This document shows positions 1-64,000 of a stretch of 64,000 nt of DNA, piece by piece. The stretch's first letter is position 1. Every line of letters begins with the position of its first letter. The translations under genes were made by a program, and so were the position numbers. Where the stretch lies: the NCBI RefSeq assembly GCF_016097405.1, contig NZ_JAEHGD010000001.1, positions 195,003 through 259,002 of the forward strand, read 5' to 3'. Under the pieces are notes generated by a model that was not told the DNA's origin, did no database searches, and was given only the letters and a program-made list of their open reading frames with translations. The stretch comes from a methane-oxidizing endosymbiont of Gigantopelta aegis (GTDB lineage: Bacteria; Pseudomonadota; Gammaproteobacteria; Methylococcales; Methylomonadaceae).

Positions 1-1
1 G

Positions 2-298
2 GGCTATACAAATAACCCTATAGCAATAGACTTTCTTATACCATTAACAAATCATAAGGAAACTATAATGCGAGAGGCGGCAATTTCGGCCCTTGGTATT
101 CTCGGAGCAAAAGAACAATTTGACTTACTAAAGAATATTTATGAGAAAAAAGAAAAAATTGATAAAACTATGGCTTTAAAATCGATTGGTGATCTTGACA
201 TGCCCGAAGCTCGAGAATTTATTCATAAAGTAAAAATGTCAGAAGAATATACTGATGATGAGACCATTCGAGAGGTTGCAGATCTTTACCCTTATTAA
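2..298 (+). CDS. HEAT-repeat-like protein, 3' part only
   Basis: The reading frame is open from the first base of the window, so the gene begins upstream; the ATG at 68 is only the first internal methionine. The visible part (about 98 residues) is helical and repeat-like, with paired helices containing the phrases REAAISALGILGA and ALKSIGDLDMPEA, typical of HEAT/PBS-lyase-type scaffold repeats. No catalytic motif is visible. The stop (296-298) is followed directly by an insertion-sequence remnant, so the natural C-terminus could have been changed. The function is unknown; HEAT repeats generally mediate protein-protein contacts. Confidence 0.6.
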   Translation, partial: GYTNNPIAIDFLIPLTNHKETIMREAAISALGILGAKEQFDLLKNIYEKKEKIDKTMALKSIGDLDMPEAREFIHKVKMSEEYTDDETIREVADLYPY

Positions 299-305
299 TG
301 TGTGA

Positions 306-725
306 ACGGTTACACCGGATCTGTTAAACCAATTGGATGAACAAGAAATCCTTGAGACGGTGTCCGCTGATGATGCTTATGATACCCGCCATTGCCATCA
401 AGCGATTCGTGATAAGGGTGCTGAGGCATTGATTCCGCCACGAGAAGGGGCGACTGAATGGCCTGATGATGAAGGGGGTGTCATTCACCCGAGAACAGCG
501 ATTGTTCGGTGTTGTAATGAAATGGGGAAGAAGGAATGGAAGCGGCAAAGTGGTTATCATCGACGGACTCTGGCGGAAACGGCCATGTTTCGAATTAAAG
601 CATTATTCAGCGATAAACTGAAAAACCGAACCTTTGCGGCCGAGCAGGTCGAGGCTTACTTGCGTATTGGGGCATTGAATAAAATGACAGGCCTGGGTAT
701 GTCTGAAAGTTACCCTGTTTCATGA
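306..725 (+). pseudogene. IS5-type transposase fragment (C-terminal)
   Basis: About 139 codons remain open in one frame, with an ATG at 333 that is internal to the original protein. It keeps one catalytic aspartate and the YHRRTLAE region but lacks the first part of the catalytic core, so it cannot be active. A GTG-TGA precedes the fragment at 300-305. Its neighbours upstream (HEAT-like gene) and downstream (small basic protein) are unrelated. Confidence 0.7.
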
Positions 726-782
726 AAATGGGCATGGGACATAGGGTCTATCAATCCAGGATTTTTTTTATGCAACAAAGCT
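306..782 (+). mobile_element. IS5-family (IS903-like) remnant, 3' half
   Basis: The frame 306-725 encodes the C-terminal half of an IS5-type DDE transposase: the DDAYDTR stretch near the start carries a catalytic aspartate, and the C-terminal helix contains the YHRR...E pattern (YHRRTLAETAMFRIK) of the catalytic glutamate region. The N-terminal half and left inverted repeat are missing. The sequence near 760-782 (a T-rich run followed by ATGCAACAAAGC) resembles the right terminal repeat of IS5-type elements, so I end the remnant there. It is a dead fragment that abuts the HEAT-like gene. Confidence 0.7.
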
Positions 783-899
783 CTGCATTATTACCATAAA
801 AATTTTATTTTTTCGAAAAAAAGAGTCCTGAGGGGCTTTTGGCATAAAAATAACGTATACTAAAGCTTCCAATTATGGAGTTAGGTATAGGAGATACGC

Positions 900-1067
900 A
901 TGGCTAAGCCCAATTACGCTTTTGAAAAGCGCCAGAAAGAAATAGCCAAGAAGAAGAAAAGGGAAGAGAAGCGCTTGCAAAAAGCAAGAGTAGAGGATAG
1001 TAAATCGCAGGATGCGCAGCCGGTGTCGGAAAGCGACGATAAATCGGTTACAAGTGACGACATATAG
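900..1067 (+). CDS. Small lysine-rich protein (55 aa), conserved hypothetical
   Basis: A 55-codon ORF starts with ATG at 900, six bases after a good ribosome binding site (AGGAGA, 889-894). The first 30 residues begin MAKPNYAFEKRQKE and then become very basic (KKKKREEKR), while the last 20 are acidic and serine-rich. Proteins with the same MAKPNYxFEKRQKE start are, as I recall, widespread small hypotheticals in gammaproteobacteria. It is predicted to be a soluble, largely helical, charged protein, and RNA or nucleic-acid binding is possible but unproven. It lies 35 bases upstream of the cold-shock gene and may be co-transcribed with it. A -10-like TATACT lies at 856-861, without a convincing -35. 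Confidence 0.75.
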   Translation: MAKPNYAFEKRQKEIAKKKKREEKRLQKARVEDSKSQDAQPVSESDDKSVTSDDI

Positions 1068-1102
1068 TCGTTAGTGAATATAAAATATAGGAAAAAAATA
1101 GT

Positions 1103-1309
1103 ATGAGTACAGGTACAGTAAAATGGTTTGATGCGGGTAAAGGTTTTGGTTTTATTACTCCAGATGATGGTGGCAAGGATTTATTTGTTCATCACTCGGA
1201 AATTCAAGCTGGCGGCGGATATGCAACCCTAAACGAAGGCCAGAAAGTAGAATTTGAAGTCGGGCAAGGCCAAAAGGGTCCGTGTGCGAATAAGGTTGTA
1301 CCGTTATAA
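1103..1309 (+). CDS. Cold-shock domain protein (CspA family)
   Basis: This 68-residue single cold-shock domain is the usual length for the family. The RNA-binding motifs RNP1 (KGFGFI) and RNP2 (DLFVHH) are intact, as is the [10 protein letters not shown] start. CspA-family proteins bind single-stranded RNA and DNA and melt RNA structure; they act in the cytoplasm at low temperature or in stationary phase. The 5' region is only about 35 bases long after the preceding small gene, shorter than the long cold-sensing leaders of true CspA, so this may be a constitutive or CspD/CspE-like member. A strong terminator follows at 1336-1370. Confidence 0.93.
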
Positions 1310-1335
1310 GTTTCAATTGATTTGATTAAGCCGGT

Positions 1336-1370
1336 AATTCAGCCCCATCTTGTTGGGGTTGAATTATTTT
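1336..1370 (+). terminator. Rho-independent terminator of the cold-shock gene
   Basis: An 11-bp stem (AATTCAGCCCC paired with GGGGTTGAATT, one G-T pair) with an 8-base loop is followed by ATTTT. It lies 26 bases after the csp stop codon. Confidence 0.85.
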
Positions 1371-1410
1371 AGGCGTTAGGTTTCTCTTTATTTTTGAGGT
1401 TGTTCGTCCT

Positions 1411-1884
1411 ATGCGTAAGAGAGTTATCAATCAAGTCCCGTCACGAAGTATCGACTCTGATAAAAAATGGCTTGATATTGATAGACTTGCAGTTGTTGAA
1501 GTGACCTCTGAAGATAAGGAATTCCCAATTGAGTCTGCGTTGTTGCGGGATAAAACTTCGGGATGGCGTGCTTCCGAACCAGGCGTACAGATTATCAGGC
1601 TTGTGTTCGATGATCCTCAGCGGCTTCGACAAATCAGGTTGAACTTTGAAGAGACTGTCGTTGAGCGCACGCAAGAATATATTTTGCGTTGGTCGCCGGA
1701 CAGAGGGCAATCGTATTGGGAAATTGTACGACAGCAGTGGAATTTCAGCCCCGCAGGTGCAACCTGTGAGGACGAAGATTATCAAGTAGAGCTTCCGGCT
1801 GTCACTATTCTTGAGATGATTATCAATCCGGATATAACTGAGAAAAATGCATTTGCATCTATTAAGGCTTTACGGGTCGCCTAA
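1411..1884 (+). CDS. Galactose-binding-like (discoidin/F5-8C-type) small protein
   Basis: This 157-residue protein has no signal peptide. The middle part reads like a beta-sandwich carbohydrate-binding or discoidin-type fold: SGWRASEPGVQIIRLVFDDP, then RLNFEE, then YILRWSPDRGQSYWEIVRQQWNFSP. This is the alternating pattern of binding-type jelly-roll domains (discontinuous loops, aromatic residues on strands). I recall similar cytoplasmic proteins in methanotrophs, but I do not know a function. It stands alone between the cold-shock terminator and an IS3 insertion. The ATG at 1411 is the first in frame, without a strong Shine-Dalgarno sequence. Confidence 0.6.
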   Translation: MRKRVINQVPSRSIDSDKKWLDIDRLAVVEVTSEDKEFPIESALLRDKTSGWRASEPGVQIIRLVFDDPQRLRQIRLNFEETVVERTQEYILRWSPDRGQSYWEIVRQQWNFSPAGATCEDEDYQVELPAVTILEMIINPDITEKNAFASIKALRVA

Positions 1885-1971
1885 ATTTAAGAGCCCGCTA
1901 AAAAATCATCGCTACAACCTCTGCAACAAGCCATTTCAATATCGCTATCAGCAAAAAGATTACAAGGATAC

Positions 1972-3520
1972 CCCCCTATGTCAACATACCTGTCGCCTAG
2001 GAAATTTTAAATCAGGAGACAAAAATGAGCGTATTTAGCCAAGAATTTAAAGTACAATCAGTAGAAAAAGCATTATCCAGAAGACCAGAACAATCGCTAA
2101 AGCAAATTGCAGTTACTTTAGGTGTTTGAAGCCATTGTTCATTGTCATCATCTCACCGATGATCAGGCTAGCGCCTATTGTCGTGAACAAGGCATCTACT
2201 TACATCATCTAAATACCTGGAAAGCGGAATTTTTGTCAGAATCTAAATCAACAGAATCCGTATATAAACAGGCGCAAACAAAACTCAAACAAGAAAACAA
2301 GCGTTTGCATAAGGAGCTAAACCGCAAAGAGAAAGCGTTATCAGAAACAGCGGCTTTACTGGTGTTATCAAAAAGTGCCAAGCGATCTGGGGGAAAAGGC
2401 GGCCGATTAATCGCCTACTCAGATCGCCAACACTACAGCGCACTCATTGATGAAGCCGTTGACAATGGAGCGCGGCAGAAATTAGCCTGTGAACTGGTGG
2501 GTATATCAGCTCGAACCTATCAGCGTTGGAACCGGGGAGAAGGACTCTCAGAAGACCTACGACTGCACAACACAGCGCCTGTGCACAATCAATTATCCGA
2601 GGCCATCAAGCAAGAAATCATCACCGTGATTAATAAACCGGAATACAGCGCTTTAACGCCGCATCAAATCGTTCGAGGTTATTGGATTTGGGCTGCTATC
2701 TCGCATCAGAATCAACCTTTTATCGTGTCATGAAAGCCCACAACCAGCTTAAGCACAGAGCTAAAGGAGCCGCAGGTCAGCATAATAAACCGCAGTCACT
2801 CAAAGCCACACAGGCCAATCAAATCTACTCGTGGGATATTACGTATTTATTAAGCCCCGTCAAAGGGCAGTATTTTTACCTCTACATGGTGATGGACATC
2901 TATAGTCGGAAAATCGTAGGCTGGCAAGTTCATGATGCCGAATCAAGCGCACACGCTGCTGATTTGATCGAAGATATCGCTCGCCGGGAAAACATCGACA
3001 AAAAGCAATTGGTGATACATTCTGACAACGGCAGTCCGATGAAAGGCGCAACATTAAGGGCCAAATTGGTCGATTTAGACATTGCCACGTCGTTCAGCAG
3101 ACCTCGTGTCAGTAATGATAATCCTTATTCAGAATCGTTATTTAAAACAGTCAAATATCATCATACCTTTCCAGAAAACCCTTTTAAAACATTAAGCGAA
3201 GCCAGGAACTGGGTTGAAGCTTTCGTTTGTTGGTTCAACAATGAACATCAACACAGTGCGCTCAAGTTTGTAACACCCAACCAACGCCATAACGGCTTAG
3301 ACAGCGCCGTACTCGAAAAAAGAAAACGAGTCATCGAGCAAGCAAAAAGAGACAATCCAGAGCGATGGAATGGACGACAAACACGAAATTTAACGCCCAT
3401 TGGCCATGTTTATCTTAATCCGGATAAGGAAAATTTCAACACAACAGAATGTCAAGCAGCTTAATAAAATTCATTTCGTAAATTATTGCAAAAAATGCGA
3501 CAGGTTGGTTGACATTTAGC
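1972..3520 (+). mobile_element. IS3-family element, copy 1 (internally deleted)
   Basis: The element is bounded by a 5-bp target duplication GATAC (1967-1971 and 3521-3525). The ends are inverted repeats beginning CCCCCTATGTCAAC and, read from the other side, GCTAAATGTCAACC. It is 1549 bp long, 116 bp shorter than copy 2 at 53272-54936. The difference is a deletion near 2125 inside the first transposase domain. It also lacks one C where copy 2 has CC (near 2671), so the transposase is broken in two places. Otherwise the two copies look nearly identical, which indicates recent transposition. Confidence 0.9.
2024..3464 (+). pseudogene. IS3-family transposase, broken
   Basis: The start MSVFSQEFKVQ at 2024 matches copy 2, but after about 34 residues the 116-bp deletion shifts the frame. 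The remainder then reads as two open pieces, 2122-2733 (coiled-coil and HTH region) and 2682-3464 (rve/DDE core). The DDE core is intact with WDITYL, HSDNGSP and the NPYSESLFKT glutamate. The single missing C near 2671 separates the two pieces. No functional full-length protein can be made without frameshifting. Confidence 0.85.
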
Positions 3521-3646
3521 GATACCGAAGTCAGCTGAACATCATATAGGCTTTGTTATTCAATTCTGATTCACTCAGGCCGGTTATTCGGCTTATGTCA
3601 GCTTTACACCTCTTAAAATACGTATTATTCGTTCAAAAACTATCTT

Positions 3647-5032
3647 ATGAAAACACCTCGTTCTGAAATTGACTTTAAATCATTCTCTTTTTCTGATGAA
3701 ATTTTGTCAGCGATTACTCAAATGGGGTTTAGTCAACCCACAGAAATACAACAGAAAACAATACCAGCCATATTGGCTGGAAAAGATGTACTGGCGCGTG
3801 CGGATACCGGCTCTGGAAAAACGGCAGCGTTTGCATTGCCCTTATTGGACTTGTTAAGTAATCAGAATCCCTATGTCCGAATAGGGCGTTTCGATCGTTT
3901 TAAACCCACTGAGCGGGTAGCCAGTAATCGTGTACAGGTGTTGGTTCTTGTTCCAACGCGTGAATTGGCGATTCAGGTGGCCGATGTGTTTATAAAGATG
4001 TCTGAAAATATTTCTCCCGCTATTAAATGCCTAAGCGCTTATGGTGGAGTGAAAATTAATCCTCAAATGCAAGCCTTGAGGGGAGGTGCTGATGTTTTGG
4101 TTGCTACGCCAGGGCGATTGCTCGATTTAGTTGATCAAAATGCAATTAAATTCAATCAGGTTAAAGCATTAGTGATTGATGAGGTTGATCGCTTGATGAA
4201 AGGTGATTTTTTAGAGGAGATCGAACGCATCAAAAAGCTGTTGCCCAATAAGATTCAGACATTGATGTTTACTGCCACTTTCCCTGAAAGTATTAGCATT
4301 TTGGTTCGAAATGTCATGAACAACCCCGAAGTGATCAATATAGATGAGTTTGTTGATAAACTTGAGATTGATCAGCGCGTTATTGAAGTTAATCATCATC
4401 AAAAAAATGATCTGTTAGCCCACTTGCTAGAAGAAAATGGCTGGAATCAGGTATTGATTTTTTGTAGCGCCAAGCGTACCTGCGACAATTTGCTTAAAAA
4501 GTTGGAAAAAAGAGGTATTAATGATGCCGCCGTTATGCACAGTAATAAAAAACAATCTGAACGGGCTGCGGCATTAGAGCGCTTTAAAGCGGGTGATGTG
4601 CGTATTCTTATTGCAACAGATGTGGCGGCGCGTGGTATTGATATTGAACAGCTGCCTTGCGTCATCAATTATGATTTGCCGCGATCGCCAAATGATTATA
4701 TTCATAGAACGGGGCGGACGGGGCGTGCTGGAGAAAATGGGGTGGTGATTTCTTTAATTGCCCATCATGAATATCAGCATTTTTCAGTGATCGAAAGACA
4801 TAATGGTTTCAATTTAAAGCGAGAGCGGTTAGAAGGGTTTGAGGTTGATGATGTCGCACCGGCTTTGCCACGCAAAAGCTCAAAAAAGAAGAAAACAAGA
4901 TTGAGCAAAAAACAAAAGGCAAGGCTTGGGGCTGAACAGAAATTAGATGGGCAAACTGAGAAAAAAATAGCTGAGACTGGCAGGGAGAAAACAAAAAAGC
5001 CGGCTGTGAATGCAGATATTTGGGGGAGATAA
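3647..5032 (+). CDS. rhlE: DEAD-box ATP-dependent RNA helicase, RhlE-like
   Basis: This 461-residue protein has the full helicase core: Q motif (FSQPTEIQQKTIP, residues 28-40), motif I ADTGSGKT (52-59), Ia PTRELA (103-108), TPGR (154-157), then the C-terminal domain with DVAARGID and HRTGRTGRAG. It remodels RNA in an ATP-dependent way, probably in ribosome assembly or cold growth. Two core motifs vary: motif II reads DEVD instead of DEAD (178-181) and motif III reads TAT instead of SAT. Residues 71-95 form a short insertion before Ia. The C-terminal 60 residues are a lysine-rich tail (KSSKKKKTRLSKKQ) suited to RNA binding. The assignment to RhlE rather than another subfamily is by overall similarity. 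Confidence 0.85.
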   Translation: MKTPRSEIDFKSFSFSDEILSAITQMGFSQPTEIQQKTIPAILAGKDVLARADTGSGKTAAFALPLLDLLSNQNPYVRIGRFDRFKPTERVASNRVQVLVLVPTRELAIQVADVFIKMSENISPAIKCLSAYGGVKINPQMQALRGGADVLVATPGRLLDLVDQNAIKFNQVKALVIDEVDRLMKGDFLEEIERIKKLLPNKIQTLMFTATFPESISILVRNVMNNPEVINIDEFVDKLEIDQRVIEVNHHQKNDLLAHLLEENGWNQVLIFCSAKRTCDNLLKKLEKRGINDAAVMHSNKKQSERAAALERFKAGDVRILIATDVAARGIDIEQLPCVINYDLPRSPNDYIHRTGRTGRAGENGVVISLIAHHEYQHFSVIERHNGFNLKRERLEGFEVDDVAPALPRKSSKKKKTRLSKKQKARLGAEQKLDGQTEKKIAETGREKTKKPAVNADIWGR

Positions 5033-5137
5033 AAAAGACATGTTTTTAATTTGATGACAAGTCTGGGTTAAAAAACTCATTCATCTGCCGCTATCTTTAA
5101 TAGCACGATTATTTGAGTTTATGCAGATCATGACGAA

Positions 5138-6271
5138 ATGAAGCATTGTCACTGGCGGGTTATTTTTTTATTTTTTGCTGTTTTGTCGACAGGCAATGCA
5201 ACGGTCGTTAGTGGGCCGTTGATTCAAGCTGCTTGGCATAATCAAGCGAGCAAAACTATATGCCTGTTTCAACAGGTGATTCCTGAGTATGGCGCGGTAG
5301 GGTTTCAGCAACAAGCCGGCTATGAGCTACAATTTTTTTATCATCCAAGTTATGGTTTTCCCGCGATTGAAAAAGCGAGTTTTTATATAACATCTGCACC
5401 GTGGCGAGATGAGCCCGTTTATCGGCACGATTATCCTGTCTTCCAAAATGATGCATCTGCCGTATTTGTCAATGCTGCAGGGGCGAATGCCGCATTAGAT
5501 GCCTTGTTAAAGGGGCAGTCAGCTGTTTTTCAGATTATCGCGGCGGAGGAGTATTTTTATATTACCGCTTTGCCGATCGATTTGAATCGATATCTACCCA
5601 AATTCCAGGCCTGTCGCGAGGCTTTGCTCCCATTTAATAAAAATCAATTACAGGGAGTGATTTTTTTCCATCCGGCACATATACAGCCTGGCGTTGAAGA
5701 TTTGAAACGATTGCAACATATTGCGCGTTATCTACAGGAATTCAAAAATACTAAGGTTGTGATTAGCAACGAAACGTATGCTGTGACTAAAGCTGATAAA
5801 AAGGTATTTGAGAAGCGTGCGCAACATATCAAACAAGCATTGATTAAATTCGGGGTACCTGCCGGCCGAGTTGTCATTCGTGTGGCAGCAAGCTCGTCCG
5901 GGAAGAATACCCTGTTATTACGCGTATTTGGTCCAGACGGGCTGATGCGATATTACTATCGTAAACGCAGTACGCGTTTGAGTTCAAAAGAAAGGCGACG
6001 CCTAGATAAGCTGGCAGAATATGTCAATCAATTTTATAAAACAGGACGTATCATCATTAGCAGTCATACTGATTCGAAAGGCCGTCGTGCCGATAATCTC
6101 AAGGTATCGCAGAAGCGGGGTGAGGTCGTGAAGCAATATCTTATTGCGCGGGGTATTCCGGCAGCGAGGATTGTTGTAAAAGCCTATGGTGAATCGAGAC
6201 CAGTCAAAAGCAATCGCTATCCACCAGGTAGAGCTATGAACCGACGCGTGGAAATTCGCTTTATGCCTTAA
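5138..6271 (+). CDS. MotY-like OmpA-family envelope protein
   Basis: This 377-residue protein has an N-terminal signal peptide (hydrophobic to about residue 21, ending near STGNA). The N-terminal domain has the features of MotY, the T-ring protein of sodium-driven flagella (ICLFQQVIPEYG, FQQQAGYELQFF). The C-terminal third is an OmpA/MotB peptidoglycan-binding domain (HTDSKGRRADNLKVSQKRGEVV, ending in MNRRVEIRFMP). An earlier region (residues 165-260) looks like a second, degenerate OmpA-like fold. It is predicted to be periplasmic. No flagellar gene is nearby, so the flagellar role is inferred from the family only. Confidence 0.75.
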   Translation: MKHCHWRVIFLFFAVLSTGNATVVSGPLIQAAWHNQASKTICLFQQVIPEYGAVGFQQQAGYELQFFYHPSYGFPAIEKASFYITSAPWRDEPVYRHDYPVFQNDASAVFVNAAGANAALDALLKGQSAVFQIIAAEEYFYITALPIDLNRYLPKFQACREALLPFNKNQLQGVIFFHPAHIQPGVEDLKRLQHIARYLQEFKNTKVVISNETYAVTKADKKVFEKRAQHIKQALIKFGVPAGRVVIRVAASSSGKNTLLLRVFGPDGLMRYYYRKRSTRLSSKERRRLDKLAEYVNQFYKTGRIIISSHTDSKGRRADNLKVSQKRGEVVKQYLIARGIPAARIVVKAYGESRPVKSNRYPPGRAMNRRVEIRFMP

Positions 6272-6276
6272 ACGGT

Positions 6277-6305
6277 TTGTTAAAATGTACCGATTATGGT
6301 ATAAA
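6277..6305 (+). promoter_or_regulatory. Sigma-70 promoter upstream of rpsB
   Basis: TTGTTA (6277-6282), a 17-base spacer and TATAAA (6300-6305) make a good sigma-70 promoter. The transcript would start near 6312, giving a leader of about 137 bases before rpsB. Confidence 0.65.
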
Positions 6306-6311
6306 GCACAG

Positions 6312-6448
6312 TTCATTTTTGATTTAATTCTCACATTTATCGACACAAGCAGCAGGGTGCTGATTATGGTGACATGATTGGTTGCTGTTTGGGATAAATG
6401 GAGGCGTAACCCAGACCGAAAATCCGGTCATTTAGTTAGGAGAAAAGT
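6312..6448 (+). promoter_or_regulatory. rpsB leader, possible S2 autoregulatory site
   Basis: The untranslated leader between the predicted start of transcription and the rpsB ATG contains a small hairpin (GACCG...CGGTC, 6414-6429) just upstream of the ribosome binding site TAGGAGAAAAG. S2 is known to repress its own mRNA through structured leaders in gammaproteobacteria. The position and structure fit, but the homology was not tested. Confidence 0.4.
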
Positions 6449-7195
6449 ATGGCTGCAGTATCAATGCGAGATATGTTGGAAGCAGGTGTTCACTTTGGAC
6501 ACCAAACCCGCTATTGGAACCCAAAAATGGCGCCTTATTTATTTGGTGCACGGAACAAAATCCATATCATTAATTTGGAAAAAACCCTTCCACTGTTTAA
6601 TGATGCGATGAACTATCTGGGGCAGGTAGCGGCTAACAAAGGCACAATCTTGTTTGTTGGCACCAAGAAGGCGGCACGTAAAACAGTTGCTGAAGAAGCA
6701 AAACGTTGCGGTATGCCTTATGTTAATCATCGCTGGTTAGGCGGCATGATGACAAACTTTAAAACCATTAAAAAGTCCATCAACCGTCTGAAAGAGTTGG
6801 AAGCCATGAAAGCTGATGGGACTTTGTACCAGCGTTTTAATAAAAAAGAAGCATTAGGCATGGAACGTGAACTGGAAAAACTGGAACGCAGTTTAGGCGG
6901 TATCAAGGATATGAAAGGATTGCCTGATGTTATTTTTGTGCTGGATGTCGGTTACGAAAAAAATGCTGTTCAGGAAGCTAAGAAATTAGGTGTTCCTGTG
7001 GTCGGTGTGGTTGATTCTAATAACTCACCTGAAGATATTGATTATGTTATTCCGGGCAATGATGATTCAATCCGCTCGATTAAATTGTATTGTCAAGCCG
7101 CATCAGCGGCAATTCTGGAGGCAAAAACAGCGGCATTGGCACAGTCTGCTAAGTCCGATGAGTTTGTTGAGGCAGAAGCTGAAGCCGAAGAATAA
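6449..7195 (+). CDS. rpsB: 30S ribosomal protein S2
   Basis: This 248-residue protein has the standard length and a hallmark start ([20 protein letters not shown]). It contains the conserved regions [23 protein letters not shown] and [12 protein letters not shown]2 joins the small ribosomal subunit late and helps recruit S1. It has an acidic C-terminal tail (EAEAEAEE). The start codon is fixed by the SD AGGAGA about 8 bases upstream. It is followed by a terminator/attenuator and then tsf, the classic rpsB-tsf arrangement. Confidence 0.98.
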
Positions 7196-7278
7196 TCATC
7201 TTGGCGCGTTAAAAAACTTTGCTAGCGTAAACGGCAGGTTTTTAAAATGATTAGTGACTGAAATTTTATACAAATGCA

Positions 7279-7305
7279 AACGCCTCCTCTGCGAGGCGTT
7301 TTTTT
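7279..7305 (+). terminator. Intercistronic terminator between rpsB and tsf
   Basis: A perfect 8-bp stem (AACGCCTC/GAGGCGTT) with a 6-base loop ends in a run of seven T. It lies between rpsB and tsf, where E. coli also has a partial terminator that lowers tsf expression relative to rpsB. Confidence 0.85.
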
Positions 7306-7331
7306 AGTATCAAGACAGAGGAAAACAAGAA

Positions 7332-8207
7332 ATGAGTATTACCGCTGCAATGGTAAAAGAACTGCGTGAAAGAACCGGTTCTGGCATGATGGAATGCAAA
7401 AAAGCTTTGGTTGAAACCAATGGTGATATGGAAAAAGCCATTGAAAATATGCGCAAATCCGGTTTAGCGAAAGCTGACAAAAAATCCGGACGTACCGCAG
7501 CAGAAGGTACCGTCGGTATTAAAACGTCTGATGATGGAAAGACTGCGGCGATGGTTGACGTTAACTGCGAAACCGATTTTGTTGCCAAAGGCGATGATTT
7601 TACCCGTTTCGTTAATGATATCGCGACTATTTTGTTAACGAACGATGTTGAAAATATCGAGCAATTGGCTGACTTAAAGTTGCCTAGTGGCGAAACTGTG
7701 GATGAAGCACGTCGTGCACTAATTGCCAAATTGGGCGAAAATATTACCATCAGACGCTTTGTTAAATATGTCGCTGAAGGCGGCGTTGGTAGTTACCTTC
7801 ACGGTAGTAAAATTGGTGTCATTGTTGAATTGGCAAAAGCCGATGATGCGCTAGGTAAAGATATTGCAATGCATGTTGCCGCCATCAATCCAGCGCATGT
7901 TTCTGAGAAAGATGTTCCTCAGCAAATGATTGACAAGGAAAAAGAAATTTTTTCAGCACAAGCCTTGGAAAGTGGGAAGCCTGCAGAGATTGTTGAAAAA
8001 ATGATTACTGGCCGTATCAAAAAATTCCTTGCGGAAATCACACTGGAAGGTCAACCTTTTGTAAAGGATGATAAAACAACAGTCGGTAATCTGCTAAAAT
8101 CTCAAGATAATACTGTGATTCGCTTCACCCGCTTTGAAGTGGGCGAAGGCATTGAGAAAAAAGAAGAAGATTTTGCAGCAGAAGTGATGGCCCAGGTTAA
8201 AGGTTAA
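7332..8207 (+). CDS. tsf: Translation elongation factor Ts
   Basis: This 291-residue EF-Ts is the guanine-nucleotide exchange factor of EF-Tu. The N-terminal UBA-like domain contains the signature VKELRERTGSGMMECKKAL, followed by the TDFVA loop (CETDFVAKGDDF) and the core repeats (YLHGSKIGVIVEL). It is slightly longer than the E. coli protein. The start is 8 bases after a GAGGAAAA ribosome binding site. It is the second gene of the rpsB-tsf unit and has its own strong terminator at 8215-8243. Confidence 0.98.
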   Translation: MSITAAMVKELRERTGSGMMECKKALVETNGDMEKAIENMRKSGLAKADKKSGRTAAEGTVGIKTSDDGKTAAMVDVNCETDFVAKGDDFTRFVNDIATILLTNDVENIEQLADLKLPSGETVDEARRALIAKLGENITIRRFVKYVAEGGVGSYLHGSKIGVIVELAKADDALGKDIAMHVAAINPAHVSEKDVPQQMIDKEKEIFSAQALESGKPAEIVEKMITGRIKKFLAEITLEGQPFVKDDKTTVGNLLKSQDNTVIRFTRFEVGEGIEKKEEDFAAEVMAQVKG

Positions 8208-8214
8208 CACGACT

Positions 8215-8243
8215 AAAACCCGGTTTTTTTAACCGGGTTTTTT
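8215..8243 (+). terminator. Rho-independent terminator after tsf
   Basis: An 11-bp perfect stem (AAAACCCGGTT/AACCGGGTTTT) with a five-T loop and T-rich tail lies 8 bases after the tsf stop. The next 195 bases up to pyrH contain only an AT-rich promoter-like region (for example TTGCGC and TTTATA near 8330-8360). Confidence 0.9.
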
Positions 8244-8438
8244 ATAAGTTTCAATTCTGTATGCGATAAAAATATTTGTAGGGTGAGTTTGACGACTACT
8301 TCTCTCGCCTACCTTTAGAAGGTCAATAGCTTTGCGCTTAAATTTATAGTTCTTTTTATAAAAACCTTGTCGTGTACAAAGAAGTCTTAAAATGAAATAC
8401 GGTCAGAGAATTTATAACCAATACTGTGGAATGAATCT

Positions 8439-9161
8439 ATGAGTCAATTGATTTGCCGAAGAATTTTATTGAAACTGAGTGGCGAAGCCTTGATGAGCCC
8501 GCAAGGTGGAAGCAGTATTGATCCTGAAATCGTGCAACGATTGGCTAAGGAAATAAAAGAACTGTGTGATGCCGGTCTTCAGGTCGGATTGGTTATTGGT
8601 GGCGGCAATATTCTGCGTGGTGCGGAAACGGCCTCTGCCGGTTTGAATCGTGTTACTGGCGATCAAATGGGGATGTTAGCAACGGTGATTAATGCATTAG
8701 CCATGCAAGATGCGTTGGAATATCTTGGGCAGCCTGTCAGAGTTATGACAGCTTTAAAAATCAATCAGGTCTGTGAGGATTATATTAAGCGTCGTGCGGT
8801 CAGACATTTGGAAAAAAAACGCGTCACCATTTTTGCGGCCGGAACCGGTAATCCTTTTTTTACCACTGATACTGCAGCTAGCCTGAGAGCGATTGAAATT
8901 GAAGCCGAATTAATGATTAAAGCGACCAAGGTTAGAGGTGTTTTTTCGGACGATCCGGAAAAAAATCCAGATGCCAGGTTTTATCCACGTTTAACCTATG
9001 ATGAAGCATTGGATCAACGCTTGAATGTTATGGATACAACGGCATTGGTTTTATGTCGCGATAATGATTTGCCTATGCGCGTGATGAATATCTTTGAGCC
9101 TGGTGCGGTGATGCGCTTAATGCAAGGCGAGGATATCGGTTCGCTTATTGTTAAGAAATAA
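8439..9161 (+). CDS. pyrH: Uridylate kinase (UMP kinase)
   Basis: This 240-residue amino-acid-kinase-family enzyme phosphorylates UMP to UDP in pyrimidine nucleotide synthesis. It has the phosphate-binding start [10 protein letters not shown], the [10 protein letters not shown] glycine loop, the [13 protein letters not shown] nucleotide site and [13 protein letters not shown]. The bacterial enzyme is hexameric and controlled by GTP and UTP. It heads the pyrH-frr-uppS-cdsA-dxr-rseP run after the tsf terminator. The ATG at 8439 matches the family start. Confidence 0.97.
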
Positions 9162-9203
9162 CCCTATTTATTGAAGCTAAGCAAAATAAAAGAAGAGGAA
9201 AAC

Positions 9204-9761
9204 ATGATTAGTGATATTCAACAAGATGCTTCTGCCCGTATGGCGAAAAGCATTGAAGCACTCAAAAAAGCTTTCAGTAAAATTAGAACAGGAAGAGCCC
9301 ATCCGAGTCTTCTTGACCAGATTATGGTTTCATATTATGGATCGGATACGCCATTGTCTCAGGTAGCGAACGTTACGGTAGAGGATTCTCGGACATTGAA
9401 AGTGACGCCATGGGAAAAAAACATGGTGCAGGCGATTGAAAAAGCCATTATGTCATCTGATTTAGGCTTGAATCCAGCGACCCAGGGTGCGGTTATGCGT
9501 ATTCCATTGCCACCATTAACCGAAGAGCGTCGTCGTGATTTGGTTAAACTAGTGAAGCAGGAAGCTGAGCAGGGTAGGGTTTCAATTCGTAATATTCGCC
9601 GTGATGCTAATTCTGAAATAAAAGAAGCCTTGAAAGAAAAAATGATTTCTGAAGACGAGGCGCGGGCAGCGGAAGATAAAATTCAAAAATTAACCGATCA
9701 GTTCATCAAAGAGATTGAAAAACTGTTGGAAGAAAAAGAAGCTGACTTATTATCAATGTAA
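9204..9761 (+). CDS. frr: Ribosome recycling factor
   Basis: This 185-residue RRF splits post-termination ribosomes together with EF-G. I place the start at the ATG of 9204 ([13 protein letters not shown]), preceded by the ribosome binding site GAGGAA (9195-9200), not at the upstream in-frame start at 9171, because 185 residues is the usual size. Conserved parts are [25 protein letters not shown] and the C-terminal long-helix region [12 protein letters not shown]. It lies 42 bases after pyrH, as in most gammaproteobacteria. Confidence 0.96.
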
Positions 9762-9882
9762 GCAGCGTAATGACGATTACAGCAGTCATTTTTTCTTTAT
9801 TGTGCTGTATAAACCAAACGGCTTCAAATATCAGGAAAATATTGTGATTTTACCCGTTAGTATAAAAGTGGTGCTGTATTAA

Positions 9883-10641
9883 ATGAGCGCCGCTCCAACA
9901 GACCTATCAACGATAGATAATGGTAACCCACGGCATATTGCGATCATTATGGATGGCAATGGTCGTTGGGCGCAAAAGCGCTTTATGCCACGCGTTTTCG
10001 GCCATCAGCAAGGGGTGAAAGCCGTGCGTAATATTGTTGAGTATTGCGCCGAACAGCATATCGAAGTTTTATCACTATTTGCTTTTAGTAGTGAAAATTG
10101 GCGCCGTCCGGAAACAGAAGTTTCAATGCTGATGGAGTTGTTTATGGCGACTTTGCAGCGCGAAGTGGATAAGCTGGACAAAAATAATATTCGTTTGAAA
10201 ATTATCGGTGATAAGACTGCTTTTTCTGAAAAATTACAACAAAAAATCATTCACTCCGAACAGCAGACGGCTGACAATACCGGCTTAACGCTTGTGATTG
10301 CGGCTAACTATGGCGGGCATTGGGATATAACCCAAGCCGTACAGAAAATTGCTGACAAACTGCAGACGGGCGAATTAAATCAGCCGTTCATTACAGAAGA
10401 TCTGATCGAACAGCATTTATCGACAGCTGGATTGCCTGAGCCTGATCTGTTTATTCGAACCGGCGGCGAGCAGCGCATCAGTAATTTTCTGTTATGGCAA
10501 TTAGCCTATACCGAGTTTTATTTTACACCGATACTATGGCCAGATTTTGATAAGCAGGCTTTGAAGGAGGCCATTATCAGTTTTAAAGGTCGCCAGCGCC
10601 GTTTCGGTCACATCGGTGAACAGATTTTGACTCAATCTTGA
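9883..10641 (+). CDS. uppS: Undecaprenyl diphosphate synthase
   Basis: This 252-residue cis-prenyltransferase makes C55 undecaprenyl diphosphate from farnesyl diphosphate and eight isopentenyl diphosphates, the lipid carrier for peptidoglycan. Signatures are IIMDGNGRWAQKR (catalytic aspartate, residues about 24-36), FSSENWRRP and the C-terminal IRTGGEQRISNFLLWQ with AYTEFYF. It is 24 bases upstream of cdsA. Like the rest of the block it sits in the standard gene order. Confidence 0.96.
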   Translation: MSAAPTDLSTIDNGNPRHIAIIMDGNGRWAQKRFMPRVFGHQQGVKAVRNIVEYCAEQHIEVLSLFAFSSENWRRPETEVSMLMELFMATLQREVDKLDKNNIRLKIIGDKTAFSEKLQQKIIHSEQQTADNTGLTLVIAANYGGHWDITQAVQKIADKLQTGELNQPFITEDLIEQHLSTAGLPEPDLFIRTGGEQRISNFLLWQLAYTEFYFTPILWPDFDKQALKEAIISFKGRQRRFGHIGEQILTQS

Positions 10642-10665
10642 ATAATTCAATTCTTATATAAAAAC

Positions 10666-11541
10666 ATGTTATTACAGCGTATTATCACGGCCCTTATTTT
10701 AATTCCTCTTGTTATTGCCGCGATTTTTAAATTGCCGGCTGTTTATTTCTCCCTATTTATCGGCTTGATTACCCTTTTGGCAGCCTGGGAATGGACAGGT
10801 CTTATTGGACTAGAAAAAATTTGGCAAAAAGGTTTGCTTTTAATTGGACTGATTATTCCAATGCTGGGAATTCAATTCTGGTCGGTTATTTTAGAAGTCC
10901 TCGCCGAAACATTTGATAACCCGGATATTCGTTATTATTCTGGTGTTTTAGAATGGCTGGTGATTCCACCGGTTTTATTCTGGGTCATCATGATGTTACT
11001 GATTCGGGTTGTACCGCAGGAATTACTGCAATTGGAATTTAGTCGTAAATTCAAAGCCTTTACGGGCTGGTTTATATTACTGTTCGCCTGGATGTTTCTC
11101 ACTCGCTTGCGGCAATTCTATGGATCTGAAATGACGTTTTATTTTCTGATCCTAATTTGGGCGGCCGATATTTCGGCTTATTTTGTCGGCAAAAAATTTG
11201 GTAAAGAAAAATTGGTGGAAATCATCAGTCCGGGAAAGACGGTGCAAGGCATGTATGGCGCCATAGCAGCTGCTTTTGTTTGTGGCTTGGCGTTGAGGAT
11301 TTTTTATCCTTATCCCATCATGATTTTGATGGATTTTACCTTGTTATCAGTATTGACAGTTTTGATTTCGATTTATGGTGACTTGTTTTTCAGTTTGATT
11401 AAAAGACAAGCGGGCGTAAAAGATAGTGGCACGTTATTGCCCGGACACGGTGGTATATTGGATCGTATTGACAGTATCGTGGCGGCAGCGCCATTCTTTT
11501 ATGCTGGTGTTCTCTTGATCGGGCGGAGCGTATTTTCATGA
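10666..11541 (+). CDS. cdsA: Phosphatidate cytidylyltransferase (CDP-diacylglycerol synthase)
   Basis: This 291-residue multi-span membrane protein converts phosphatidic acid and CTP to CDP-diacylglycerol, the branch point of phospholipid synthesis. About eight hydrophobic segments are visible. The C-terminal family signature is present in [25 protein letters not shown]. Its stop overlaps the dxr start by four bases (ATGA), which indicates translational coupling. Confidence 0.95.
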
Positions 11542-12722
11542 AAGGCTTATGTATTTTGGGCGCGACAGGGTCTATTGGCGTCAGCACGCTTGATGTCGTG
11601 GCGCGGCACCCCGACCGATATAAGGTTATTGCATTAACGGCGAATAATAATATCGAGCTTTTATTGGAGCAATGTTTACAGCATAAACCGCAGTTTGTGG
11701 TGGTCGTCAATGAAGAAAAGGCTGTTCAATTCAAACAAAAAATTAGTGCTAGCGCTATTTCTGGTATTGAAATCCTGACAGGTTCTGCTGCCCTCGAAAC
11801 GGTCGCAACATTGGAACAAGTTGATTCAGTGATGGCGGCAATTGTCGGTGCGGCAGGATTATTGCCAACTTTAGCTGCGGCCAAAGTCGGAAAAACCATT
11901 CTTCTGGCCAATAAGGAAGCCTTGGTTATGTCCGGCGATATTTTTATGCAGGCGGTACGCGATTCAGGCGCCCACTTATTGCCTATCGACAGTGAGCATA
12001 ATGCAATTTTTCAATGTATGCCGGGCGGATATGAGGCAGGAAGCAAGGCGCCTCAGGCACGTCGAATTTTGCTGACAGCTTCCGGTGGTCCGTTTCGAGA
12101 AACGCCGGTAGAGCAGTTGAAAACAGTCACGCCTGAGCAGGCCGTCGCGCACCCTAAATGGGATATGGGGCGGAAAATTTCGGTCGATTCTGCGACCATG
12201 ATGAATAAAGGCCTGGAATTGATTGAAGCGTGCCTGCTGTTCAATATGGCACCTGAAGCTATTCAAGTAGTCATACATAAACAAAGTATCATCCATTCAA
12301 TGGTTGACTATGTCGATGGTTCAGTCCTAGCGCAGATGGGGAACCCGGATATGCGTATTCCCATTGCGCATGCAATGGCCTGGCCAGACCGGTTTGACTC
12401 CGGTGTTGAACCGCTGGATATTTTTGAAGTCGGACACATGGATTTTGAAAAACCGAGCCTGGAGCGTTTTCCGTGTTTACGATTGGCTTATGAAGCCATT
12501 AAAGCCGGTGGCATTATGCCAGCCGTATTAAATGCCGCGAATGAAATTGCGGTAGAGTCTTTTTTGAATGAAAATATTCGTTTTACCGACATTGCTGTCG
12601 TGATCGAAAAAACCATGCTGGCATTTAAGCCAACCTCAGCAAAAACACTGGCACAAGTGCTGGAAGCGGATCAACAGGCCAGACAGGAAGCTGATAAACA
12701 AATCCAAAACCTGAGTATTTAA
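11538..12722 (+). CDS. dxr: 1-deoxy-D-xylulose 5-phosphate reductoisomerase
   Basis: This 394-residue enzyme (IspC) carries out the NADPH-dependent second step of the MEP isoprenoid pathway and so supplies precursors to UppS in the same operon. The N-terminal nucleotide-binding loop is [12 protein letters not shown] (residues 7-18). The metal-binding region [11 protein letters not shown], the active-site loop ASGGPFRE and the [19 protein letters not shown] motif are all intact. It overlaps cdsA by 4 bases and rseP by 1 base. Confidence 0.97.
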
Positions 12723-14086
12723 TGGATATTTTAAATAGCCTGTTTTATTTCATTGTCGCCATTGGCATACTGGTTTCATTTCATGAATTTGGTCATTTCT
12801 GGGTTGCGCGCAAAGTCGGGGTTAAAGTTCTGCGTTTTTCCATTGGATTCGGAAAAGTGCTTTGGTTGCACCAATCTTCACCGGAATCCACCGAATATGT
12901 AATCTCTGCGATTCCGCTCGGCGGCTATGTCAAAATGGTCGATGAACGGGAAGGTGAGGTCAAACCTGAAGACTTGCCTTATGCTTTCAATCGTCAGCCT
13001 CTTTGGGCGCGAACAGCCATCGTTGCAGCAGGCCCCATTTTTAACCTGATTCTTGCGGTTTTTTTCTTTTGGTGTGTTTTCATTATTGGTGAAACAGGAA
13101 TGCGGCCTGTAGTGGCAGCGCCTGAGCCTGGAACCTTAGCGGCGCAGGCTGGATTTGAAGAAGGGGATGAGATTCTGTCGGTCAATAACGAAACAACGCC
13201 GACTTGGACAGAAGCGATCAGCCAAGTCTTCGAACAGACCATGACAGGGGCAAAAAAGCTTGAATTTGAGGTTAAGAACAACGAAGGTTTTGAGGTTGAG
13301 CGCATTGTGCTTCTACCTGAAGGGGCGATAGAAGATACAAAGTCTTTTTATAACAAAATGGGGCTTAAGCCGTGGTCACCGACAATTCCTCCTGTCATTG
13401 GAAAACTATTGCCGAATGGTGCGGCTGCAGAAGCCGGATTGCAAAGTGGCGATATTTTGCTACAAGCCGATGATGAAAAAATAGACGACTGGATGCAGTG
13501 GGTCAACTATGTTCAAGCAAGGCCGGGCCAACCGATCAAACTTTTAATTGAGCGAGATGGGGTCCGTTTGAACGTGACGGTAACGCCGAAAGAAATAACC
13601 ACCAAAGATGGCCGCACGATAGGGCGGATTGGCGCCAGCGTAAAAATACCGGAACAGCTGATTGAGTCATTGCGTGTCAGCTATTCTTTAGACCCGATTC
13701 AAGCTATTCCTAAAGCTTTTGAAAAAACCTGGTTTTATTCAATCAGTACGCTGGAAATGATGGGGAAAATGCTGATTGGAAAAGCGTCTGTACAAAATCT
13801 AAGCGGTCCGATTAGTATCGCTCAATATGCCGGTGAATCGGCAGAAATGGGGCTGGTGCCATTTTTGAAATATTTGGCCTTGATTAGCGTCAGTTTAGGG
13901 ATTCTGAACCTGCTGCCTATTCCCGTATTAGATGGTGGGCATTTACTGTTTTTTGCCATCGAAGCTGTCAAAGGCAATCCGGTCTCTGAAAAAGTGCAAA
14001 TATTCTTCCAGCAACTGGGCTTATTGATGTTGCTGTCCTTGATGATGCTAGCCATGTTTCTGGATGTGGAAAGACTGTTCCAATAG
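12722..14086 (+). CDS. rseP: Site-2 protease RseP
   Basis: This 454-residue intramembrane zinc metalloprotease cleaves anti-sigma factor RseA in the sigma-E envelope stress response. The HEFGH zinc motif is at residues 21-25 in the first transmembrane helix. Two PDZ domains follow in the periplasmic region (VVAAPEPGTLAAQAGFEEGD and KLLPNGAAAEAGLQSGD). The second catalytic motif is LNLLPIPVLDGGH in a C-terminal helix. It starts inside the dxr stop (TAATG). Downstream, bamA is normally found in gammaproteobacteria; here a dsbC follows instead. Confidence 0.96.
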   Translation: MDILNSLFYFIVAIGILVSFHEFGHFWVARKVGVKVLRFSIGFGKVLWLHQSSPESTEYVISAIPLGGYVKMVDEREGEVKPEDLPYAFNRQPLWARTAIVAAGPIFNLILAVFFFWCVFIIGETGMRPVVAAPEPGTLAAQAGFEEGDEILSVNNETTPTWTEAISQVFEQTMTGAKKLEFEVKNNEGFEVERIVLLPEGAIEDTKSFYNKMGLKPWSPTIPPVIGKLLPNGAAAEAGLQSGDILLQADDEKIDDWMQWVNYVQARPGQPIKLLIERDGVRLNVTVTPKEITTKDGRTIGRIGASVKIPEQLIESLRVSYSLDPIQAIPKAFEKTWFYSISTLEMMGKMLIGKASVQNLSGPISIAQYAGESAEMGLVPFLKYLALISVSLGILNLLPIPVLDGGHLLFFAIEAVKGNPVSEKVQIFFQQLGLLMLLSLMMLAMFLDVERLFQ

Positions 14087-14165
14087 CTGTGAAAGTATAT
14101 ATTGCAAGAAACTAATGCCCCACGGCTTAAGTCACATGGGTTTGAAATATAGTATGGAAAATCAA

Positions 14166-14867
14166 ATGAAAATTATTGCTCTTGTTTTATTGTGTTTTGT
14201 ATCCGTTACACAAGCTGATGAAACGACGATTAGAACCAACCTGAAACGCATTATTCCCTCATTAGATATAAAATCTGTTTCACCCTCACCGGTAAAAGGC
14301 ATCTACGAAGTCACCATTGGTGGTGATATTCTTTATGTTTCCGAAGATGGTAAATACTTGTTGCAAGGCCATCTCATTGACGTTGCCGCACGAAAAGACT
14401 TGACTGAAGCTAAGCTGGCTACCGTCAGAAAGCAGGCTTTAGATGCATTGGGCGAAAATGAACAAATCATTTTCAAATCGGATAAACCGAAATATGACAT
14501 CTTCGTCTTTACCGATATCGATTGTGGCTATTGTCGAAAACTACATTCTGAAATCGATCAGTATCTGGAGCAGGGCATCAATGTTCATTATTTATTTTAC
14601 CCACGCGCTGGAGTCGGTTCAGATTCATACAAGAAAGCAGTAACAGTCTGGTGTTCTAACGACCGCAAAAAAGCCCTTACCGAAGCTAAACAAGGTAAAA
14701 AAATGGAATTTAAAAGCTGTGACAATCCCGTCAAGAAACATATGCAGCTTGGCCGTGAATTTGGTGCACAGGGAACGCCAATGCTAGTGACTCGAAAAGG
14801 AACTATTTTTCCCGGCTACGTGCCTGCCGCAAACTTGGCGAAAGCTTTAGCGAACGAAAATAACTGA
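14166..14867 (+). CDS. dsbC: Thiol:disulfide interchange protein DsbC
   Basis: The frame is open from 14064, but the ATG at 14166 (MKIIALVLLCFVS) gives a standard signal peptide and has a GGAAAA sequence just upstream, so I choose it; 14154 is the alternative. The mature protein has the DsbC N-terminal dimerisation domain followed by a thioredoxin fold with the CGYC redox site (FTDIDCGYCRKLH) and the cis-proline loop GTPMLV. It isomerises wrong disulfides in the periplasm. It follows rseP by 79 bases and may be read from the same transcript. Confidence 0.9.
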   Translation: MKIIALVLLCFVSVTQADETTIRTNLKRIIPSLDIKSVSPSPVKGIYEVTIGGDILYVSEDGKYLLQGHLIDVAARKDLTEAKLATVRKQALDALGENEQIIFKSDKPKYDIFVFTDIDCGYCRKLHSEIDQYLEQGINVHYLFYPRAGVGSDSYKKAVTVWCSNDRKKALTEAKQGKKMEFKSCDNPVKKHMQLGREFGAQGTPMLVTRKGTIFPGYVPAANLAKALANENN

Positions 14868-14892
14868 TACAGTGCCATCGATTTTTATATTT

Positions 14893-14923
14893 TCGCACAG
14901 GGTATTGAACAGACTCTGTGCGA
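14893..14923. terminator. Bidirectional hairpin between dsbC and the convergent gene
   Basis: An 8-bp stem (TCGCACAG/CTGTGCGA) lies between the convergent genes ending at 14867 and 14945. No long T run follows, so it is a weak or Rho-assisted terminator. Confidence 0.5.
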
Positions 14924-14944
14924 GAGTATAACCTTCATGCGCCA

Positions 14945-15907
14945 TCAGAAAAAACTGTTCCAGAGATAAACATTTTCCAGATCAGGATATTGATAACACA
15001 TTTGCCTGATTGTCACTTTAACCGCTGCTCGCACATGGCGCTCAGTGGCCATGGTATAATTTTCTGGTTTCTCCCCTGATAGAATAGCGTGTTGCACTCG
15101 TTGTTTTTCCTCGACATAGGCTCTACGGCCCCACTTGTTTAATAACCACTGAAATTCATCAAATAACTTTGTATTCATCTGTCTGTTATCATCGGTAGCA
15201 GGGCCTAAAGCATGCTCTGGATATAAACTCAGAACCGGTAAATACCCATCAGGCACTGGAATATTAGCTGAATGCGTTCTTCCTGTTGCTAGCAGTTTGG
15301 GTAACAGGTGAGTATGTGATCCTGCCGGTGTCTTTTCCAGACCAATAGACTGATAAACTTCTATTCGCCCGATTCGGGATAAAATGACGCGATGGGGGCT
15401 CAGCCTCAAAATATTGTCTTTTAGTTCGTTGTTGATTTCAAAAAAGGATTGACCTTTGCATTGTCTTAAGGCATCAATTAATGCACCATCTTCTGTCCTA
15501 ATACAAAAGTCGATATTTTCAGCGCCTAGCCCTAAGTCAAACAAAATGGCTGACTGATGTTTTTCCTGCAATGCTTCGCAGTCAGGGCCTAACTCGGCAA
15601 TATGTTGTCGCTGCGACATTCGGGCTTGCGCCTGTGGCAAACAAAACACTACTCCCTGCTGCCAGTATTTTGCGTTTTTACTGATTCCTTCATAGGCAAT
15701 CGGGGTTATAGCTAGCTGAAGTGTTATCTGAATAGCGCCCTGAGCTGTGATGCTTTGCAGAGCATGTCCATATTCAGTGACGTCAACCGGTTCCGAGGGG
15801 ATTCTATGAAACTCGGCAATAGCGCCAAAACAGCCGATACTGAAACTACTTGCCGGTTTTTCCAGATGCTTTCGCAATACTGTTCTGATGTCCTGATTCA
15901 CTGCCAT
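14945..15907 (-). CDS. Conserved hypothetical protein in the cobalamin uptake locus
   Basis: I do not recognise this 320-residue protein. It has no signal peptide or membrane segment, so it is probably cytoplasmic. The central part contains FDLGLGAENIDFCIRT and NNILRLSPHRVILSRIGRIEVYQ-like segments. The C-terminal part is rich in charged helical stretches (NKWGRRAYVEEKQR, ATERHVRAAVKV). It is the last gene of the minus-strand btuB-F-C-D series, only 8 bases after btuD, so it probably shares their riboswitch-controlled transcript. A role in corrinoid handling is a guess based on location only. Confidence 0.6.
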   Translation of the reverse strand: MAVNQDIRTVLRKHLEKPASSFSIGCFGAIAEFHRIPSEPVDVTEYGHALQSITAQGAIQITLQLAITPIAYEGISKNAKYWQQGVVFCLPQAQARMSQRQHIAELGPDCEALQEKHQSAILFDLGLGAENIDFCIRTEDGALIDALRQCKGQSFFEINNELKDNILRLSPHRVILSRIGRIEVYQSIGLEKTPAGSHTHLLPKLLATGRTHSANIPVPDGYLPVLSLYPEHALGPATDDNRQMNTKLFDEFQWLLNKWGRRAYVEEKQRVQHAILSGEKPENYTMATERHVRAAVKVTIRQMCYQYPDLENVYLWNSFF

Positions 15908-15915
15908 ATTGACCT

Positions 15916-16707
15916 CTATTTTATCGAATAATTATTTAATGATTCCACCGGAATCACGACAGGGATTTTCTGTATATTGCCAGTCACCACCCGAATAGAA
16001 AAACAGCGGGATATTTTATCGGCGACCATGACATCGTCTACAGACCCTTGATCCAGCACCCGTTGTTGTCCTAACAATACGACCCGATGACAAAAGCGTC
16101 TGGCCAGATTCAGGTCGTGAATGACAATCACCATGGCCAGCCCCTCCTTGGCCTGCTGTTGAAAATGACCCATGATTTCCAACTGGTGTCCAGGATCCAA
16201 GCCTGCCAAGGGCTCATCGGCCAGCAAAATCTGTGGTTGAACTGCCAATGCCCTAGCTAGCAAAACCCGGGCCCGCTCGCCGCCAGACAGCGATTGAATA
16301 CTGCGCTGTGCGAACTGCCAGGCATCACATTTTTTTAAGATTTGTTTGACAATATGCCGGTCTTTTTTAGTCGGTCGTTGCCAGGATTTTAGATGGGGCA
16401 AACGCCCTAGCATCACCACATTTTCGACACTCATGCTCCAGTGCACATCGTGTCCCTGTGGTAAATAGGCTAGTTTTTGAGCCAGATCTTGCCTGTGCAT
16501 TGCGATCATATCTTTGCCGTCAAAAAGAATCTTGCCGACATTATGGTTGGACAATCCCGCTAAGGCCTTGAGCAAGGTCGTTTTACCGGTACCATTCGGC
16601 CCCATCAGTCCAACAATCTCACCTTTGGCGACGGAAAAATCAATTTCTTTCAGGATGGTTTTTTCACCAATCTTTAGCGTCAGCGAAGCGGTTTTCAGCA
16701 GGCTCAT
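15916..16707 (-). CDS. btuD: Vitamin B12 ABC transporter ATP-binding protein
   Basis: I set the start at the ATG of 16707 (MSLLKTASLTLKIGEK), because the 53 in-frame residues further upstream lie inside btuC; the btuD start overlaps the btuC stop by four bases. The 263-residue ATPase has Walker A (GPNGTGKTTLLKALAG), the signature LSGGERARVLLARAL, Walker B (ILLADEPLAGLDPGHQ) and the H-loop VIHDLNLA. It powers the import of corrinoids (or siderophores) through the BtuC channel. The locus context with BtuB, BtuF and a B12 riboswitch supports vitamin B12. Confidence 0.92.
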   Translation of the reverse strand: MSLLKTASLTLKIGEKTILKEIDFSVAKGEIVGLMGPNGTGKTTLLKALAGLSNHNVGKILFDGKDMIAMHRQDLAQKLAYLPQGHDVHWSMSVENVVMLGRLPHLKSWQRPTKKDRHIVKQILKKCDAWQFAQRSIQSLSGGERARVLLARALAVQPQILLADEPLAGLDPGHQLEIMGHFQQQAKEGLAMVIVIHDLNLARRFCHRVVLLGQQRVLDQGSVDDVMVADKISRCFSIRVVTGNIQKIPVVIPVESLNNYSIK

Positions 16708-17702
16708 AAAACCTCCCGTTCCGTTTTGAAAATCAGCATCAAAAAGAACGGCGCACCAATCATGGCAGTCAATACACCCAGCTTTAACTCTGTTGCGGAC
16801 GATAACAGACGCACGGCAATATCGGCTATTAGCACCAGACTTGCACCGCCCAAGGCGCTGGCCCATAGCAACCGGCCCGGCTGAAACCCCACCCAGCGTC
16901 GTAATAGATGCGGGACGATCAGACCGACAAAACCAATAGCGCCGGAAACCGCCGTGGCTGCCCCGACCGATAATGCTACGCCGATAACCGTCAATAGCCG
17001 CAGTCTGGATAAACTAACCCCCATCGTTTGTGCGGCTTCTTCGCCTAGCGTTAAAGCATCCAGTGAACGCCCCATCAGTAATAACAAAGCCCATCCCAAA
17101 ATCATAAAAGGCAGGCTTAAACTAACATGTTCAAAACTGCGATCGGCAAGTGATCCCATCAGCCAGAACATGATTTCCAACGCAACAAAAGGGTTAGGCG
17201 CCATATTTAACGCTAAAGAAGTGAGTGCCGAAGCAAAGCTGGTGATGGCGATACCCGCCAGAATCAAACGCAAGACACTGACTGTTTTCCCGGCTAGCAA
17301 CAATAAAGAAATCACTGATAACAAGCCACCGGCAATTCCGCCCAGCGGCAAAGCCAGAGCAAAAGTGGAAGCAATGCCGGTATAAATAGTAATCACAGCC
17401 CCCAGAGAAGCAGCGCTGCTGACACCAATCAAGCCCGGCTCTGCTAGTGGATTGCGCAAATAACCCTGTAAAGCGGCCCCACTTAAGCCCAGCGTCATGC
17501 CGACCATCAATCCTAGCAAAGCTCTGGGTAAACGAATTTCAAGCAAAATCAGACGCACATCGACAGGAAGCTGGCTGGCATCATTGAACCATTGCCACCA
17601 TTCCAACCAGCCGACAGCCGAAGGCCCGACCAGTAATGAACCGATGAAACAAACAGTTAGCAAGCCAATTAGGAACAGAAATAATGGAAGCTGTTTATCC
17701 AT
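16704..17702 (-). CDS. btuC: Vitamin B12 ABC transporter permease
   Basis: This 332-residue FecCD-family permease has about ten hydrophobic helices. Typical family phrases are RLPRALLGLMVGMTLGLSGA, NPLAEPGLIGVSS and the EAA-like coupling region GFVGLIVPHLLRRWVG. It forms the inner-membrane channel for cobalamin together with BtuD. The start MDKQLPLFLF at 17702 is followed directly by the first transmembrane segment. Confidence 0.92.
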   Translation of the reverse strand: MDKQLPLFLFLIGLLTVCFIGSLLVGPSAVGWLEWWQWFNDASQLPVDVRLILLEIRLPRALLGLMVGMTLGLSGAALQGYLRNPLAEPGLIGVSSAASLGAVITIYTGIASTFALALPLGGIAGGLLSVISLLLLAGKTVSVLRLILAGIAITSFASALTSLALNMAPNPFVALEIMFWLMGSLADRSFEHVSLSLPFMILGWALLLLMGRSLDALTLGEEAAQTMGVSLSRLRLLTVIGVALSVGAATAVSGAIGFVGLIVPHLLRRWVGFQPGRLLWASALGGASLVLIADIAVRLLSSATELKLGVLTAMIGAPFFLMLIFKTEREVL

Positions 17703-17819
17703 AAGACTCAGTCCGGGTAGACCTTCTTAAGGAAACCAACTCTGCCTTTAAATTAACCGCACTTATTACTACGCAGAAGCGTGGTAATGAGAAAAGTGAG
17801 TAAAAGTCTAGTTTTAGTA

Positions 17820-18644
17820 TCATTTTTTCAGCCTGTGTACAGTCAGTAGATTATTAACCGCATCTAAAACAAAAGGCGTGCCGCAAATCCACAAGGCATC
17901 GTTGATTGAAATATTTTTCCGCTGGGCGGCATAATGCCGGTAAGCGGGATGCAATAATGCGGCAGCGGCAACTGAGCCATCGGGACTGCGCCGCCGACCT
18001 TTAATCAACACATCAACCGGATGCATTAACAACTCTTCCAGTGACAAATGTCCCGAACCAGAAATGCCCAGTTGTGCCGCCAGATTGCTAAAACCGGCCT
18101 GCTTCAAAATGGCGTTTGCCAGGGTGTTTTTACCAGTGGTATAGCCATTTTCCCGATAAAAAACAGCCATGGCTGGTATGGCAGGGCGCTTGTTTTTTAA
18201 ACTTTCCAGACGTTCATCAAATTGTGCAATTAATTGCTCGCCGCGCTGTGGGTGTCCGACCAGGCTAGCTACTTTTCTGATGTTAGCGCGAATTGTGGAA
18301 AAATGACTGGCAACTGGCAGCACTTCCACCCGGTAGCCCAGTTTTTTGAGCATAAAAACGGTGGTGCGTGTGGAAAAAACGCCCGCCAGAACCAAGTCCG
18401 GTTTTAAACGCATGATTTCTTCTGCTTGTCCATGGTTTAAATAAAACCTCTGCGCCCGTGTGGTCATCACCGAAAGATCCTTGCGTGCAGCCAGATAACT
18501 GACCGAGACAATTTCTTCTTTGTCTGCTAGCAGCATCAGTAACTGATCGGTACACAGATTCATCGACACAAAACGCTTAGGTGACGCGGCCGCAGGCTGC
18601 GTCACCAATAGTCCGATAACAAACAAGCAAAGCTTACCAGGCAT
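17820..18644 (-). CDS. btuF: Periplasmic cobalamin-binding protein BtuF
   Basis: The start is set at 18644 (MPGKLCLFVIGLLVT), which gives a clean signal peptide ending near QPAAA; the longer frame upstream lies inside btuB. The 274-residue protein is a class III (helical-backbone) binding protein with the family start KRFVSMNLCTDQLLMLLA and the central LKPDLVLAG motif. It delivers corrinoid to BtuCD in the periplasm. It overlaps the btuB end by 11 bases and is separated from btuC by 117 bases. Confidence 0.9.
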   Translation of the reverse strand: MPGKLCLFVIGLLVTQPAAASPKRFVSMNLCTDQLLMLLADKEEIVSVSYLAARKDLSVMTTRAQRFYLNHGQAEEIMRLKPDLVLAGVFSTRTTVFMLKKLGYRVEVLPVASHFSTIRANIRKVASLVGHPQRGEQLIAQFDERLESLKNKRPAIPAMAVFYRENGYTTGKNTLANAILKQAGFSNLAAQLGISGSGHLSLEELLMHPVDVLIKGRRRSPDGSVAAAALLHPAYRHYAAQRKNISINDALWICGTPFVLDAVNNLLTVHRLKK

Positions 18645-20577
18645 CGAATGAAAAACGCATACCGGCATAACCGGCAATGCCTTTGGCCGCATAGCTGTAA
18701 ACTTCTTGATAATGCTCATCCAGCAGATTTTCCACTCGGGCAAACACTTCCAGTGGTTTAAAGACATAATAGGATGCAGCAACATTGACCAGGGTATAGT
18801 CGTTTAATGGTACGATTGATTTGGTCCAGTTTGCCGCATATTTATAATCAGTCTGTTTGCCGTTGTATTTAACGCCAACATTCAGATTACCGGCGCGACC
18901 AAATACCCGGAAAGCATAATTTAGATTGGCACTGGCGATGTGCTTGGGCCGTCTGACTAAAGCCACACCGTTGGCATCGCGAGTGGACGTCCAGGTGTAT
19001 TGGGCGTTGAAATCTAGATTGGATAACAGGTGTGCGGTCAAAGAGGTCTCGATGCCCTCAATTTTATTGATGCCCGCTTTATTGGCCGAAGTGAGTCCAT
19101 TATTAACCGCAACTGTATTGATTAAATTGAAAATACGGTTGTGGTAATAGGTGGTATCTAAAACGACCCTGTCATGCCAAAACTTTTGTTCGATACCAAT
19201 ATCCCAGCCTTGGCTTTTTTCCGGTTGCAAATTCGGATTACCAACATAATTTCCGGTAAAACCATACAATTCAAACAGCGTTGGATTTTTCACTCCCGTG
19301 CCAATACTGGCATGTAAACGGGTGTTGGTTTCTGTTAATTGGTACGATAAAGTTCCTCGATAGGTTGTCGCATCCTGAAATAATTTATCATTATTGTCAT
19401 AGCGAATCGCTCCACTTAGAGACAGTCTATCCAATAGCTCCAACTGGTATTCACCGACATAGCTGGTGGTTCTAATCCCACGATTAAGGCTTCTTGAATT
19501 GATGGTATCTCGCTCGTGCTCCAGTTGAAAGGTCAACCCCTGATGCATCTGTAAAAAATCAGGTGTATCCAGCAATAGATTGGTCTGATAGGCATATTTA
19601 ACATTCCGGCCATTGTAATAACTGGAAAAAACATTGTTGTTAAAATATTTTCGGCGGCTTTCTGAATAGCCCGCACTGACCTGATGATTCCAGTGAAAAT
19701 AGCGATGATTTTTAAACAATTCTAACTTGGCGTAAGTCCGGCCAAAGTTCTGTCGGGTGCGGGCGGTTTTATTCGCATCAACGGCGCCAATCCCAGCCTG
19801 AAAACCGTCATAATCCAGATCAGCCTCAACCCGGCGTCCAGTCACACCCACTTCAATCATATCCACCGGCCGCGCGGTAATGGTGGTATCCAATGTCAGA
19901 TTTTTATTACCATCCGGCTCAGTGCCGCTCTCGGCAATGGAAATCCCTTTTGATTCGAATTGTGACACATTAAAATGGTAATCCAGTTTGTCTCCTAAAC
20001 CGCCACTGAAACCGCCTTTGACTTGATAAACGCCAAATGATCCTGCTTCGGCACTGCCATGCAATTTCAATCCTTGCCGGCCTTTCTTGGTGATAATGTT
20101 GATCACCCCACCAATCGCATCACTACCATATAAGGAACTTTGCGGTCCGCGCAGAATTTCCACCCGCTCAATATCATCGGCCAACAGGTTGCCAAAATTA
20201 AATTCCGAGCCACCACTGGGGTCGTTCAATTCAATGCCATTCAAACGCACCAGCGTTTGATTGCCCTCGGCGCCGCGAATACGGATTTGGGTCAAAGTGC
20301 CAAAACCACCGCCTGACTGATTGACGGCCAGTCCCGGTACGGTGCGTAAAATATCGCTCAGATAAACGACTTGCTGACGTTTGATGTCCTCGGCGGTAAT
20401 CACTGTCACCGCACTACCGATTTTGGCTTTATCCAGCGGAATATAATTGGCGGTAATCACCATGTTTTTAAGTTTTTTGACACTTTTTTCATCGTCGGCA
20501 ACAGATGATGAGGTGATTAAACTGACGCTCAGGCCCAAAAGCTCGGGCAAGAAGGTTTTTTTTACAAAAACAGACAT
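18634..20577 (-). CDS. btuB: TonB-dependent outer-membrane vitamin B12 receptor
   Basis: This 647-residue receptor has a signal peptide, a TonB-box-like segment (NMVITA, about residues 38-43) and a full plug domain (ITAEDIKRQQVVYLSDILRT, RIRGAEGNQTLVRLNGIELN, ILRGPQSSLYGSDAIGGVINI). A 22-strand-type barrel follows. It imports cobalamin across the outer membrane using TonB energy. The start at 20577 is preceded by a GTGGAGA ribosome binding site on the minus strand. About 230 bases upstream lies a cobalamin riboswitch, so expression should fall when adenosylcobalamin is plentiful. Confidence 0.92.
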   Translation of the reverse strand: MSVFVKKTFLPELLGLSVSLITSSSVADDEKSVKKLKNMVITANYIPLDKAKIGSAVTVITAEDIKRQQVVYLSDILRTVPGLAVNQSGGGFGTLTQIRIRGAEGNQTLVRLNGIELNDPSGGSEFNFGNLLADDIERVEILRGPQSSLYGSDAIGGVINIITKKGRQGLKLHGSAEAGSFGVYQVKGGFSGGLGDKLDYHFNVSQFESKGISIAESGTEPDGNKNLTLDTTITARPVDMIEVGVTGRRVEADLDYDGFQAGIGAVDANKTARTRQNFGRTYAKLELFKNHRYFHWNHQVSAGYSESRRKYFNNNVFSSYYNGRNVKYAYQTNLLLDTPDFLQMHQGLTFQLEHERDTINSRSLNRGIRTTSYVGEYQLELLDRLSLSGAIRYDNNDKLFQDATTYRGTLSYQLTETNTRLHASIGTGVKNPTLFELYGFTGNYVGNPNLQPEKSQGWDIGIEQKFWHDRVVLDTTYYHNRIFNLINTVAVNNGLTSANKAGINKIEGIETSLTAHLLSNLDFNAQYTWTSTRDANGVALVRRPKHIASANLNYAFRVFGRAGNLNVGVKYNGKQTDYKYAANWTKSIVPLNDYTLVNVAASYYVFKPLEVFARVENLLDEHYQEVYSYAAKGIAGYAGMRFSFDAW

Positions 20578-20804
20578 GATTTCTCCACGTTTTTAATGAC
20601 AAAAACGCCAACAGGAGATTTTTTTGGAAGTATTTTCTGTCGGCGCAACCTGATGCCGACATTTCTGAGCAAATAAAGGAGAGTGACAGGCTGTCAATTG
20701 ACAAAAAAGCCCGTTCCCGGTGATCAAAAATGCGGCATACTCACGCATCATCGAAAACGGTCTTTCCGCGCCACAAATAAACCCGATTCATGGACAAGAT
20801 GATA

Positions 20805-20996
20805 CTCATTCCGGCAGGTCTCCTGGCTCACGCGTCATCGCCGGTATTCCGCCTTCCCAGTTTCCCAGTGGCAAAAAATGAATACAGGCTCGTCGTTTAC
20901 AGTTGCGGGTCAGCCAGGGCTTTGATAAAAATCGCACCCTGTTCCCTGTTTCCTCCCCGATTAAGGGGAACCGAAATTGCGGCGTAGGCTACCAGC
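20805..20996 (-). promoter_or_regulatory. Cobalamin riboswitch controlling btuB-btuF-btuC-btuD
   Basis: Read on the minus strand, the region ends in the conserved B12 box GCCAGGAGACCTGCC (genomic 20813-20828). It begins with the conserved GGTAGCCTACGCCGCAA-like 5' stem near 20975-20996. Between them are several pairing elements, including the GCCCTGGCTGACCCGCAACTG core typical of the class. The element lies about 230 bases upstream of the btuB start. It should repress btuB on binding adenosylcobalamin; whether through termination or RBS sequestration is not clear from the sequence. Confidence 0.92.
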
Positions 20997-21099
20997 AATA
21001 AAATTCAATGTCAATCAATCGTGGATAAGTTTATATAAATCAGATGCTTGTGATTTGAGTATTTGATGTCTCAATAAATATCGGCCGTCGCAGGGGGGA

Positions 21100-22131
21100 T
21101 TATTGTAATTTCCAGCGTATTTCCTCACCCGCTTGCAATGGGGTGATTTGCAATGTACCTTGACCGTAATGCTCGGGCACACGCCAGCTTTCCCGAATTA
21201 AGGTGATACGATCCTGGTTGCGTGGAAGGCGGTAAAAATCGGGGCCATGCAACGAGGCAAAGCCTTCAAGCTTATTTAGTGCATTTTCTTGTGCAAAGGC
21301 TTCAGCATAAAGCTCTATTGCTGCATGCGCGCTATAGCATCCAGCACAGCCACAGCTATTTTCTTTTAGATGTGTAGGGTGGGGGGCGCTGTCGGTGCCG
21401 AGGAAAAATTTTGGATTGCCGCTGGTTGCGGCTTTTATCAGCGCTACGCGATGTTTTTCCCGTTTGAGTACCGGCAAGCAATAATAATGTGGTCGAATAC
21501 CGCCGGCAAGAATAGCATTGCGATTAAAGAGCAAATGCTGCGGGGTTATCGTTGCCGCAACATGGCGAGATGCTGTTTCGACAAAGTGAACGGCTTCTTC
21601 GGTGGTGACGTGCTCTAATACGATGCGTAAATCTGGAAATTTTTCGGTCAAGACGCAGAGCTTTTGTTCGAGAAATAAGCGTTCACGATCAAAAATATCG
21701 TATTCGCTGGCGGTGACTTCGCCGTGAATCAGTAATGGAATATCATATTTTTGCATAGCTTCCAGCACGGGAAAGGCTTTTTCAAGCGCAGATATGCCGG
21801 CATCTGAATTTGTGGTGGCGCCTGCTGGATAAAGTTTGAGTGCTATGATCTGTTCTGATTGAGCAACGGCCTCGATATCGGTAATGCGTGTATTATCGGT
21901 TAAATATAATGTCATCAAGGGGTTAAAGTTCGAATCAGGCGCTAATGCTGCCAAAATTTCGTTCCGGTAGGCTAAGGCGTGTTCGACAGTGGTCACCGGC
22001 GGTTTCAGGTTGGGCATGATGATAGCTCTGGCAAACTGCCTAGCTGTATGATTGATAACTTGCCGTAACATTTCGCCATTTCTGACATGTAAATGCCAGT
22101 CATCTGGCCGAATCAGTGTTAATTTATCCAT
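21100..22131 (-). CDS. pyrC: Dihydroorotase
   Basis: This 343-residue class II dihydroorotase closes the pyrimidine ring (carbamoyl-aspartate to dihydroorotate). The metal ligand pair is at DDWHLHVR (His13, His15), the carboxylated lysine is in ALKLYPAGATTNSD, and the later histidines lie in LIHGEV, LEHVTTEE and GTDSAPH. It stands alone on the minus strand between the riboswitch region and divergent fmdB. The start MDKLTLIRPDDW matches the family. Confidence 0.96.
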   Translation of the reverse strand: MDKLTLIRPDDWHLHVRNGEMLRQVINHTARQFARAIIMPNLKPPVTTVEHALAYRNEILAALAPDSNFNPLMTLYLTDNTRITDIEAVAQSEQIIALKLYPAGATTNSDAGISALEKAFPVLEAMQKYDIPLLIHGEVTASEYDIFDRERLFLEQKLCVLTEKFPDLRIVLEHVTTEEAVHFVETASRHVAATITPQHLLFNRNAILAGGIRPHYYCLPVLKREKHRVALIKAATSGNPKFFLGTDSAPHPTHLKENSCGCAGCYSAHAAIELYAEAFAQENALNKLEGFASLHGPDFYRLPRNQDRITLIRESWRVPEHYGQGTLQITPLQAGEEIRWKLQ

Positions 22132-22297
22132 TTTTGTTTAATTTTCGATTAAAATAGTGGGTTTCCTGAAAGTTTATTCATTTTGCCGGATAAAATCAGT
22201 TTTTCGAATCTATCGGCAAGAGTCTATTCTAGAGGGAGGGACTTGAAAATAAAAAGTTTGCCCTTATTTACCTTTTTTTAATTGTTTGGGAGTAGCT

Positions 22298-22570
22298 ATG
22301 CCTATCTATGAATATCAATGTAGTGCCTGTGGTGAAGAAATTGAAGCATTACAGAAAGTAAGTGATGAACCTTTGCGGGTATGTCCTAGCTGCAATGAGC
22401 CCGCATTAAAAAAGAAAATCTCAGCGGCAGGTTTCAGATTAAAAGGCAGCGGCTGGTATGAAACCGATTTTAAAAGTGGCTCTAAGAAAAATATCGCCGG
22501 TGAAAAATCCGACGCGAGTGCCTCATCGGGTAGCAGTTGCTGCAAAGGCGGCAGTTGTTCCGCACATTAA
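22298..22570 (+). CDS. FmdB-family zinc-ribbon protein
   Basis: The start is set at 22298 (MPIYEYQCSACG), the canonical family beginning, rather than the longer frame from 22286; a GGGAG precedes it. The 90-residue protein has two CxxC pairs (CSAC and CPSC) forming a zinc ribbon, and a serine/cysteine-rich tail ending SSCCKGGSCSAH. The family has a putative regulatory role in formamidase operons, but most members are of unknown function. It lies 61 bases upstream of aspS, a common gammaproteobacterial pairing. Confidence 0.85.
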   Translation: MPIYEYQCSACGEEIEALQKVSDEPLRVCPSCNEPALKKKISAAGFRLKGSGWYETDFKSGSKKNIAGEKSDASASSGSSCCKGGSCSAH

Positions 22571-22631
22571 TCCCACATTTGATAATTTTCCGTTATCCGG
22601 TCAAGGGTTGGCCGGATAAATCTCCAATATA

Positions 22632-24458
22632 ATGAACAGAACTTCAATGACTGAAAATAAACGTATGCGCACGCATAAGTGCGGTGAATTAAATAAACAA
22701 CACTTAGGTGAACAGGTTTCTTTATGTGGCTGGGTCCATCGCCGTCGTGATCATGGCGGGGTGATTTTTATTGATTTACGTGACAGGACGGGCTTGGTGC
22801 AGGTTGTGTTTGATCCTGACTCTCCAGACACCTTTAAAATCGGTGAAAGTGTGCGCAGTGAATACGTTTTAAAGATTGATGGAACCGTAAGAGCACGGCC
22901 TGAGGGTACCATCAACCCTAATATGGGGACGGGGGAAATTGAGGTGCTGGTAAATCAGGCTGAGGTGTTAAATGAATCTGAAACACCGCCATTCCCAATA
23001 GAAAGTGATATTGAAGTCAATGAAGAAACGCGTCTGCGTTATCGTTATATTGATCTCCGGCGGACGGAAATGCAGCAAAGGATGAAGATTCGCCGTGATG
23101 TCACCCGTCATTTGCGTAATTTTCTTGATGCGCATGAATTTTTTGAGATTGAAACGCCTTATTTGACCAAGGCGACACCTGAGGGCGCCCGGGATTATAT
23201 TGTGCCGAGTCGAACCCATGACAATGCTTTTTTTGCCTTGCCTCAATCGCCTCAGTTGTATAAGCAATTGCTGATGATTTCTGGTATGGACCGCTATTAT
23301 CAGGTGGTACGTTGTTTTCGTGATGAAGATTTGCGTGCCGATCGTCAGCCTGAATTTACCCAGCTTGATATCGAGACATCCTTCATGAATGAAGATGAAA
23401 TCATGGCGTTAATGGAGGAAATGATTCGTCAGTTATTCGCTGAAATTCTCGATATTGAACTGGCTGCACCATTCCCTGTCATGACCTATCACGAGGCCAT
23501 ATCGCGCTTTGGTTCTGATCGGCCTGACCTACGTATTCCGCTGGAATTGGTTGATATTGCCGATGAAATGAAAGATGTTGATTTTAAGGTTTTTTCAGGA
23601 CCGGCTAATGATCCCGATGGGCGTGTTGTGGCATTGCGTTTACCTAAAGGAGCTGACTTAACGCGCAAGGAAATTGATGAATTGACTAAATTTGTCAGTA
23701 TTTATGGTGCTAAAGGCTTGGCCTATATCAAAGTTAATGATCGCGATGCAGGCATTGATGGTTTGCAATCACCGATTGTTAAATTTGCACCGGCTGAAGT
23801 TTGGGAAAAAGTGTTGGAGAAAACCGGTGCTGAAACCGGCGATCTGATTTTCTTTGGTGCCGATAAGGCCAATATTGTCAATGAGGCGATGGGGGCATTG
23901 CGGGTTAAGCTTGGTCTGGATCGAGGCTTGCTGGAAGGTGAATGGAAACCGTTATGGGTGGTCGATTTTCCAATGTTTGACTGGGATGAAAAAAATCAGC
24001 GTTGGAATGCGATTCATCACCCGTTTACTGCACCGAGTTGCTCAATTGAAGAGCTCGAGAAAAATCCAGGTGCGGCACTGTCTCGCGCTTATGACCTGGT
24101 GTTGAATGGCATGGAAGTCGGCGGTGGCTCGATTCGTATCAATAACACTCAAATGCAAAAAACTGTTTTCAGAATTTTAGGAATTAGCGAAGAGGAAGCG
24201 CAGGAAAAATTTGGTTTCTTGCTTGAAGCCTTGAAATACGGTTGTCCACCGCATGGCGGGGTGGCTTTTGGTCTGGACCGGCTAGTGATGTTGATGACCG
24301 GCGCCAGCTCAATCCGTGATGTGATTGCCTTCCCGAAAACACAAACGGCGGCATGTCCGTTAGTGGATGCGCCGGCCCAGGTCAATGAGGCACAATTAAA
24401 AGAACTGGGGATCAGATTGCGACAACCCCCGGTTAAATCCAAAGCCGAAAAAGAGTGA
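22632..24458 (+). CDS. aspS: Aspartyl-tRNA synthetase
   Basis: This class II synthetase (about 597-608 residues depending on start) charges tRNA-Asp. The N-terminal OB fold starts at [18 protein letters not shown]; starts at 22632, 22647 and 22665 are all in frame and none has a strong SD, so the 5' end is uncertain. Motif 2 ([20 protein letters not shown]), the bacterial GAD insertion domain and motif 3 ([15 protein letters not shown]) are present. It is followed by nadA after only 4 bases. Confidence 0.96.
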
Positions 24459-24462
24459 TGTT

Positions 24463-25560
24463 ATGACTGCAAGCCCGTTTCCAATTCAGGATTATGCATT
24501 ATTGGATGATGTCGAATGTGAACAACGTATTATTGCCGCTAAGCGCAAACTTGGAAAGCAATGTATTGTTTTAGGCCATCATTATCAGCGTGATGAAGTC
24601 TTTAAACACGCTGATATTACCGGTGATTCATTAAAACTCTCGCGTGAAGCGGCAGAATCGGAAGCCAAATACATTGTATTCTGTGGTGTTCATTTTATGG
24701 CGGAAGTGGCCGATATTTTGTCACGCCCTGAACAAATTGCGATTTTGCCCGATATGGCGGCCGGCTGTTCGATGGCAGATATGGCCAATCAGGTTAATGT
24801 GCAAAAATGCTGGGATGCGTTGGCGACGGTGATTGATGTCGAAAATAGCGTAACACCTGTGACCTATATCAATTCGGCAGCCGACCTAAAAGCATTTTGT
24901 GGACGTCATGAGGGTATTGTGTGTACGTCGTCTAATGCTGAAAAAATTCTTAACTGGAGTTTTGCGCAGAAAGAAAAAGTATTGTTTTTCCCTGATCAGC
25001 ATTTAGGCCGCAATACCGGTTATCGAATGGGTATTCCATTAGAACAGATGGTGACATGGGATTTCAGCCAGCCTATGGGCGGGCTGACGGAGCAGCAAAT
25101 CCGCGACGCCAAAATCATTTTATGGAAAGGTTATTGCTCGGTTCATCAGGCATTCAAACCCGAACATATTGATGCATTTTTGGAAAAATATCCTGAAACG
25201 AAGGTTATCGCTCATCCCGAAGCCTGTTTTGAGGTCTGTCAAAAAGCCGATTATATTGGCTCGACCGAAACAATTCTCAAAATTATTCGCGAGGCTGAGC
25301 CGAACACCCGTTGGCTGGTGGCGACCGAATTGAATCTGGTCAATCGTCTGCATGAAGAATGTCAGGCGGAAGGTAAGCAGGTTCATTTTATGGCGCCAAC
25401 GCTGAGCATGTGTTCAACCATGTTCAGAACCGATACCCAGCATTTGGCTTGGGTTTTAGAAAACCTGGTCGAAGGGCATGTTGTTAACCAGATTTCGGTG
25501 CCGGATGAGATTGCTGTACCGGCGCGTAAATCTTTGGAAAATATGCTGCGTGCTAGTTAG
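24463..25560 (+). CDS. nadA: Quinolinate synthase A
   Basis: This 365-residue iron-sulfur enzyme condenses iminoaspartate with dihydroxyacetone phosphate to quinolinate in NAD synthesis. Family regions visible are VLGHHYQRDEV, GDSLKLSREAA, FCGVHFMAEVADIL, CTSSNAEKIL and HPEACFEVCQKADYIGSTE. Three conserved cysteines that bind the 4Fe-4S cluster fall in these and in the MCSTMFRTD region. The short gap to aspS suggests one transcript. Confidence 0.95.
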   Translation: MTASPFPIQDYALLDDVECEQRIIAAKRKLGKQCIVLGHHYQRDEVFKHADITGDSLKLSREAAESEAKYIVFCGVHFMAEVADILSRPEQIAILPDMAAGCSMADMANQVNVQKCWDALATVIDVENSVTPVTYINSAADLKAFCGRHEGIVCTSSNAEKILNWSFAQKEKVLFFPDQHLGRNTGYRMGIPLEQMVTWDFSQPMGGLTEQQIRDAKIILWKGYCSVHQAFKPEHIDAFLEKYPETKVIAHPEACFEVCQKADYIGSTETILKIIREAEPNTRWLVATELNLVNRLHEECQAEGKQVHFMAPTLSMCSTMFRTDTQHLAWVLENLVEGHVVNQISVPDEIAVPARKSLENMLRAS

Positions 25561-25630
25561 CACATGTGTTTTCACATAAACATCTGGAGTTTGCTATAGT
25601 TGAGGCTGAAAATGGTAAACAGCCTCAACT

Positions 25631-27541
25631 ATGTCTCGTGTATTCTTTGGTCTTTTTTTAGTTCTACTCTTTAGTCTTCGCCTCGCTGATGCAGCCACAT
25701 CGCCATCACTGCAACAGCAGCGCCAGTTGTTTCTTAAAGCCGAGCAAGCTGTAAAGAAAAACGATACTGGAATGTATCAAAAGTCGCTGAAAGCTCTGAA
25801 AGCTTATCCTTTATACCCGTATTTACAATACCAATGGCTAACGCGTCATCCTGATCAGAATAAAGCCATTCAACAATTCTTGCTGGACTTCCCGACATCG
25901 CGTTATGCTGTTTTGTTAAAATCTCAATGGCTTAAAAACCTGGTTAAGCAAAAAGACTGGGAGCAGTTGATTAAGCACTACCGGAATAGTAGTCGTGCCG
26001 ATCTGCAATGTGCTTACTATTGGGCCAAATATCAACAAGGCTTTAAAAAAATGGCACTCGCGGCCGCGCGCAAGCTTTGGGTCGTTGGAAAATCACAACC
26101 GGCACTATGTAATCCATTGTTTAAACGATTACAGGCCTCTAAATATTTTACCCGAGACATGCTTTGGCAGCGTTTTCAGGCGGCCCTGAAAAACAATAAG
26201 CCAAGTTTGGCAAAATATGTTCGCCGCTTGATGAATAAAGAAGATGCGCGTGTTGCCGAATTATGGCTAAAAGTACATAGACAACCTGAAAAGATTCTCA
26301 AGACAAAAAATTGGCATAAAGGGTATAAACAAGCCGGATTGATATTTGCCCATGCAATTGATCGCATTGCGCGTGGCAATTCCAGAAAGGCAGCAGATAT
26401 TTGGTTTCGCCAAAAAACACAGTATGTGATTCCTGCATCCCGTCAACATCAGATTGAACGGCGTTTGGCTTTAGGGTTAGCCTTTCGGGGTGAGGACGAT
26501 GCCTGGCAAAAATTGATCGAATTAAAACATAAAGATTTAAGGGTTAAAGAATGGTTGATTCGAATAGCGCTCAGAGAAATGAACTGGGCTCGCGTTGACC
26601 AGGCCTTGTCTTATTTAAGTGAAAAAGAAAAACAAAAAGTTAATTGGCGCTATTGGCAGGCGCGGGTACTGGATCAGAAAGGTGAGCGGCAAGAGGCTCA
26701 GAAGCTCTACCAGGATTTAGCTGAAGATCGTAGTTTTTATGGGTTTTTGGCGGCCAATCATCTTAAAAAAGACATTAATATCGGGAATAAGCCTTTGCTG
26801 ATACCTGAAAGCGAAATAAATACGCTTAAAAATCGCCCTGAATTTCAACTGATCGAAGAATTGATTGCACTCGATCGCCCACTAGAAGCGAAACGACAAT
26901 GGTGGTATGAAGTTCGCCACTTAAACAAGAAAGACATTATGGTTGCCGCAAAACTGGCAGAACAATGGGGTTGGAATCAGGTCGCGATTTTTACTATTGC
27001 CCGGGCGAAATACTGGGATGATGTTGGTTTACGTTTTCCGATCAAGTTTTTTGATCATATTCAGAAAAATGCCCGCCAAAATAGTCTGGATCCGGCGATT
27101 GTATTGGGTCTGATTCGGCGGGAAAGCGCCTTTGATGAAATGGCGCGATCACCGGTGGGCGCCAGGGGGCTGATGCAGATCATGCCCAAAACCGGTCGTC
27201 AGATTGCCAGGCAGTTAAAGGAAAAATGGCGCTCCGAAAAGGTGCTGTATGATCCCGCTGTCAATGTGAAATTTGGCGCTTATTACTACAAACAATTACT
27301 GGATCAGTTTAACGGCCATTATGCCTTGGCCGCCGCTGCATACAATGCAGGCCCACACCGGGTGATTAAGTGGTTGCCCAAAATACCAATGTCGGCCGAT
27401 ATCTGGATTGAAACTATTCCATTCAAAGAGACGCGCGCATATGTGGGGGCTGTTTTAACCTATGCGCTAATCTATCAACAACGCATGAAACGCAATGTAC
27501 TGAAAATAAAGGACTTTATTAAGGATGTTCTGCCAAGATAA
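25631..27541 (+). CDS. slt: Soluble lytic murein transglycosylase
   Basis: This 636-residue Slt70-type enzyme cleaves peptidoglycan glycan strands with formation of 1,6-anhydro ends. It has a signal peptide (MSRVFFGLFLVLLFSLRLADA), a long alpha-superhelical domain (residues about 25-450), and a C-terminal SLT domain with the catalytic-glutamate motif GLIRRESAFDEMARSPVGARGLMQIMP plus AAAYNAGPHRV. It acts in the periplasm. It stands alone before fabA. Confidence 0.94.
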   Translation: MSRVFFGLFLVLLFSLRLADAATSPSLQQQRQLFLKAEQAVKKNDTGMYQKSLKALKAYPLYPYLQYQWLTRHPDQNKAIQQFLLDFPTSRYAVLLKSQWLKNLVKQKDWEQLIKHYRNSSRADLQCAYYWAKYQQGFKKMALAAARKLWVVGKSQPALCNPLFKRLQASKYFTRDMLWQRFQAALKNNKPSLAKYVRRLMNKEDARVAELWLKVHRQPEKILKTKNWHKGYKQAGLIFAHAIDRIARGNSRKAADIWFRQKTQYVIPASRQHQIERRLALGLAFRGEDDAWQKLIELKHKDLRVKEWLIRIALREMNWARVDQALSYLSEKEKQKVNWRYWQARVLDQKGERQEAQKLYQDLAEDRSFYGFLAANHLKKDINIGNKPLLIPESEINTLKNRPEFQLIEELIALDRPLEAKRQWWYEVRHLNKKDIMVAAKLAEQWGWNQVAIFTIARAKYWDDVGLRFPIKFFDHIQKNARQNSLDPAIVLGLIRRESAFDEMARSPVGARGLMQIMPKTGRQIARQLKEKWRSEKVLYDPAVNVKFGAYYYKQLLDQFNGHYALAAAAYNAGPHRVIKWLPKIPMSADIWIETIPFKETRAYVGAVLTYALIYQQRMKRNVLKIKDFIKDVLPR

Positions 27542-27614
27542 AATTTGAGCTGATTTTTTTAGCTATCTAGGCGATAATAACCAGTTGATATAACATTACT
27601 CGGGTTAATACTCA

Positions 27615-28130
27615 ATGGAGAAACAGCACAGTTTTACGCGCGAAGAACTCTTAAAATCGGGCCGTGGGGAGTTATACGGGCCAAAAAATGCGCAATTACC
27701 CCTTCCCAATATGCTGATGATGGATCGTATTACGCATATTTCAGATGAAGGTGGCAAATACGGCAAAGGTGAAATTATTGCCGAATTAGATATTCATCCT
27801 GATCTTTGGTTTTTTGATTGCCACTTTAAAGGTGATCCCGTTATGCCAGGCTGCCTCGGCTTGGATGCGATGTGGCAATTGATTGGTTTTTATCTTTGCT
27901 GGTCGGGTGGGCCGGGTAAAGGCCGGGCATTGGGCTGTGGTGAGGTCAAATTCTTCGGGCAGGTTTTGCCAACCGCTAAAAAAGTAACGTATCATATTGA
28001 TCTAAAGCGCGTTATCTTACGCAAATTAGTGATGGGAATTGGTGATGCCACCATGGATGTCGATGGTAAAACAATCTATGAAGCTAAAGACTTGCGCGTA
28101 GGGCTGTTTACATCAACACAGGATTTCTAA
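27615..28130 (+). CDS. fabA: 3-hydroxydecanoyl-ACP dehydratase/isomerase
   Basis: This 171-residue enzyme introduces the double bond for unsaturated fatty acids by dehydrating 3-hydroxydecanoyl-ACP and isomerising the trans-2 to the cis-3 product. The catalytic histidine is in [23 protein letters not shown], with the catalytic aspartate 14 residues later. It is followed 11 bases later by fabB, the partner elongation enzyme. The anaerobic FabA-FabB route is a mark of gammaproteobacteria and some alphaproteobacteria. Confidence 0.97.
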
Positions 28131-28141
28131 AAGGTTTCTTT

Positions 28142-29362
28142 ATGAAAAGAATTGTCGTAACGGGTTTGGGAATTGTCTCCAGCATTGGTAATAATCGCGA
28201 TGAAGTAGTCGAATCATTGAAAAATGGACGATCGGGTATCAGTTTTGCCGAAGATTACAAGGAGTTGGGGTTCAGAAGTCAGGTACGTGGCGCGATTGAT
28301 ATTGATCTTGATGCTTTGATTGATCGCAAGGTTAAGCGCTTTATGGGCGATGGCGCGGCATTCAACTATGTTGCTATGCAGCAAGCGATTGACGATGCCG
28401 GGCTTGAGGAAAATGAAATTTCCAATGTCAGAACGGGGTTAGTTATGGGTTCAGGTGGCCCCTCGACCTCGAACCTGGTTGAGGCAGCTGACATATTACG
28501 CGCGAAAGGTGTCAAGCGGGTGGGACCTTATATGGTGCCAAGAACCATGTCCAGTACAAACACGGCGTGTTTGGCAACACCCTTCAAAATAAAAGGTGTT
28601 AATTACACGATCAGTTCGGCATGTGCGACCAGTGCGCATTGCATCGGTCATGCGATGGAGTTGATTCAGCTCGGAAAACAAGATTTGGTTTTTGCCGGTG
28701 GCGGTGAGGAAGTACACTGGACCATGTCCATGCTGTTTGACGCCATGGGTGCGTTATCATCAAAATATAATGACACACCTGAAACCGCATCGCGCCCGTA
28801 TGATGAATCTCGTGATGGTTTTGTCATTTCCGGTGGTGGAGGGGTCTTGGTTATTGAAGAACTGGAACACGCTAAAGCTCGTGGCGCGAAAATCTATGCC
28901 GAATTAGTCGGCTATGGTGCGACTTCCGATGGCTATGACATGGTGCAGCCCTCGGGTGAGGGCGCGGTTCGTTGTATGCAACAGGCCATGGCTACCGTTG
29001 ATGCTCCCATCGATTACATCAATGCACACGGTACCAGTACACCCGTAGGCGATATGAAAGAACTCGAAGCCTTAAAACAGGTTTTTGGCGAAGGCGATGT
29101 GCCCCCCGTGAGCTCGACAAAATCACTGACAGGTCATGCATTGGGCGCTGCGGGTGTCAATGAATCAATTTATTCCTTGTTAATGATGGAAGAAGGCTTT
29201 TTGAGTGCTTCAGCCAATATTACCACGCTGGATCCAAATGCCGAGGGTATTCCTATCGTAACGGAGCGGCAGGATAATGTTGTATTGAATACGATTATGT
29301 CGAACAGTTTTGGCTTTGGTGGCACTAATGCAACACTGATTTTTCAGCGCTATAACGGCTAA
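28142..29362 (+). CDS. fabB: 3-oxoacyl-ACP synthase I
   Basis: This 406-residue condensing enzyme elongates the unsaturated intermediate made by FabA. The catalytic cysteine is in the [10 protein letters not shown] motif and the two histidines are in [11 protein letters not shown] and [13 protein letters not shown]. The C-terminal [12 protein letters not shown] loop is typical. A strong terminator at 29426-29451 ends the fabAB operon. Confidence 0.97.
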
Positions 29363-29425
29363 GAAATCAATAGAACGCTTTTTGGGCTGTGACTTGAAAG
29401 TCAGTCAGTAATGCTAAATAAAAAT

Positions 29426-29451
29426 AAAAAAGGGCTTAAACGCCCTTTTTT
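29426..29451. terminator. Bidirectional terminator between fabB and rne
   Basis: A perfect 10-bp stem (AAAAAAGGGC/GCCCTTTTTT) with a TTAAAC loop gives a T run on both strands and so can end both the fabAB (+) and rne (-) transcripts. Confidence 0.9.
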
Positions 29452-29510
29452 ATTTTTTGGTAAGAGGGAAGCGCATATTACTCACAGAGCTGGCAATATA
29501 CGCTTGCGTT

Positions 29511-31655
29511 TTAATCAGGCTTTTTATCGGCCGCTGGTGTTATCTTTTCTGTCTGTGATTCCTGTGTATTTTCAGGTTCAATGGCGACTAAGGCTTTATT
29601 TTCTTTGGCGGCCATTTCCTTACGCTCTGAAAACTGATTGGCATAGTTATTATTCTGACTCGTTTTTTCAGTATTATGGTCGGCAGCTGAAAGCGTAGCC
29701 TTGTTTTCATTGCTTCCGTTCTCTGTTTGATGATGCGAAGGGGTTCTTCGTCTGCGATTAGGACTGCGCCGGCCTCTAGGTTTTCGCTGAGCAGTCGTAC
29801 CCTTAGCTGTCTCCTCATTCGGAAGGTTCTGTTCTTGGTTGTCTGTCGTTTCGACGGATTTTTCGATAGGCTTTTTTGCCGGACGTTTATTGCGTCTGGG
29901 TTGGGTGGGTTTGTTTTGCGTGTTTTTTCTGTTGCGTTGAGGTGGCTGGGCTCTTTTAGCCGCCTTAGGCTCTTCTGTGCTCACGCTTGCGCTATCAGTG
30001 CCAACTAGCTTTTGCCAGAAACGTTGAATCAGGCTGGCTGACGTTTTTTTGTTCTGTACGGGGGCAGGGGAGTCGGGCAAAAATTCCTTGATCGCCGGTT
30101 GTTCAAATTTAGCCCGGGTTTGTTTGGCAAATTCAGGTGCGCTGATTTCTTCTTCTTTGATTTTCTCGTGACTGGCTTTCTCGTCTTCCCCTTCAACGGC
30201 TTTAATCCGCTCAATATCGTATGCCGGGGTATCGAGGTGTTTGCTGGGCAGAATGACAATGGAAACATTCAGTCGTGTTTCAATCTCCTGTAGCATCGTG
30301 CGTTTTTCATTTAACAAAAATGTCGCGCAATCGATAGGCAAGTGAGCAATGACTTTTTCCGTACCTTTTTTCATTGCTTCTTCTTCAATGATACGTAGAA
30401 CGGCCAAAGTGACCGATTCGACATTACGAATCGAACCTTGTCCTTTACAACGTGGGCAGGTCAGCTGAGTCGAGTCACCTAAGGATGGGCGAATACGCTG
30501 TCTGGACATTTCCAGTAAGCCAAAGCGTGAGATACGTCCGGTCTGGATGCGGGCGCGGTCTATTTTGAGCGCTTCTTTCAGCCTGTTTTCGACGGCGCGC
30601 TGGTTTTTATTGGCCATCATATCGATAAAATCAATGACAAACAGGCCGCCTAAGTCACGCAATCTCAGTTGTCTCGCGATTTCATCCGCTGCTTCGAGAT
30701 TGGTATGCAATGCAGTATCCTCGATATCTGTGCCTTTGGTCGAGCGGGCAGAGTTGATATCGATAGAGGTCAATGCCTCGGTATGGTCGATTACGATAGA
30801 GCCGCCGGAAGGCAAGGAAACTTCACGATTGTAAGCCATTTCAATTTGGCTTTCGATTTGATAGCGACTGAAAAGCGGGACTTTATCCTGATAAAGCTTG
30901 GCTTTGTTCAGATAGTGCGGCATCACTTGCTGCAAGAATTTTCGCACCAAATCAAAGGCTTCTGGGCTATCGATCAGGATTTCATCGATTTCGCCGCGTA
31001 AATGATCACGCAATGCGCGAATAATTACATTGCTTTCCTGAAAGATGAGGAAAGGTGCGGTTTTTTCGCCACTAGATCGGTCGATCGCATCCCAAAGCTG
31101 GAGCAAATAATCAAGATCCCACTGCAATTCTTCAGCACTTTTTCCACAACCTGCTGTGCGCACAATCAAGCCCATTGTTTCAGGCACATTCAAGGTGGCT
31201 AGTGTGGCTTTGAGTTCTGATCGCGTATCACCTTCAATTCGCCTGGATATTCCGCCGGCTTTAGGATTATTGGGCATTAAAACCAAATAAGTTCCGGCAA
31301 GGCTGATGTAGGTGGTTAAAGCGGCACCCTTATTTCCACGTTCTTCTTTTTCAACCTGAACAATAACTTCCTGGCCTTCCTGGATGGGTTTCTTTTGATC
31401 TGATTTGTCGCTGTTTTCTTCGTTATATTGTGGTGAAATTTCTTTAAAAGGCAGAAAACCGTGCTTTTCAGCGCCGTAATTGACAAATGCAGCTTCAAGG
31501 CTGGGTTCTACCCGGGTAATGATACCTTTATAAACGTTTGATTTTTTTTGTTCTTTAGAGGGTACTTCAATGTCAAAATCATATAGTTTTTGACCATCTA
31601 CCAAAGCAACACGCAACTCTTCTGGCTGCGTGGCATTGATAAGCATTCTTTTCAT
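29511..31655 (-). CDS. rne: Ribonuclease E
   Basis: This 714-residue RNase E processes rRNA and tRNA and starts mRNA decay. The catalytic half is complete: S1 domain ([22 protein letters not shown]), 5'-sensor region, DNase-I-like domain with FVIDFIDMM, and the zinc-link [10 protein letters not shown]. The C-terminal scaffold is short (about 200 residues) compared with E. coli (1061 in total) and is basic and arginine-rich ([12 protein letters not shown]). Its partner RhlB, usually part of the degradosome, is truncated at 36.3 kb in this window. The SD AAGGAT precedes the start on the minus strand. Confidence 0.95.
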
Positions 31656-32258
31656 TATGTTATCCTTTTTATATTAGTGCTCCATCATTTATGGCTTTAG
31701 AAACTCCAGAAAGCCAGTCTGCGCGCAGGGTCGATAACATGAAATTCCTTGAGACCAAGCTCCGGTATTCGTTTCAACAAAGATGGCGCGTCTAAAGTGT
31801 CTGTGCAGTCGTCTCAATGCGGCTGCAGGAAAAGCGTTGTTATGTTCTGATGCGATCAAATTTAATCGATTGAGATTTGCCAACGTTTTTTAGCTTTCTA
31901 TGATAGAAGCAACATCGCCCATGATGGGTTGAGCGAAAAAACCCAAAAATTCTATTGTTAGTGAACGTCACAACGACCGGTGTAAACAAGCCGCGGTGAA
32001 TCTATATGCTTCGTATATGCAATTTTTTCATTCCGTTCCTTTTCGCCTATGGCGGCGTTGAAAAAAATGAACGACTTAGATGCCGAAATTGCATCCGTGA
32101 AGCGTATACTCAGTACCAGGAATGCTTTATTTCTTTATTATCTGCATCCCTCAGATCATTGAGTAATTATCAAACCTAAACTCCGTTAATATATCAATGT
32201 TTATTGAATACAGCAATTTTTCATCACTTATTAACCATAAATTGGTATGATTGCAGGG
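31656..32258. other. Intergenic region between divergent rne and rluC
   Basis: This region of 603 bases has no convincing gene. Most of it is probably the long 5' untranslated leader of rne, as autoregulated rne leaders are long in gammaproteobacteria. Small possible hairpins are visible near 32030-32085 (CGCC/GGCG). I could not pick a clear promoter. The open frame 31689-31883 lies antisense in the leader and has no start or codon-use support. Confidence 0.5.
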
Positions 32259-32289
32259 ATGAACAATCCTGATACAGAGCAACACATTA

Positions 32290-32830
32290 GGGGCTGTTGC
32301 CGTTTTGAAAATCCCCCTTGAAATTTTTTAACGCCTTGGTTGTTGATCCAGACCTGGAATGGGAATTTATTGATGGGAGTATTGTGAAAGCACATCAGCA
32401 TAGTAGTGGTGCGGCCTGTGAACAAGAAACAGCGATAGGGGAAATCTGTCGCCGGGAACACCAGTAAAATTCATATGGCCGTTGATGCCTGTGGTCTTCC
32501 TATTCATTTCTCAGTGACAGGCGGCGAAGTTCATGACTGTAAAGAAGCACCGAAATTAGTTGCAGAGCTCCCAAAAGGTGACTATATAGTTGCTGACAGA
32601 GGCTATGACAGTGAAGCATTACGTCTTCAAATTAAAGACAAAGGGGCTGTTCCTGTTATCCCAAGAAAAAAGAATTCAACTCGGGGAAATGATGAAATGG
32701 ATTGGTGTCTCTACAAATATCGCCATCTCGTTGAAAATGTGTTTGCAAGACTTAAGCATTTCAGAGCGATCGCCACGCGATATGACAAACTCAAACGAAA
32801 TTTTGAAGGCTCTATCGCTCTGGCTGCCCC
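32290..32830 (+). mobile_element. IS427-type (IS5 family) element, shortened copy A inside rluC
   Basis: The left end GGGGCTGTTGCCG at 32290 matches the full copy at 57538, with TA on both sides (32288-32289 and 32831-32832) as target duplication. The copy is 541 bp against 845 bp for the full one. An internal deletion near 32330 removes the 5' part of orfA, and a second deletion near 32825 removes most of the right end, leaving only GCCCC. Removing the element and one TA rejoins rluC: ATG at 32259 then reads MNNPDTEQHIKVRQIKITED. Confidence 0.88.
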
Positions 32831-33755
32831 TAAGGTTCGCCAAATTAAAATTACGGAAGATAATGCAGGCCAAAGGCTTGATAATTACCTTATTTCATTA
32901 TTGAAAGGCGTACCGAAAACACGGATTTACCGCATTGTCCGTAAAGGTGAGGTGCGCGTTAACAAAGGTCGGGTTTCAATAAATTACCGTTTGAAAATTC
33001 ATGACATCGTGCGGATACCACCGGTTCGGGTAGCACATCGGGATGATGCTGTACACATCCCGTCTGCACTGAAATATTCGTTGGAAAATCAGATTTTGTA
33101 TGAAGACGATGACTTTATCGTTTTAAATAAACCCTCAGGATTTGCGGTGCACGGTGGAAGCGGCATTCAATCGGGGGTTATTGAGGCACTTAGAATGTTG
33201 AGGCCTGAGCAATCCTTTCTGGAACTGGTGCATCGTATTGATAAAGAAACGTCGGGTTGCTTGCTGGTTGCAAAAAAGCGGACTATCTTAAATCAACTTC
33301 ATGATATGTTTCGAGGTGATGGCATACAAAAAACCTATCTGGCTTTGTTGGTCGGTCAGTGGCAGCGAAAAAAACAATGGGTCAATGTAGCATTGAGGAA
33401 GAATGTCAGTCAGGGCGGAGAGCGCATGGTCGTTGTCAGTAAAACAGGAAAACCCTCAGAAACCTTGTTTACCCGCTTGCAGAAATTTGAAAACTGTACG
33501 CTGGTCAAAGCACAGCCTAAAACGGGTCGTACGCATCAAATTAGGGTGCATGCGGCCTGGTTAGGCCATCCTTTGGTGGGCGATGATCGCTATGGTGAAA
33601 CTGAAACCAATCGTGTTTTTCGAAAAAAAGGCTATAAACGCTTGTTTTTACATGCGCATGAATTGCAATTTAGGCACCCGGCAAATGGACAGCCCTTAAC
33701 AGTCATAGCGCCTTTACCAGAACAATTACAAACGCTGATTGATCATGAACAGTAA
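32475..33755 (+). CDS. rluC: 23S rRNA pseudouridine synthase RluC, fused to transposase remnant
   Basis: The frame is a chimera: residues 1-118 are transposase from IS copy A, and from residue 119 (KVRQIKITEDNAGQRLDNYL) on it is RluC, with an S4 RNA-binding domain and the catalytic loop HRIDKETSGCLLVAKK. RluC makes pseudouridines 955, 2504 and 2580 in 23S rRNA in E. coli. The native start was probably ATG 32259, ten codons before the insertion, where translation now stops early inside the IS. All RluC residues after the tenth are kept, so activity may survive if translation starts inside the IS. It overlaps the next gene by 11 bases. Confidence 0.85.
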   Translation: MAVDACGLPIHFSVTGGEVHDCKEAPKLVAELPKGDYIVADRGYDSEALRLQIKDKGAVPVIPRKKNSTRGNDEMDWCLYKYRHLVENVFARLKHFRAIATRYDKLKRNFEGSIALAAPKVRQIKITEDNAGQRLDNYLISLLKGVPKTRIYRIVRKGEVRVNKGRVSINYRLKIHDIVRIPPVRVAHRDDAVHIPSALKYSLENQILYEDDDFIVLNKPSGFAVHGGSGIQSGVIEALRMLRPEQSFLELVHRIDKETSGCLLVAKKRTILNQLHDMFRGDGIQKTYLALLVGQWQRKKQWVNVALRKNVSQGGERMVVVSKTGKPSETLFTRLQKFENCTLVKAQPKTGRTHQIRVHAAWLGHPLVGDDRYGETETNRVFRKKGYKRLFLHAHELQFRHPANGQPLTVIAPLPEQLQTLIDHEQ

Positions 33756-34395
33756 ATCTATCAAGCTCATAATTTTTGATTGGGATGGTACGCTAGTCGA
33801 TTCTATTGGCTGGATCGTCCATTGTATGCAATATGCAGCTAGACAGTGTCATTTTGATGTGCCGGAAGAAAAAGCAGTACGTAATATCATCGGTTTAAGT
33901 ATAGAACGGGCTTTGGACGAACTGTTTCCAGGGTTAAATACAAAACAACGGGAACATTTGATTCAAACCTACAGTCAACGCTTTTTCACAAAAAATATCA
34001 GTCCTGACGATGTTTTTACCGGCGTGCCTGAGATGTTGGCGCAGTTAAAAGCGCAAGGCTATTTGCTGGCGGTGGCAACGGGAAAACGCAGCACCGGTCT
34101 GGCAAAAGCCATGCAGGGGACGGGGCTGAATGCGTTTTTTGACATGACGCGCGGGGTTGACCAGGCTGCATCGAAACCCGATCCGTTGATGCTTGAACAT
34201 ATTATGCAACAGTTGCGGATTGATAAAGACCAGGCTCTGATGGTGGGCGATTCAATTCATGATCTGCAAATGGCACAGAATGCGAATATCGATGCGGTTG
34301 CCGTCAGTTGCGGGGCGCACCCTGAAGTCCAGTTACAACAATATAGCCCCTGCGCCTGTTTACAACAGACAGCCGATTTGATTCATATTCTTTAA
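33745..34395 (+). CDS. HAD-family hydrolase (phosphoglycolate-phosphatase-like)
   Basis: This 216-residue haloacid-dehalogenase-fold phosphatase has motif I FDWDGTLVDS near the start, motif II ATGKRSTG, and motif III/IV KPDPLMLEHI with MVGDSIHDLQMA. I use the ATG at 33745 rather than the TTG at 33739. It overlaps rluC by 11 bases. The rluC-HAD-sppA order is conserved in many gammaproteobacteria, but the substrate of this HAD is unknown. Confidence 0.87.
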   Translation: MNSKSIKLIIFDWDGTLVDSIGWIVHCMQYAARQCHFDVPEEKAVRNIIGLSIERALDELFPGLNTKQREHLIQTYSQRFFTKNISPDDVFTGVPEMLAQLKAQGYLLAVATGKRSTGLAKAMQGTGLNAFFDMTRGVDQAASKPDPLMLEHIMQQLRIDKDQALMVGDSIHDLQMAQNANIDAVAVSCGAHPEVQLQQYSPCACLQQTADLIHIL

Positions 34396-34419
34396 CATAA
34401 AGATAGGTATACATATTTT

Positions 34420-35394
34420 ATGGAAAATCCACAGGACAATAATGTACAAAAGGAAACCCGGTCTCATGACTGGGAAAAAAGTATTATCGAAAAACTGGCC
34501 TATGCCTCATTAGACGAGCAACGCAAGGCGCGTCGATGGGGTATTTTCTTCAAAACCTTAACCTTTGCCTATTTGATTGCGATTTTGGTCATTGCGATGT
34601 ATCCCCGCTTCAAATCCGAAATTACGGCGGGCACAAAACAGCATGCAGCTGTCGTGGATGTTCAAGGCATCATTGCAGAAGGCAAGCCGGCCAGTGCAGA
34701 AAATATTATCGATGGCTTGCGCGATGCGGTTAAGGATAAAAACACAAAAGGCGTTATTTTAAATATCAATTCGCCGGGAGGTAGCCCGGTGCAGGCGCAT
34801 TATGTCTATCAGGAAATTTTGCGCTTGAAGAAAAAGCACCCGGATATTCCGATATATGCCGTTGTCAGCGACATTTGCGCATCGGGAGGCTATTACATCG
34901 CTGCCGCTGCAGACAAGATTTTTGTCGACCAAGGGAGTATTATAGGCTCCATAGGTGTCATTATGAATGGCTTTGGTTTTGTCGATGTGATGAAAAAAGT
35001 GGGCGTCGAAAGGCGTTTGTTTACCGCTGGAACACACAAAGCCTTGCTTGATCCATTTTCGCCGCTTAAGCCGGATGAGTCACAACATATGCAAGCGTTG
35101 TTGAATGAGGTTCACCAGCAATTTATCGATGCTGTTAAAAAAGGCCGGGGTGAGCGCCTGGTCAATGATCCCAATTTATTTAGCGGCCTGGTCTGGACTG
35201 GCGCACAAGGCATTGAATTAGGCTTGGCCGATGATTATGGTAGTGTTGACGTGGTTGCGCGGGATGTGATTGGCACTGAACGCAAGGTCGATTTTACACC
35301 GCAGGAAAAATTACTGGATCGATTGACAGGAAAATTTGGTGCTGCTTTTGGGCAGGCTTTAGGTAGTTATTTGCAAAACTTAAGTATGCAATAA
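34420..35394 (+). CDS. sppA: Signal peptide peptidase SppA-type S49 protease
   Basis: This 324-residue membrane-anchored serine protease has one transmembrane segment (about residues 45-62, FAYLIAILVIAMYP). The S49 core contains INSPGGSPVQAHYVYQEI and SDICASGGYYIAAAADKIF with the catalytic serine, plus GSIGVIMNGF. It degrades signal peptides left in the membrane. This is the short, C-terminal-domain-only form common outside E. coli. The region after it is rearranged. Confidence 0.92.
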   Translation: MENPQDNNVQKETRSHDWEKSIIEKLAYASLDEQRKARRWGIFFKTLTFAYLIAILVIAMYPRFKSEITAGTKQHAAVVDVQGIIAEGKPASAENIIDGLRDAVKDKNTKGVILNINSPGGSPVQAHYVYQEILRLKKKHPDIPIYAVVSDICASGGYYIAAAADKIFVDQGSIIGSIGVIMNGFGFVDVMKKVGVERRLFTAGTHKALLDPFSPLKPDESQHMQALLNEVHQQFIDAVKKGRGERLVNDPNLFSGLVWTGAQGIELGLADDYGSVDVVARDVIGTERKVDFTPQEKLLDRLTGKFGAAFGQALGSYLQNLSMQ

Positions 35395-35429
35395 GCTTTA
35401 TTCAGTCTCGATTCATCACATATGACTAA

Positions 35430-35778
35430 AATTTCATCTAACTATTCAGCATGTTTAGAGTTTAAATATCAGTCACTTATTCCAGAAGATACCGTAAATA
35501 CATCCATGTAGGCTTGCATGTGTCATCCATGACACATACACTTCCTCCATAAGTGACTGATATTTAACGGAGCAGCTTAAATTATTTTGGCTGAATAGAT
35601 ACAATGTAACTACTCACCCCTTCAGAAACACTGGGTGTAGGATATTGATTTTTCAGGCTTGTGCAACAAGGATGTTGCACAGATCTACATGGATGTATCT
35701 ACGCGTCCTTAAAAATCAATACCCTACGGCCACTAAATGATTACCGTGCGAGTAGTTACGATACAATTTCATCTAACT
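35430..35778. repeat. Nested palindromic element flanked by 14-bp direct repeats
   Basis: The stretch has no gene but is dense in perfect inverted repeats: an 18-bp pair at 35462-35479/35550-35567; an 8-bp pair at 35518-35525/35530-35537; a 10-bp pair at 35606-35615/35750-35759; a 17-bp pair with one mismatch at 35637-35653/35711-35727; an 8-bp pair at 35660-35667/35674-35681. A 14-bp arm (35498-35511) is inverted again at 35685-35698, which links the two hairpin units. The same 14-base sequence AATTTCATCTAACT lies at 35430-35443 and 35765-35778. The structure resembles a MITE or a tandem of mobile hairpin repeats. No family was recognised. Confidence 0.85.
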
Positions 35779-35811
35779 TACTGTTTCAGAGCCTTATGCG
35801 AAAAATTATTA

Positions 35812-36303
35812 GGGGCTGTTGCCGTTTTGAAAATCCCCCTTGAAATTCAATAACTCCGCCACATAGATTGTTTATTTTGACTCAAAAACAAGCAAACTAT
35901 GCCCCGACAAATGCTTACGGATGAACTTTGGGAGAAACTGAAGATAATTATGTTGAAAATGGGAATTTATGACAAACCTTGTCTTCGAAAAACAGTCGAA
36001 GGTATTTTTTATCGCTTGCAGTAGGTTGTCCCTGGAGAGATTTACCCACGGCTTTTGGTAATTGGAATGCGGTATATAAACGATTCAATGACTGGTCTCG
36101 TAAAGAAAAACTGATGGGTATTTTTAACGCCTTGGTTGTTGATCCAGACCTGGAATGGGAATTTATTGATGGGAGTATTGTGAAAGCACATCAGCATAGT
36201 AGTGGTGCGGCCTGTGAACAAGAAACAGCGATAGGGAAATCTGTCGCCGGGAACACCAGTAAAATTCATATGGCCGTTGATGCCTGTGGTCTTCCTCAGC
36301 CCC
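35812..36303 (+). mobile_element. IS427-type element, shortened copy B inside rhlB
   Basis: The left end (GGGGCTGTTGCCG) at 35812 and the right remnant CAGCCCC (ending 36303) are flanked by TA (35810-35811 and 36304-36305). It is 492 bp long and lacks the second half of the transposase and most of the right repeat. A one-base deletion (GCTTGCAGTAGG where the full copy has GCTTGCGAGTAGG, near 36020) also breaks the first ORF. The element separates the rhlB 5' end from whatever followed. Confidence 0.88.
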
Positions 36304-36305
36304 TA

Positions 36306-36523
36306 TTGATCAAACGCTGAAACGTCGCTAACAGGAAGGCTGCGGTTTTACCCGTCCCTGTCTGGGCTTGCCCTGCAATATCTTTATCCCGGAGCGAAAT
36401 CGGCAGGCAACGATCCTGGATTGGCGTACAATGAATAAATCCGGCTTCTTTGAGGCCCTTGACGATAACGTTGGAAAGTTCCAGGTTACTGAATTTTGTG
36501 GCGGTTAAATGTTCTTGTTTCAT
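36306..36523 (-). pseudogene. rhlB: DEAD-box helicase RhlB, N-terminal fragment
   Basis: The first 72 residues of RhlB are present: the phenylalanine/Q-motif region (FIHCTPIQDRCLPISL) and motif I (AQTGTGKTAAFLLATFQRL). The gene is cut by IS copy B. After removing the IS and one TA the frame continues only to a stop about ten codons on, so the rest of the gene (DEAD box, C-terminal domain) is absent from this locus. RhlB normally partners RNase E in the degradosome, and the rhlB/trxA/rho neighbourhood is the conserved gammaproteobacterial one. The start is preceded by the divergent promoter region shared with the lipoprotein gene. Confidence 0.85.
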
Positions 36524-36664
36524 GGCTATAGAATAACGTAAAAATGCGTTGGACTAAAACCAATGAGGCTATTTCTGTAAGATAAGGCCGTAGTCGACTT
36601 GTTAATGACGCTATCGTCCCTCATATTTGAAACCTGAATAGAACTGATTTTAAGGAGAGCTAAG

Positions 36665-36949
36665 GTGAATGTGGTTAAAACACTTTTGTTGATAGTCGCG
36701 CTGGTGACACTCGGTGCTTGTACCGAAGAGCAACAGAACAAATTGTCTAGAATAGGGGTAACTTGGCTGGAAGGCGATTATAAGGTGACCTATGCTGAAG
36801 GCGGGCATGTTAAATCCTGGATAGTCAAAGGTGGTAAAGTGACTTCCGAGCCAGCAAAGGGCTATTATTATTTCTGGGCCAGGCAAAATGGCGAAAAGAT
36901 TTATGTGCAGACACCTATTGAGCGAACTTATATCGAAGAAATTCCTTGA
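36665..36949 (+). CDS. Small lipoprotein of unknown function
   Basis: This 94-residue protein starts at GTG 36665, with a GGAG-type binding site at 36652-36656. It has a lipoprotein signal peptide with lipobox LGAC (cysteine near residue 19). The mature part is hydrophilic with repeated aromatic residues (GYYYFWARQNGEK). I know no function. It is divergent from the rhlB fragment and upstream of trxA. Confidence 0.65.
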   Translation: MNVVKTLLLIVALVTLGACTEEQQNKLSRIGVTWLEGDYKVTYAEGGHVKSWIVKGGKVTSEPAKGYYYFWARQNGEKIYVQTPIERTYIEEIP

Positions 36950-37120
36950 TATTTTTCATTCGTGACTCTGTGGCAATTTAACTGCGCGTTGAACTGAAGG
37001 GTATAGCGTGTGCATCTAAATTGTCCATGAATCCAATGTTTTACGTTTTGTTGCGAGGTATTGGAATTCATTTGCATGGGAATGTTAAGCGATCATTCAG
37101 CTTGGCTCAGGCCAAAATCA

Positions 37121-37149
37121 TTGACAAGCGGATTGCATGTCCCTATAGT
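37121..37149 (+). promoter_or_regulatory. Strong sigma-70 promoter of trxA
   Basis: TTGACA (37121-37126), exactly 17 bases, then TATAGT (37144-37149). The transcript should start near 37156, about 23 bases before the trxA start. Confidence 0.85.
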
Positions 37150-37178
37150 TTCAAATTTTAAAGTTATTGGAGAATAAC

Positions 37179-37505
37179 GTGAGTGACTTAGTCCTTCATG
37201 TATCGGATGCTGATTTTAACGATAAAGTTTTGAATGCTTCGGAGCCTGTTTTGGTCGATTATTGGGCTGAATGGTGTGGGCCTTGTAAAATGATTGCGCC
37301 TGTTCTGGATGAAATTGCAGAAGAATATAAAGGCAAGCTGATCGTTGCTAAACTCAATATTGATGAAAACCCTGAAACACCTCAGCATTATGGTGTTCGA
37401 GGTATCCCAACTTTAATGTTGTACAAAAACGGCGATGTCGAAGCGACTAAAGTGGGTGCTTTGTCAAAATCACAATTAAAGGATTTTATCGATAATAATC
37501 TTTGA
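37179..37505 (+). CDS. trxA: Thioredoxin 1
   Basis: I choose GTG 37179 as start because the upstream in-frame codons (from 37167, TTG GAG AAT) form the ribosome binding site GGAG and the resulting 108 residues is the exact family size. The redox motif WCGPC is intact ([11 protein letters not shown]), as is the cis-proline loop GIPTLML. It is the general cytoplasmic disulfide reductant. The trxA-rho order is conserved in gammaproteobacteria. Confidence 0.97.
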
Positions 37506-37513
37506 TAATTTCA

Positions 37514-37546
37514 AACGATCTGGCCTTTAGACTTGGCCAGATCGTT
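37514..37546 (+). terminator. Hairpin terminator after trxA
   Basis: A perfect 12-bp stem (AACGATCTGGCC/GGCCAGATCGTT) with a 9-base loop lies 9 bases after the trxA stop. It is followed only by AATTT, so termination may be partial. Its right arm contains the -35 of the rho promoter. Confidence 0.75.
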
Positions 37547-37561
37547 AATTTACGTTATAAT
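37533..37561 (+). promoter_or_regulatory. Putative rho promoter
   Basis: TTGGCC (37533-37538), 17 bases, perfect TATAAT (37556-37561). This leaves a leader of about 105 bases before rho, which fits known rho autoregulation through its leader. Confidence 0.65.
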
Positions 37562-37674
37562 TCCCGAGTGCGGTTTTCTGCGCGCCATAATAAAATCTTC
37601 CAACTAAAAATAACCTTTCTGCAGTATACGGCTTTCTGTCGTGTTGCATTTCTTATATCTATCTTTCGATCAAT

Positions 37675-38931
37675 ATGAATCTTACCGAGTTAAAACTTAA
37701 ACCAATTAATGAACTGATAACGCTTGCCGAAGAGAACGGCATTGAAAATATTGCCAGGGCCCGCAAACAGGAACTTATTTTTTCCATTCTAAAAAAACTT
37801 GCGAAGAATGGCGAAAGTATTTATGGCGATGGTGTGCTGGAGATTCTGCAAGATGGGTTTGGGTTTTTAAGAACCCCCGGGTGCTCATATTTGGCAGGCC
37901 CCGATGATATTTATGTCTCTCCCAGCCAAATTCGACGCTTTGGACTTAGAACCGGCGATACAGTCAGTGGAAAGATTCGTCCCCCGAAAGATAGTGAGCG
38001 CTATTTTGCTATGCTCAAAGTTGAAAGTATCAATTTTGAAGCCCCCGAAAATGCCAAACACAAGATTTTATTTTCCAACCTCACACCGCTTTTCCCCAAT
38101 CAACGCTTCCGATTAGAACAAGGCAATGGTACTAGCGAAGACCTGACCGGTCGTGTGATTGACTTGATTGCGCCCATCGGTAAAGGCCAGCGTGGCTTGA
38201 TCGTGTCACCACCTAAAGCGGGTAAAACCATGATTCTGCAGAGCATTGCGCATGCCATTGCAGAAAATAATCCGGAATGTTATTTGATCGTTCTGCTCAT
38301 TGATGAACGCCCTGAAGAGGTGACAGAGATGGAACGCTGCGTTAGAGGTGAGGTGATTTCAAGTACCTTTGATGAGCCTGCAACGCGTCATGTTCAGGTG
38401 GCAGATATGGTGATCGAAAAAGCCCGTCGTCTAGTTGAACATAAACACGATGTTGTCATTCTGTTAGACTCCATCACCCGTTTGGCCAGAGCCTACAATA
38501 TGGTTGCTCCCTCGTCGGGTAAGCTGTTGTCAGGCGGTGTCGATGCAAATGCTTTGGAAAAACCAAAACGTTTTTTTGGTGCTGCGCGGAATATTGAAGA
38601 GGGAGGTAGCTTGACAATTATTGCGACAGCCTTGGTGGAAACCGGTTCACGTATGGATGAGGTGATTTTTGAGGAATTTAAAGGCACCGGTAACATGGAG
38701 TTGCATTTAGAGCGTAAAATTGCCGAAAAACGTATTTATCCTGCCATCAATATCAATCGCTCGGGTACAAGGCGAGAAGAGTATCTGGTCGATCCCGATG
38801 AATTGCAGAAAACCTGGATTTTGCGCAAGATTCTACAGCCGATGGATGAAATGGCCGCGTCAGAATTTTTGTTGGACAAACTGAAGCAATTCAAGACGAA
38901 CGCGGAATTTTTTGATTCGATGAAGCGATAA
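37675..38931 (+). CDS. rho: Transcription termination factor Rho
   Basis: This 418-residue hexameric RNA-dependent ATPase has the N-terminal RNA-binding cold-shock-like domain ([16 protein letters not shown]), Walker A ([12 protein letters not shown]), Walker B ([18 protein letters not shown]), the Q-loop and R-loop region, and the arginine-finger region ([21 protein letters not shown]). The length matches E. coli (419). It ends in a strong terminator. Confidence 0.98.
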
Positions 38932-38933
38932 TT

Positions 38934-38970
38934 AAAAAGGGTGCGGAAGATTATTCCACACCCTTTTTTT
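38934..38970. terminator. Terminator after rho
   Basis: Stem AAAAAGGGTGCGGAA paired with CCACACCCTTTTTTT (imperfect near the loop), followed by T7. It can work for both strands and separates rho from the minus-strand mutY-yggX unit. Confidence 0.88.
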
Positions 38971-39059
38971 AATCCAGTGTTACCAAGAATTATTAGTGGT
39001 AAGACATTGGCAAGCCTGAGTTAGAAGAGCGCGTCCTTAGGCCTTTCTTTGACAGCTCT

Positions 39060-39335
39060 TCAGTTTTCTTTTTGCGGAACATAGCCTTCAGGCATTTCGA
39101 AACCGCCTGAAAACAAGAATTTTTCTCTTTCTTGCTCCAGAATTTTTTTGGCTTGCGGGTCAAAACTGGCTAAACGTTGTTCATTGATAATCATGGTCTG
39201 CATTTTCAGCCATTCCTCCCAGGCTTGTTTCGAGATATGCTCAAAAATCTGTTGACCTTTTGGACCTGGGAATGGCGGCTCGTCCAGACCTTCCGTTTCA
39301 ATACCTAGTTTTACACATTTAATCATTCTCGCCAT
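39060..39335 (-). CDS. yggX: Probable Fe(2+)-trafficking protein YggX
   Basis: This 91-residue protein has the family start MARMIKCVKLG and the segment GLDEPPFPGPKGQ. The family protects iron-sulfur clusters from oxidative damage and helps iron handling. It overlaps the mutY 3' end by 13 bases, the classic mutY-yggX pair; MutY itself carries a 4Fe-4S cluster. Confidence 0.93.
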   Translation of the reverse strand: MARMIKCVKLGIETEGLDEPPFPGPKGQQIFEHISKQAWEEWLKMQTMIINEQRLASFDPQAKKILEQEREKFLFSGGFEMPEGYVPQKEN

Positions 39336-40387
39336 TGATTTTCCTCTGTATGTTCTTGCAAAATCCGCTTTATGGGTGCGGGTAAACCTAATGAATGAAT
39401 CGCATCATTCTTATACCAGACTGCGTTATCTTGTTCCATCACAAAGTTTTTAGGGTTTTTCTCTTTTACGATTACCGTTGAATAGTCGAGGTGATAATGG
39501 GAAAACGTATGCCTCTTGTCGGGAAGTTGCTCAATAATGCTGAAGTCATTGCAGTGTAATTGGCACCAGTATTCCAGCGATGAAAAATCATCAAACTCAG
39601 GCAGAGACCATAATCCGCCCCAAATACCGACCGGCGGTCGTTGTTGTAATAAAATCTGGTTTTGATTATTTTTTAAGCATAAAAAAACACTTTGTTTAAC
39701 AGGGAGCGCCTTACGTGGTCGCGTGCTTGGCAGTTTTTCGGTTTCCTGATGATGGAAGGCATAGCAATCAGGTTGCAGAGGGCAAACAGAGCATACAGGC
39801 TTGCGGCGTGTGCAGACGGTCGCGCCCATATCCATCATGGCTTGCGTATAATCGGCTGTCCGCTGCTGAGGCGTAAGGCGTTCACTAATTTGCCATAGCT
39901 CCTTGCTGACTTTGCTATCCCCAGGCCAGCCATAGATGCCGTAAAAACGGCTTAAGACGCGTTTGACGTTGCCGTCTAAAATAGCATGAGGCTGTCCAAA
40001 GGCGATGCTTAAAATGGCGCCAGCTGTGGAGCGGCCGATGCCGGGCAGGGCAACGACATGTTCAAAAGCTTGCGGGAATACACCATTATACTGATGCTGA
40101 ATTACCCGTGCCGCTTTATGCAGGTTCCTGGCTCGGGCATAGTAACCGAGGCCTGCCCAATGCGTTAAAACATCATCTAGACTGGCTTGAGCCAGTGTCT
40201 TGATGTCGGGGAAAGCGTGCATAAACTTCTGATAATACGGAATCACCGTGGCTACCTGGGTCTGTTGCAGCATGATTTCAGAAATCCAGACCCGGTAGGC
40301 GCTAATAGGGTGTTGCCACGGCAAATCCTTGCGTCCATGCCGGTCAAACCAATCAAATATCTGCCGGTGAAAGGTTTTGTTATCCAT
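39323..40387 (-). CDS. mutY: A/G-specific adenine glycosylase MutY
   Basis: This 354-residue base-excision repair enzyme removes adenine mispaired with 8-oxoguanine. Visible are the catalytic glutamate region ISEIMLQQTQVATV, the helix-hairpin-helix LPGIGRSTAGAIL, the catalytic aspartate in ILDGNVKRVLSRF, and four cysteines of the 4Fe-4S cluster (CTRRKPVCSVCPLQPDC). The C-terminal NUDIX-like domain recognises 8-oxoG. It is translationally coupled to yggX. Confidence 0.95.
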   Translation of the reverse strand: MDNKTFHRQIFDWFDRHGRKDLPWQHPISAYRVWISEIMLQQTQVATVIPYYQKFMHAFPDIKTLAQASLDDVLTHWAGLGYYARARNLHKAARVIQHQYNGVFPQAFEHVVALPGIGRSTAGAILSIAFGQPHAILDGNVKRVLSRFYGIYGWPGDSKVSKELWQISERLTPQQRTADYTQAMMDMGATVCTRRKPVCSVCPLQPDCYAFHHQETEKLPSTRPRKALPVKQSVFLCLKNNQNQILLQQRPPVGIWGGLWSLPEFDDFSSLEYWCQLHCNDFSIIEQLPDKRHTFSHYHLDYSTVIVKEKNPKNFVMEQDNAVWYKNDAIHSLGLPAPIKRILQEHTEENQWRE

Positions 40388-40401
40388 AGGTTTCGCTTGG
40401 C

Positions 40402-42507
40402 TCAGAAAAAACTTTTCAGTAAATCAGCGGCACCTGGCCCCAGTTTCTTGTCCAGCTTATCCAGTAATTTGGTTTTTACTTTGTCAATTTTCGCTTTGTT
40501 TGTCTCCAATGCGATGGCCGCGACATCCAATTGATAAGAGGGCTTAGCGAGTGGCCCGCTTATTTTGATGATCAAAGGAATGCCTTTGACTTTATCTTTT
40601 TGTCCGCGTTTGGTGACGGCGGCACGAATTTTATAATCGATTTGATCCGTTCTTAAATTGATGATGCCTTTGCCAGTCACATCGACACGGGAAGAGGTCG
40701 CGATCAGGTCATTATTTTTAACAATACCATTGCTGACCGTCGCGGTACCGCTGATTTTTGAAAACAAGGTTTGGTCATTTTTATTTGCAGGTGGTAATGG
40801 TGCGCCTTTTAATAGTGTTTTGATGCTATCAATCATTTTTTGAATATTAAAGCCCTTGATAACGCTATCGCTAAGATTAAAAGATAACGCGCCATTCAAG
40901 CTGGACTTGATGGCCTTGCTGGTGTTGCCATAGCCTTTCAGGCGGACGGAGGCATTGATTTTTCCGCTCATTCTATCGCTGTCGTTCACAGCTTTCAGCA
41001 GTGGGGCGATTTGGACGCCTTTCAACTTTTCGTTCAGCGCTAACGATGGCGTGCGGCCTTTAACATTGATCACTGTTTGCCCACGATAACTGCCTTCGAG
41101 TAAATGCTGGATCGACTGTTGTGTTTTGAGCAGGCCTGCTTTTGCGTCAATCGCTAAACGTACGCCTTGCATCGGAATTTTGTTGAAGGTCAAGGCGTTG
41201 ATCAGCAGCGTGCCTTGAAGATTCAGTTTTCTCAATGTTTCGACCGGAAATAACGTGGCGCCTGCAACTGCAGCGGCGGCAGGTGATGCAACCTTGTTGC
41301 TCGTTTTGCTGGACTTGCTTTCGGGTGGTAAATAGCGGTCGGCATTTATTTTATCCAGCACCAGATTAAATCGAATCGCCTGTTTGTCGAGATCTACAAT
41401 GTTAATATCACCTTTCAAGTGACTGTCATCGAGTGTTATCTGTAAGCCGGAAAGTTTTGCGGTCTTATCAGTGGCAGCTAACTGGCTTTGTAAGCGGAAA
41501 CGACTGAGTGCCGTGTCATCACGCATATTAAGATTTAGGCCCATATTGCGCAAAAATTTTCCCAAATCAAATTCAGCGACGTCGATATGGCCGTTAAAAT
41601 CGGGCTGATCTTTGATGTTTACCCCCTTAAGTTGGGCAGTTATCTGTAAACTTCCACTTTGCAGCGTTAAATCGGAAATATCCAGTGTCTGTTGGGTCAG
41701 ATCTAGCGCAATATCACTCTGTAATTGGGCATTGATCTGCTTATTCGGTAAGTCATCACCTGTCATCGTCGTGTTTAACGTCAGCGATTTGAATTGTATT
41801 TTGTCAAGGGCTGCATTGATCAATAATTGTGTGGCAAGATCAAGTTGAAGTGTCGTATTGGCTTTTTTATCGAAAACCTCAAAAGCCAGATCGACGTCGA
41901 CGGGCTGGTCAAACATCAGTTGGTCGGTGTTTAAATTGAACTGCCTGATTTCAATATATTGACCACTGGAAGCGTCACTCCACGTGATATGGGCGTTTTC
42001 AATTGATAAGCCGCCAATCGCCAATGCCGCCAACGCGGGTGCCGCTTCGGTTGTAGAGCTATCGGCGGGTTGCGATTTATCGGGTTGTTTCTGTGCTTTC
42101 TCGGGCTGAATCAGGTCATCCCAGTTGCTGATGCCTCGCTTGTTTTTGGCAAGGTATAAATCCAGGCCTTTGAGGACTATACGGCTGACTTCGACTTTAC
42201 GCGATAACAACGGGAATAATTTAACTTTTATATTGCTTTCTTCAATTTTGGCGAAGGGTCGGTCTGCGAAACCTTTGGCATTGCTGAGCGCAAGCTCACC
42301 GGTTGAAACGCCAATCCACGGAAAAACAGAGATTTCAAGATCGCCATTGATAGTTAGGTCGCGACCTGTTTGTTTTTTGACCAATTCAATGATTTGCGGT
42401 TTATAGTCGTTAGGATCAACAAATAATGGAATCGCAATTGCGGCGATAAGGATTAAAGCAAGTAGAGAGGCGATAATCGATAAGACAATTTTGAAGAGTT
42501 TAGCCAT
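40402..42507 (-). CDS. AsmA-family protein
   Basis: This 701-residue protein has an N-terminal membrane anchor (residues about 5-30) and a long, mainly beta-stranded periplasmic region typical of AsmA/TamB-like lipid-transfer proteins. AsmA N-terminal phrases are visible (VDPNDYKPQIIELVKKQTGR, LTINGDLEISVFPWIGV). The AsmA_2-type C-terminal region includes SSRVDVTGKGIINLRTDQIDYKI. AsmA proteins are implicated in phospholipid transport and outer-membrane biogenesis. It ends 14 bases before mutY, a common order. Confidence 0.88.
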   Translation of the reverse strand: MAKLFKIVLSIIASLLALILIAAIAIPLFVDPNDYKPQIIELVKKQTGRDLTINGDLEISVFPWIGVSTGELALSNAKGFADRPFAKIEESNIKVKLFPLLSRKVEVSRIVLKGLDLYLAKNKRGISNWDDLIQPEKAQKQPDKSQPADSSTTEAAPALAALAIGGLSIENAHITWSDASSGQYIEIRQFNLNTDQLMFDQPVDVDLAFEVFDKKANTTLQLDLATQLLINAALDKIQFKSLTLNTTMTGDDLPNKQINAQLQSDIALDLTQQTLDISDLTLQSGSLQITAQLKGVNIKDQPDFNGHIDVAEFDLGKFLRNMGLNLNMRDDTALSRFRLQSQLAATDKTAKLSGLQITLDDSHLKGDINIVDLDKQAIRFNLVLDKINADRYLPPESKSSKTSNKVASPAAAAVAGATLFPVETLRKLNLQGTLLINALTFNKIPMQGVRLAIDAKAGLLKTQQSIQHLLEGSYRGQTVINVKGRTPSLALNEKLKGVQIAPLLKAVNDSDRMSGKINASVRLKGYGNTSKAIKSSLNGALSFNLSDSVIKGFNIQKMIDSIKTLLKGAPLPPANKNDQTLFSKISGTATVSNGIVKNNDLIATSSRVDVTGKGIINLRTDQIDYKIRAAVTKRGQKDKVKGIPLIIKISGPLAKPSYQLDVAAIALETNKAKIDKVKTKLLDKLDKKLGPGAADLLKSFF

Positions 42508-42676
42508 TGTTCAAGCTCCAGATTGAAAAAAGATGTCAGCCAAGACAATATCGCATATCATAATATTTTGCGTCATTCAGTGCTGATGTATCGGTAATGA
42601 TAACCGCTATTGTGTTAATTTTTATTGAATGTCAGCTGAATAAAGCTGTTTATCCAACAAGATAGAGAGGGGAGCT

Positions 42677-42961
42677 ATGTTATTACTCGCAAAATTTGCC
42701 GGGATTCTGGTATTGGTCTGGTTTTATACCTCGGCTAAAAAAGTAAATGGACCGGCCATTAATTGGGCGATCATCGGGGTGCTAGGGTATTGGTTGACTT
42801 GGTGGTTGGCCAATAAGCTGTTAGTCGCTTCTTTGGCGGGGATGTTCAGTAAAAATCCGACGATGATATTTATGGTGACGCAAATACCGGTTTTTGTGGG
42901 ATTGGCGGCGATATTTTTTATTCGTAAGAAACTACTGGCGAGCGTTGATAATCATCAATAG
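42677..42961 (+). CDS. Small membrane protein, unknown
   Basis: This 94-residue protein has three predicted transmembrane helices (about 3-20, 28-50 and 62-85) and a short basic C-terminus. GGGGAG (42669-42674) lies directly before the ATG. I do not recognise a family. Confidence 0.65.
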   Translation: MLLLAKFAGILVLVWFYTSAKKVNGPAINWAIIGVLGYWLTWWLANKLLVASLAGMFSKNPTMIFMVTQIPVFVGLAAIFFIRKKLLASVDNHQ

Positions 42962-42969
42962 CGCATTTT

Positions 42970-43002
42970 CTGTAGCACTGTATACCAGAGACAGTGCTAC
43001 AG
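42970..43002. terminator. Hairpin between convergent genes
   Basis: A perfect 12-bp inverted repeat (CTGTAGCACTGT/ACAGTGCTACAG) with a 9-base loop lies between the convergent genes ending at 42961 and 43012. There is no long T run, so it is a probable weak bidirectional terminator. Confidence 0.6.
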
Positions 43003-43011
43003 AAACTCGTT

Positions 43012-43344
43012 CTAATCCTGTTGCCGTTTGAACGAGTGCACCCAGACCAGGCTATCTTCGTCCCACGTCATGCCAGGATGCATTTTTAAAATCAGGTTTT
43101 TGTAGAATGCAAGGTCAGGATACCCTTCTGCACGGGCATCGTCGTCGGTCATGTCGCCTAGGCGCTGTCTTTCAACAGACGTGACCACAAAAGGGACACC
43201 TTCCAGTTTAAACGTTTCGTTCGGATAGGCATACAAGCCATCGCGGCGCTGCTCGGTTTTTTGGCCTTTTAATGCCGCTTCCACGAGCTTTGGATGGCGA
43301 ATTAAACGGTCAATTTCACAGGTTTTTTCAGGATAATCACTCAT
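43012..43344 (-). CDS. ASCH-domain protein
   Basis: This 110-residue small protein has an ASCH-like fold with LVEAALKGQKTEQRRDGLYAYP and FVVTSVERQRLGDMTDDDARAEGYPD, close to bacterial ASCH proteins such as YqfB. ASCH domains are thought to bind RNA; the E. coli relative hydrolyses N4-acetylcytidine. The substrate here is not known. Confidence 0.75.
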   Translation of the reverse strand: MSDYPEKTCEIDRLIRHPKLVEAALKGQKTEQRRDGLYAYPNETFKLEGVPFVVTSVERQRLGDMTDDDARAEGYPDLAFYKNLILKMHPGMTWDEDSLVWVHSFKRQQD

Positions 43345-43398
43345 GATATTCTATTGAAGCTTAAAAATTTAATTTTAACAGTTTGCGGAGTATAAGTG

Positions 43399-43839
43399 AT
43401 GCGATATTTACATACGATGGTCAGAGTTAAAGATTTAGAGCAATCACTGGATTTTTACTGTAATAAATTAGGCCTTGTAGAGACCCGGCGCGTTGATCAT
43501 GAGGAAGGTCGTTTTACGCTAATTTACCTGGCGGCCCCCGAAGATAAAGCGCGTGCAGAAACAGAGCGGGCGCCGGAGTTGGAGTTGACCTGGAATTGGG
43601 ATCCGGAGGATTACGATGGTGGCCGTAATTTTGGACACTTAGCCTATGAGGTAGATGATATTTATGCGGTGTGTCAGAAGCTAATGGACCAAGGCGTTAC
43701 GATTAACCGGCCGCCACGAGATGGCTGGATGGCGTTTATTCGCTCTCCCGATAATATTTCCATTGAATTATTGCAAAAAGGGGAAAGGCTGGCACCTAGG
43801 GAGCCTTGGGTGTCAATGGAAAATATCGGCAGCTGGTAA
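43399..43839 (+). CDS. gloA: Lactoylglutathione lyase (glyoxalase I)
   Basis: This 146-residue VOC-fold enzyme converts the methylglyoxal-glutathione hemithioacetal to S-lactoylglutathione. The family start [20 protein letters not shown] and the metal-ligand regions [26 protein letters not shown] and [13 protein letters not shown] are intact. The ATG at 43399 is chosen over GTG at 43396. It is possibly followed by a long 3' region. Confidence 0.94.
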
Positions 43840-43861
43840 ATAGATCCTGTATACAGTGACC

Positions 43862-44025
43862 TGTGGATAACGCTGTGCATTTCTTGCTGGATTCATGGGG
43901 ATATTATTCAAAAAGAAGATGGGGGTTGGTGTCAGATTTATTTTTAATCAATGGTTTAGGGTTGAATTGTTAAAAACGTGTTGAATATTCACAAGCTAAA
44001 CAGTTGATTTTTAGGTTGTGGATAA
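43862..44025. promoter_or_regulatory. Two perfect DnaA boxes flanking an IHF-like site
   Basis: TGTGGATAA (complement of TTATCCACA, the strong E. coli DnaA box) occurs at 43862-43870 and 44017-44025 in the same orientation. Between them, 43946-43958 reads AATCAATGGTTTA, a full match to the IHF consensus WATCAANNNNTTR. This DnaA-IHF-DnaA layout resembles datA- or DARS-like control loci, or part of an origin, but no dnaA or mnmG is nearby. The region is AT-rich and otherwise has no gene. Confidence 0.5.
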
Positions 44026-44042
44026 CTTTGTTGCTAAAAAAT

Positions 44043-44087
44043 AGGTCATATGCCACATTCGAACTATGGCATATGACCTGTTTTTTT
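44043..44087 (+). terminator. Strong intergenic terminator, no gene directly upstream
   Basis: A perfect 13-bp stem (AGGTCATATGCCA/TGGCATATGACCT) with an 11-base loop is followed by GT7. The nearest upstream stop (gloA, 43839) is 200 bases away. It may end a long gloA 3' UTR or an unannotated small RNA. Confidence 0.8.
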
Positions 44088-44281
44088 GTGTTGCAGTATA
44101 AAAAAGGCTGGTTTTACCACGGTTTACTCAGGCCAATCTAATATACATACCATATTTCATGCCAATTTTAGCGGCTAATTGTCGCGCGGCAAAATGCCAC
44201 ATTTTTTTTACCGTTTTAGCCTTGTAAACTAGCCCTAACTCTTGTTCTTCTTCACGGACTCAGAGTTGTTATCCTTCCTCT

Positions 44282-44306
44282 GCGGCCTTTTTGGCCGCCC
44301 TTTTTT
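44282..44306 (+). terminator. Terminator-like hairpin 11 bases before the M41-like gene
   Basis: A perfect stem GCGGCC/GGCCGC with a T5 loop runs into CCTTTTTT. It lies inside the leader of the gene starting at 44317 and could act as an attenuator. Confidence 0.6.
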
Positions 44307-44316
44307 GGGGGTATGT

Positions 44317-44961
44317 ATGCACAGATATCATCAGTCACGCGATTTAGGCGCAGATAGGCTTTTTGAGCTTACCCAGCAAACCGCTTTTCACGAAGCAGGG
44401 CATGCCACTGCGATTTACCTCGGTAATCAATTGCGGGGTCTCCCGCCAGTCTATTTCAGCATAGAGGTCAAACGCTCGGAAAAAAACGCTATGCCATTGC
44501 AGGCAAAAGTTATCGGCGGGCATTTAATTCAGAGTTTGCCGGTTGCCATGCTCGATAGCCTGTCGGATTTATCAGTGGCAGAAAAACACAGTTATCAATG
44601 TGCTTATGAAGCGGATGTCATTAATTTGCTGGCCGGGCCTTTGGCAGAAGCACGCTATGTGTCAATTCGGGATGATGAGGTGCTTAATCTGAATTTACTC
44701 AATCCCCAGGCCTTAGGCGATTATTACGGTGGCCAGGCGGATATGGAAAAGGCGTATCAATATCTGGAATATTTTATTGCCGATGCAGAGCAGCGGGAAA
44801 ATAAGATGCTGGATCTTTTTACACAAGCCTGGATGTTTGTCAGTCATCGGAAAAGCTGGGTCTGTATTTTGAATCTGGCTAACTATATCCTGGAAAGTGA
44901 TCAGGATGTTATCAGTTGCGAAGAGGTCAGCGATATCTTCGAGCGTTGCATGAATTTATAG
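44317..44961 (+). CDS. M41 (FtsH-like) peptidase-domain protein
   Basis: The start is set at ATG 44317 (MHRYHQSRDLGAD), with a GGGGG stretch upstream; the earlier frame from 44242 runs through a terminator-like hairpin. The 214-residue protein contains the zinc motif HEAGH (AFHEAGHATAIYL), as in the FtsH protease domain, but has no AAA+ ATPase. The later helix EADVINLLAGPLAEARYV resembles the M41 region after the zinc site. It is a stand-alone peptidase-like protein of unknown substrate. Confidence 0.7.
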   Translation: MHRYHQSRDLGADRLFELTQQTAFHEAGHATAIYLGNQLRGLPPVYFSIEVKRSEKNAMPLQAKVIGGHLIQSLPVAMLDSLSDLSVAEKHSYQCAYEADVINLLAGPLAEARYVSIRDDEVLNLNLLNPQALGDYYGGQADMEKAYQYLEYFIADAEQRENKMLDLFTQAWMFVSHRKSWVCILNLANYILESDQDVISCEEVSDIFERCMNL

Positions 44962-45004
44962 TCTCGTTTATTCTATTCATTCTGTTTAGCTGAGGGGAAA
45001 CCGA

Positions 45005-45220
45005 ATGGATGTCGGTAAAGTGTTAATCATTATCGGTAGCTTTATTCTCACTTTAGGGCTCATTACCTCTTATGCGCCTTGGTTAATCAACTGGTTTGGT
45101 CGCTTACCCGGCGATATTCATATCAAAAATGAACACAGTGTGGTGTTTATTCCTGTCACCTCAATGATTGTTGTCAGCATTCTTTTGACAGCACTTGTCA
45201 ATTTATTTTTCCGTAAGTAA
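45005..45220 (+). CDS. DUF2905-family small membrane protein
   Basis: This 71-residue protein has two transmembrane helices flanking the conserved loop WFGRLPGDIHIKNE, which defines DUF2905. GAGGGGAAACCG precedes the ATG. The function is unknown. Confidence 0.85.
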   Translation: MDVGKVLIIIGSFILTLGLITSYAPWLINWFGRLPGDIHIKNEHSVVFIPVTSMIVVSILLTALVNLFFRK

Positions 45221-45248
45221 AATCAGAATATACTAATTTACTAAATAT

Positions 45249-45276
45249 TTGGTTAATTTTAGTTTACGGCTATACT
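45249..45276 (+). promoter_or_regulatory. Putative cydA promoter
   Basis: TTGGTT (45249-45254), 16 bases, TATACT (45271-45276), about 95 bases before the cydA start. No clear FNR or ArcA site was picked out by eye. Confidence 0.45.
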
Positions 45277-45370
45277 TTACTGGGTCGACTAGACCGTAAA
45301 TTGCCGTCCTATATTTATAAACCAAGCAAAATAGTGCTTGGCTATTCATTACTACTTTGAGGTTCCTAAA

Positions 45371-46939
45371 ATGATTACAGAAGGAGTCGTTGAACTGTCG
45401 CGCTGGCAATTTGCTGTCACGGCACTGTATCACTTCCTGTTTGTTCCTCTGACACTGGGATTGTCATTTTTGTTGGCGATCATGGAGTCTTGCTATGTCA
45501 TGACAGGGCGACAAGTCTATAAAGACATGACACAGTTCTGGGGCAAGCTGTTCGGCATCAACTTTGCGTTAGGCGTTGCGACCGGGCTGACGATGGAATT
45601 CCAGTTCGGCATGAATTGGGCCTATTTTTCGCATTATGTTGGTGATGTGTTCGGTGCGCCACTGGCCATTGAAGGCTTGATGGCGTTTTTTTTGGAATCG
45701 AGTTTTGTGGGGCTGTTTTTCTTTGGCTGGGACAAGCTCAGCAAGGGCCAGCACCTCATGGTAACCTGGTTGGTGGCGTTAGGTACCAACTTGTCGGCCT
45801 TATGGATTTTGATTGCCAATGGCTGGATGCAAAATCCGGTCGGCGCCGAGTTCAATCTTGAAACCATGCGCATGGAGGTCAGTAGTTTTGGCCAATTGAT
45901 TTTTAATCCGGCCGCACAGGTCAAATTTGTTCATACCGTAGCTGCAGGCTACACCACAGCATCGGCATTTGTATTGGGTATCAGCGCTTTTTATATGTTG
46001 AAAGGACGCGATGCCGCATTTTCGCAGCGCTCTTATACCATTGCCGCAGGCTTTGGGCTGGCGGCGGTATTGGCGGTGATTGTGCTGGGCGATGAAAGTG
46101 GTTATACCGATGGCGAAGTACAAAAAGCTAAATTGGCGGCGATAGAAGCCGAATGGGAGACGGAAGAGCCGCCTGCCGCATTCACTTTGGTTGGCATACC
46201 CGACCAGGAGGCCATGGAAACAAAATATGCAATAAAAATTCCCTGGGTACTGGGTCTGATTGGGACGCGGTCGATTGATACACCTATTATGGGGTTGAAA
46301 GATATTCTGCTCAAAAATGAACAACGTATTCGTAATGGCATGAAGGCTTATGCGGCGTTACAGAAAATCAAAGACAGCGAAAAACCAATCGCGCCGGAAT
46401 TAGTCGCAGAATTTGAGCAATATAAGGCCGACCTAGGATATGGACTATTACTTAAACGCTGGGTAGACGATGTCTCAAAGGCGACGGAGGCACAAATTGC
46501 CGAGGCCGTACAATTTAGCATTCCGCGGGTGGTGCCGCTGTTTTGGACTTTCAGGGTTATGGTCGCCTGTGGCTTTATCATGCTGGTTATTTTTGCGTTG
46601 GCTTTCGCCATGAGTTCTATTCGCAAATGCCGTCAGGAATGGTTGTTGAAGTTGTCTTTCTGGATGATTCCGTTGCCATGGATTGCCTGTGAAATGGGCT
46701 GGTTTGTGGCGGAATTCGGACGCCAACCCTGGACTATTGCAGAAATTCTGCCGACGTTTCTTAGTGCCTCGTCGCTGACCGAATGGGATATTATTCTCAG
46801 TTTGAGTACCTATATTCTGGCGTACACCTGCTTTTTAATGATTGAAATGTTTTTAATGCTGAAATTTATTCGGTTGGGGCCGAGTTCCCTGCATACAGGG
46901 CGGTATCACTTTGAAATTGCAGAAGGAGCGGTCAAATGA
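45371..46939 (+). CDS. cydA: Cytochrome bd ubiquinol oxidase subunit I
   Basis: I choose ATG 45371 (MITEGVVELSRWQFAVTALYHF), which gives 522 residues, the E. coli CydA length; the frame from 45338 is longer without support. The heme b595 histidine is in the ALYHFLF segment (H21). The Q-loop is the long E. coli type, and the C-terminal region YGLLLKRW through PRVVPLFWTFRVMVACGF matches closely. It oxidises ubiquinol and reduces oxygen with high affinity in the inner membrane. It overlaps cydB by 4 bases. Confidence 0.97.
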   Translation: MITEGVVELSRWQFAVTALYHFLFVPLTLGLSFLLAIMESCYVMTGRQVYKDMTQFWGKLFGINFALGVATGLTMEFQFGMNWAYFSHYVGDVFGAPLAIEGLMAFFLESSFVGLFFFGWDKLSKGQHLMVTWLVALGTNLSALWILIANGWMQNPVGAEFNLETMRMEVSSFGQLIFNPAAQVKFVHTVAAGYTTASAFVLGISAFYMLKGRDAAFSQRSYTIAAGFGLAAVLAVIVLGDESGYTDGEVQKAKLAAIEAEWETEEPPAAFTLVGIPDQEAMETKYAIKIPWVLGLIGTRSIDTPIMGLKDILLKNEQRIRNGMKAYAALQKIKDSEKPIAPELVAEFEQYKADLGYGLLLKRWVDDVSKATEAQIAEAVQFSIPRVVPLFWTFRVMVACGFIMLVIFALAFAMSSIRKCRQEWLLKLSFWMIPLPWIACEMGWFVAEFGRQPWTIAEILPTFLSASSLTEWDIILSLSTYILAYTCFLMIEMFLMLKFIRLGPSSLHTGRYHFEIAEGAVK

Positions 46940-48075
46940 TTTTTGATTATGAAACATTACGCTTGATCTGGTGGGCCTTTTTAGGGGCATTGTTGATTGG
47001 TTTTGCCATCATGGATGGTTTCGATCTGGGCGTGGGTATGCTGCTGCCATTTTTAGGGAAAACCGATTTGGAACGGCGGGTGATTATCAATTCCATAGGG
47101 CCGACCTGGGAGGGAAACCAGGTCTGGTTTGTCACGGCCGGAGGCGCTTTGTTTGCTGCGTGGCCGATGGTGTATGCGGTATCATTTTCTGGCATGTATT
47201 TTGCGCTGCTGGCGACGCTATGCGCTATGTTTTTACGGCCTCTGGGCTTTGATTACCGGAGTAAGCTTAGCAGCCAGAAATGGCGTAATAACTGGGATAA
47301 AGCGCTTTTTGTGGGTAGTTTCGTGCCGGCTTTAGTAATGGGGGTCGGTTTCGGCAATTTGCTGTTGGGGTTACCGTTTAACTTTGATAATGATTTACGT
47401 ATGGTTTACTACGGCAGCTTTTGGGATTTATTGTCGCCATTCGCGCTGTTAGCCGGTTTGGTCAGCGTTAGCATGTATGTTATGCATGGTGCGATTTATT
47501 TGCAACTACGCACCGATGCGGAAATTTATCAGCGCTGTAAAAAAGTTGTGCTGTATGCCGGTTTAATCACGATAGCACTGTTTCTGTTAGCGGGTTTGTG
47601 GATCAGTCATTTGCCGGGCTATCACATCTTGACTGAAATCGTACCCGATGGGCCTTCTAATCCATTATTGAAGATGGTTAAAAAGGCAGAAGGTTTGTGG
47701 CTGGATAATTATAATCATTATCCCAGTCTTTGGGCCGTGCCGGCCGGGGCCTGCATCCTGGGGTTAGTTACCGTGTTCTTATCGCTCATCAATCGTCCGG
47801 GGTTGGCCTTTATCAGCAGCGGGTTAACGCTGACGGGGATCATTCTGACCGCAGGTGCCTCCATGTTTCCATTTTTAATTCCGTCCAGTATTGCCGTCAA
47901 CAGTTCTTTGACTGTCTGGGATGCCAGTTCTAGTGTCTCGACCTTGCATTTGATGTTTTGGGTGACGGTGATTTTTCTGCCGCTGATTATCGTGTATACC
48001 AGTTGGATATTTAAGATATTACGCGGAAAAATTACGGTGGATTACGTTCACGATAACGATCACAAGCTCTATTAG
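46936..48075 (+). CDS. cydB: Cytochrome bd ubiquinol oxidase subunit II
   Basis: This 379-residue membrane subunit (same length as E. coli CydB) has the start MIFDYETLRLIWWAFLGALLIGFAIMDGFDLG and the family region NSIGPTWEGNQVWFVTAGGALFAAWP. It forms the heterodimer core with CydA. Its stop at 48075 overlaps the ribosome binding site of the next gene. Confidence 0.97.
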   Translation: MIFDYETLRLIWWAFLGALLIGFAIMDGFDLGVGMLLPFLGKTDLERRVIINSIGPTWEGNQVWFVTAGGALFAAWPMVYAVSFSGMYFALLATLCAMFLRPLGFDYRSKLSSQKWRNNWDKALFVGSFVPALVMGVGFGNLLLGLPFNFDNDLRMVYYGSFWDLLSPFALLAGLVSVSMYVMHGAIYLQLRTDAEIYQRCKKVVLYAGLITIALFLLAGLWISHLPGYHILTEIVPDGPSNPLLKMVKKAEGLWLDNYNHYPSLWAVPAGACILGLVTVFLSLINRPGLAFISSGLTLTGIILTAGASMFPFLIPSSIAVNSSLTVWDASSSVSTLHLMFWVTVIFLPLIIVYTSWIFKILRGKITVDYVHDNDHKLY

Positions 48076-48085
48076 GAGGGCAGCC

Positions 48086-48679
48086 ATGTGGTATTTCAGT
48101 TGGATTTTGGGCGTCTTGTTGGCATGTTCCTTAGGTATTATCAATGTCTTGCGGCTGGAGGCCCAGGAAGCGCTAGCCAAAGAGCAGGAAGCGGTCGACC
48201 CGTTGACACGGTTTTTGGCGCGGGAAAGCATTCTGACCCGTTTGCGGGAAAAGGTCGATAATTCAAAACGCAATGGGCTGCCGTTTTCGATCATTTATCT
48301 GAGTATTCGTGATTTTCGTAACAAATATCAATTACCCGAGCATGAAATTGACACCACCTTATTGAAAGCGGTAAAAATCATGCAGCAAGATATTCGGGTG
48401 GGTGTCGATCTTGCCGGCCGCGTCAATGACGATGATTTTATTCTGGCGCTGCCGGGTGCTTCGTTCGAAAAAGCCGACGCGGTTGCCCAAAAAATTAAAC
48501 AAGACTTGTTTGAGCAAATCAAAACGCCATCAGGCTATCCGCTGGATGTCAATGTTGGTGTGGCTGAATATGCGCATCATCAGGGGGCATTCGATGAGGA
48601 TCATCTCCTTGGCCTTGAAGAAGTCGAGGCATTATTAAACATCGCTATCGCACGAAGTTTTGAGGCCGGCAATGCATAA
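48086..48679 (+). CDS. CydX fused to a degenerate GGDEF-like domain
   Basis: This 197-residue protein directly follows cydB (10 bases) with the binding site AGGAGGG. Residues 1-28 (MWYFSWILGVLLACSLGI...) match the small oxidase subunit CydX: one transmembrane helix that in E. coli is 37 residues long and stabilises the hemes. After a short linker, residues 38-190 follow the layout of a GGDEF domain: DPLTRFLARESILTRL, SIIYLSIRDF in place of the substrate-site strand, then GRVNDDDFILALPG, where GGDEF has become NDDDF (residues 114-118), and VNVGVAEY. The active-site residues are lost, so cyclase activity is unlikely; ligand binding or oxidase assembly is possible. The CydX topology would put the domain in the cytoplasm. 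Confidence 0.85.
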   Translation: MWYFSWILGVLLACSLGIINVLRLEAQEALAKEQEAVDPLTRFLARESILTRLREKVDNSKRNGLPFSIIYLSIRDFRNKYQLPEHEIDTTLLKAVKIMQQDIRVGVDLAGRVNDDDFILALPGASFEKADAVAQKIKQDLFEQIKTPSGYPLDVNVGVAEYAHHQGAFDEDHLLGLEEVEALLNIAIARSFEAGNA

Positions 48680-48726
48680 GGTAAGATGAGAGCTTTCTGA
48701 GACAACAAACTGTCTGGGAGTGCGTC

Positions 48727-49239
48727 ATGGAACAGTCACATCTTGAGTTGCTTAAACACTGGCATCAGTGTGCGGGTAAAATCCTCAATACTGACGGAGC
48801 TGGCCTGAGTGATATGGATATCATTCAATTTCAAGCCTTGTTAATGGATAATGGCGCCGATTTGTTCCGTGCCTTCAAGCAAGGTGATATGACCGTTATT
48901 TTATCCGGCCTGGTTAATCTGTCTTATTCGGCGATGAGTGCAGCGGCACTGTCGGGCGGGCAAGGTGATATTTTTTCCACCACCGTTGATTGGCGTCATG
49001 ATGGCTTGATAATTTCCATCATACGCAGCCTGTCAAAACAGATTGCCGCCTGTGCCTCAGGTCAGGCGGAAGACTATGCTGCGCTATATGTATTATGCAA
49101 AAAACTGGCGCGGGATTTTTTGAATGCCGATTTTGATAAATCGTTTCAGCGGGTGCATCAGGCCAAAATGCAGGACAGGCATTTTCCGGCCAGTCGGCAT
49201 ATTTCGATGCCGGATTTAAGTGATTGTCTGTTCGAGTAA
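48727..49239 (+). CDS. Hypothetical protein, possible degenerate MazG-like fold
   Basis: This 170-residue soluble protein is mainly helical. The stretch FQALLMDNGADLFRAFKQGDMTVILSGLVNLSYSAMSAAAL resembles the two-helix core of MazG/phosphoribosyl-ATP pyrophosphohydrolase folds, where EExxE and ExxD metal ligands are expected. Here most acidic residues are missing, so activity is doubtful. It sits 12 bases before yfbR, a nucleotide hydrolase, which agrees with a nucleotide-related role, but this is an inference. Confidence 0.5.
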   Translation: MEQSHLELLKHWHQCAGKILNTDGAGLSDMDIIQFQALLMDNGADLFRAFKQGDMTVILSGLVNLSYSAMSAAALSGGQGDIFSTTVDWRHDGLIISIIRSLSKQIAACASGQAEDYAALYVLCKKLARDFLNADFDKSFQRVHQAKMQDRHFPASRHISMPDLSDCLFE

Positions 49240-49251
49240 AACGGTCTTTTC

Positions 49252-49839
49252 GTGTCCAGCTTTTTTGCCACCATTAACCGCCTCAAACACATTCAGCGTT
49301 GGGGCCTGAAGCGCAATTCAGTTTCTGAAAATGTGAAAGAACACAGTTTCGATGTCTGTGTTATCGCCCATCTACTCTGCGCTATCCGTAATGAATTTTA
49401 TCAAGGTGATATGGATCCTGGCGAAGTGGTACTAGCGGCGTTGTATCACGATGCCCATGAAAGCATCACCGGCGACCTACCAACGCCGATCAAACGTTTC
49501 AATCAGGGTATTTATGATAGCTACAAGGCGATTGAGCATACGGCCGCCTGTGCTTTGGTCGATACCTTGCCGGCACCGTTACAAGATGATGTATTCAATT
49601 ATGTGACTGAATCATGTGATGATGAAGTTATGGCGCTGGTTAAAGCGGCTGACACGATCAGTGCTTATGTTAAGTGTATCGAAGAAATTCGCGCGGGCAA
49701 TCAAGAGTTTAAAGCGGCGATGAATGATATTGAAAAGCGGCTTAACTTGATTGAACTGCCGGAAGTGGATTATTTCCGAAAATATTTTTTACCCGAAGTG
49801 CATTTAACCGTCGATGAGCTTTACCGGGCGAATCGATAA
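49252..49839 (+). CDS. yfbR: 5'-deoxynucleotidase YfbR-like (HD domain)
   Basis: This 195-residue HD-domain phosphohydrolase has the start SSFFATINRLKHIQRW, the metal motif EHSFDVCVIAHLLC with the ALYHDAHESITGDLPTPIK region, and a later KAADTISAYVKC aspartate. It dephosphorylates deoxyribonucleoside 5'-monophosphates. The start is GTG 49252. It is the last ordinary gene before the restriction island. Confidence 0.9.
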   Translation: MSSFFATINRLKHIQRWGLKRNSVSENVKEHSFDVCVIAHLLCAIRNEFYQGDMDPGEVVLAALYHDAHESITGDLPTPIKRFNQGIYDSYKAIEHTAACALVDTLPAPLQDDVFNYVTESCDDEVMALVKAADTISAYVKCIEEIRAGNQEFKAAMNDIEKRLNLIELPEVDYFRKYFLPEVHLTVDELYRANR

Positions 49840-49902
49840 CTCCCTCCTTTAGATAATAATTGATGTTATGCATCTCAACCAGATAATCAATAAAATTCAA
49901 GG

Positions 49903-52287
49903 ATGAACAATAAAAAAACTTTATCGGAACGGGATATTTGTACTAAATATATCACCCCTGCGTTGAAAAAAGCGGGTTGGAATATTCAGACACAGGTGCG
50001 CGAAGAGGTCTCTTTCACCGATGGGCGCATCTATGTCAAAGGCAATCTGAGCACGCGCGGCAAGCGAAAGCGCGCCGATTACATTCTCTATTACAAACCC
50101 AATATCCCCGTGGCCATTATTGAGGCAAAGGATAATAACCATTCCGTTCGGGCAGGCATTCAGCAGGGCATCGAATACGCTCGCATCCTTGATATTCCCG
50201 TGGTTTATAGCAGCAATGGCGATGGCTTCTACGAGCACGACAGAACCCGCAGCAAAGGTTCGTTGGAACAAGAACTATCGCTGGATACCTTCCCCTCGCC
50301 TGAAGAGCTTTGGCGGTGCTACAAGAAATACAAAGGCATTGACACGCCCGAGCAAGAGCAGGTCGCAGCCCAGGATTACTTCTTTGATGGCTCGGATCGC
50401 TCACCCCGTTATTACCAGCAAATCGCCATCAATCGCACCGTAGAAGCCATTGCCAAGGGTAAGCAACGCATTCTTTTGACCATGGCCACCGGCACGGGCA
50501 AGACTTATACGGCATTCCAGATTATTCACCGGCTTTGGAAAAGTGGCGTGAAAAAACGCATTCTGTTTCTTGCCGACCGTAATGCGCTGATTGATCAGAC
50601 CCGCCGCGGTGATTTTCGCCATTTTAAGGACAAGATGACAGTCATTAAACACAAGCGCATTGATAAGTCGTATGAGATTTATCTGGCGTTGTATCAGGGG
50701 CTGACCAATTATGATGAAGACAAGGATGCCTACCGCGAGTTCAGCCCGGATTTCTTCGATCTGATTGTGGTGGACGAATGCCATCGCGGCAGTGCCGCCG
50801 AAGACAGTGCATGGCGTGAAATCCTGCGCTACTTCAGCTCCGCCACGCATATTGGCCTGACGGCGACGCCCAGAGAAACCGAAGATGTTTCCAACAGCGA
50901 ATATTTTGGCGAGCCGGTGTACACCTATTCGCTCAGGCAAGGCATTAGCGATGGTTTTCTGGCACCATACAAGGTGTTGCGCATCGGCCTGAATGTCGAT
51001 CTGGAGGGCTGGCGACCAGAAAAAGGCAAGCGAGACAAATCCGGTCTGCTGGTCGAGGATCGCATCTACAACCGCAAGGATTTCGATAAAAATCTTGTGA
51101 TTGACGAGCGCACGGAAGCCGTGGCAAAGAAGGTGACGGAGTTTCTGAAAAAGCACAGCCGCTTTGATAAAACGATTATCTTCTGCACCGATATTGATCA
51201 TGCCGAACGCATGCGTGCGGCGATGGCGAATGAAAATGCCGATCTGATGGCTGAGGATGATCGCTATGTCATGCAGATTACCGGCGACAACGATGAAGGG
51301 AAACGGGAGCTGGATAACTTCATCAACCCCGAAGAGCGATACCCTGTGGTTGCCACCACATCCAAGCTGATGACCACGGGCGTGGATGCGCAGACCTGCA
51401 AGCTGATTGTGCTGGACAGCAATATCGGCTCAATGACCGAATTCAAGCAGATTATCGGGCGCGGCACACGCATCAACGAGGAATACGGCAAGTATTTCTT
51501 CACCATTATGGATTTCCGCAATGTCACCGATCTGTTTGCCGATCCGGCTTTCGATGGCGACCCGGTGCGCGTCAAGGAAATCGACGAGAATGAAGCGATT
51601 GAATCGGTGGAAGAGGAAGCGGCGGATGATACGCCCGTCAGCGATGAAGAAACGGGCGAAACGATTGAATTTCCCGATGATCCGCCTGAAATCAGAGCAG
51701 GCGGCGAGATTGTTTCCGAGCCTGCGCCGAAATACTATGTGAATGGCGTGAATGTGGCGGTGCTCAACGAGCGCATCCAGTATCTGGACGGTGATGGCAA
51801 GCTGATTACGGGCAGCCTGAAGGATTATACCCGCAGCAAGGTGCGCGAGCAGTTTCATTCACTGGATGCGTTCCTGAAAACATGGAATCAGGCGGAGAAA
51901 AAGAAAGCCATCATTGAGGAACTGACCGAGCAAGGCGTGATTTTTGAAGACCTCAGGGAAGCGGTAAGCAAGGAGATGGATGTGTTCGATCTGATTTGTC
52001 ATACGGCATTCGATCAGCCGCCGCTCACTCGCGCCGAGCGTGCCAAACAGGTGAAGAAGCGGGATTACTTTACCAAATATGGCGAGCAGGCGCGCAAGGT
52101 GCTGGAAGCCCTGCTCGATAAATACGCCGAGGAAGGCATTGAGAATATTGAGGATATGAAGGTGTTGCAGGTCAACCCATTGGATCGCTTCGGCTCCCCA
52201 GTTGAGATTGTGCGGCTCTTTGGCGGCAAGCGTCAATACCTTCAGGCATTGACGGAACTTGAACAGGAAATTTATAAGGCGGCATAA
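49903..52287 (+). CDS. hsdR: Type I restriction enzyme R subunit (EcoEI-like)
   Basis: This 794-residue protein starts with a PD-(D/E)XK nuclease (ADYILYY then AIIEAKD; Asp59, Glu74, Lys76). Two helicase domains follow: motif I TMATGTGKTYTAF, motif II VVDECHRGS, motif III GLTATPRETEDV and motif VI QIIGRGTRI. The C-terminal EcoEI_R_C-type region (LDAFLKTWNQAEKKKAI) follows. With HsdM and HsdS it would translocate DNA and cut unmodified targets. GC content looks higher than in the flanking core genes, in line with horizontal transfer. It is 6 bases upstream of hsdM. Confidence 0.94.
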   Translation: MNNKKTLSERDICTKYITPALKKAGWNIQTQVREEVSFTDGRIYVKGNLSTRGKRKRADYILYYKPNIPVAIIEAKDNNHSVRAGIQQGIEYARILDIPVVYSSNGDGFYEHDRTRSKGSLEQELSLDTFPSPEELWRCYKKYKGIDTPEQEQVAAQDYFFDGSDRSPRYYQQIAINRTVEAIAKGKQRILLTMATGTGKTYTAFQIIHRLWKSGVKKRILFLADRNALIDQTRRGDFRHFKDKMTVIKHKRIDKSYEIYLALYQGLTNYDEDKDAYREFSPDFFDLIVVDECHRGSAAEDSAWREILRYFSSATHIGLTATPRETEDVSNSEYFGEPVYTYSLRQGISDGFLAPYKVLRIGLNVDLEGWRPEKGKRDKSGLLVEDRIYNRKDFDKNLVIDERTEAVAKKVTEFLKKHSRFDKTIIFCTDIDHAERMRAAMANENADLMAEDDRYVMQITGDNDEGKRELDNFINPEERYPVVATTSKLMTTGVDAQTCKLIVLDSNIGSMTEFKQIIGRGTRINEEYGKYFFTIMDFRNVTDLFADPAFDGDPVRVKEIDENEAIESVEEEAADDTPVSDEETGETIEFPDDPPEIRAGGEIVSEPAPKYYVNGVNVAVLNERIQYLDGDGKLITGSLKDYTRSKVREQFHSLDAFLKTWNQAEKKKAIIEELTEQGVIFEDLREAVSKEMDVFDLICHTAFDQPPLTRAERAKQVKKRDYFTKYGEQARKVLEALLDKYAEEGIENIEDMKVLQVNPLDRFGSPVEIVRLFGGKRQYLQALTELEQEIYKAA

Positions 52288-53271
52288 GAAGAAATGGCGA
52301 ATATCAGCGGAATCGTAAAATCGGCACGCAAAATCATGCGGCAGGACACCGGCACAGGCAGCGATGAGTTGCGCATCCTGCAATTGGGCTGGATGCTGTT
52401 TCTGAAAATCTTCAGCGACAAGGACAAAGAATTGGAACTGCTGGATGATGATTATGTCTCGCCCATACCGGCGGAGTTACACTGGGATGCCTGGGCGTCG
52501 GATGACGAGGGCATGACCGGCGATGAGCTGATTCATTTCGTGGATCAAAAGCTGTTCCCCACGCTGGCGAATATTGATCTCTCCACGGGCAACAAACGCG
52601 CCGTGCTGGTGCGGGAGGTGTTTGCCAACAACTACAACTACATGAAGTCGGGCATCCACCTGCGGCAGGTGATCAACAAGCTCAACGAGATTGATTTCAA
52701 CAACAGCAAGGATAAACATGTTTTTGGGCAGATTTACGAAACCTTTCTTAGCGAATTGCAGAGCGCGGGCACGCTGGGCGAGTTCTACACCCCGCGCGCC
52801 ATCACCGAGTTGTTGACCGAACTGACCGACCCCAAGCCGCACGAAACCCTGCTTGATCCGGCCTGCGGCACGGGCGGTTTTCTCACGGCGGCGATTGAGC
52901 ATTTGAAGGAGAAGGCAAGCAGCGTGGAAGAGCGCGAGGCGATCGGGCGCAATGTACAGGGCTGGGAATACAAGCCGCTGCCCTACCTGCTAGCCAATAC
53001 CAACCTGATTCTGCACGACATCAATGTGCCCAATATCAAGTTTGACGACTCGCTGGCGAAACCGCTCACCGAATACCGGCAAAAGGATCGTGTGGATGTG
53101 ATTCTCGCCAACCCACCATTTGGTGGCGTGGTCTCCAACAACAATGAAAACAATTTTCCACAAAGCTTTTGCACCAAGGAATCGGCGGATTTGTTTCTGA
53201 TTCTGATGATTCACCTCTTAAAAGATGGTGGCAGGGCGGCGATTGTCTTGCCCGATGGCTCGCTCACGGGC

Positions 53272-54936
53272 GCTAAATGTCAACCAACCTGTCGCATTTT
53301 TTGCAATAATTTACGAAATGAATTTTATTAAGCTGCTTGACATTCTGTTGTGTTGAAATTTTCCTTATCCGGATTAAGATAAACATGGCCAATGGGCGTT
53401 AAATTTCGTGTTTGTCGTCCATTCCATCGCTCTGGATTGTCTCTTTTTGCTTGCTCGATGACTCGTTTTCTTTTTTCGAGTACGGCGCTGTCTAAGCCGT
53501 TATGGCGTTGGTTGGGTGTTACAAACTTGAGCGCACTGTGTTGATGTTCATTGTTGAACCAACAAACGAAAGCTTCAACCCAGTTCCTGGCTTCGCTTAA
53601 TGTTTTAAAAGGGTTTTCTGGAAAGGTATGATGATATTTGACTGTTTTAAATAACGATTCTGAATAAGGATTATCATTACTGACACGAGGTCTGCTGAAC
53701 GACGTGGCAATGTCTAAATCGACCAATTTGGCCCTTAATGTTGCGCCTTTCATCGGACTGCCGTTGTCAGAATGTATCACCAATTGCTTTTTGTCGATGT
53801 TTTCCCGGCGAGCGATATCTTCGATCAAATCAGCAGCGTGTGCGCTTGATTCGGCATCATGAACTTGCCAGCCTACGATTTTCCGACTATAGATGTCCAT
53901 CACCATGTAGAGGTAAAAATACTGCCCTTTGACGGGGCTTAATAAATACGTAATATCCCACGAGTAGATTTGATTGGCCTGTGTGGCTTTGAGTGACTGC
54001 GGTTTATTATGCTGACCTGCGGCTCCTTTAGCTCTGTGCTTAAGCTGGTTGTGGGCTTTCATGACACGATAAAGGTTGATTCTGATGCGAGATAGCAGCC
54101 CAAATCCAATAACCTCGGAACGATTTGATGCGGCGTTAAAGCGCTGTATTCCGGTTTATTAATCACGGTGATGATTTCTTGCTTGATGGCCTCGGATAAT
54201 TGATTGTGCACAGGCGCTGTATTGTGCAGTCGTAGGTCTTCTGAGAGTCCTTCTCCCCGGTTCCAACGCTGATAGGTTCGAGCTGATATACCCACCAGTT
54301 CACAGGCTAATTTCTGCCGCGCTCCATTGTCAACGGCTTCATCAATGAGTGCGCTGTAGTGTTGGCGATCTGAGTAGGCGATTAATCGGCCGCCTTTTCC
54401 CCCAGATCGCTTGGCACTTTTTGATAACACCAGTAAAGCCGCTGTTTCTGATAACGCTTTCTCTTTGCGGTTTAGCTCCTTATGCAAACGCTTGTTTTCT
54501 TGTTTGAGTTTTGTTTGCGCCTGTTTATATACGGATTCTGTTGATTTAGATTCTGACAAAAATTCCGCTTTCCAGGTATTTAGATGATGTAAGTAGATGC
54601 CTTGTTCACGACAATAGGCGCTAGCCTGATCATCGGTGAGATGATGACAATGAACAATGGCTTCAAAACGTTCTACTGTATTCCAATCTTGAGGGCTTTT
54701 TTCTTTTGACATGTTTGACTCTGTTTTTTCGAGTTGATTTTTCTTAGCTAACCGAATCCATTTTTGAAGTGTGGAGTAACCCACACCTAAAGTAACTGCA
54801 ATTTGCTTTAGCGATTGTTCTGGTCTTCTGGATAATGCTTTTTCTACTGATTGTACTTTAAATTCTTGGCTAAATACGCTCATTTTTGTCTCCTGATTTA
54901 AAATTTCCTAGGCGACAGGTATGTTGACATAGGGGG
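53272..54936 (-). mobile_element. IS3-family element, copy 2 (inside hsdM)
   Basis: The element is 1665 bp, with the transposase on the minus strand. It is bounded by a CGGGC duplication (53267-53271 and 54937-54941) and terminal repeats matching copy 1 (GCTAAATGTCAACC and CCCCCTATGTCAAC). It keeps the segment deleted in copy 1 and the CC missing there, but lacks one T in a TTTT run near 54075, which splits the transposase. The parent element must have had both intact. Confidence 0.92.
53328..54883 (-). pseudogene. IS3-family transposase of copy 2, one frameshift
   Basis: The start MSVFSQEFKVQSVEKALSRR at 54883 has an HTH_Tnp_1-type domain (about 1-50), then a second HTH region, a coiled coil and another HTH (ALIDEAVDNGARQKLACELVGISARTYQRW). 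The frame ends at 54059 because one T is missing near 54075. The DDE core continues as 53328-54062 (KAHNQLKHRAKGA..., WDITYL, HSDNGSP, YSESLFKT). With the T restored the protein is a single ORF of about 520 residues. Programmed frameshifting at this T run is an alternative, but copy 1 has four T here and reads through. Confidence 0.85.
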
Positions 54937-55387
54937 CGGGCGATGGCGTGAAGCAGCGCATCCGCGAAAAATTGCTCAAGGATTGCAACCTGCGCACCAT
55001 CATCCGCCTGCCGAATTCGGTGTTCCAGCCCTATGCCTCGGTGGCGACCAATTTGCTCTTTTTTACCAAGGGCGAGCCGACCAAGGAAGTCTGGTATTGG
55101 GAGCATAAGCTGCCCGAAGGCTACAAGGCATATTCCAAGACCAAACCGATTCAGCTTGCCGAGTTTGATGGCCTGAAGCAGTGGTGGGATAACCGAAAAG
55201 AAAACGAACAGGCATGGAAGGTGGACATCGACACCATCGCCGCCAATGGCTACGAGTTGGACATCAAAAACCCGCATCAGCCCGAAGAGGAAAAGCAATA
55301 TACCAGCACCGAGCTGCTGGATTTGCTGCATCAGTCCTTTGAAAAAAGCGATGCGCTTTTGAAGCAGCTTCGTAAGGAGTTGTTATA

Positions 55388-56392
55388 GTGGGAGAGTTAA
55401 CGACCTTTTACGCCGACATTCGTCGTATCCTTGAGCAGGCAAGAGGCAAGGCGCGCAGCGCGGTCAATGCTGCGATGGTGGAAGCCTACTGGCAGATTGG
55501 CAAACGCATTGTTGAAGAAGAGCAACAGGGCAATACCAAGGCGCAATATGGTAAACGCCTCATAGAGGATTTATCCAAGGCTTTAACAGCTGATTTTGGC
55601 AAGGGTTTTTCCTATGCAAACTTATACAATTGCCGCCAGTTCTTTCTTAAATTTCCCGATCAACAGATTCTCTACACGCTGTGTAGAGAATTAAGCTGGA
55701 GCCACCTCCGCTTGATTATGCGCGTAGAAAGTCGCGAGGCTCTGGAGTATTACTGCAACGAGGCTCGCGCGGAAAACTGGACGGTGCGCCAACTGGAGCG
55801 CAACATCAAAAGCCAAAGCTATCAGCGCCTGTTATCCACGCAGGGCAAGGCAAAAGGCGGGCAGCCATCCGATGGCGACATCAATACGCTGGATTTTATC
55901 AGGGATCCGTATGTGCTGGAGTTCTTGCAGCTACCGGAGCGGGAAAAAGACAGGGAATCCGATCTGGAGCAGGCGATTATCAACGAGCTGCAAAAGTTCC
56001 TGTTGGAAATGGGCAGAGGCTTCTCTTTTGTTGCCAGGCAAATGCGCATCAGCACCGAAACCAGCCATTTTTATATTGATCTGGTGTTTTATAACTACCT
56101 GCTGAAGTGCTTTGTCATTATCGACCTGAAAACCGGCAAACTCACCCATCAGGATATTGGCCAGATGGATATGTATGTGCGTATGTTTGACGACCTTCAA
56201 CGCGGTGATGATGACAACCCGACCATCGGCATCATTCTTTGTGACAGCAAGGATGAAACACTGGTGAAATATTCCGTGCTCAAGGAGAATGAACAGCTTT
56301 TCGCTTCCAAATATCAAAAACTACTGCCCTCAGAAGCCGAGCTGGCTGCCGAAATTGAACGGGAGAAGCGGTTGATTGAGGGGATGGAGTGA
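55388..56392 (+). CDS. DUF1016/YhcG-family PD-(D/E)XK nuclease-like protein
   Basis: This 334-residue protein has a helical N-terminal DUF1016 domain (VNAAMVEAYWQIGKRIVEEEQQG, FSYANLYNCRQFF) and a C-terminal nuclease-like domain with FYIDLVFYN and CFVIIDLKTGKL, the D and D-x-K of a PD-(D/E)XK fold. It starts inside the hsdM stop region (55388) and its TGA overlaps the hsdS ATG. Such YhcG proteins often sit between hsdM and hsdS genes; the role is unknown, possibly restriction modulation or defence. Confidence 0.88.
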   Translation: MGELTTFYADIRRILEQARGKARSAVNAAMVEAYWQIGKRIVEEEQQGNTKAQYGKRLIEDLSKALTADFGKGFSYANLYNCRQFFLKFPDQQILYTLCRELSWSHLRLIMRVESREALEYYCNEARAENWTVRQLERNIKSQSYQRLLSTQGKAKGGQPSDGDINTLDFIRDPYVLEFLQLPEREKDRESDLEQAIINELQKFLLEMGRGFSFVARQMRISTETSHFYIDLVFYNYLLKCFVIIDLKTGKLTHQDIGQMDMYVRMFDDLQRGDDDNPTIGIILCDSKDETLVKYSVLKENEQLFASKYQKLLPSEAELAAEIEREKRLIEGME

Positions 56393-57537
56393 TGGAGATG
56401 TGGCGCAAAACAAAAATCGGGGAGTTTCTCTTTGAGCGTGATGGTAAATATAAACCCGATAGTGAAGCCATTGCAGGATTGAAGCGTATCGACAAGATTG
56501 ATTTTTCTGGCAACTTCCATATTGCATCCAAGCCAAGTAAAACCAATATGATCATGGTTTATCCAGGTGATCTTGTTATATCCGGGATCAATGTATCAAA
56601 GGGTGCTATGGGGATTTATGATGGAAATGAAGTCGTTACAGCAACGATTCATTATTCTTCGTATACATTTGATACAAATATTATTGATGTTGAATACTTC
56701 AAGAGATTCTTAAAGAGTGCCGAATTTATCAGGTTGCTTAAAGAACAGGTCAAGGGTGGCATTAAAACAGAGATAAAGCCAAAACATCTGTTACCGCTTG
56801 AAATTAATCTTCCGCCCTTAGAGCTGCAGAAAGAAATCGTCTCACACTTTAAAAAAGTTGAAATGGAAGATAGGGAGTTAAAAGGTGAGGTTGTTCACCA
56901 ACAAACCCTGCTGAAAAAGCTTCGCCAGCAGATATTGCAGGAAGCGATTGAAGGCAAGCTGACGGAAGACTTTAGAATTAAAAACAAGGAACAATTACGA
57001 ATCTGGAATGACGAATTACGCACAGCGAGCGATCCCGAGACCATTCGTCATTTAAAATTGAAAATTCGTAATTGCAGCGAAAGCGCAGCGTCGCTGCTCT
57101 CCCGCATCAAGACGGAAAAAGAAGAACTTATCAAAGCCAAAAAAATCAAAAAACAGAAGCCCCTGCCCCCTATCACCGATGAGGAAAAGCCGTTTGATTT
57201 ACCTGATGGGTGGGTTTGGTGTCGGTTGGGGGAGATTGTGCAAATAAACCCAAGAAACAAAGCAGACGATGATTTACCTGTTTCGTTTATACCTATGAAA
57301 TTTATTGAAGACGGATTTAATAATAGGCATAGAACTATAACAAAGATGTGGTCAAGTATAAAATCTGGTTTTACACATTTTGCTGAAAATGATGTTGTTT
57401 TCGCAAAAATTACACCATGTTTTCAAAATAGAAAATCTTGTATCGTTAAAAACCTTAAAAATAATATCGGTGCAGGGACAACAGAATTACATGTGTTACG
57501 AAGCTATACTGATACTTTATATCCTGAGTTTATATTA

Positions 57538-58382
57538 GGGGCTGTTGCCGTTTTGAAAATCCCCCTTGAAATTCAATAACTCCGCCACATAGATTGTTTA
57601 TTTTGACTCAAAAACAAGCAAACTATGCCCCGACAAATGCTTACGGATGAACTTTGGGAGAAACTGAAGATAATTATGTTGAAAATGGGAATTTATGACA
57701 AACCTTGTCTTCGAAAAACAGTCGAAGGTATTTTTTATCGCTTGCGAGTAGGTTGTCCCTGGAGAGATTTACCCACGGCTTTTGGTAATTGGAATGCGGT
57801 ATATAAACGATTCAATGACTGGTCTCGTAAAGAAAAACTGATGGGTATTTTTAACGCCTTGGTTGTTGATCCAGACCTGGAATGGGAATTTATTGATGGG
57901 AGTATTGTGAAAGCACATCAGCATAGTAGTGGTGCGGCCTGTGAACAAGAAACAGCGAGAAATCTGTCGCCGGGAACACCAGTAAAATTCATATGGCCGT
58001 TGATGCCTGTGGTCTTCCTATTCATTTCTCAGTGACAGGCGGCGAAGTTCATGACTGTAAAGAAGCACCGAAATTAGTTGCAGAGCTCCCAAAAGGTGAC
58101 TATATAGTTGCTGACAGAGGCTATGACAGTGAAGCATTACGTCTTCAAATTAAAGACAAGGGGCTGTTCCTGTTATCCCAAGAAAAAGAATTCAACTCGG
58201 GGAAATGATGAAATGGATTGGTGTCTCTACAAATATCGCCATCTCGTTGAAAATGTGTTTGCAAGACTTAAGCATTTCAGAGCGATCGCCACGCGATATG
58301 ACAAACTCAAACGAAATTTTGAAGGCTCTATCGCTCTGGCTTGCGCCTTTTATGGTTACCTATGTGAAATGGCAACAGCCCC
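57538..58382 (+). mobile_element. IS427-type (IS5 family) element, full-length copy D (inside hsdS)
   Basis: The element is 845 bp, with perfect terminal repeats GGGGCTGTTGCC and GGCAACAGCCCC and a TA duplication (57536-57537 and 58383-58384). It encodes MPRQMLTDELWEKLK at 57625 and the downstream DDE domain. Compared with the shortened copies A and B, it lacks four bases near 57957, one A near 58159 and one A near 58183. The transposase is therefore in pieces here, although the three copies together define an intact consensus. Confidence 0.92.
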
Positions 58383-58395
58383 TAAGTATTGTTAA
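57625..58395 (+). pseudogene. IS427-type transposase of copy D, frameshifted
   Basis: The first piece (57625-58035) has the DUF4096-like N-terminus (RVGCPWRDLPTAFGNWNAVYKRFNDW) and FIDGSIVKAHQHSSGAA with the first catalytic aspartate. The later pieces hold VADRGYDSEALR (second aspartate) and YRHLVENVFARLKHFRAIATRYDK (glutamate). IS427-group elements often use two ORFs with frameshifting, so part of the break may be natural, but the extra A losses are not. Confidence 0.82.
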
Positions 58396-58669
58396 AACTG
58401 AGAGTTTTATTGAAAAAGGAGTAAAAACTTATAAGGGCGCAGTTGGACAGCAGAGAATTCAAAGAAGCTTTTTTGAAAATTACATCATTGCACTCCCCCA
58501 TTCCCCGAACAACAAGCCATTGTCGCCAAGGTCAAAAAGCTGCTTGCCATATGCGACCAACTGGAAGCCCAGATCAGCCAGAACCAAACCCACGCCGAAG
58601 CCCTGATGCAAGCGGTGCTAAAAGAGGCGTTTCAACACGAAAAAAGCGGATGTGTGCTAGGATTTGCCC

Positions 58670-59811
58670 ATGACGAATGAGGCGTTGATTTCTCCACAAG
58701 TATTGCGATGGGCGTGTGAGCGCGCCCGTGTGTCCGATACCATGCTGGCGGAGAAAGTCAGCAAGAAGGCGCCGCTCTGGTTGCGGGGCGAGGCAAAACC
58801 AACCTTTTTACAGGCGCAAAAACTTGCCAGAATATTGCACATTCCGTTTGGCTACCTGTTTTTAAGCGAGCCACCGCAAGAAACCATGCCTTTGCCCGAT
58901 CTGCGCACGCTCGGCGATGTCGCCCTTGGCGAAATTAGCGTGGATTTGCGCGATGTCATCCTTGATGCCCAGCGCAAACAGGCGTGGTACAAAGAGTATG
59001 CCATCCAGCAAGGGATAGAAATTTTGCCGTTTGTTGGTCGTTTCTCTCTGGCCGATACGCCGCAAGATGTAGCGCGGAATATCAGCCAGATTTTGAACAT
59101 TGATGATGCCTTGCGCCGCAGTATAAAAAACTGGGAAGCATTTTTGTCTGCACTGGTCGAAAAGGCAGAGGGTGTGGGCATCCTGATGATGCATAGTGGC
59201 ATTGTCGGCAGCAATACGCACCGCCCATTGAATGTCGGCGAGTTTCGCGGCTTTGCTATCAGCGATCCGATTGCGCCGCTGGTGTTTCTGAACTGGAAGG
59301 ATGCCAAGGCGGCGCGAATTTTCACACTGGTGCATGAACTGGCGCATATCTGGATTGGGCAAAGCGGCATCTCCGATGTTGCGTTAAATCAGGAAACTAC
59401 AGCTATACACATGGATAGCGAAAGGTTCTGTAATGCGGTGGCGGCGGAGGTGCTGGTTCTGAACAAAGCTTCCGTGAACGATGGAATAAACATGCAAACC
59501 TTGCGGACAACGCATATGACCTGGTTCGTTACTATCGTGTAAGTTCTATTGTCATTGGCAGACGCGCTTGTGATTTGGGACTGGTGACATGGGATGAATT
59601 CAGGATATTTTATCAGGATGAAGCCAGACGATGGATACAGCAGAGCGGTAAAAATGGCGGTGATTATTATTTGACCGCCCGCACCCGTCTGGGCAGGCGT
59701 TTCGCCTCTGCGGTGATTGCCAGTGTACAGCAAGGCAGCCTGTTGTTCCGGGATGCCGGGCAACTTCTGGACATGAACCCCGCAAAATCCCTAACCTTGC
59801 CCGGGAACTGA
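58670..59811 (+). pseudogene. ImmA/IrrE-family metallopeptidase with HTH, one frameshift
   Basis: The start is ATG 58670 inside the hsdS tail. An N-terminal XRE-like HTH (LRWACERARVSDTMLAEKVSK) is followed by the ImmA/IrrE peptidase (ARIFTLVHELAHIWIGQSGI, zinc motif HELAH). The frame is lost at 59481 (one base missing in GAACGATGG; GAACGAATGG restores WNKHANLADNAYDLVRYYRVSS). The true C-terminus then runs to 59811 through VTWDEFRIFYQDEARRW. ImmA-like proteins are known as antitoxin or regulator partners of DUF4411 PIN toxins, and the next gene is one. Confidence 0.82.
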
Positions 59812-59855
59812 AGCTTTGATACACCCTGCTTATCTGCTTGACGCCAATGTGTTTA

Positions 59856-60653
59856 TACTCTTCGCAAATGAGAATTTAGCATAAAAAAGATGACGTAATG
59901 GAGTGAAATATATAAAATAAGGCCATGTCGAATTACACCCTTCCAGAGACTGAATTAGCCGATTTGCGCGAAGCCCATGGTGAGCTTCGAGAAAAACGTG
60001 ATGCAGACCGAGTTAAAGCCATCATTCTTTTTAGGTTCAGGCTGGTCAGCAACAAACGTTGCCGAAGCACTTCTCATTGACCGCAATACAATCCGTACCT
60101 ACTATCGAAAATATAAGAAAGGTGGTCTTGCTAAACTCCTACAAACTCAGCATGTTGGAAGTGCCAGTTTCTTATCGGTTTCAGAAGCGACCGAGTTGGA
60201 TGAATATCTGCAGAAAAATCTTCACTTAACCGCTAAATCGGTTGCAGCTTACATTAAAGAGCTATGACACCATCAATGGCGAGGCAACGATTGATCTTTG
60301 TAAGGCGATTGAAGAACGTTACCCGAAGGCTGGGACTATTTACATCATTTGCGATAATGCACGCTACTACCGATCAAAGGCTGTCAGACAATTTCTTGAA
60401 ATGTCGCGAATTGAATTAGTGTTTTTACCGCCGTATGCGCCGAATCTTAATTTGATTGAACGGTACTGGCGATATTTCAAGAAAGAAATCTTATATGACC
60501 AGTATTATGAAACATTCAAAGAATTCAAAATAGCCTGCGAGACATTCTTTTCTGAGCCAGAAAAGCATGTCGACAATTTGCGCTCACTTTTAACTGAGAA
60601 TTTTCAAATTATCGGTGCATGATGGTTTGCTCTATTTTCATGTGCGGAGAGTA
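59856..60653 (+). mobile_element. IS630-family element, internally deleted (inside the DUF4411 gene)
   Basis: The ends TACTCTTCGCAAATGAGAAT and its imperfect inverse (GCGGAGAGTA at the right) are flanked by TA (59854-59855 and 60654-60655), the usual IS630 target. It is only 798 bp instead of about 1.1-1.2 kb because the middle of the transposase is missing near 60257. Confidence 0.88.
59925..60622 (+). pseudogene. IS630-type transposase, deleted and frameshifted
   Basis: The start is ATG 59925. The N-terminal HTH (ATNVAEALLIDRNTIRTYYRKYKKGGLAKLL) is reached only after a one-base T insertion in a T run at 60028-60032. It then jumps near 60257 from SVAAYIKEL to DTINGEATIDL. The catalytic core keeps IICDNARYY and APNLNLIERYWRYFKKE, but the first catalytic aspartate is deleted. 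It is not functional. Confidence 0.85.
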
Positions 60654-61130
60654 TATCGAAGCGAGTAACCGCTATTACGGCTTTGATATTGTGCCTGCTT
60701 TCTGGACATGGCTGGATCAAAAACAGCAAGCCGGCGACATTGCCTCGATTAAATATGTGTATGATGAATTGACTCGTGGCGATGATGCGCTGTCCGACTG
60801 GGCCAAAACGCGCAAAGGCTCAAACTGGTGGCTAGATGTGAGCGATACCGATGTGCAAAATGCATACAAAGAAATTATCGCCTGGGTGATGGCGAGTACA
60901 CATTTCACCCAAGCCGCCAAAGATCAGTTTCTTGCAGAGGCAGATCCTGGCTGATTGCCAAGGCGACAGCGATTGATGCGATTATTGTGACCCATGAAGG
61001 ATTTGATCCCAACAGAAAAAATAAAGTGACTATCCCGATTGTCTGTCAACATTTTGGTGTGAAGTGCCTGGATACTTTTGATTTGATTCGCAGTTTTGGA
61101 GACATGCTCGGTCTGTAGTGGTCAAGTGAT

Positions 61131-61198
61131 TTATACCCAAAGATAGCCGCCTGAAGAATATCAGCTATTGGCGGTAAGATTGGCTCGACTGGGTATAA
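61131..61198. repeat. Intergenic hairpin after the island
   Basis: A perfect 9-bp repeat TTATACCCA (61131-61139) pairs with TGGGTATAA (61190-61198), enclosing a second stem (GCCGCC/GGCGGT). It may be a terminator or a mobile repeat. The rest of 61199-61381 has further short inverted copies (GACACAGA with TCTGTGTC) but no gene. Confidence 0.55.
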
Positions 61199-61381
61199 AA
61201 ATAGACACAGAATTAACGTTTGTCACGGTTTCATTCTCTGTGTTCTCACTGGTCTCTGTGTCGATAAATGAGAGGCCAGATTGTCTGTGAATAATGAGAG
61301 GTTACGGGAATTTTTGTTAAGATAAGCGATAACACCCTCACCTGACTGGGATGTATCATAAAAATTTCTTAGGAGCATGCC

Positions 61382-62104
61382 ATGCCTGTTGATATTGTCT
61401 TGACTGTCATTGCGACCAGTTTCATCCAGGCCTTGTTTGGCGTTGGCGTGTTGTTGTTTGGAACGCCTACGCTGCTATTGCTTGGCTATAGTTTTGTCGA
61501 TACTTTAAGCGTGTTGTTACCGATCTCGATTGCCATCAATGCTTTACAGATCGTCAAGCATTATGCGCATATCGATCTTGAATTTGTAAAACAGGTTCTG
61601 CGTTATACCATCCCGCCGGTGGTGCTGTTTCTAGTGTTGGCCACTAAAGCCGGTATCGATATTGCGCCAATTGTCGGCATTTTTCTGATTCTGGTTGCTT
61701 TGAAATCATTTTTTCCCCTTCGTGGCACAGCAATTTTCCAGATTGTTGCATTTCCAGACCATTATTTGATCGTGATGGGGATTGTTCATGGCCTGACCAA
61801 TTTAGGTGGCGCCATGCTCACTGCCATCGTGCATGGAAAATCCTATGATAAAAATACCACACGGGTAACGATTGCCGTGTGTTATGCCTTGTTTGCCCTG
61901 TTTCAACTCGTGACATTGCTTTTATCCGGTCAGCAATTCCACTTGGCCTGGTCAGAAAATGTGACTATTTTGCAAATTGGCATTATTGTATTCCTGCTGA
62001 CTGAAGAGTTTGTCTACAGTGGCATTGACAATAATAAATACAGCAGGCTGTTTGCCGCTTTTTTGTTGGCTTCGGGGAGTCTGCTGATCATAAAATCGTT
62101 ATGA
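61382..62104 (+). CDS. TauE/SafE-family (TSUP) membrane transporter
   Basis: This 240-residue integral membrane protein has seven to eight hydrophobic helices. The family start FIQALFGVGVLLFGTPTLLLLGYS and the repeated motif region GIVHGLTNLGGAMLTAIVHGK are typical of sulfite/organosulfur exporters. The substrate is unknown. AGGAG precedes the ATG. It is followed 11 bases later by a DUF502 gene. Confidence 0.85.
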   Translation: MPVDIVLTVIATSFIQALFGVGVLLFGTPTLLLLGYSFVDTLSVLLPISIAINALQIVKHYAHIDLEFVKQVLRYTIPPVVLFLVLATKAGIDIAPIVGIFLILVALKSFFPLRGTAIFQIVAFPDHYLIVMGIVHGLTNLGGAMLTAIVHGKSYDKNTTRVTIAVCYALFALFQLVTLLLSGQQFHLAWSENVTILQIGIIVFLLTEEFVYSGIDNNKYSRLFAAFLLASGSLLIIKSL

Positions 62105-62115
62105 GGTAGGAAAAC

Positions 62116-62692
62116 ATGAAAAAAATCTTAAATTACTTCTTGATTGGTGTTTTAGCATTCATTCCCATTGTCGTCATTTTACAGATTGTCTGGTTTGTAA
62201 AAGATCGTCTGACTGACTTGTTTACGTCGGTTTATGGCTATTCTGACAATCTTATGATTACCCTTTCCTTGTTTTTCTGAGTTTTGCTTTGTTTGCCTAT
62301 GTCGGCTATCGTGTCAGTATGGGGCGGTCATCCATTATTGCGGCGATTGATGCGATTATCCACCGAATCCCGTTATTGAATACGATTTACCGGGTGACAA
62401 AAAAGTGGTCAACATGTTTTCCGGCCATGAAACACAAAAAGCCCGTGAAGTCGTTTATATCGAATATCCGAAAGAAGGTTTGTGGGTGCCGGCCTATGTC
62501 ACCAATAAAAAAAAAGAGGATCGCTATATTTTATTTGTGCCGACATCGCCTAATCCAACATCGGGATTCACCGTGATCGTGCATGAATCCAAAGTTCGAA
62601 AATCAGCCATGAACATTGAGCAGGCCACCAGCTTCATCATCAGTGTGGGTGTCGATTATGAAAAAGTCGATGAAGTTCTTGACTTGCCTTAA
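62116..62692 (+). pseudogene. DUF502-family membrane protein, two frameshifts
   Basis: The start MKKILNYFLIGVLAFIPIVVILQ is a DUF502 first helix. The frame stops at 62280 because a T run (62272-62276) is one T short for the second helix LSFALFAYVGYRVS, and again at 62399-62404, where an A run is one short for KKVVNMFSGHETQKAREV. With both restored the protein is about 192 residues and complete, ending in VDYEKVDEVLDLP. Both lesions are homopolymer shortenings, so this may be an intact gene with sequence errors. Confidence 0.75.
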
Positions 62693-62720
62693 TAAATTTA
62701 CAGTGGCTGTGGCATAAAGA

Positions 62721-63411
62721 AGATGGCACTGAGCTGTGTTGTCGAAAATTGGGGTGTCTGTGAAGGGGCACCCCGTAACGTTGATGACGCCACTAAAAAA
62801 TGTTGGCAAAACTGCCGCGATTATTGAAACGGCGGCTCACGCCATTAGCACGGACGGTATTTACAGCGATTGATCAATGTGCGCTGGAAACATACGATAT
62901 GCCGCTGGTGTTCAGTTCCACACACGGCGAGCTGGCCAAATCATTTAATATGATGCGGCAAATCGAAGCCGGGGAGGAAATTTCGCCGACCCATTTCAGT
63001 TTGTCGGTGCATAACGCCATTGCCGGCCTATTCTCGATGGCTTTCAACAATCAACAGCAATGCTCGGTGATTGCGCCGGGAATGGAAGGCATTGCGCCCG
63101 GTTTCATTGAGGCGTTAGGATTGCTGCAGGAAGGTTACACTCGTGTGTTGCTGGTGTTTTATGATGAGCCATTAGTGCCTTTTTATCCAGCAGAACCGTT
63201 TCGATTGTCGGCCGATGAAATGGCACTGGCTTTATGTTTAAGCATGGATGGGAAGGGATTGAAGTTGCATTTTTCCCAGTGTGCTCAATCCGGAGAGGAT
63301 GGCGAGCAGCCGTTACAATTACCATGCTTGGTTAATTTCTTAAATAATCCCGAACAGGGGCTATTGCTGCGAACAGCTTATAAAGGTTGGTGCTGGCAGA
63401 TCGATGCGTAA
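62721..63411 (+). pseudogene. Ketoacyl synthase-like protein (chain-length factor type), 5' frameshift
   Basis: The main frame from ATG 62800 (MLAKLPRLLKRRLTPLARTVF) resembles the N-terminal-type beta-ketoacyl synthase (Ketoacyl-synt_2) proteins of aryl polyene-type clusters, with VFSSTHGELAKSFNMM and SPTHFSLSVHNAIAGLFSMA. A likely real start is ATG 62721 (MALSCVVENWGVC), which joins it if the A run 62795-62800 has one more A. This would be a noncatalytic condensing partner. It overlaps the next gene by 8 bases. Confidence 0.72.
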
Positions 63412-64000
63412 ACGATTGAATTATTTTTGGCGCTTGTTTGCAACCGGCTTGAGCTTTACGGTTTTTGGGGCCGGTGGTTTTTTTTATGGCTGGTGTTTTT
63501 CCCTCTATTGGCGCTGATTCCGGGCACGCGACAACAAAAAACAGGCGTGCCCAGTATTGTGTACATTGTAATTTTTATTTCTTTATAGCGTTGATGCGGC
63601 ACCTCGGTATCATGGATTATCATATCGATGGACTCGATAAGCTGAACAGACCCGGTCAACTGATTGTCGCCAATCATCCCACACTGATCGATATTGTTTT
63701 TTAATTAGTCGCATTCCGTATGCCTGCTGTATCGTCAAAGACAGCCTGTGGCATAATCCTTTTATGCGTGGACCGATTGTCAATGCCGGTTACATCAGCA
63801 ATGGCGATTCGGAAAAGATGATTCAAGCCTGTGTCGAATGCTTGCAAGCGGGTGGCATTGTCATTATCTTTCCTGAAGGCACTCGCAGTGTGGATGGAAA
63901 GCCGTATAAATTCCAACGCGGGGCGGCGCGTATCGCATTGAAGGCCAATACTGTCTTGACTCCGGTCACATTGCGTTGCCACCCACCGACCTTGTCTAAG
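63404..64000 (+). pseudogene. Lysophospholipid acyltransferase-like protein, frameshifted, runs off window
   Basis: The start MRKRLNYFWRLFATGLSFTVFG is a membrane anchor. The acyltransferase motifs are NHPTLID (HxxxxD type) and FPEGTRS, followed by KFQRGAARIAL. Three frame breaks are all short homopolymers: T8 at 63478-63485, A6 at 63536-63541 and T6 at 63697-63702; each needs one more base. The gene is cut by the window end. With the ketosynthase-like gene upstream it looks like the beginning of an aryl-polyene-like lipid cluster. Confidence 0.72.

What the first reader, a model, noticed from the sequence alone, without database searches (positions are those of the whole stretch)
48086..48679. 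CydX fused to a degenerate GGDEF domain in the cytochrome bd operon
The N-terminus (MWYFSWILGVLLACS) is a clear CydX, placed exactly where cydX belongs after cydB. Instead of ending near residue 37 it continues into a GGDEF-like domain with the signature changed to NDDDF. A small oxidase subunit carrying a cytoplasmic nucleotide-domain relic could couple oxidase assembly or activity to cyclic-di-GMP or GTP, or simply stabilise CydAB. I know of no described example.
Basis: partly seen in the sequence, partly recalled or inferred. Interest (0 to 1): 0.85.

Follow-up and report, generated by a model that had tools for sequence, protein, structure and literature searches.

The report
Oxidase subunit CydX carrying dead GGDEF
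In many methane-eating bacteria the tiny helper subunit of an oxygen-consuming enzyme, cytochrome bd, carries on its inner end a signalling-type protein domain whose catalytic site is gone but which evolution preserves, so a respiratory enzyme appears to have a built-in docking or sensing module of unknown trigger.

Summary
Window 48086-48679 (+) encodes a 197-residue protein 10 nt after cydB. Residues 1-35 are a full CydX (Pfam and NCBIfam models above cut-off); residues 36-197 are a GGDEF domain by profile and predicted fold. It is no sequencing error or drifting relic: 68 copies occur in 67 of 311 Methylococcales genomes (14 genera, two families), all but one unaffected by contig ends. Fusion-type CydA rows form one clade (100/97). 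In 66 of the 67 genomes there is a single CydX match; the 67th has two, both fusions. None was found in samples of the wider class or phylum. The GGDEF part is under purifying selection (median dN/dS 0.19).

The domain is a pseudo-cyclase: of 51 copies aligned, 0 keep the first metal Asp, 0 keep Gly-Gly, 1 keeps the strict RxxD inhibitory site; an invariant R-x3-D stands instead. Fusion-specific invariant residues suggest a conserved binding role. By homology with E. coli cryo-EM the domain is cytoplasmic.

Best reading: working CydX joined to a catalytically dead GGDEF docking or regulatory module. Ligand and partner are unknown; c-di-GMP or GTP coupling is not shown. No description was found in the papers searched.

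The parts
45371..46939 (+). cydA, cytochrome bd subunit I; the only CydA match in the genome held
   Evidence: PF01654 E 2e-167 (the query began at 45362); one match in the genome. Start placed at ATG 45371 by reading and by comparison with two relatives.
46936..48075 (+). cydB, cytochrome bd subunit II; overlaps the end of cydA
   Evidence: PF02322 E 7.5e-101; TIGR00203 above cut-off
48074..48079 (+). AGGAGG ribosome-binding site overlapping the cydB stop; a GGAG/AGGA/GAGG motif lies within 25 nt upstream of 49 of 51 fusions
   Evidence: sequence
48086..48679 (+). cydX-GGDEF fusion gene, 197 aa (stop TAA 48677-48679)
48086..48190 (+). CydX part, residues 1-35: predicted helix 3-32; Glu25 conserved (E. 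coli CydX Glu25 is the 'float' at the cytoplasmic face)
   Evidence: PF08173/TIGR02106; AF2 model; E25 invariant in the 20 rows of A1; PMC6853902 passage
48191..48676 (+). degenerate GGDEF domain, residues 36-197
   Evidence: PF00990; fold matches DgcB Z 20.8, PleD 20.2, FimX 19.4
48302..48304 (+). Ser73, in place of the first metal-binding Asp (0 of 51 fusions have D; 22 of 22 GGDEFs of the same genome that were aligned do)
48395..48409 (+). R104-V-G-V-D108: re-spaced inhibitory-site motif, R-x3-D in 51 of 51 fusions
48425..48439 (+). NDDDF, residues 114-118, position of the GGDEF signature; Gly-Gly in 0 of 51 fusions

Best explanation
The gene encodes the CydX subunit of a Methylococcales cytochrome bd oxidase whose transmembrane helix runs straight into a cytoplasmic GGDEF fold. 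The CydX half does the ordinary CydX job, clamping CydA; this is inferred from homology and from there being no other CydX match in the genome. The GGDEF half no longer makes c-di-GMP (shown at the level of residues only). It is kept as a non-catalytic binding module (inferred from selection and from fusion-specific near-invariant residues). The most likely role is docking: holding a cytoplasmic partner, or a second oxidase through domain-domain contact, at the CydX helix and so tuning assembly, stability or activity of the oxidase. A ligand acting through the re-spaced R104-G106-D108 site is the main alternative. Partner, ligand and direction of signalling are unknown.
For: Both halves match curated models (20 of 20 members of A1). 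68 copies in 67 of 311 Methylococcales genomes, with a clear score gap to ordinary GGDEFs. The cydB-to-fusion gap is 8-15 nt in 48 of the 49 loci, of 51 examined, where it could be measured. Fusion-type CydA rows form one clade, 19 rows against 49 others, support 100/97. A single CydX match in 66 of the 67 genomes (read together); the window's genome has one cydA. dN/dS of the GGDEF part: median 0.19 over 78 close pairs of 1275 possible, highest 0.36. Predicted fold GGDEF. Lost catalytic residues: D73 0 of 51, GG 0 of 51, against 22 and 21 of 22 GGDEFs of the same genome. Thirteen positions at 90% or more in fusions and at most 6 of 22 in those GGDEFs: E55, K56, N59, F67, S68, S73, E87, I103, R104, G106, G124, E161, V180. 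E. coli CydX has its C-terminus in the cytoplasm (PMC6853902 passages), tolerates a C-terminal tag (PMC6005532 passages), and its homologue AppX is the main contact of an oxidase dimer in one cryo-EM structure (PMC8585947 passages).
Against: No partner, ligand or expression was tested. Purifying selection may partly reflect the need to fold, and the GGDEF part evolves faster than the CydX part (pooled dN/dS 0.19 against 0.017). One genome (G297) has intact cydAB with a GGDEF part broken after about 65 residues, so the domain may be dispensable, or that assembly is wrong. Other Methylococcales run a bd oxidase with a short CydX, so the domain is not needed for the oxidase as such. AF2 confidence in the CydX helix and the junction is low (10-residue means 52-61).
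Confidence: 0.55

Rival explanations
1. Nucleotide receptor: the domain binds c-di-GMP (through the re-spaced R-x3-D site), GTP or another nucleotide, and binding changes oxidase assembly or activity through the CydX helix.
For: R104 and D108 are invariant in 51 of 51 although the catalytic site has decayed. Guanine-side positions (roles recalled from PleD) are partly kept: F77 51 of 51, D89 39 of 51, N or H at 81 in 45 of 51. The genome has a large c-di-GMP network: 29 GGDEF matches, the fusion and fragments included, and 20 EAL matches. Degenerate GGDEF receptors are known (listing and abstract starts only).
Against: Strict RxxD in 1 of 51 fusions against 19 of 22 ordinary GGDEFs; D108 and R112 are about as conserved in ordinary GGDEFs (19 and 21 of 22) and so say little. 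First metal Asp and Gly-Gly are lost in 51 of 51, the C-terminal AKxxGRN in 50 of 51.
Confidence: 0.25
2. Passive structural add-on: the domain only stabilises CydX or the oxidase or blocks proteolysis, with no regulation.
For: CydX has mainly a structural role (PMC8951039 passages). The domain is absent from other Methylococcales oxidases. One truncated natural copy exists.
Against: Residues that ordinary GGDEFs of the same genome do not conserve (E55, K56, N59 on one helix; E161) are near-invariant, which seems more than folding needs; whether they are surface-exposed was not measured.
Confidence: 0.15
3. Active diguanylate cyclase or phosphodiesterase anchored on the oxidase.
For: Related to active cyclases by profile.
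Against: D73 0 of 51, GG 0 of 51, E at position 117 in 8 of 51; no EAL match in the protein.
Confidence: 0.02
4. Artefact: a lost stop or frameshift joins two genes, or the two halves are made separately.
For: None found beyond the oddity itself.
Against: 68 copies without internal stops in 67 genomes. No conserved internal start near the junction: the Met seen at residue 49 in 39 of 51 is Ile in the window.
Confidence: 0.02

Closest known systems
CydX / AppX / CydS small subunit of cytochrome bd oxidase (Pfam PF08173, TIGR02106)
   Same: N-terminal MWYFxWILG helix, Glu25, gene directly after cydB, above curated cut-offs
   Different: 197 aa instead of about 30-50. The survey of over 300 homologues (PMC4325964, outline and passages; its supplements not seen) tells of N-terminal extensions, and the words GGDEF, fused and fusion do not occur in its main text.
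Degenerate GGDEF domains used as receptors or docking partners (such as FimX, PelD; roles recalled)
   Same: GGDEF fold with a broken signature, no catalysis expected; FimX GGDEF matches at Z 19.4
   Different: Fixed to an oxidase subunit; strict RxxD missing in 50 of 51; no EAL or PAS match
SiaD-type diguanylate cyclases (NF038266; PDB 7e6g)
   Same: Among the closest sequence and fold relatives
   Different: PDB calls SiaD a diguanylate cyclase with activator SiaC and its signature is GGEEF in the alignment; score here 52 against a cut-off of 290, so not a member
Membrane transporter-GGDEF fusions ('Ammonium transporter', PDB 8qj3)
   Same: An integral-membrane metabolic protein with a C-terminal GGDEF domain
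   Different: A transporter, not a respiratory enzyme; whether its GGDEF is active was not examined

Membership tests
CydX (TIGR02106 / PF08173) | score above curated cut-off | tested here: met
   55.5 bits against 31.6; 55.3 against 26.2
CydX (TIGR02106 / PF08173) | encoded directly after cydB of a bd-type operon | tested here: met
CydX (TIGR02106 / PF08173) | small protein, one helix only | tested here: not met
   197 aa with a second domain; hence a variant of CydX, not an ordinary one
CydX (TIGR02106 / PF08173) | needed for oxidase assembly or activity | not testable with these tools
   inferred only: a single CydX match in 66 of 67 genomes
GGDEF domain (PF00990) | profile score above gathering score and GGDEF fold | tested here: met
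   47.0 bits against 23.8; Z 20.8 to DgcB
Active diguanylate cyclase | GG(D/E)EF signature and metal-binding Asp | tested here: not met
   GG 0 of 51, D73 0 of 51; controls 21 and 22 of 22
c-di-GMP I-site receptor (degenerate GGDEF) | RxxD motif before the signature | tested here: not met
   strict RxxD 1 of 51 and not in the window's protein; R-x3-D 51 of 51
c-di-GMP I-site receptor (degenerate GGDEF) | binds c-di-GMP | not testable with these tools
   needs ITC or another binding assay

The most novel reading that the evidence does not exclude
A terminal oxidase under direct nucleotide control: the CydX-borne pseudo-GGDEF binds c-di-GMP or another nucleotide at a remodelled R-x3-D site and, through the CydX helix, sets assembly or activity of cytochrome bd, so that biofilm signalling and respiration of methanotrophs meet in one protein.
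Probability: 0.2. Interest if true: 0.9.

Novelty: new variant of a known kind. Interest (0 to 1): 0.64.

Why it matters
CydX is taken to be a mainly structural 30-50 residue peptide, and signalling domains on terminal oxidase subunits are, as far as searched here, undescribed. A conserved pseudo-GGDEF fixed to the clamp helix of cytochrome bd in many methanotrophs would make direct, post-translational control of a high-affinity oxidase testable. It would also offer a handle on how methane oxidisers adjust respiration at low oxygen.

Tried and rejected
Sequencing error or separate genes: rejected, 68 copies without internal stops and no conserved internal start. Active cyclase: rejected on residues. 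Neutral relic: not supported, dN/dS 0.19. Several independent fusions: not supported, one CydA clade; the first tree without outgroups, drawn with a midpoint root, put three deep fusion rows beside the short-CydX group, which the outgroups resolved. Perfect FNR boxes (TTGA[TC]N4[AG]TCAA) upstream of cydA: 0 of 43, so it led nowhere. Other long CydX in the class: seven open frames over 90 aa besides the own one; six were read and the length proved to lie upstream, CydX itself ending at 32-50 aa in the 8 loci read (G321, open frame 100, not read). Long open frames in genus g12 were likewise upstream frame in the three read (L221-L223). The downstream 170-aa gene as part of the system: matched only in L026 among the 88 loci compared, within the stretches held, so left out. 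Literature: the listings of all ten searches showed no CydX-GGDEF fusion; seven papers were opened and seen as passages only (PMC4325964 also as outline): PMC4325964, PMC8951039, PMC5322542, PMC6005532, PMC6853902, PMC8585947, PMC6956133. PMC5322542 passages give an older prediction that the CydX C-terminus is periplasmic; the cryo-EM paper PMC6853902 says cytoplasm, and I followed that. PMC6956133 counts GGDEF proteins and cydAB operons of methanotrophs and, in the passages seen, does not link them. VIA-align is a second look at Foldseek matches only.

Full report
What is there. The window holds cydA, cydB and then, 10 nt after the cydB stop, a 197-codon ORF at 48086-48679 (+). The first 27 residues match the CydX family and residues 36-165 the GGDEF family, both above Pfam's gathering scores; NCBIfam's CydX equivalog model is also above cut-off. 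A structure predicted from nine aligned sequences (mean pLDDT 74.6, pTM 0.68; residues 1-40 weak, 10-residue means 52-61) shows a helix 3-32 followed by a GGDEF fold. Solved GGDEF structures are its best matches: DgcB Z 20.8, PleD 20.2, FimX 19.4.

It is conserved, not an accident. A profile of 20 fusions was run over 311 Methylococcales genomes. By my hand count of that listing, 68 places (67 over nearly the whole profile, one in G150 running into a contig end) lie in 67 genomes of 14 genera and two families, with E 1.4e-69 or better. Below them come a second copy in G163 cut by a contig end (7.6e-67), a fragment in G301 (1.7e-37), broken pieces in G297 (6.3e-36 and weaker), and then ordinary GGDEFs from 7.7e-24. 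In a sample of the class (369 genomes, the own one and three more of the order included) and of the phylum (398, partly the same genomes) only the own genome has it. These searches scored at most 10 or 8 first-look candidates per genome, so the counts are lower bounds. An independent look by the CydX family agrees: 62 of 369 class genomes have a match, and apart from the own one six of the seven open frames over 90 aa were read and proved to be upstream frame, CydX being short. The name Methylococcales for the window's order rests on these records.

Operon and descent. I fetched 80 regions from G handles, besides the 8 fusion loci. From 52 of these regions (L148-L199, minus the short-CydX ones within the set handled separately) plus the window and L026, 51 loci's set passed as full-length fusions over 150 aa; that script reported L173, L185 and L186 as having none. 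The set covers 51 of the 69 places including the cut G163 copy. The gap to cydB is 8-15 nt in 48 of 49 measurable cases and 65 nt in one; a Shine-Dalgarno-like motif precedes 49 of 51. In two relatives (G030, G106) cydA is not beside cydB, yet cydB and the fusion stay together. Against the window's CydA, the short-CydX oxidases of the same order are 59-70% identical (the two lowest, 59 and 61%, are partial), the fusion-type ones mostly 75-96%, with a deep branch at 69-71% (G011, G115, G040) and one divergent row at 65% (L183). With outgroups, fusion-type CydA are one clade (19 of the 44 fusion rows, 18 of 23 short rows and 31 of 66 outgroup rows used; support 100/97), which fits one origin. 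Reading together, 66 of the 67 genomes have one PF08173 match, and G154 has two, both fusions; one search's list of places was cut, so for some genomes I infer rather than saw that the one match is the fusion. The window's genome has one cydA; of 22 relatives checked, five (G106, G107, G142, G148, G154) show a second CydA match, in G106 a 25-position piece at a contig end. So if the oxidase works, the fusion must do the CydX job; that is inference.

Selection and residues. In 78 of 1275 pairs, those with dS 0.1-0.8 (not independent), the GGDEF part has median dN/dS 0.19 (range 0.04-0.36); pooled over the pairs it is 0.19, and 0.017 for the CydX part. Compared with 22 near-complete GGDEF domains of the same genome (22 of 29 matches; the fusion itself and six partial matches left out), the fusions lost the first metal Asp (0 of 51 against 22 of 22), Gly-Gly (0 of 51 against 21 of 22), the Glu of the signature (8 of 51 against 22 of 22) and the C-terminal AKxxGRN (1 of 51 against 18 of 22, with slightly different search patterns for the two sets). 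Signature letters vary widely (DEQDF 10, GEQDF 4, NDDDF 2 and so on). The strict RxxD is in 1 of 51 against 19 of 22; instead R104-x3-D108 is in 51 of 51. Residue roles (metal, guanine, I-site) are assigned from recalled knowledge of PleD and WspR. Thirteen positions at or above 90% in fusions are rare (at most 6 of 22) in those GGDEFs, including E55, K56 and N59 on one helix and S73 at the old metal site.

Topology. In the E. coli cryo-EM structure the CydX C-terminus faces the cytoplasm with Glu25 as a float (PMC6853902, passages). Glu25 is invariant in the 20 aligned fusions. An older prediction placed the C-terminus in the periplasm (PMC5322542, passages). The first seems the better evidence, and a GGDEF domain makes sense there.

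Mechanism. Shown: fusion, conservation, loss of the catalytic residues, fold by prediction. Inferred: CydX function retained, cytoplasmic site, non-catalytic binding role. My order of likelihood is docking or regulation without a canonical ligand site first, nucleotide sensing through the re-spaced site next, and passive stabiliser third. AppX can hold two bd-II oxidases together, though whether it does so in the membrane is open (PMC8585947, passages), and GGDEF domains often pair (recalled), so domain-assisted pairing of oxidases is a concrete form of the docking idea. Against it stand the missing direct evidence and the G297 genome, where cydAB is intact but the GGDEF part is broken.

Novelty. 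The survey of over 300 CydX homologues mentions N-terminal extensions; GGDEF, fusion and fused are absent from its main text (PMC4325964, outline and passages). Searches for CydX with GGDEF, CydX with diguanylate, cytochrome bd with c-di-GMP, methanotroph with cytochrome bd and GGDEF, and terminal oxidase with GGDEF domain listed nothing that describes it by title or abstract start. The library holds open-licence papers only. I rate it a new variant of a known kind: CydX and pseudo-GGDEF domains are known, their union in an oxidase is new as far as I could see.

Noticed in passing
   Followed up: partly
L185 (G301:C56): Decayed operon: a piece of cydB runs directly into a piece of the fusion's GGDEF part, and no CydA match was found in that genome.
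   Followed up: partly
L193 (G030:C32:83662-90400), 54-2406: Three ORFs, the last with a Fic-like HPFREGNGR motif (meaning recalled), lie upstream of cydB where cydA would be expected; cydA is about 4 kb further upstream.
   Followed up: partly
L178 (G107:C21:28403-35100), 4785-6700: A second, divergent cydAB pair stands downstream of the cydAB-fusion operon.
   Followed up: no
L197 / L029 (G023), about 1573-1600 of L197: cydA is split into two overlapping ORFs near residue 228, a frameshift or an assembly error.
   Followed up: no
48727-49239: 170-aa ORF downstream of the fusion; no Pfam or NCBIfam match, only PHROG hits of E 0.12 and weaker; 86% identical counterpart in the same place in L026 and in none of the other loci compared, within the stretches held.
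   Followed up: partly
49903-53331: ORFs that by eye look like the R and M subunits of a type I restriction system; the M-like ORF ends abruptly. Not searched.
   Followed up: no
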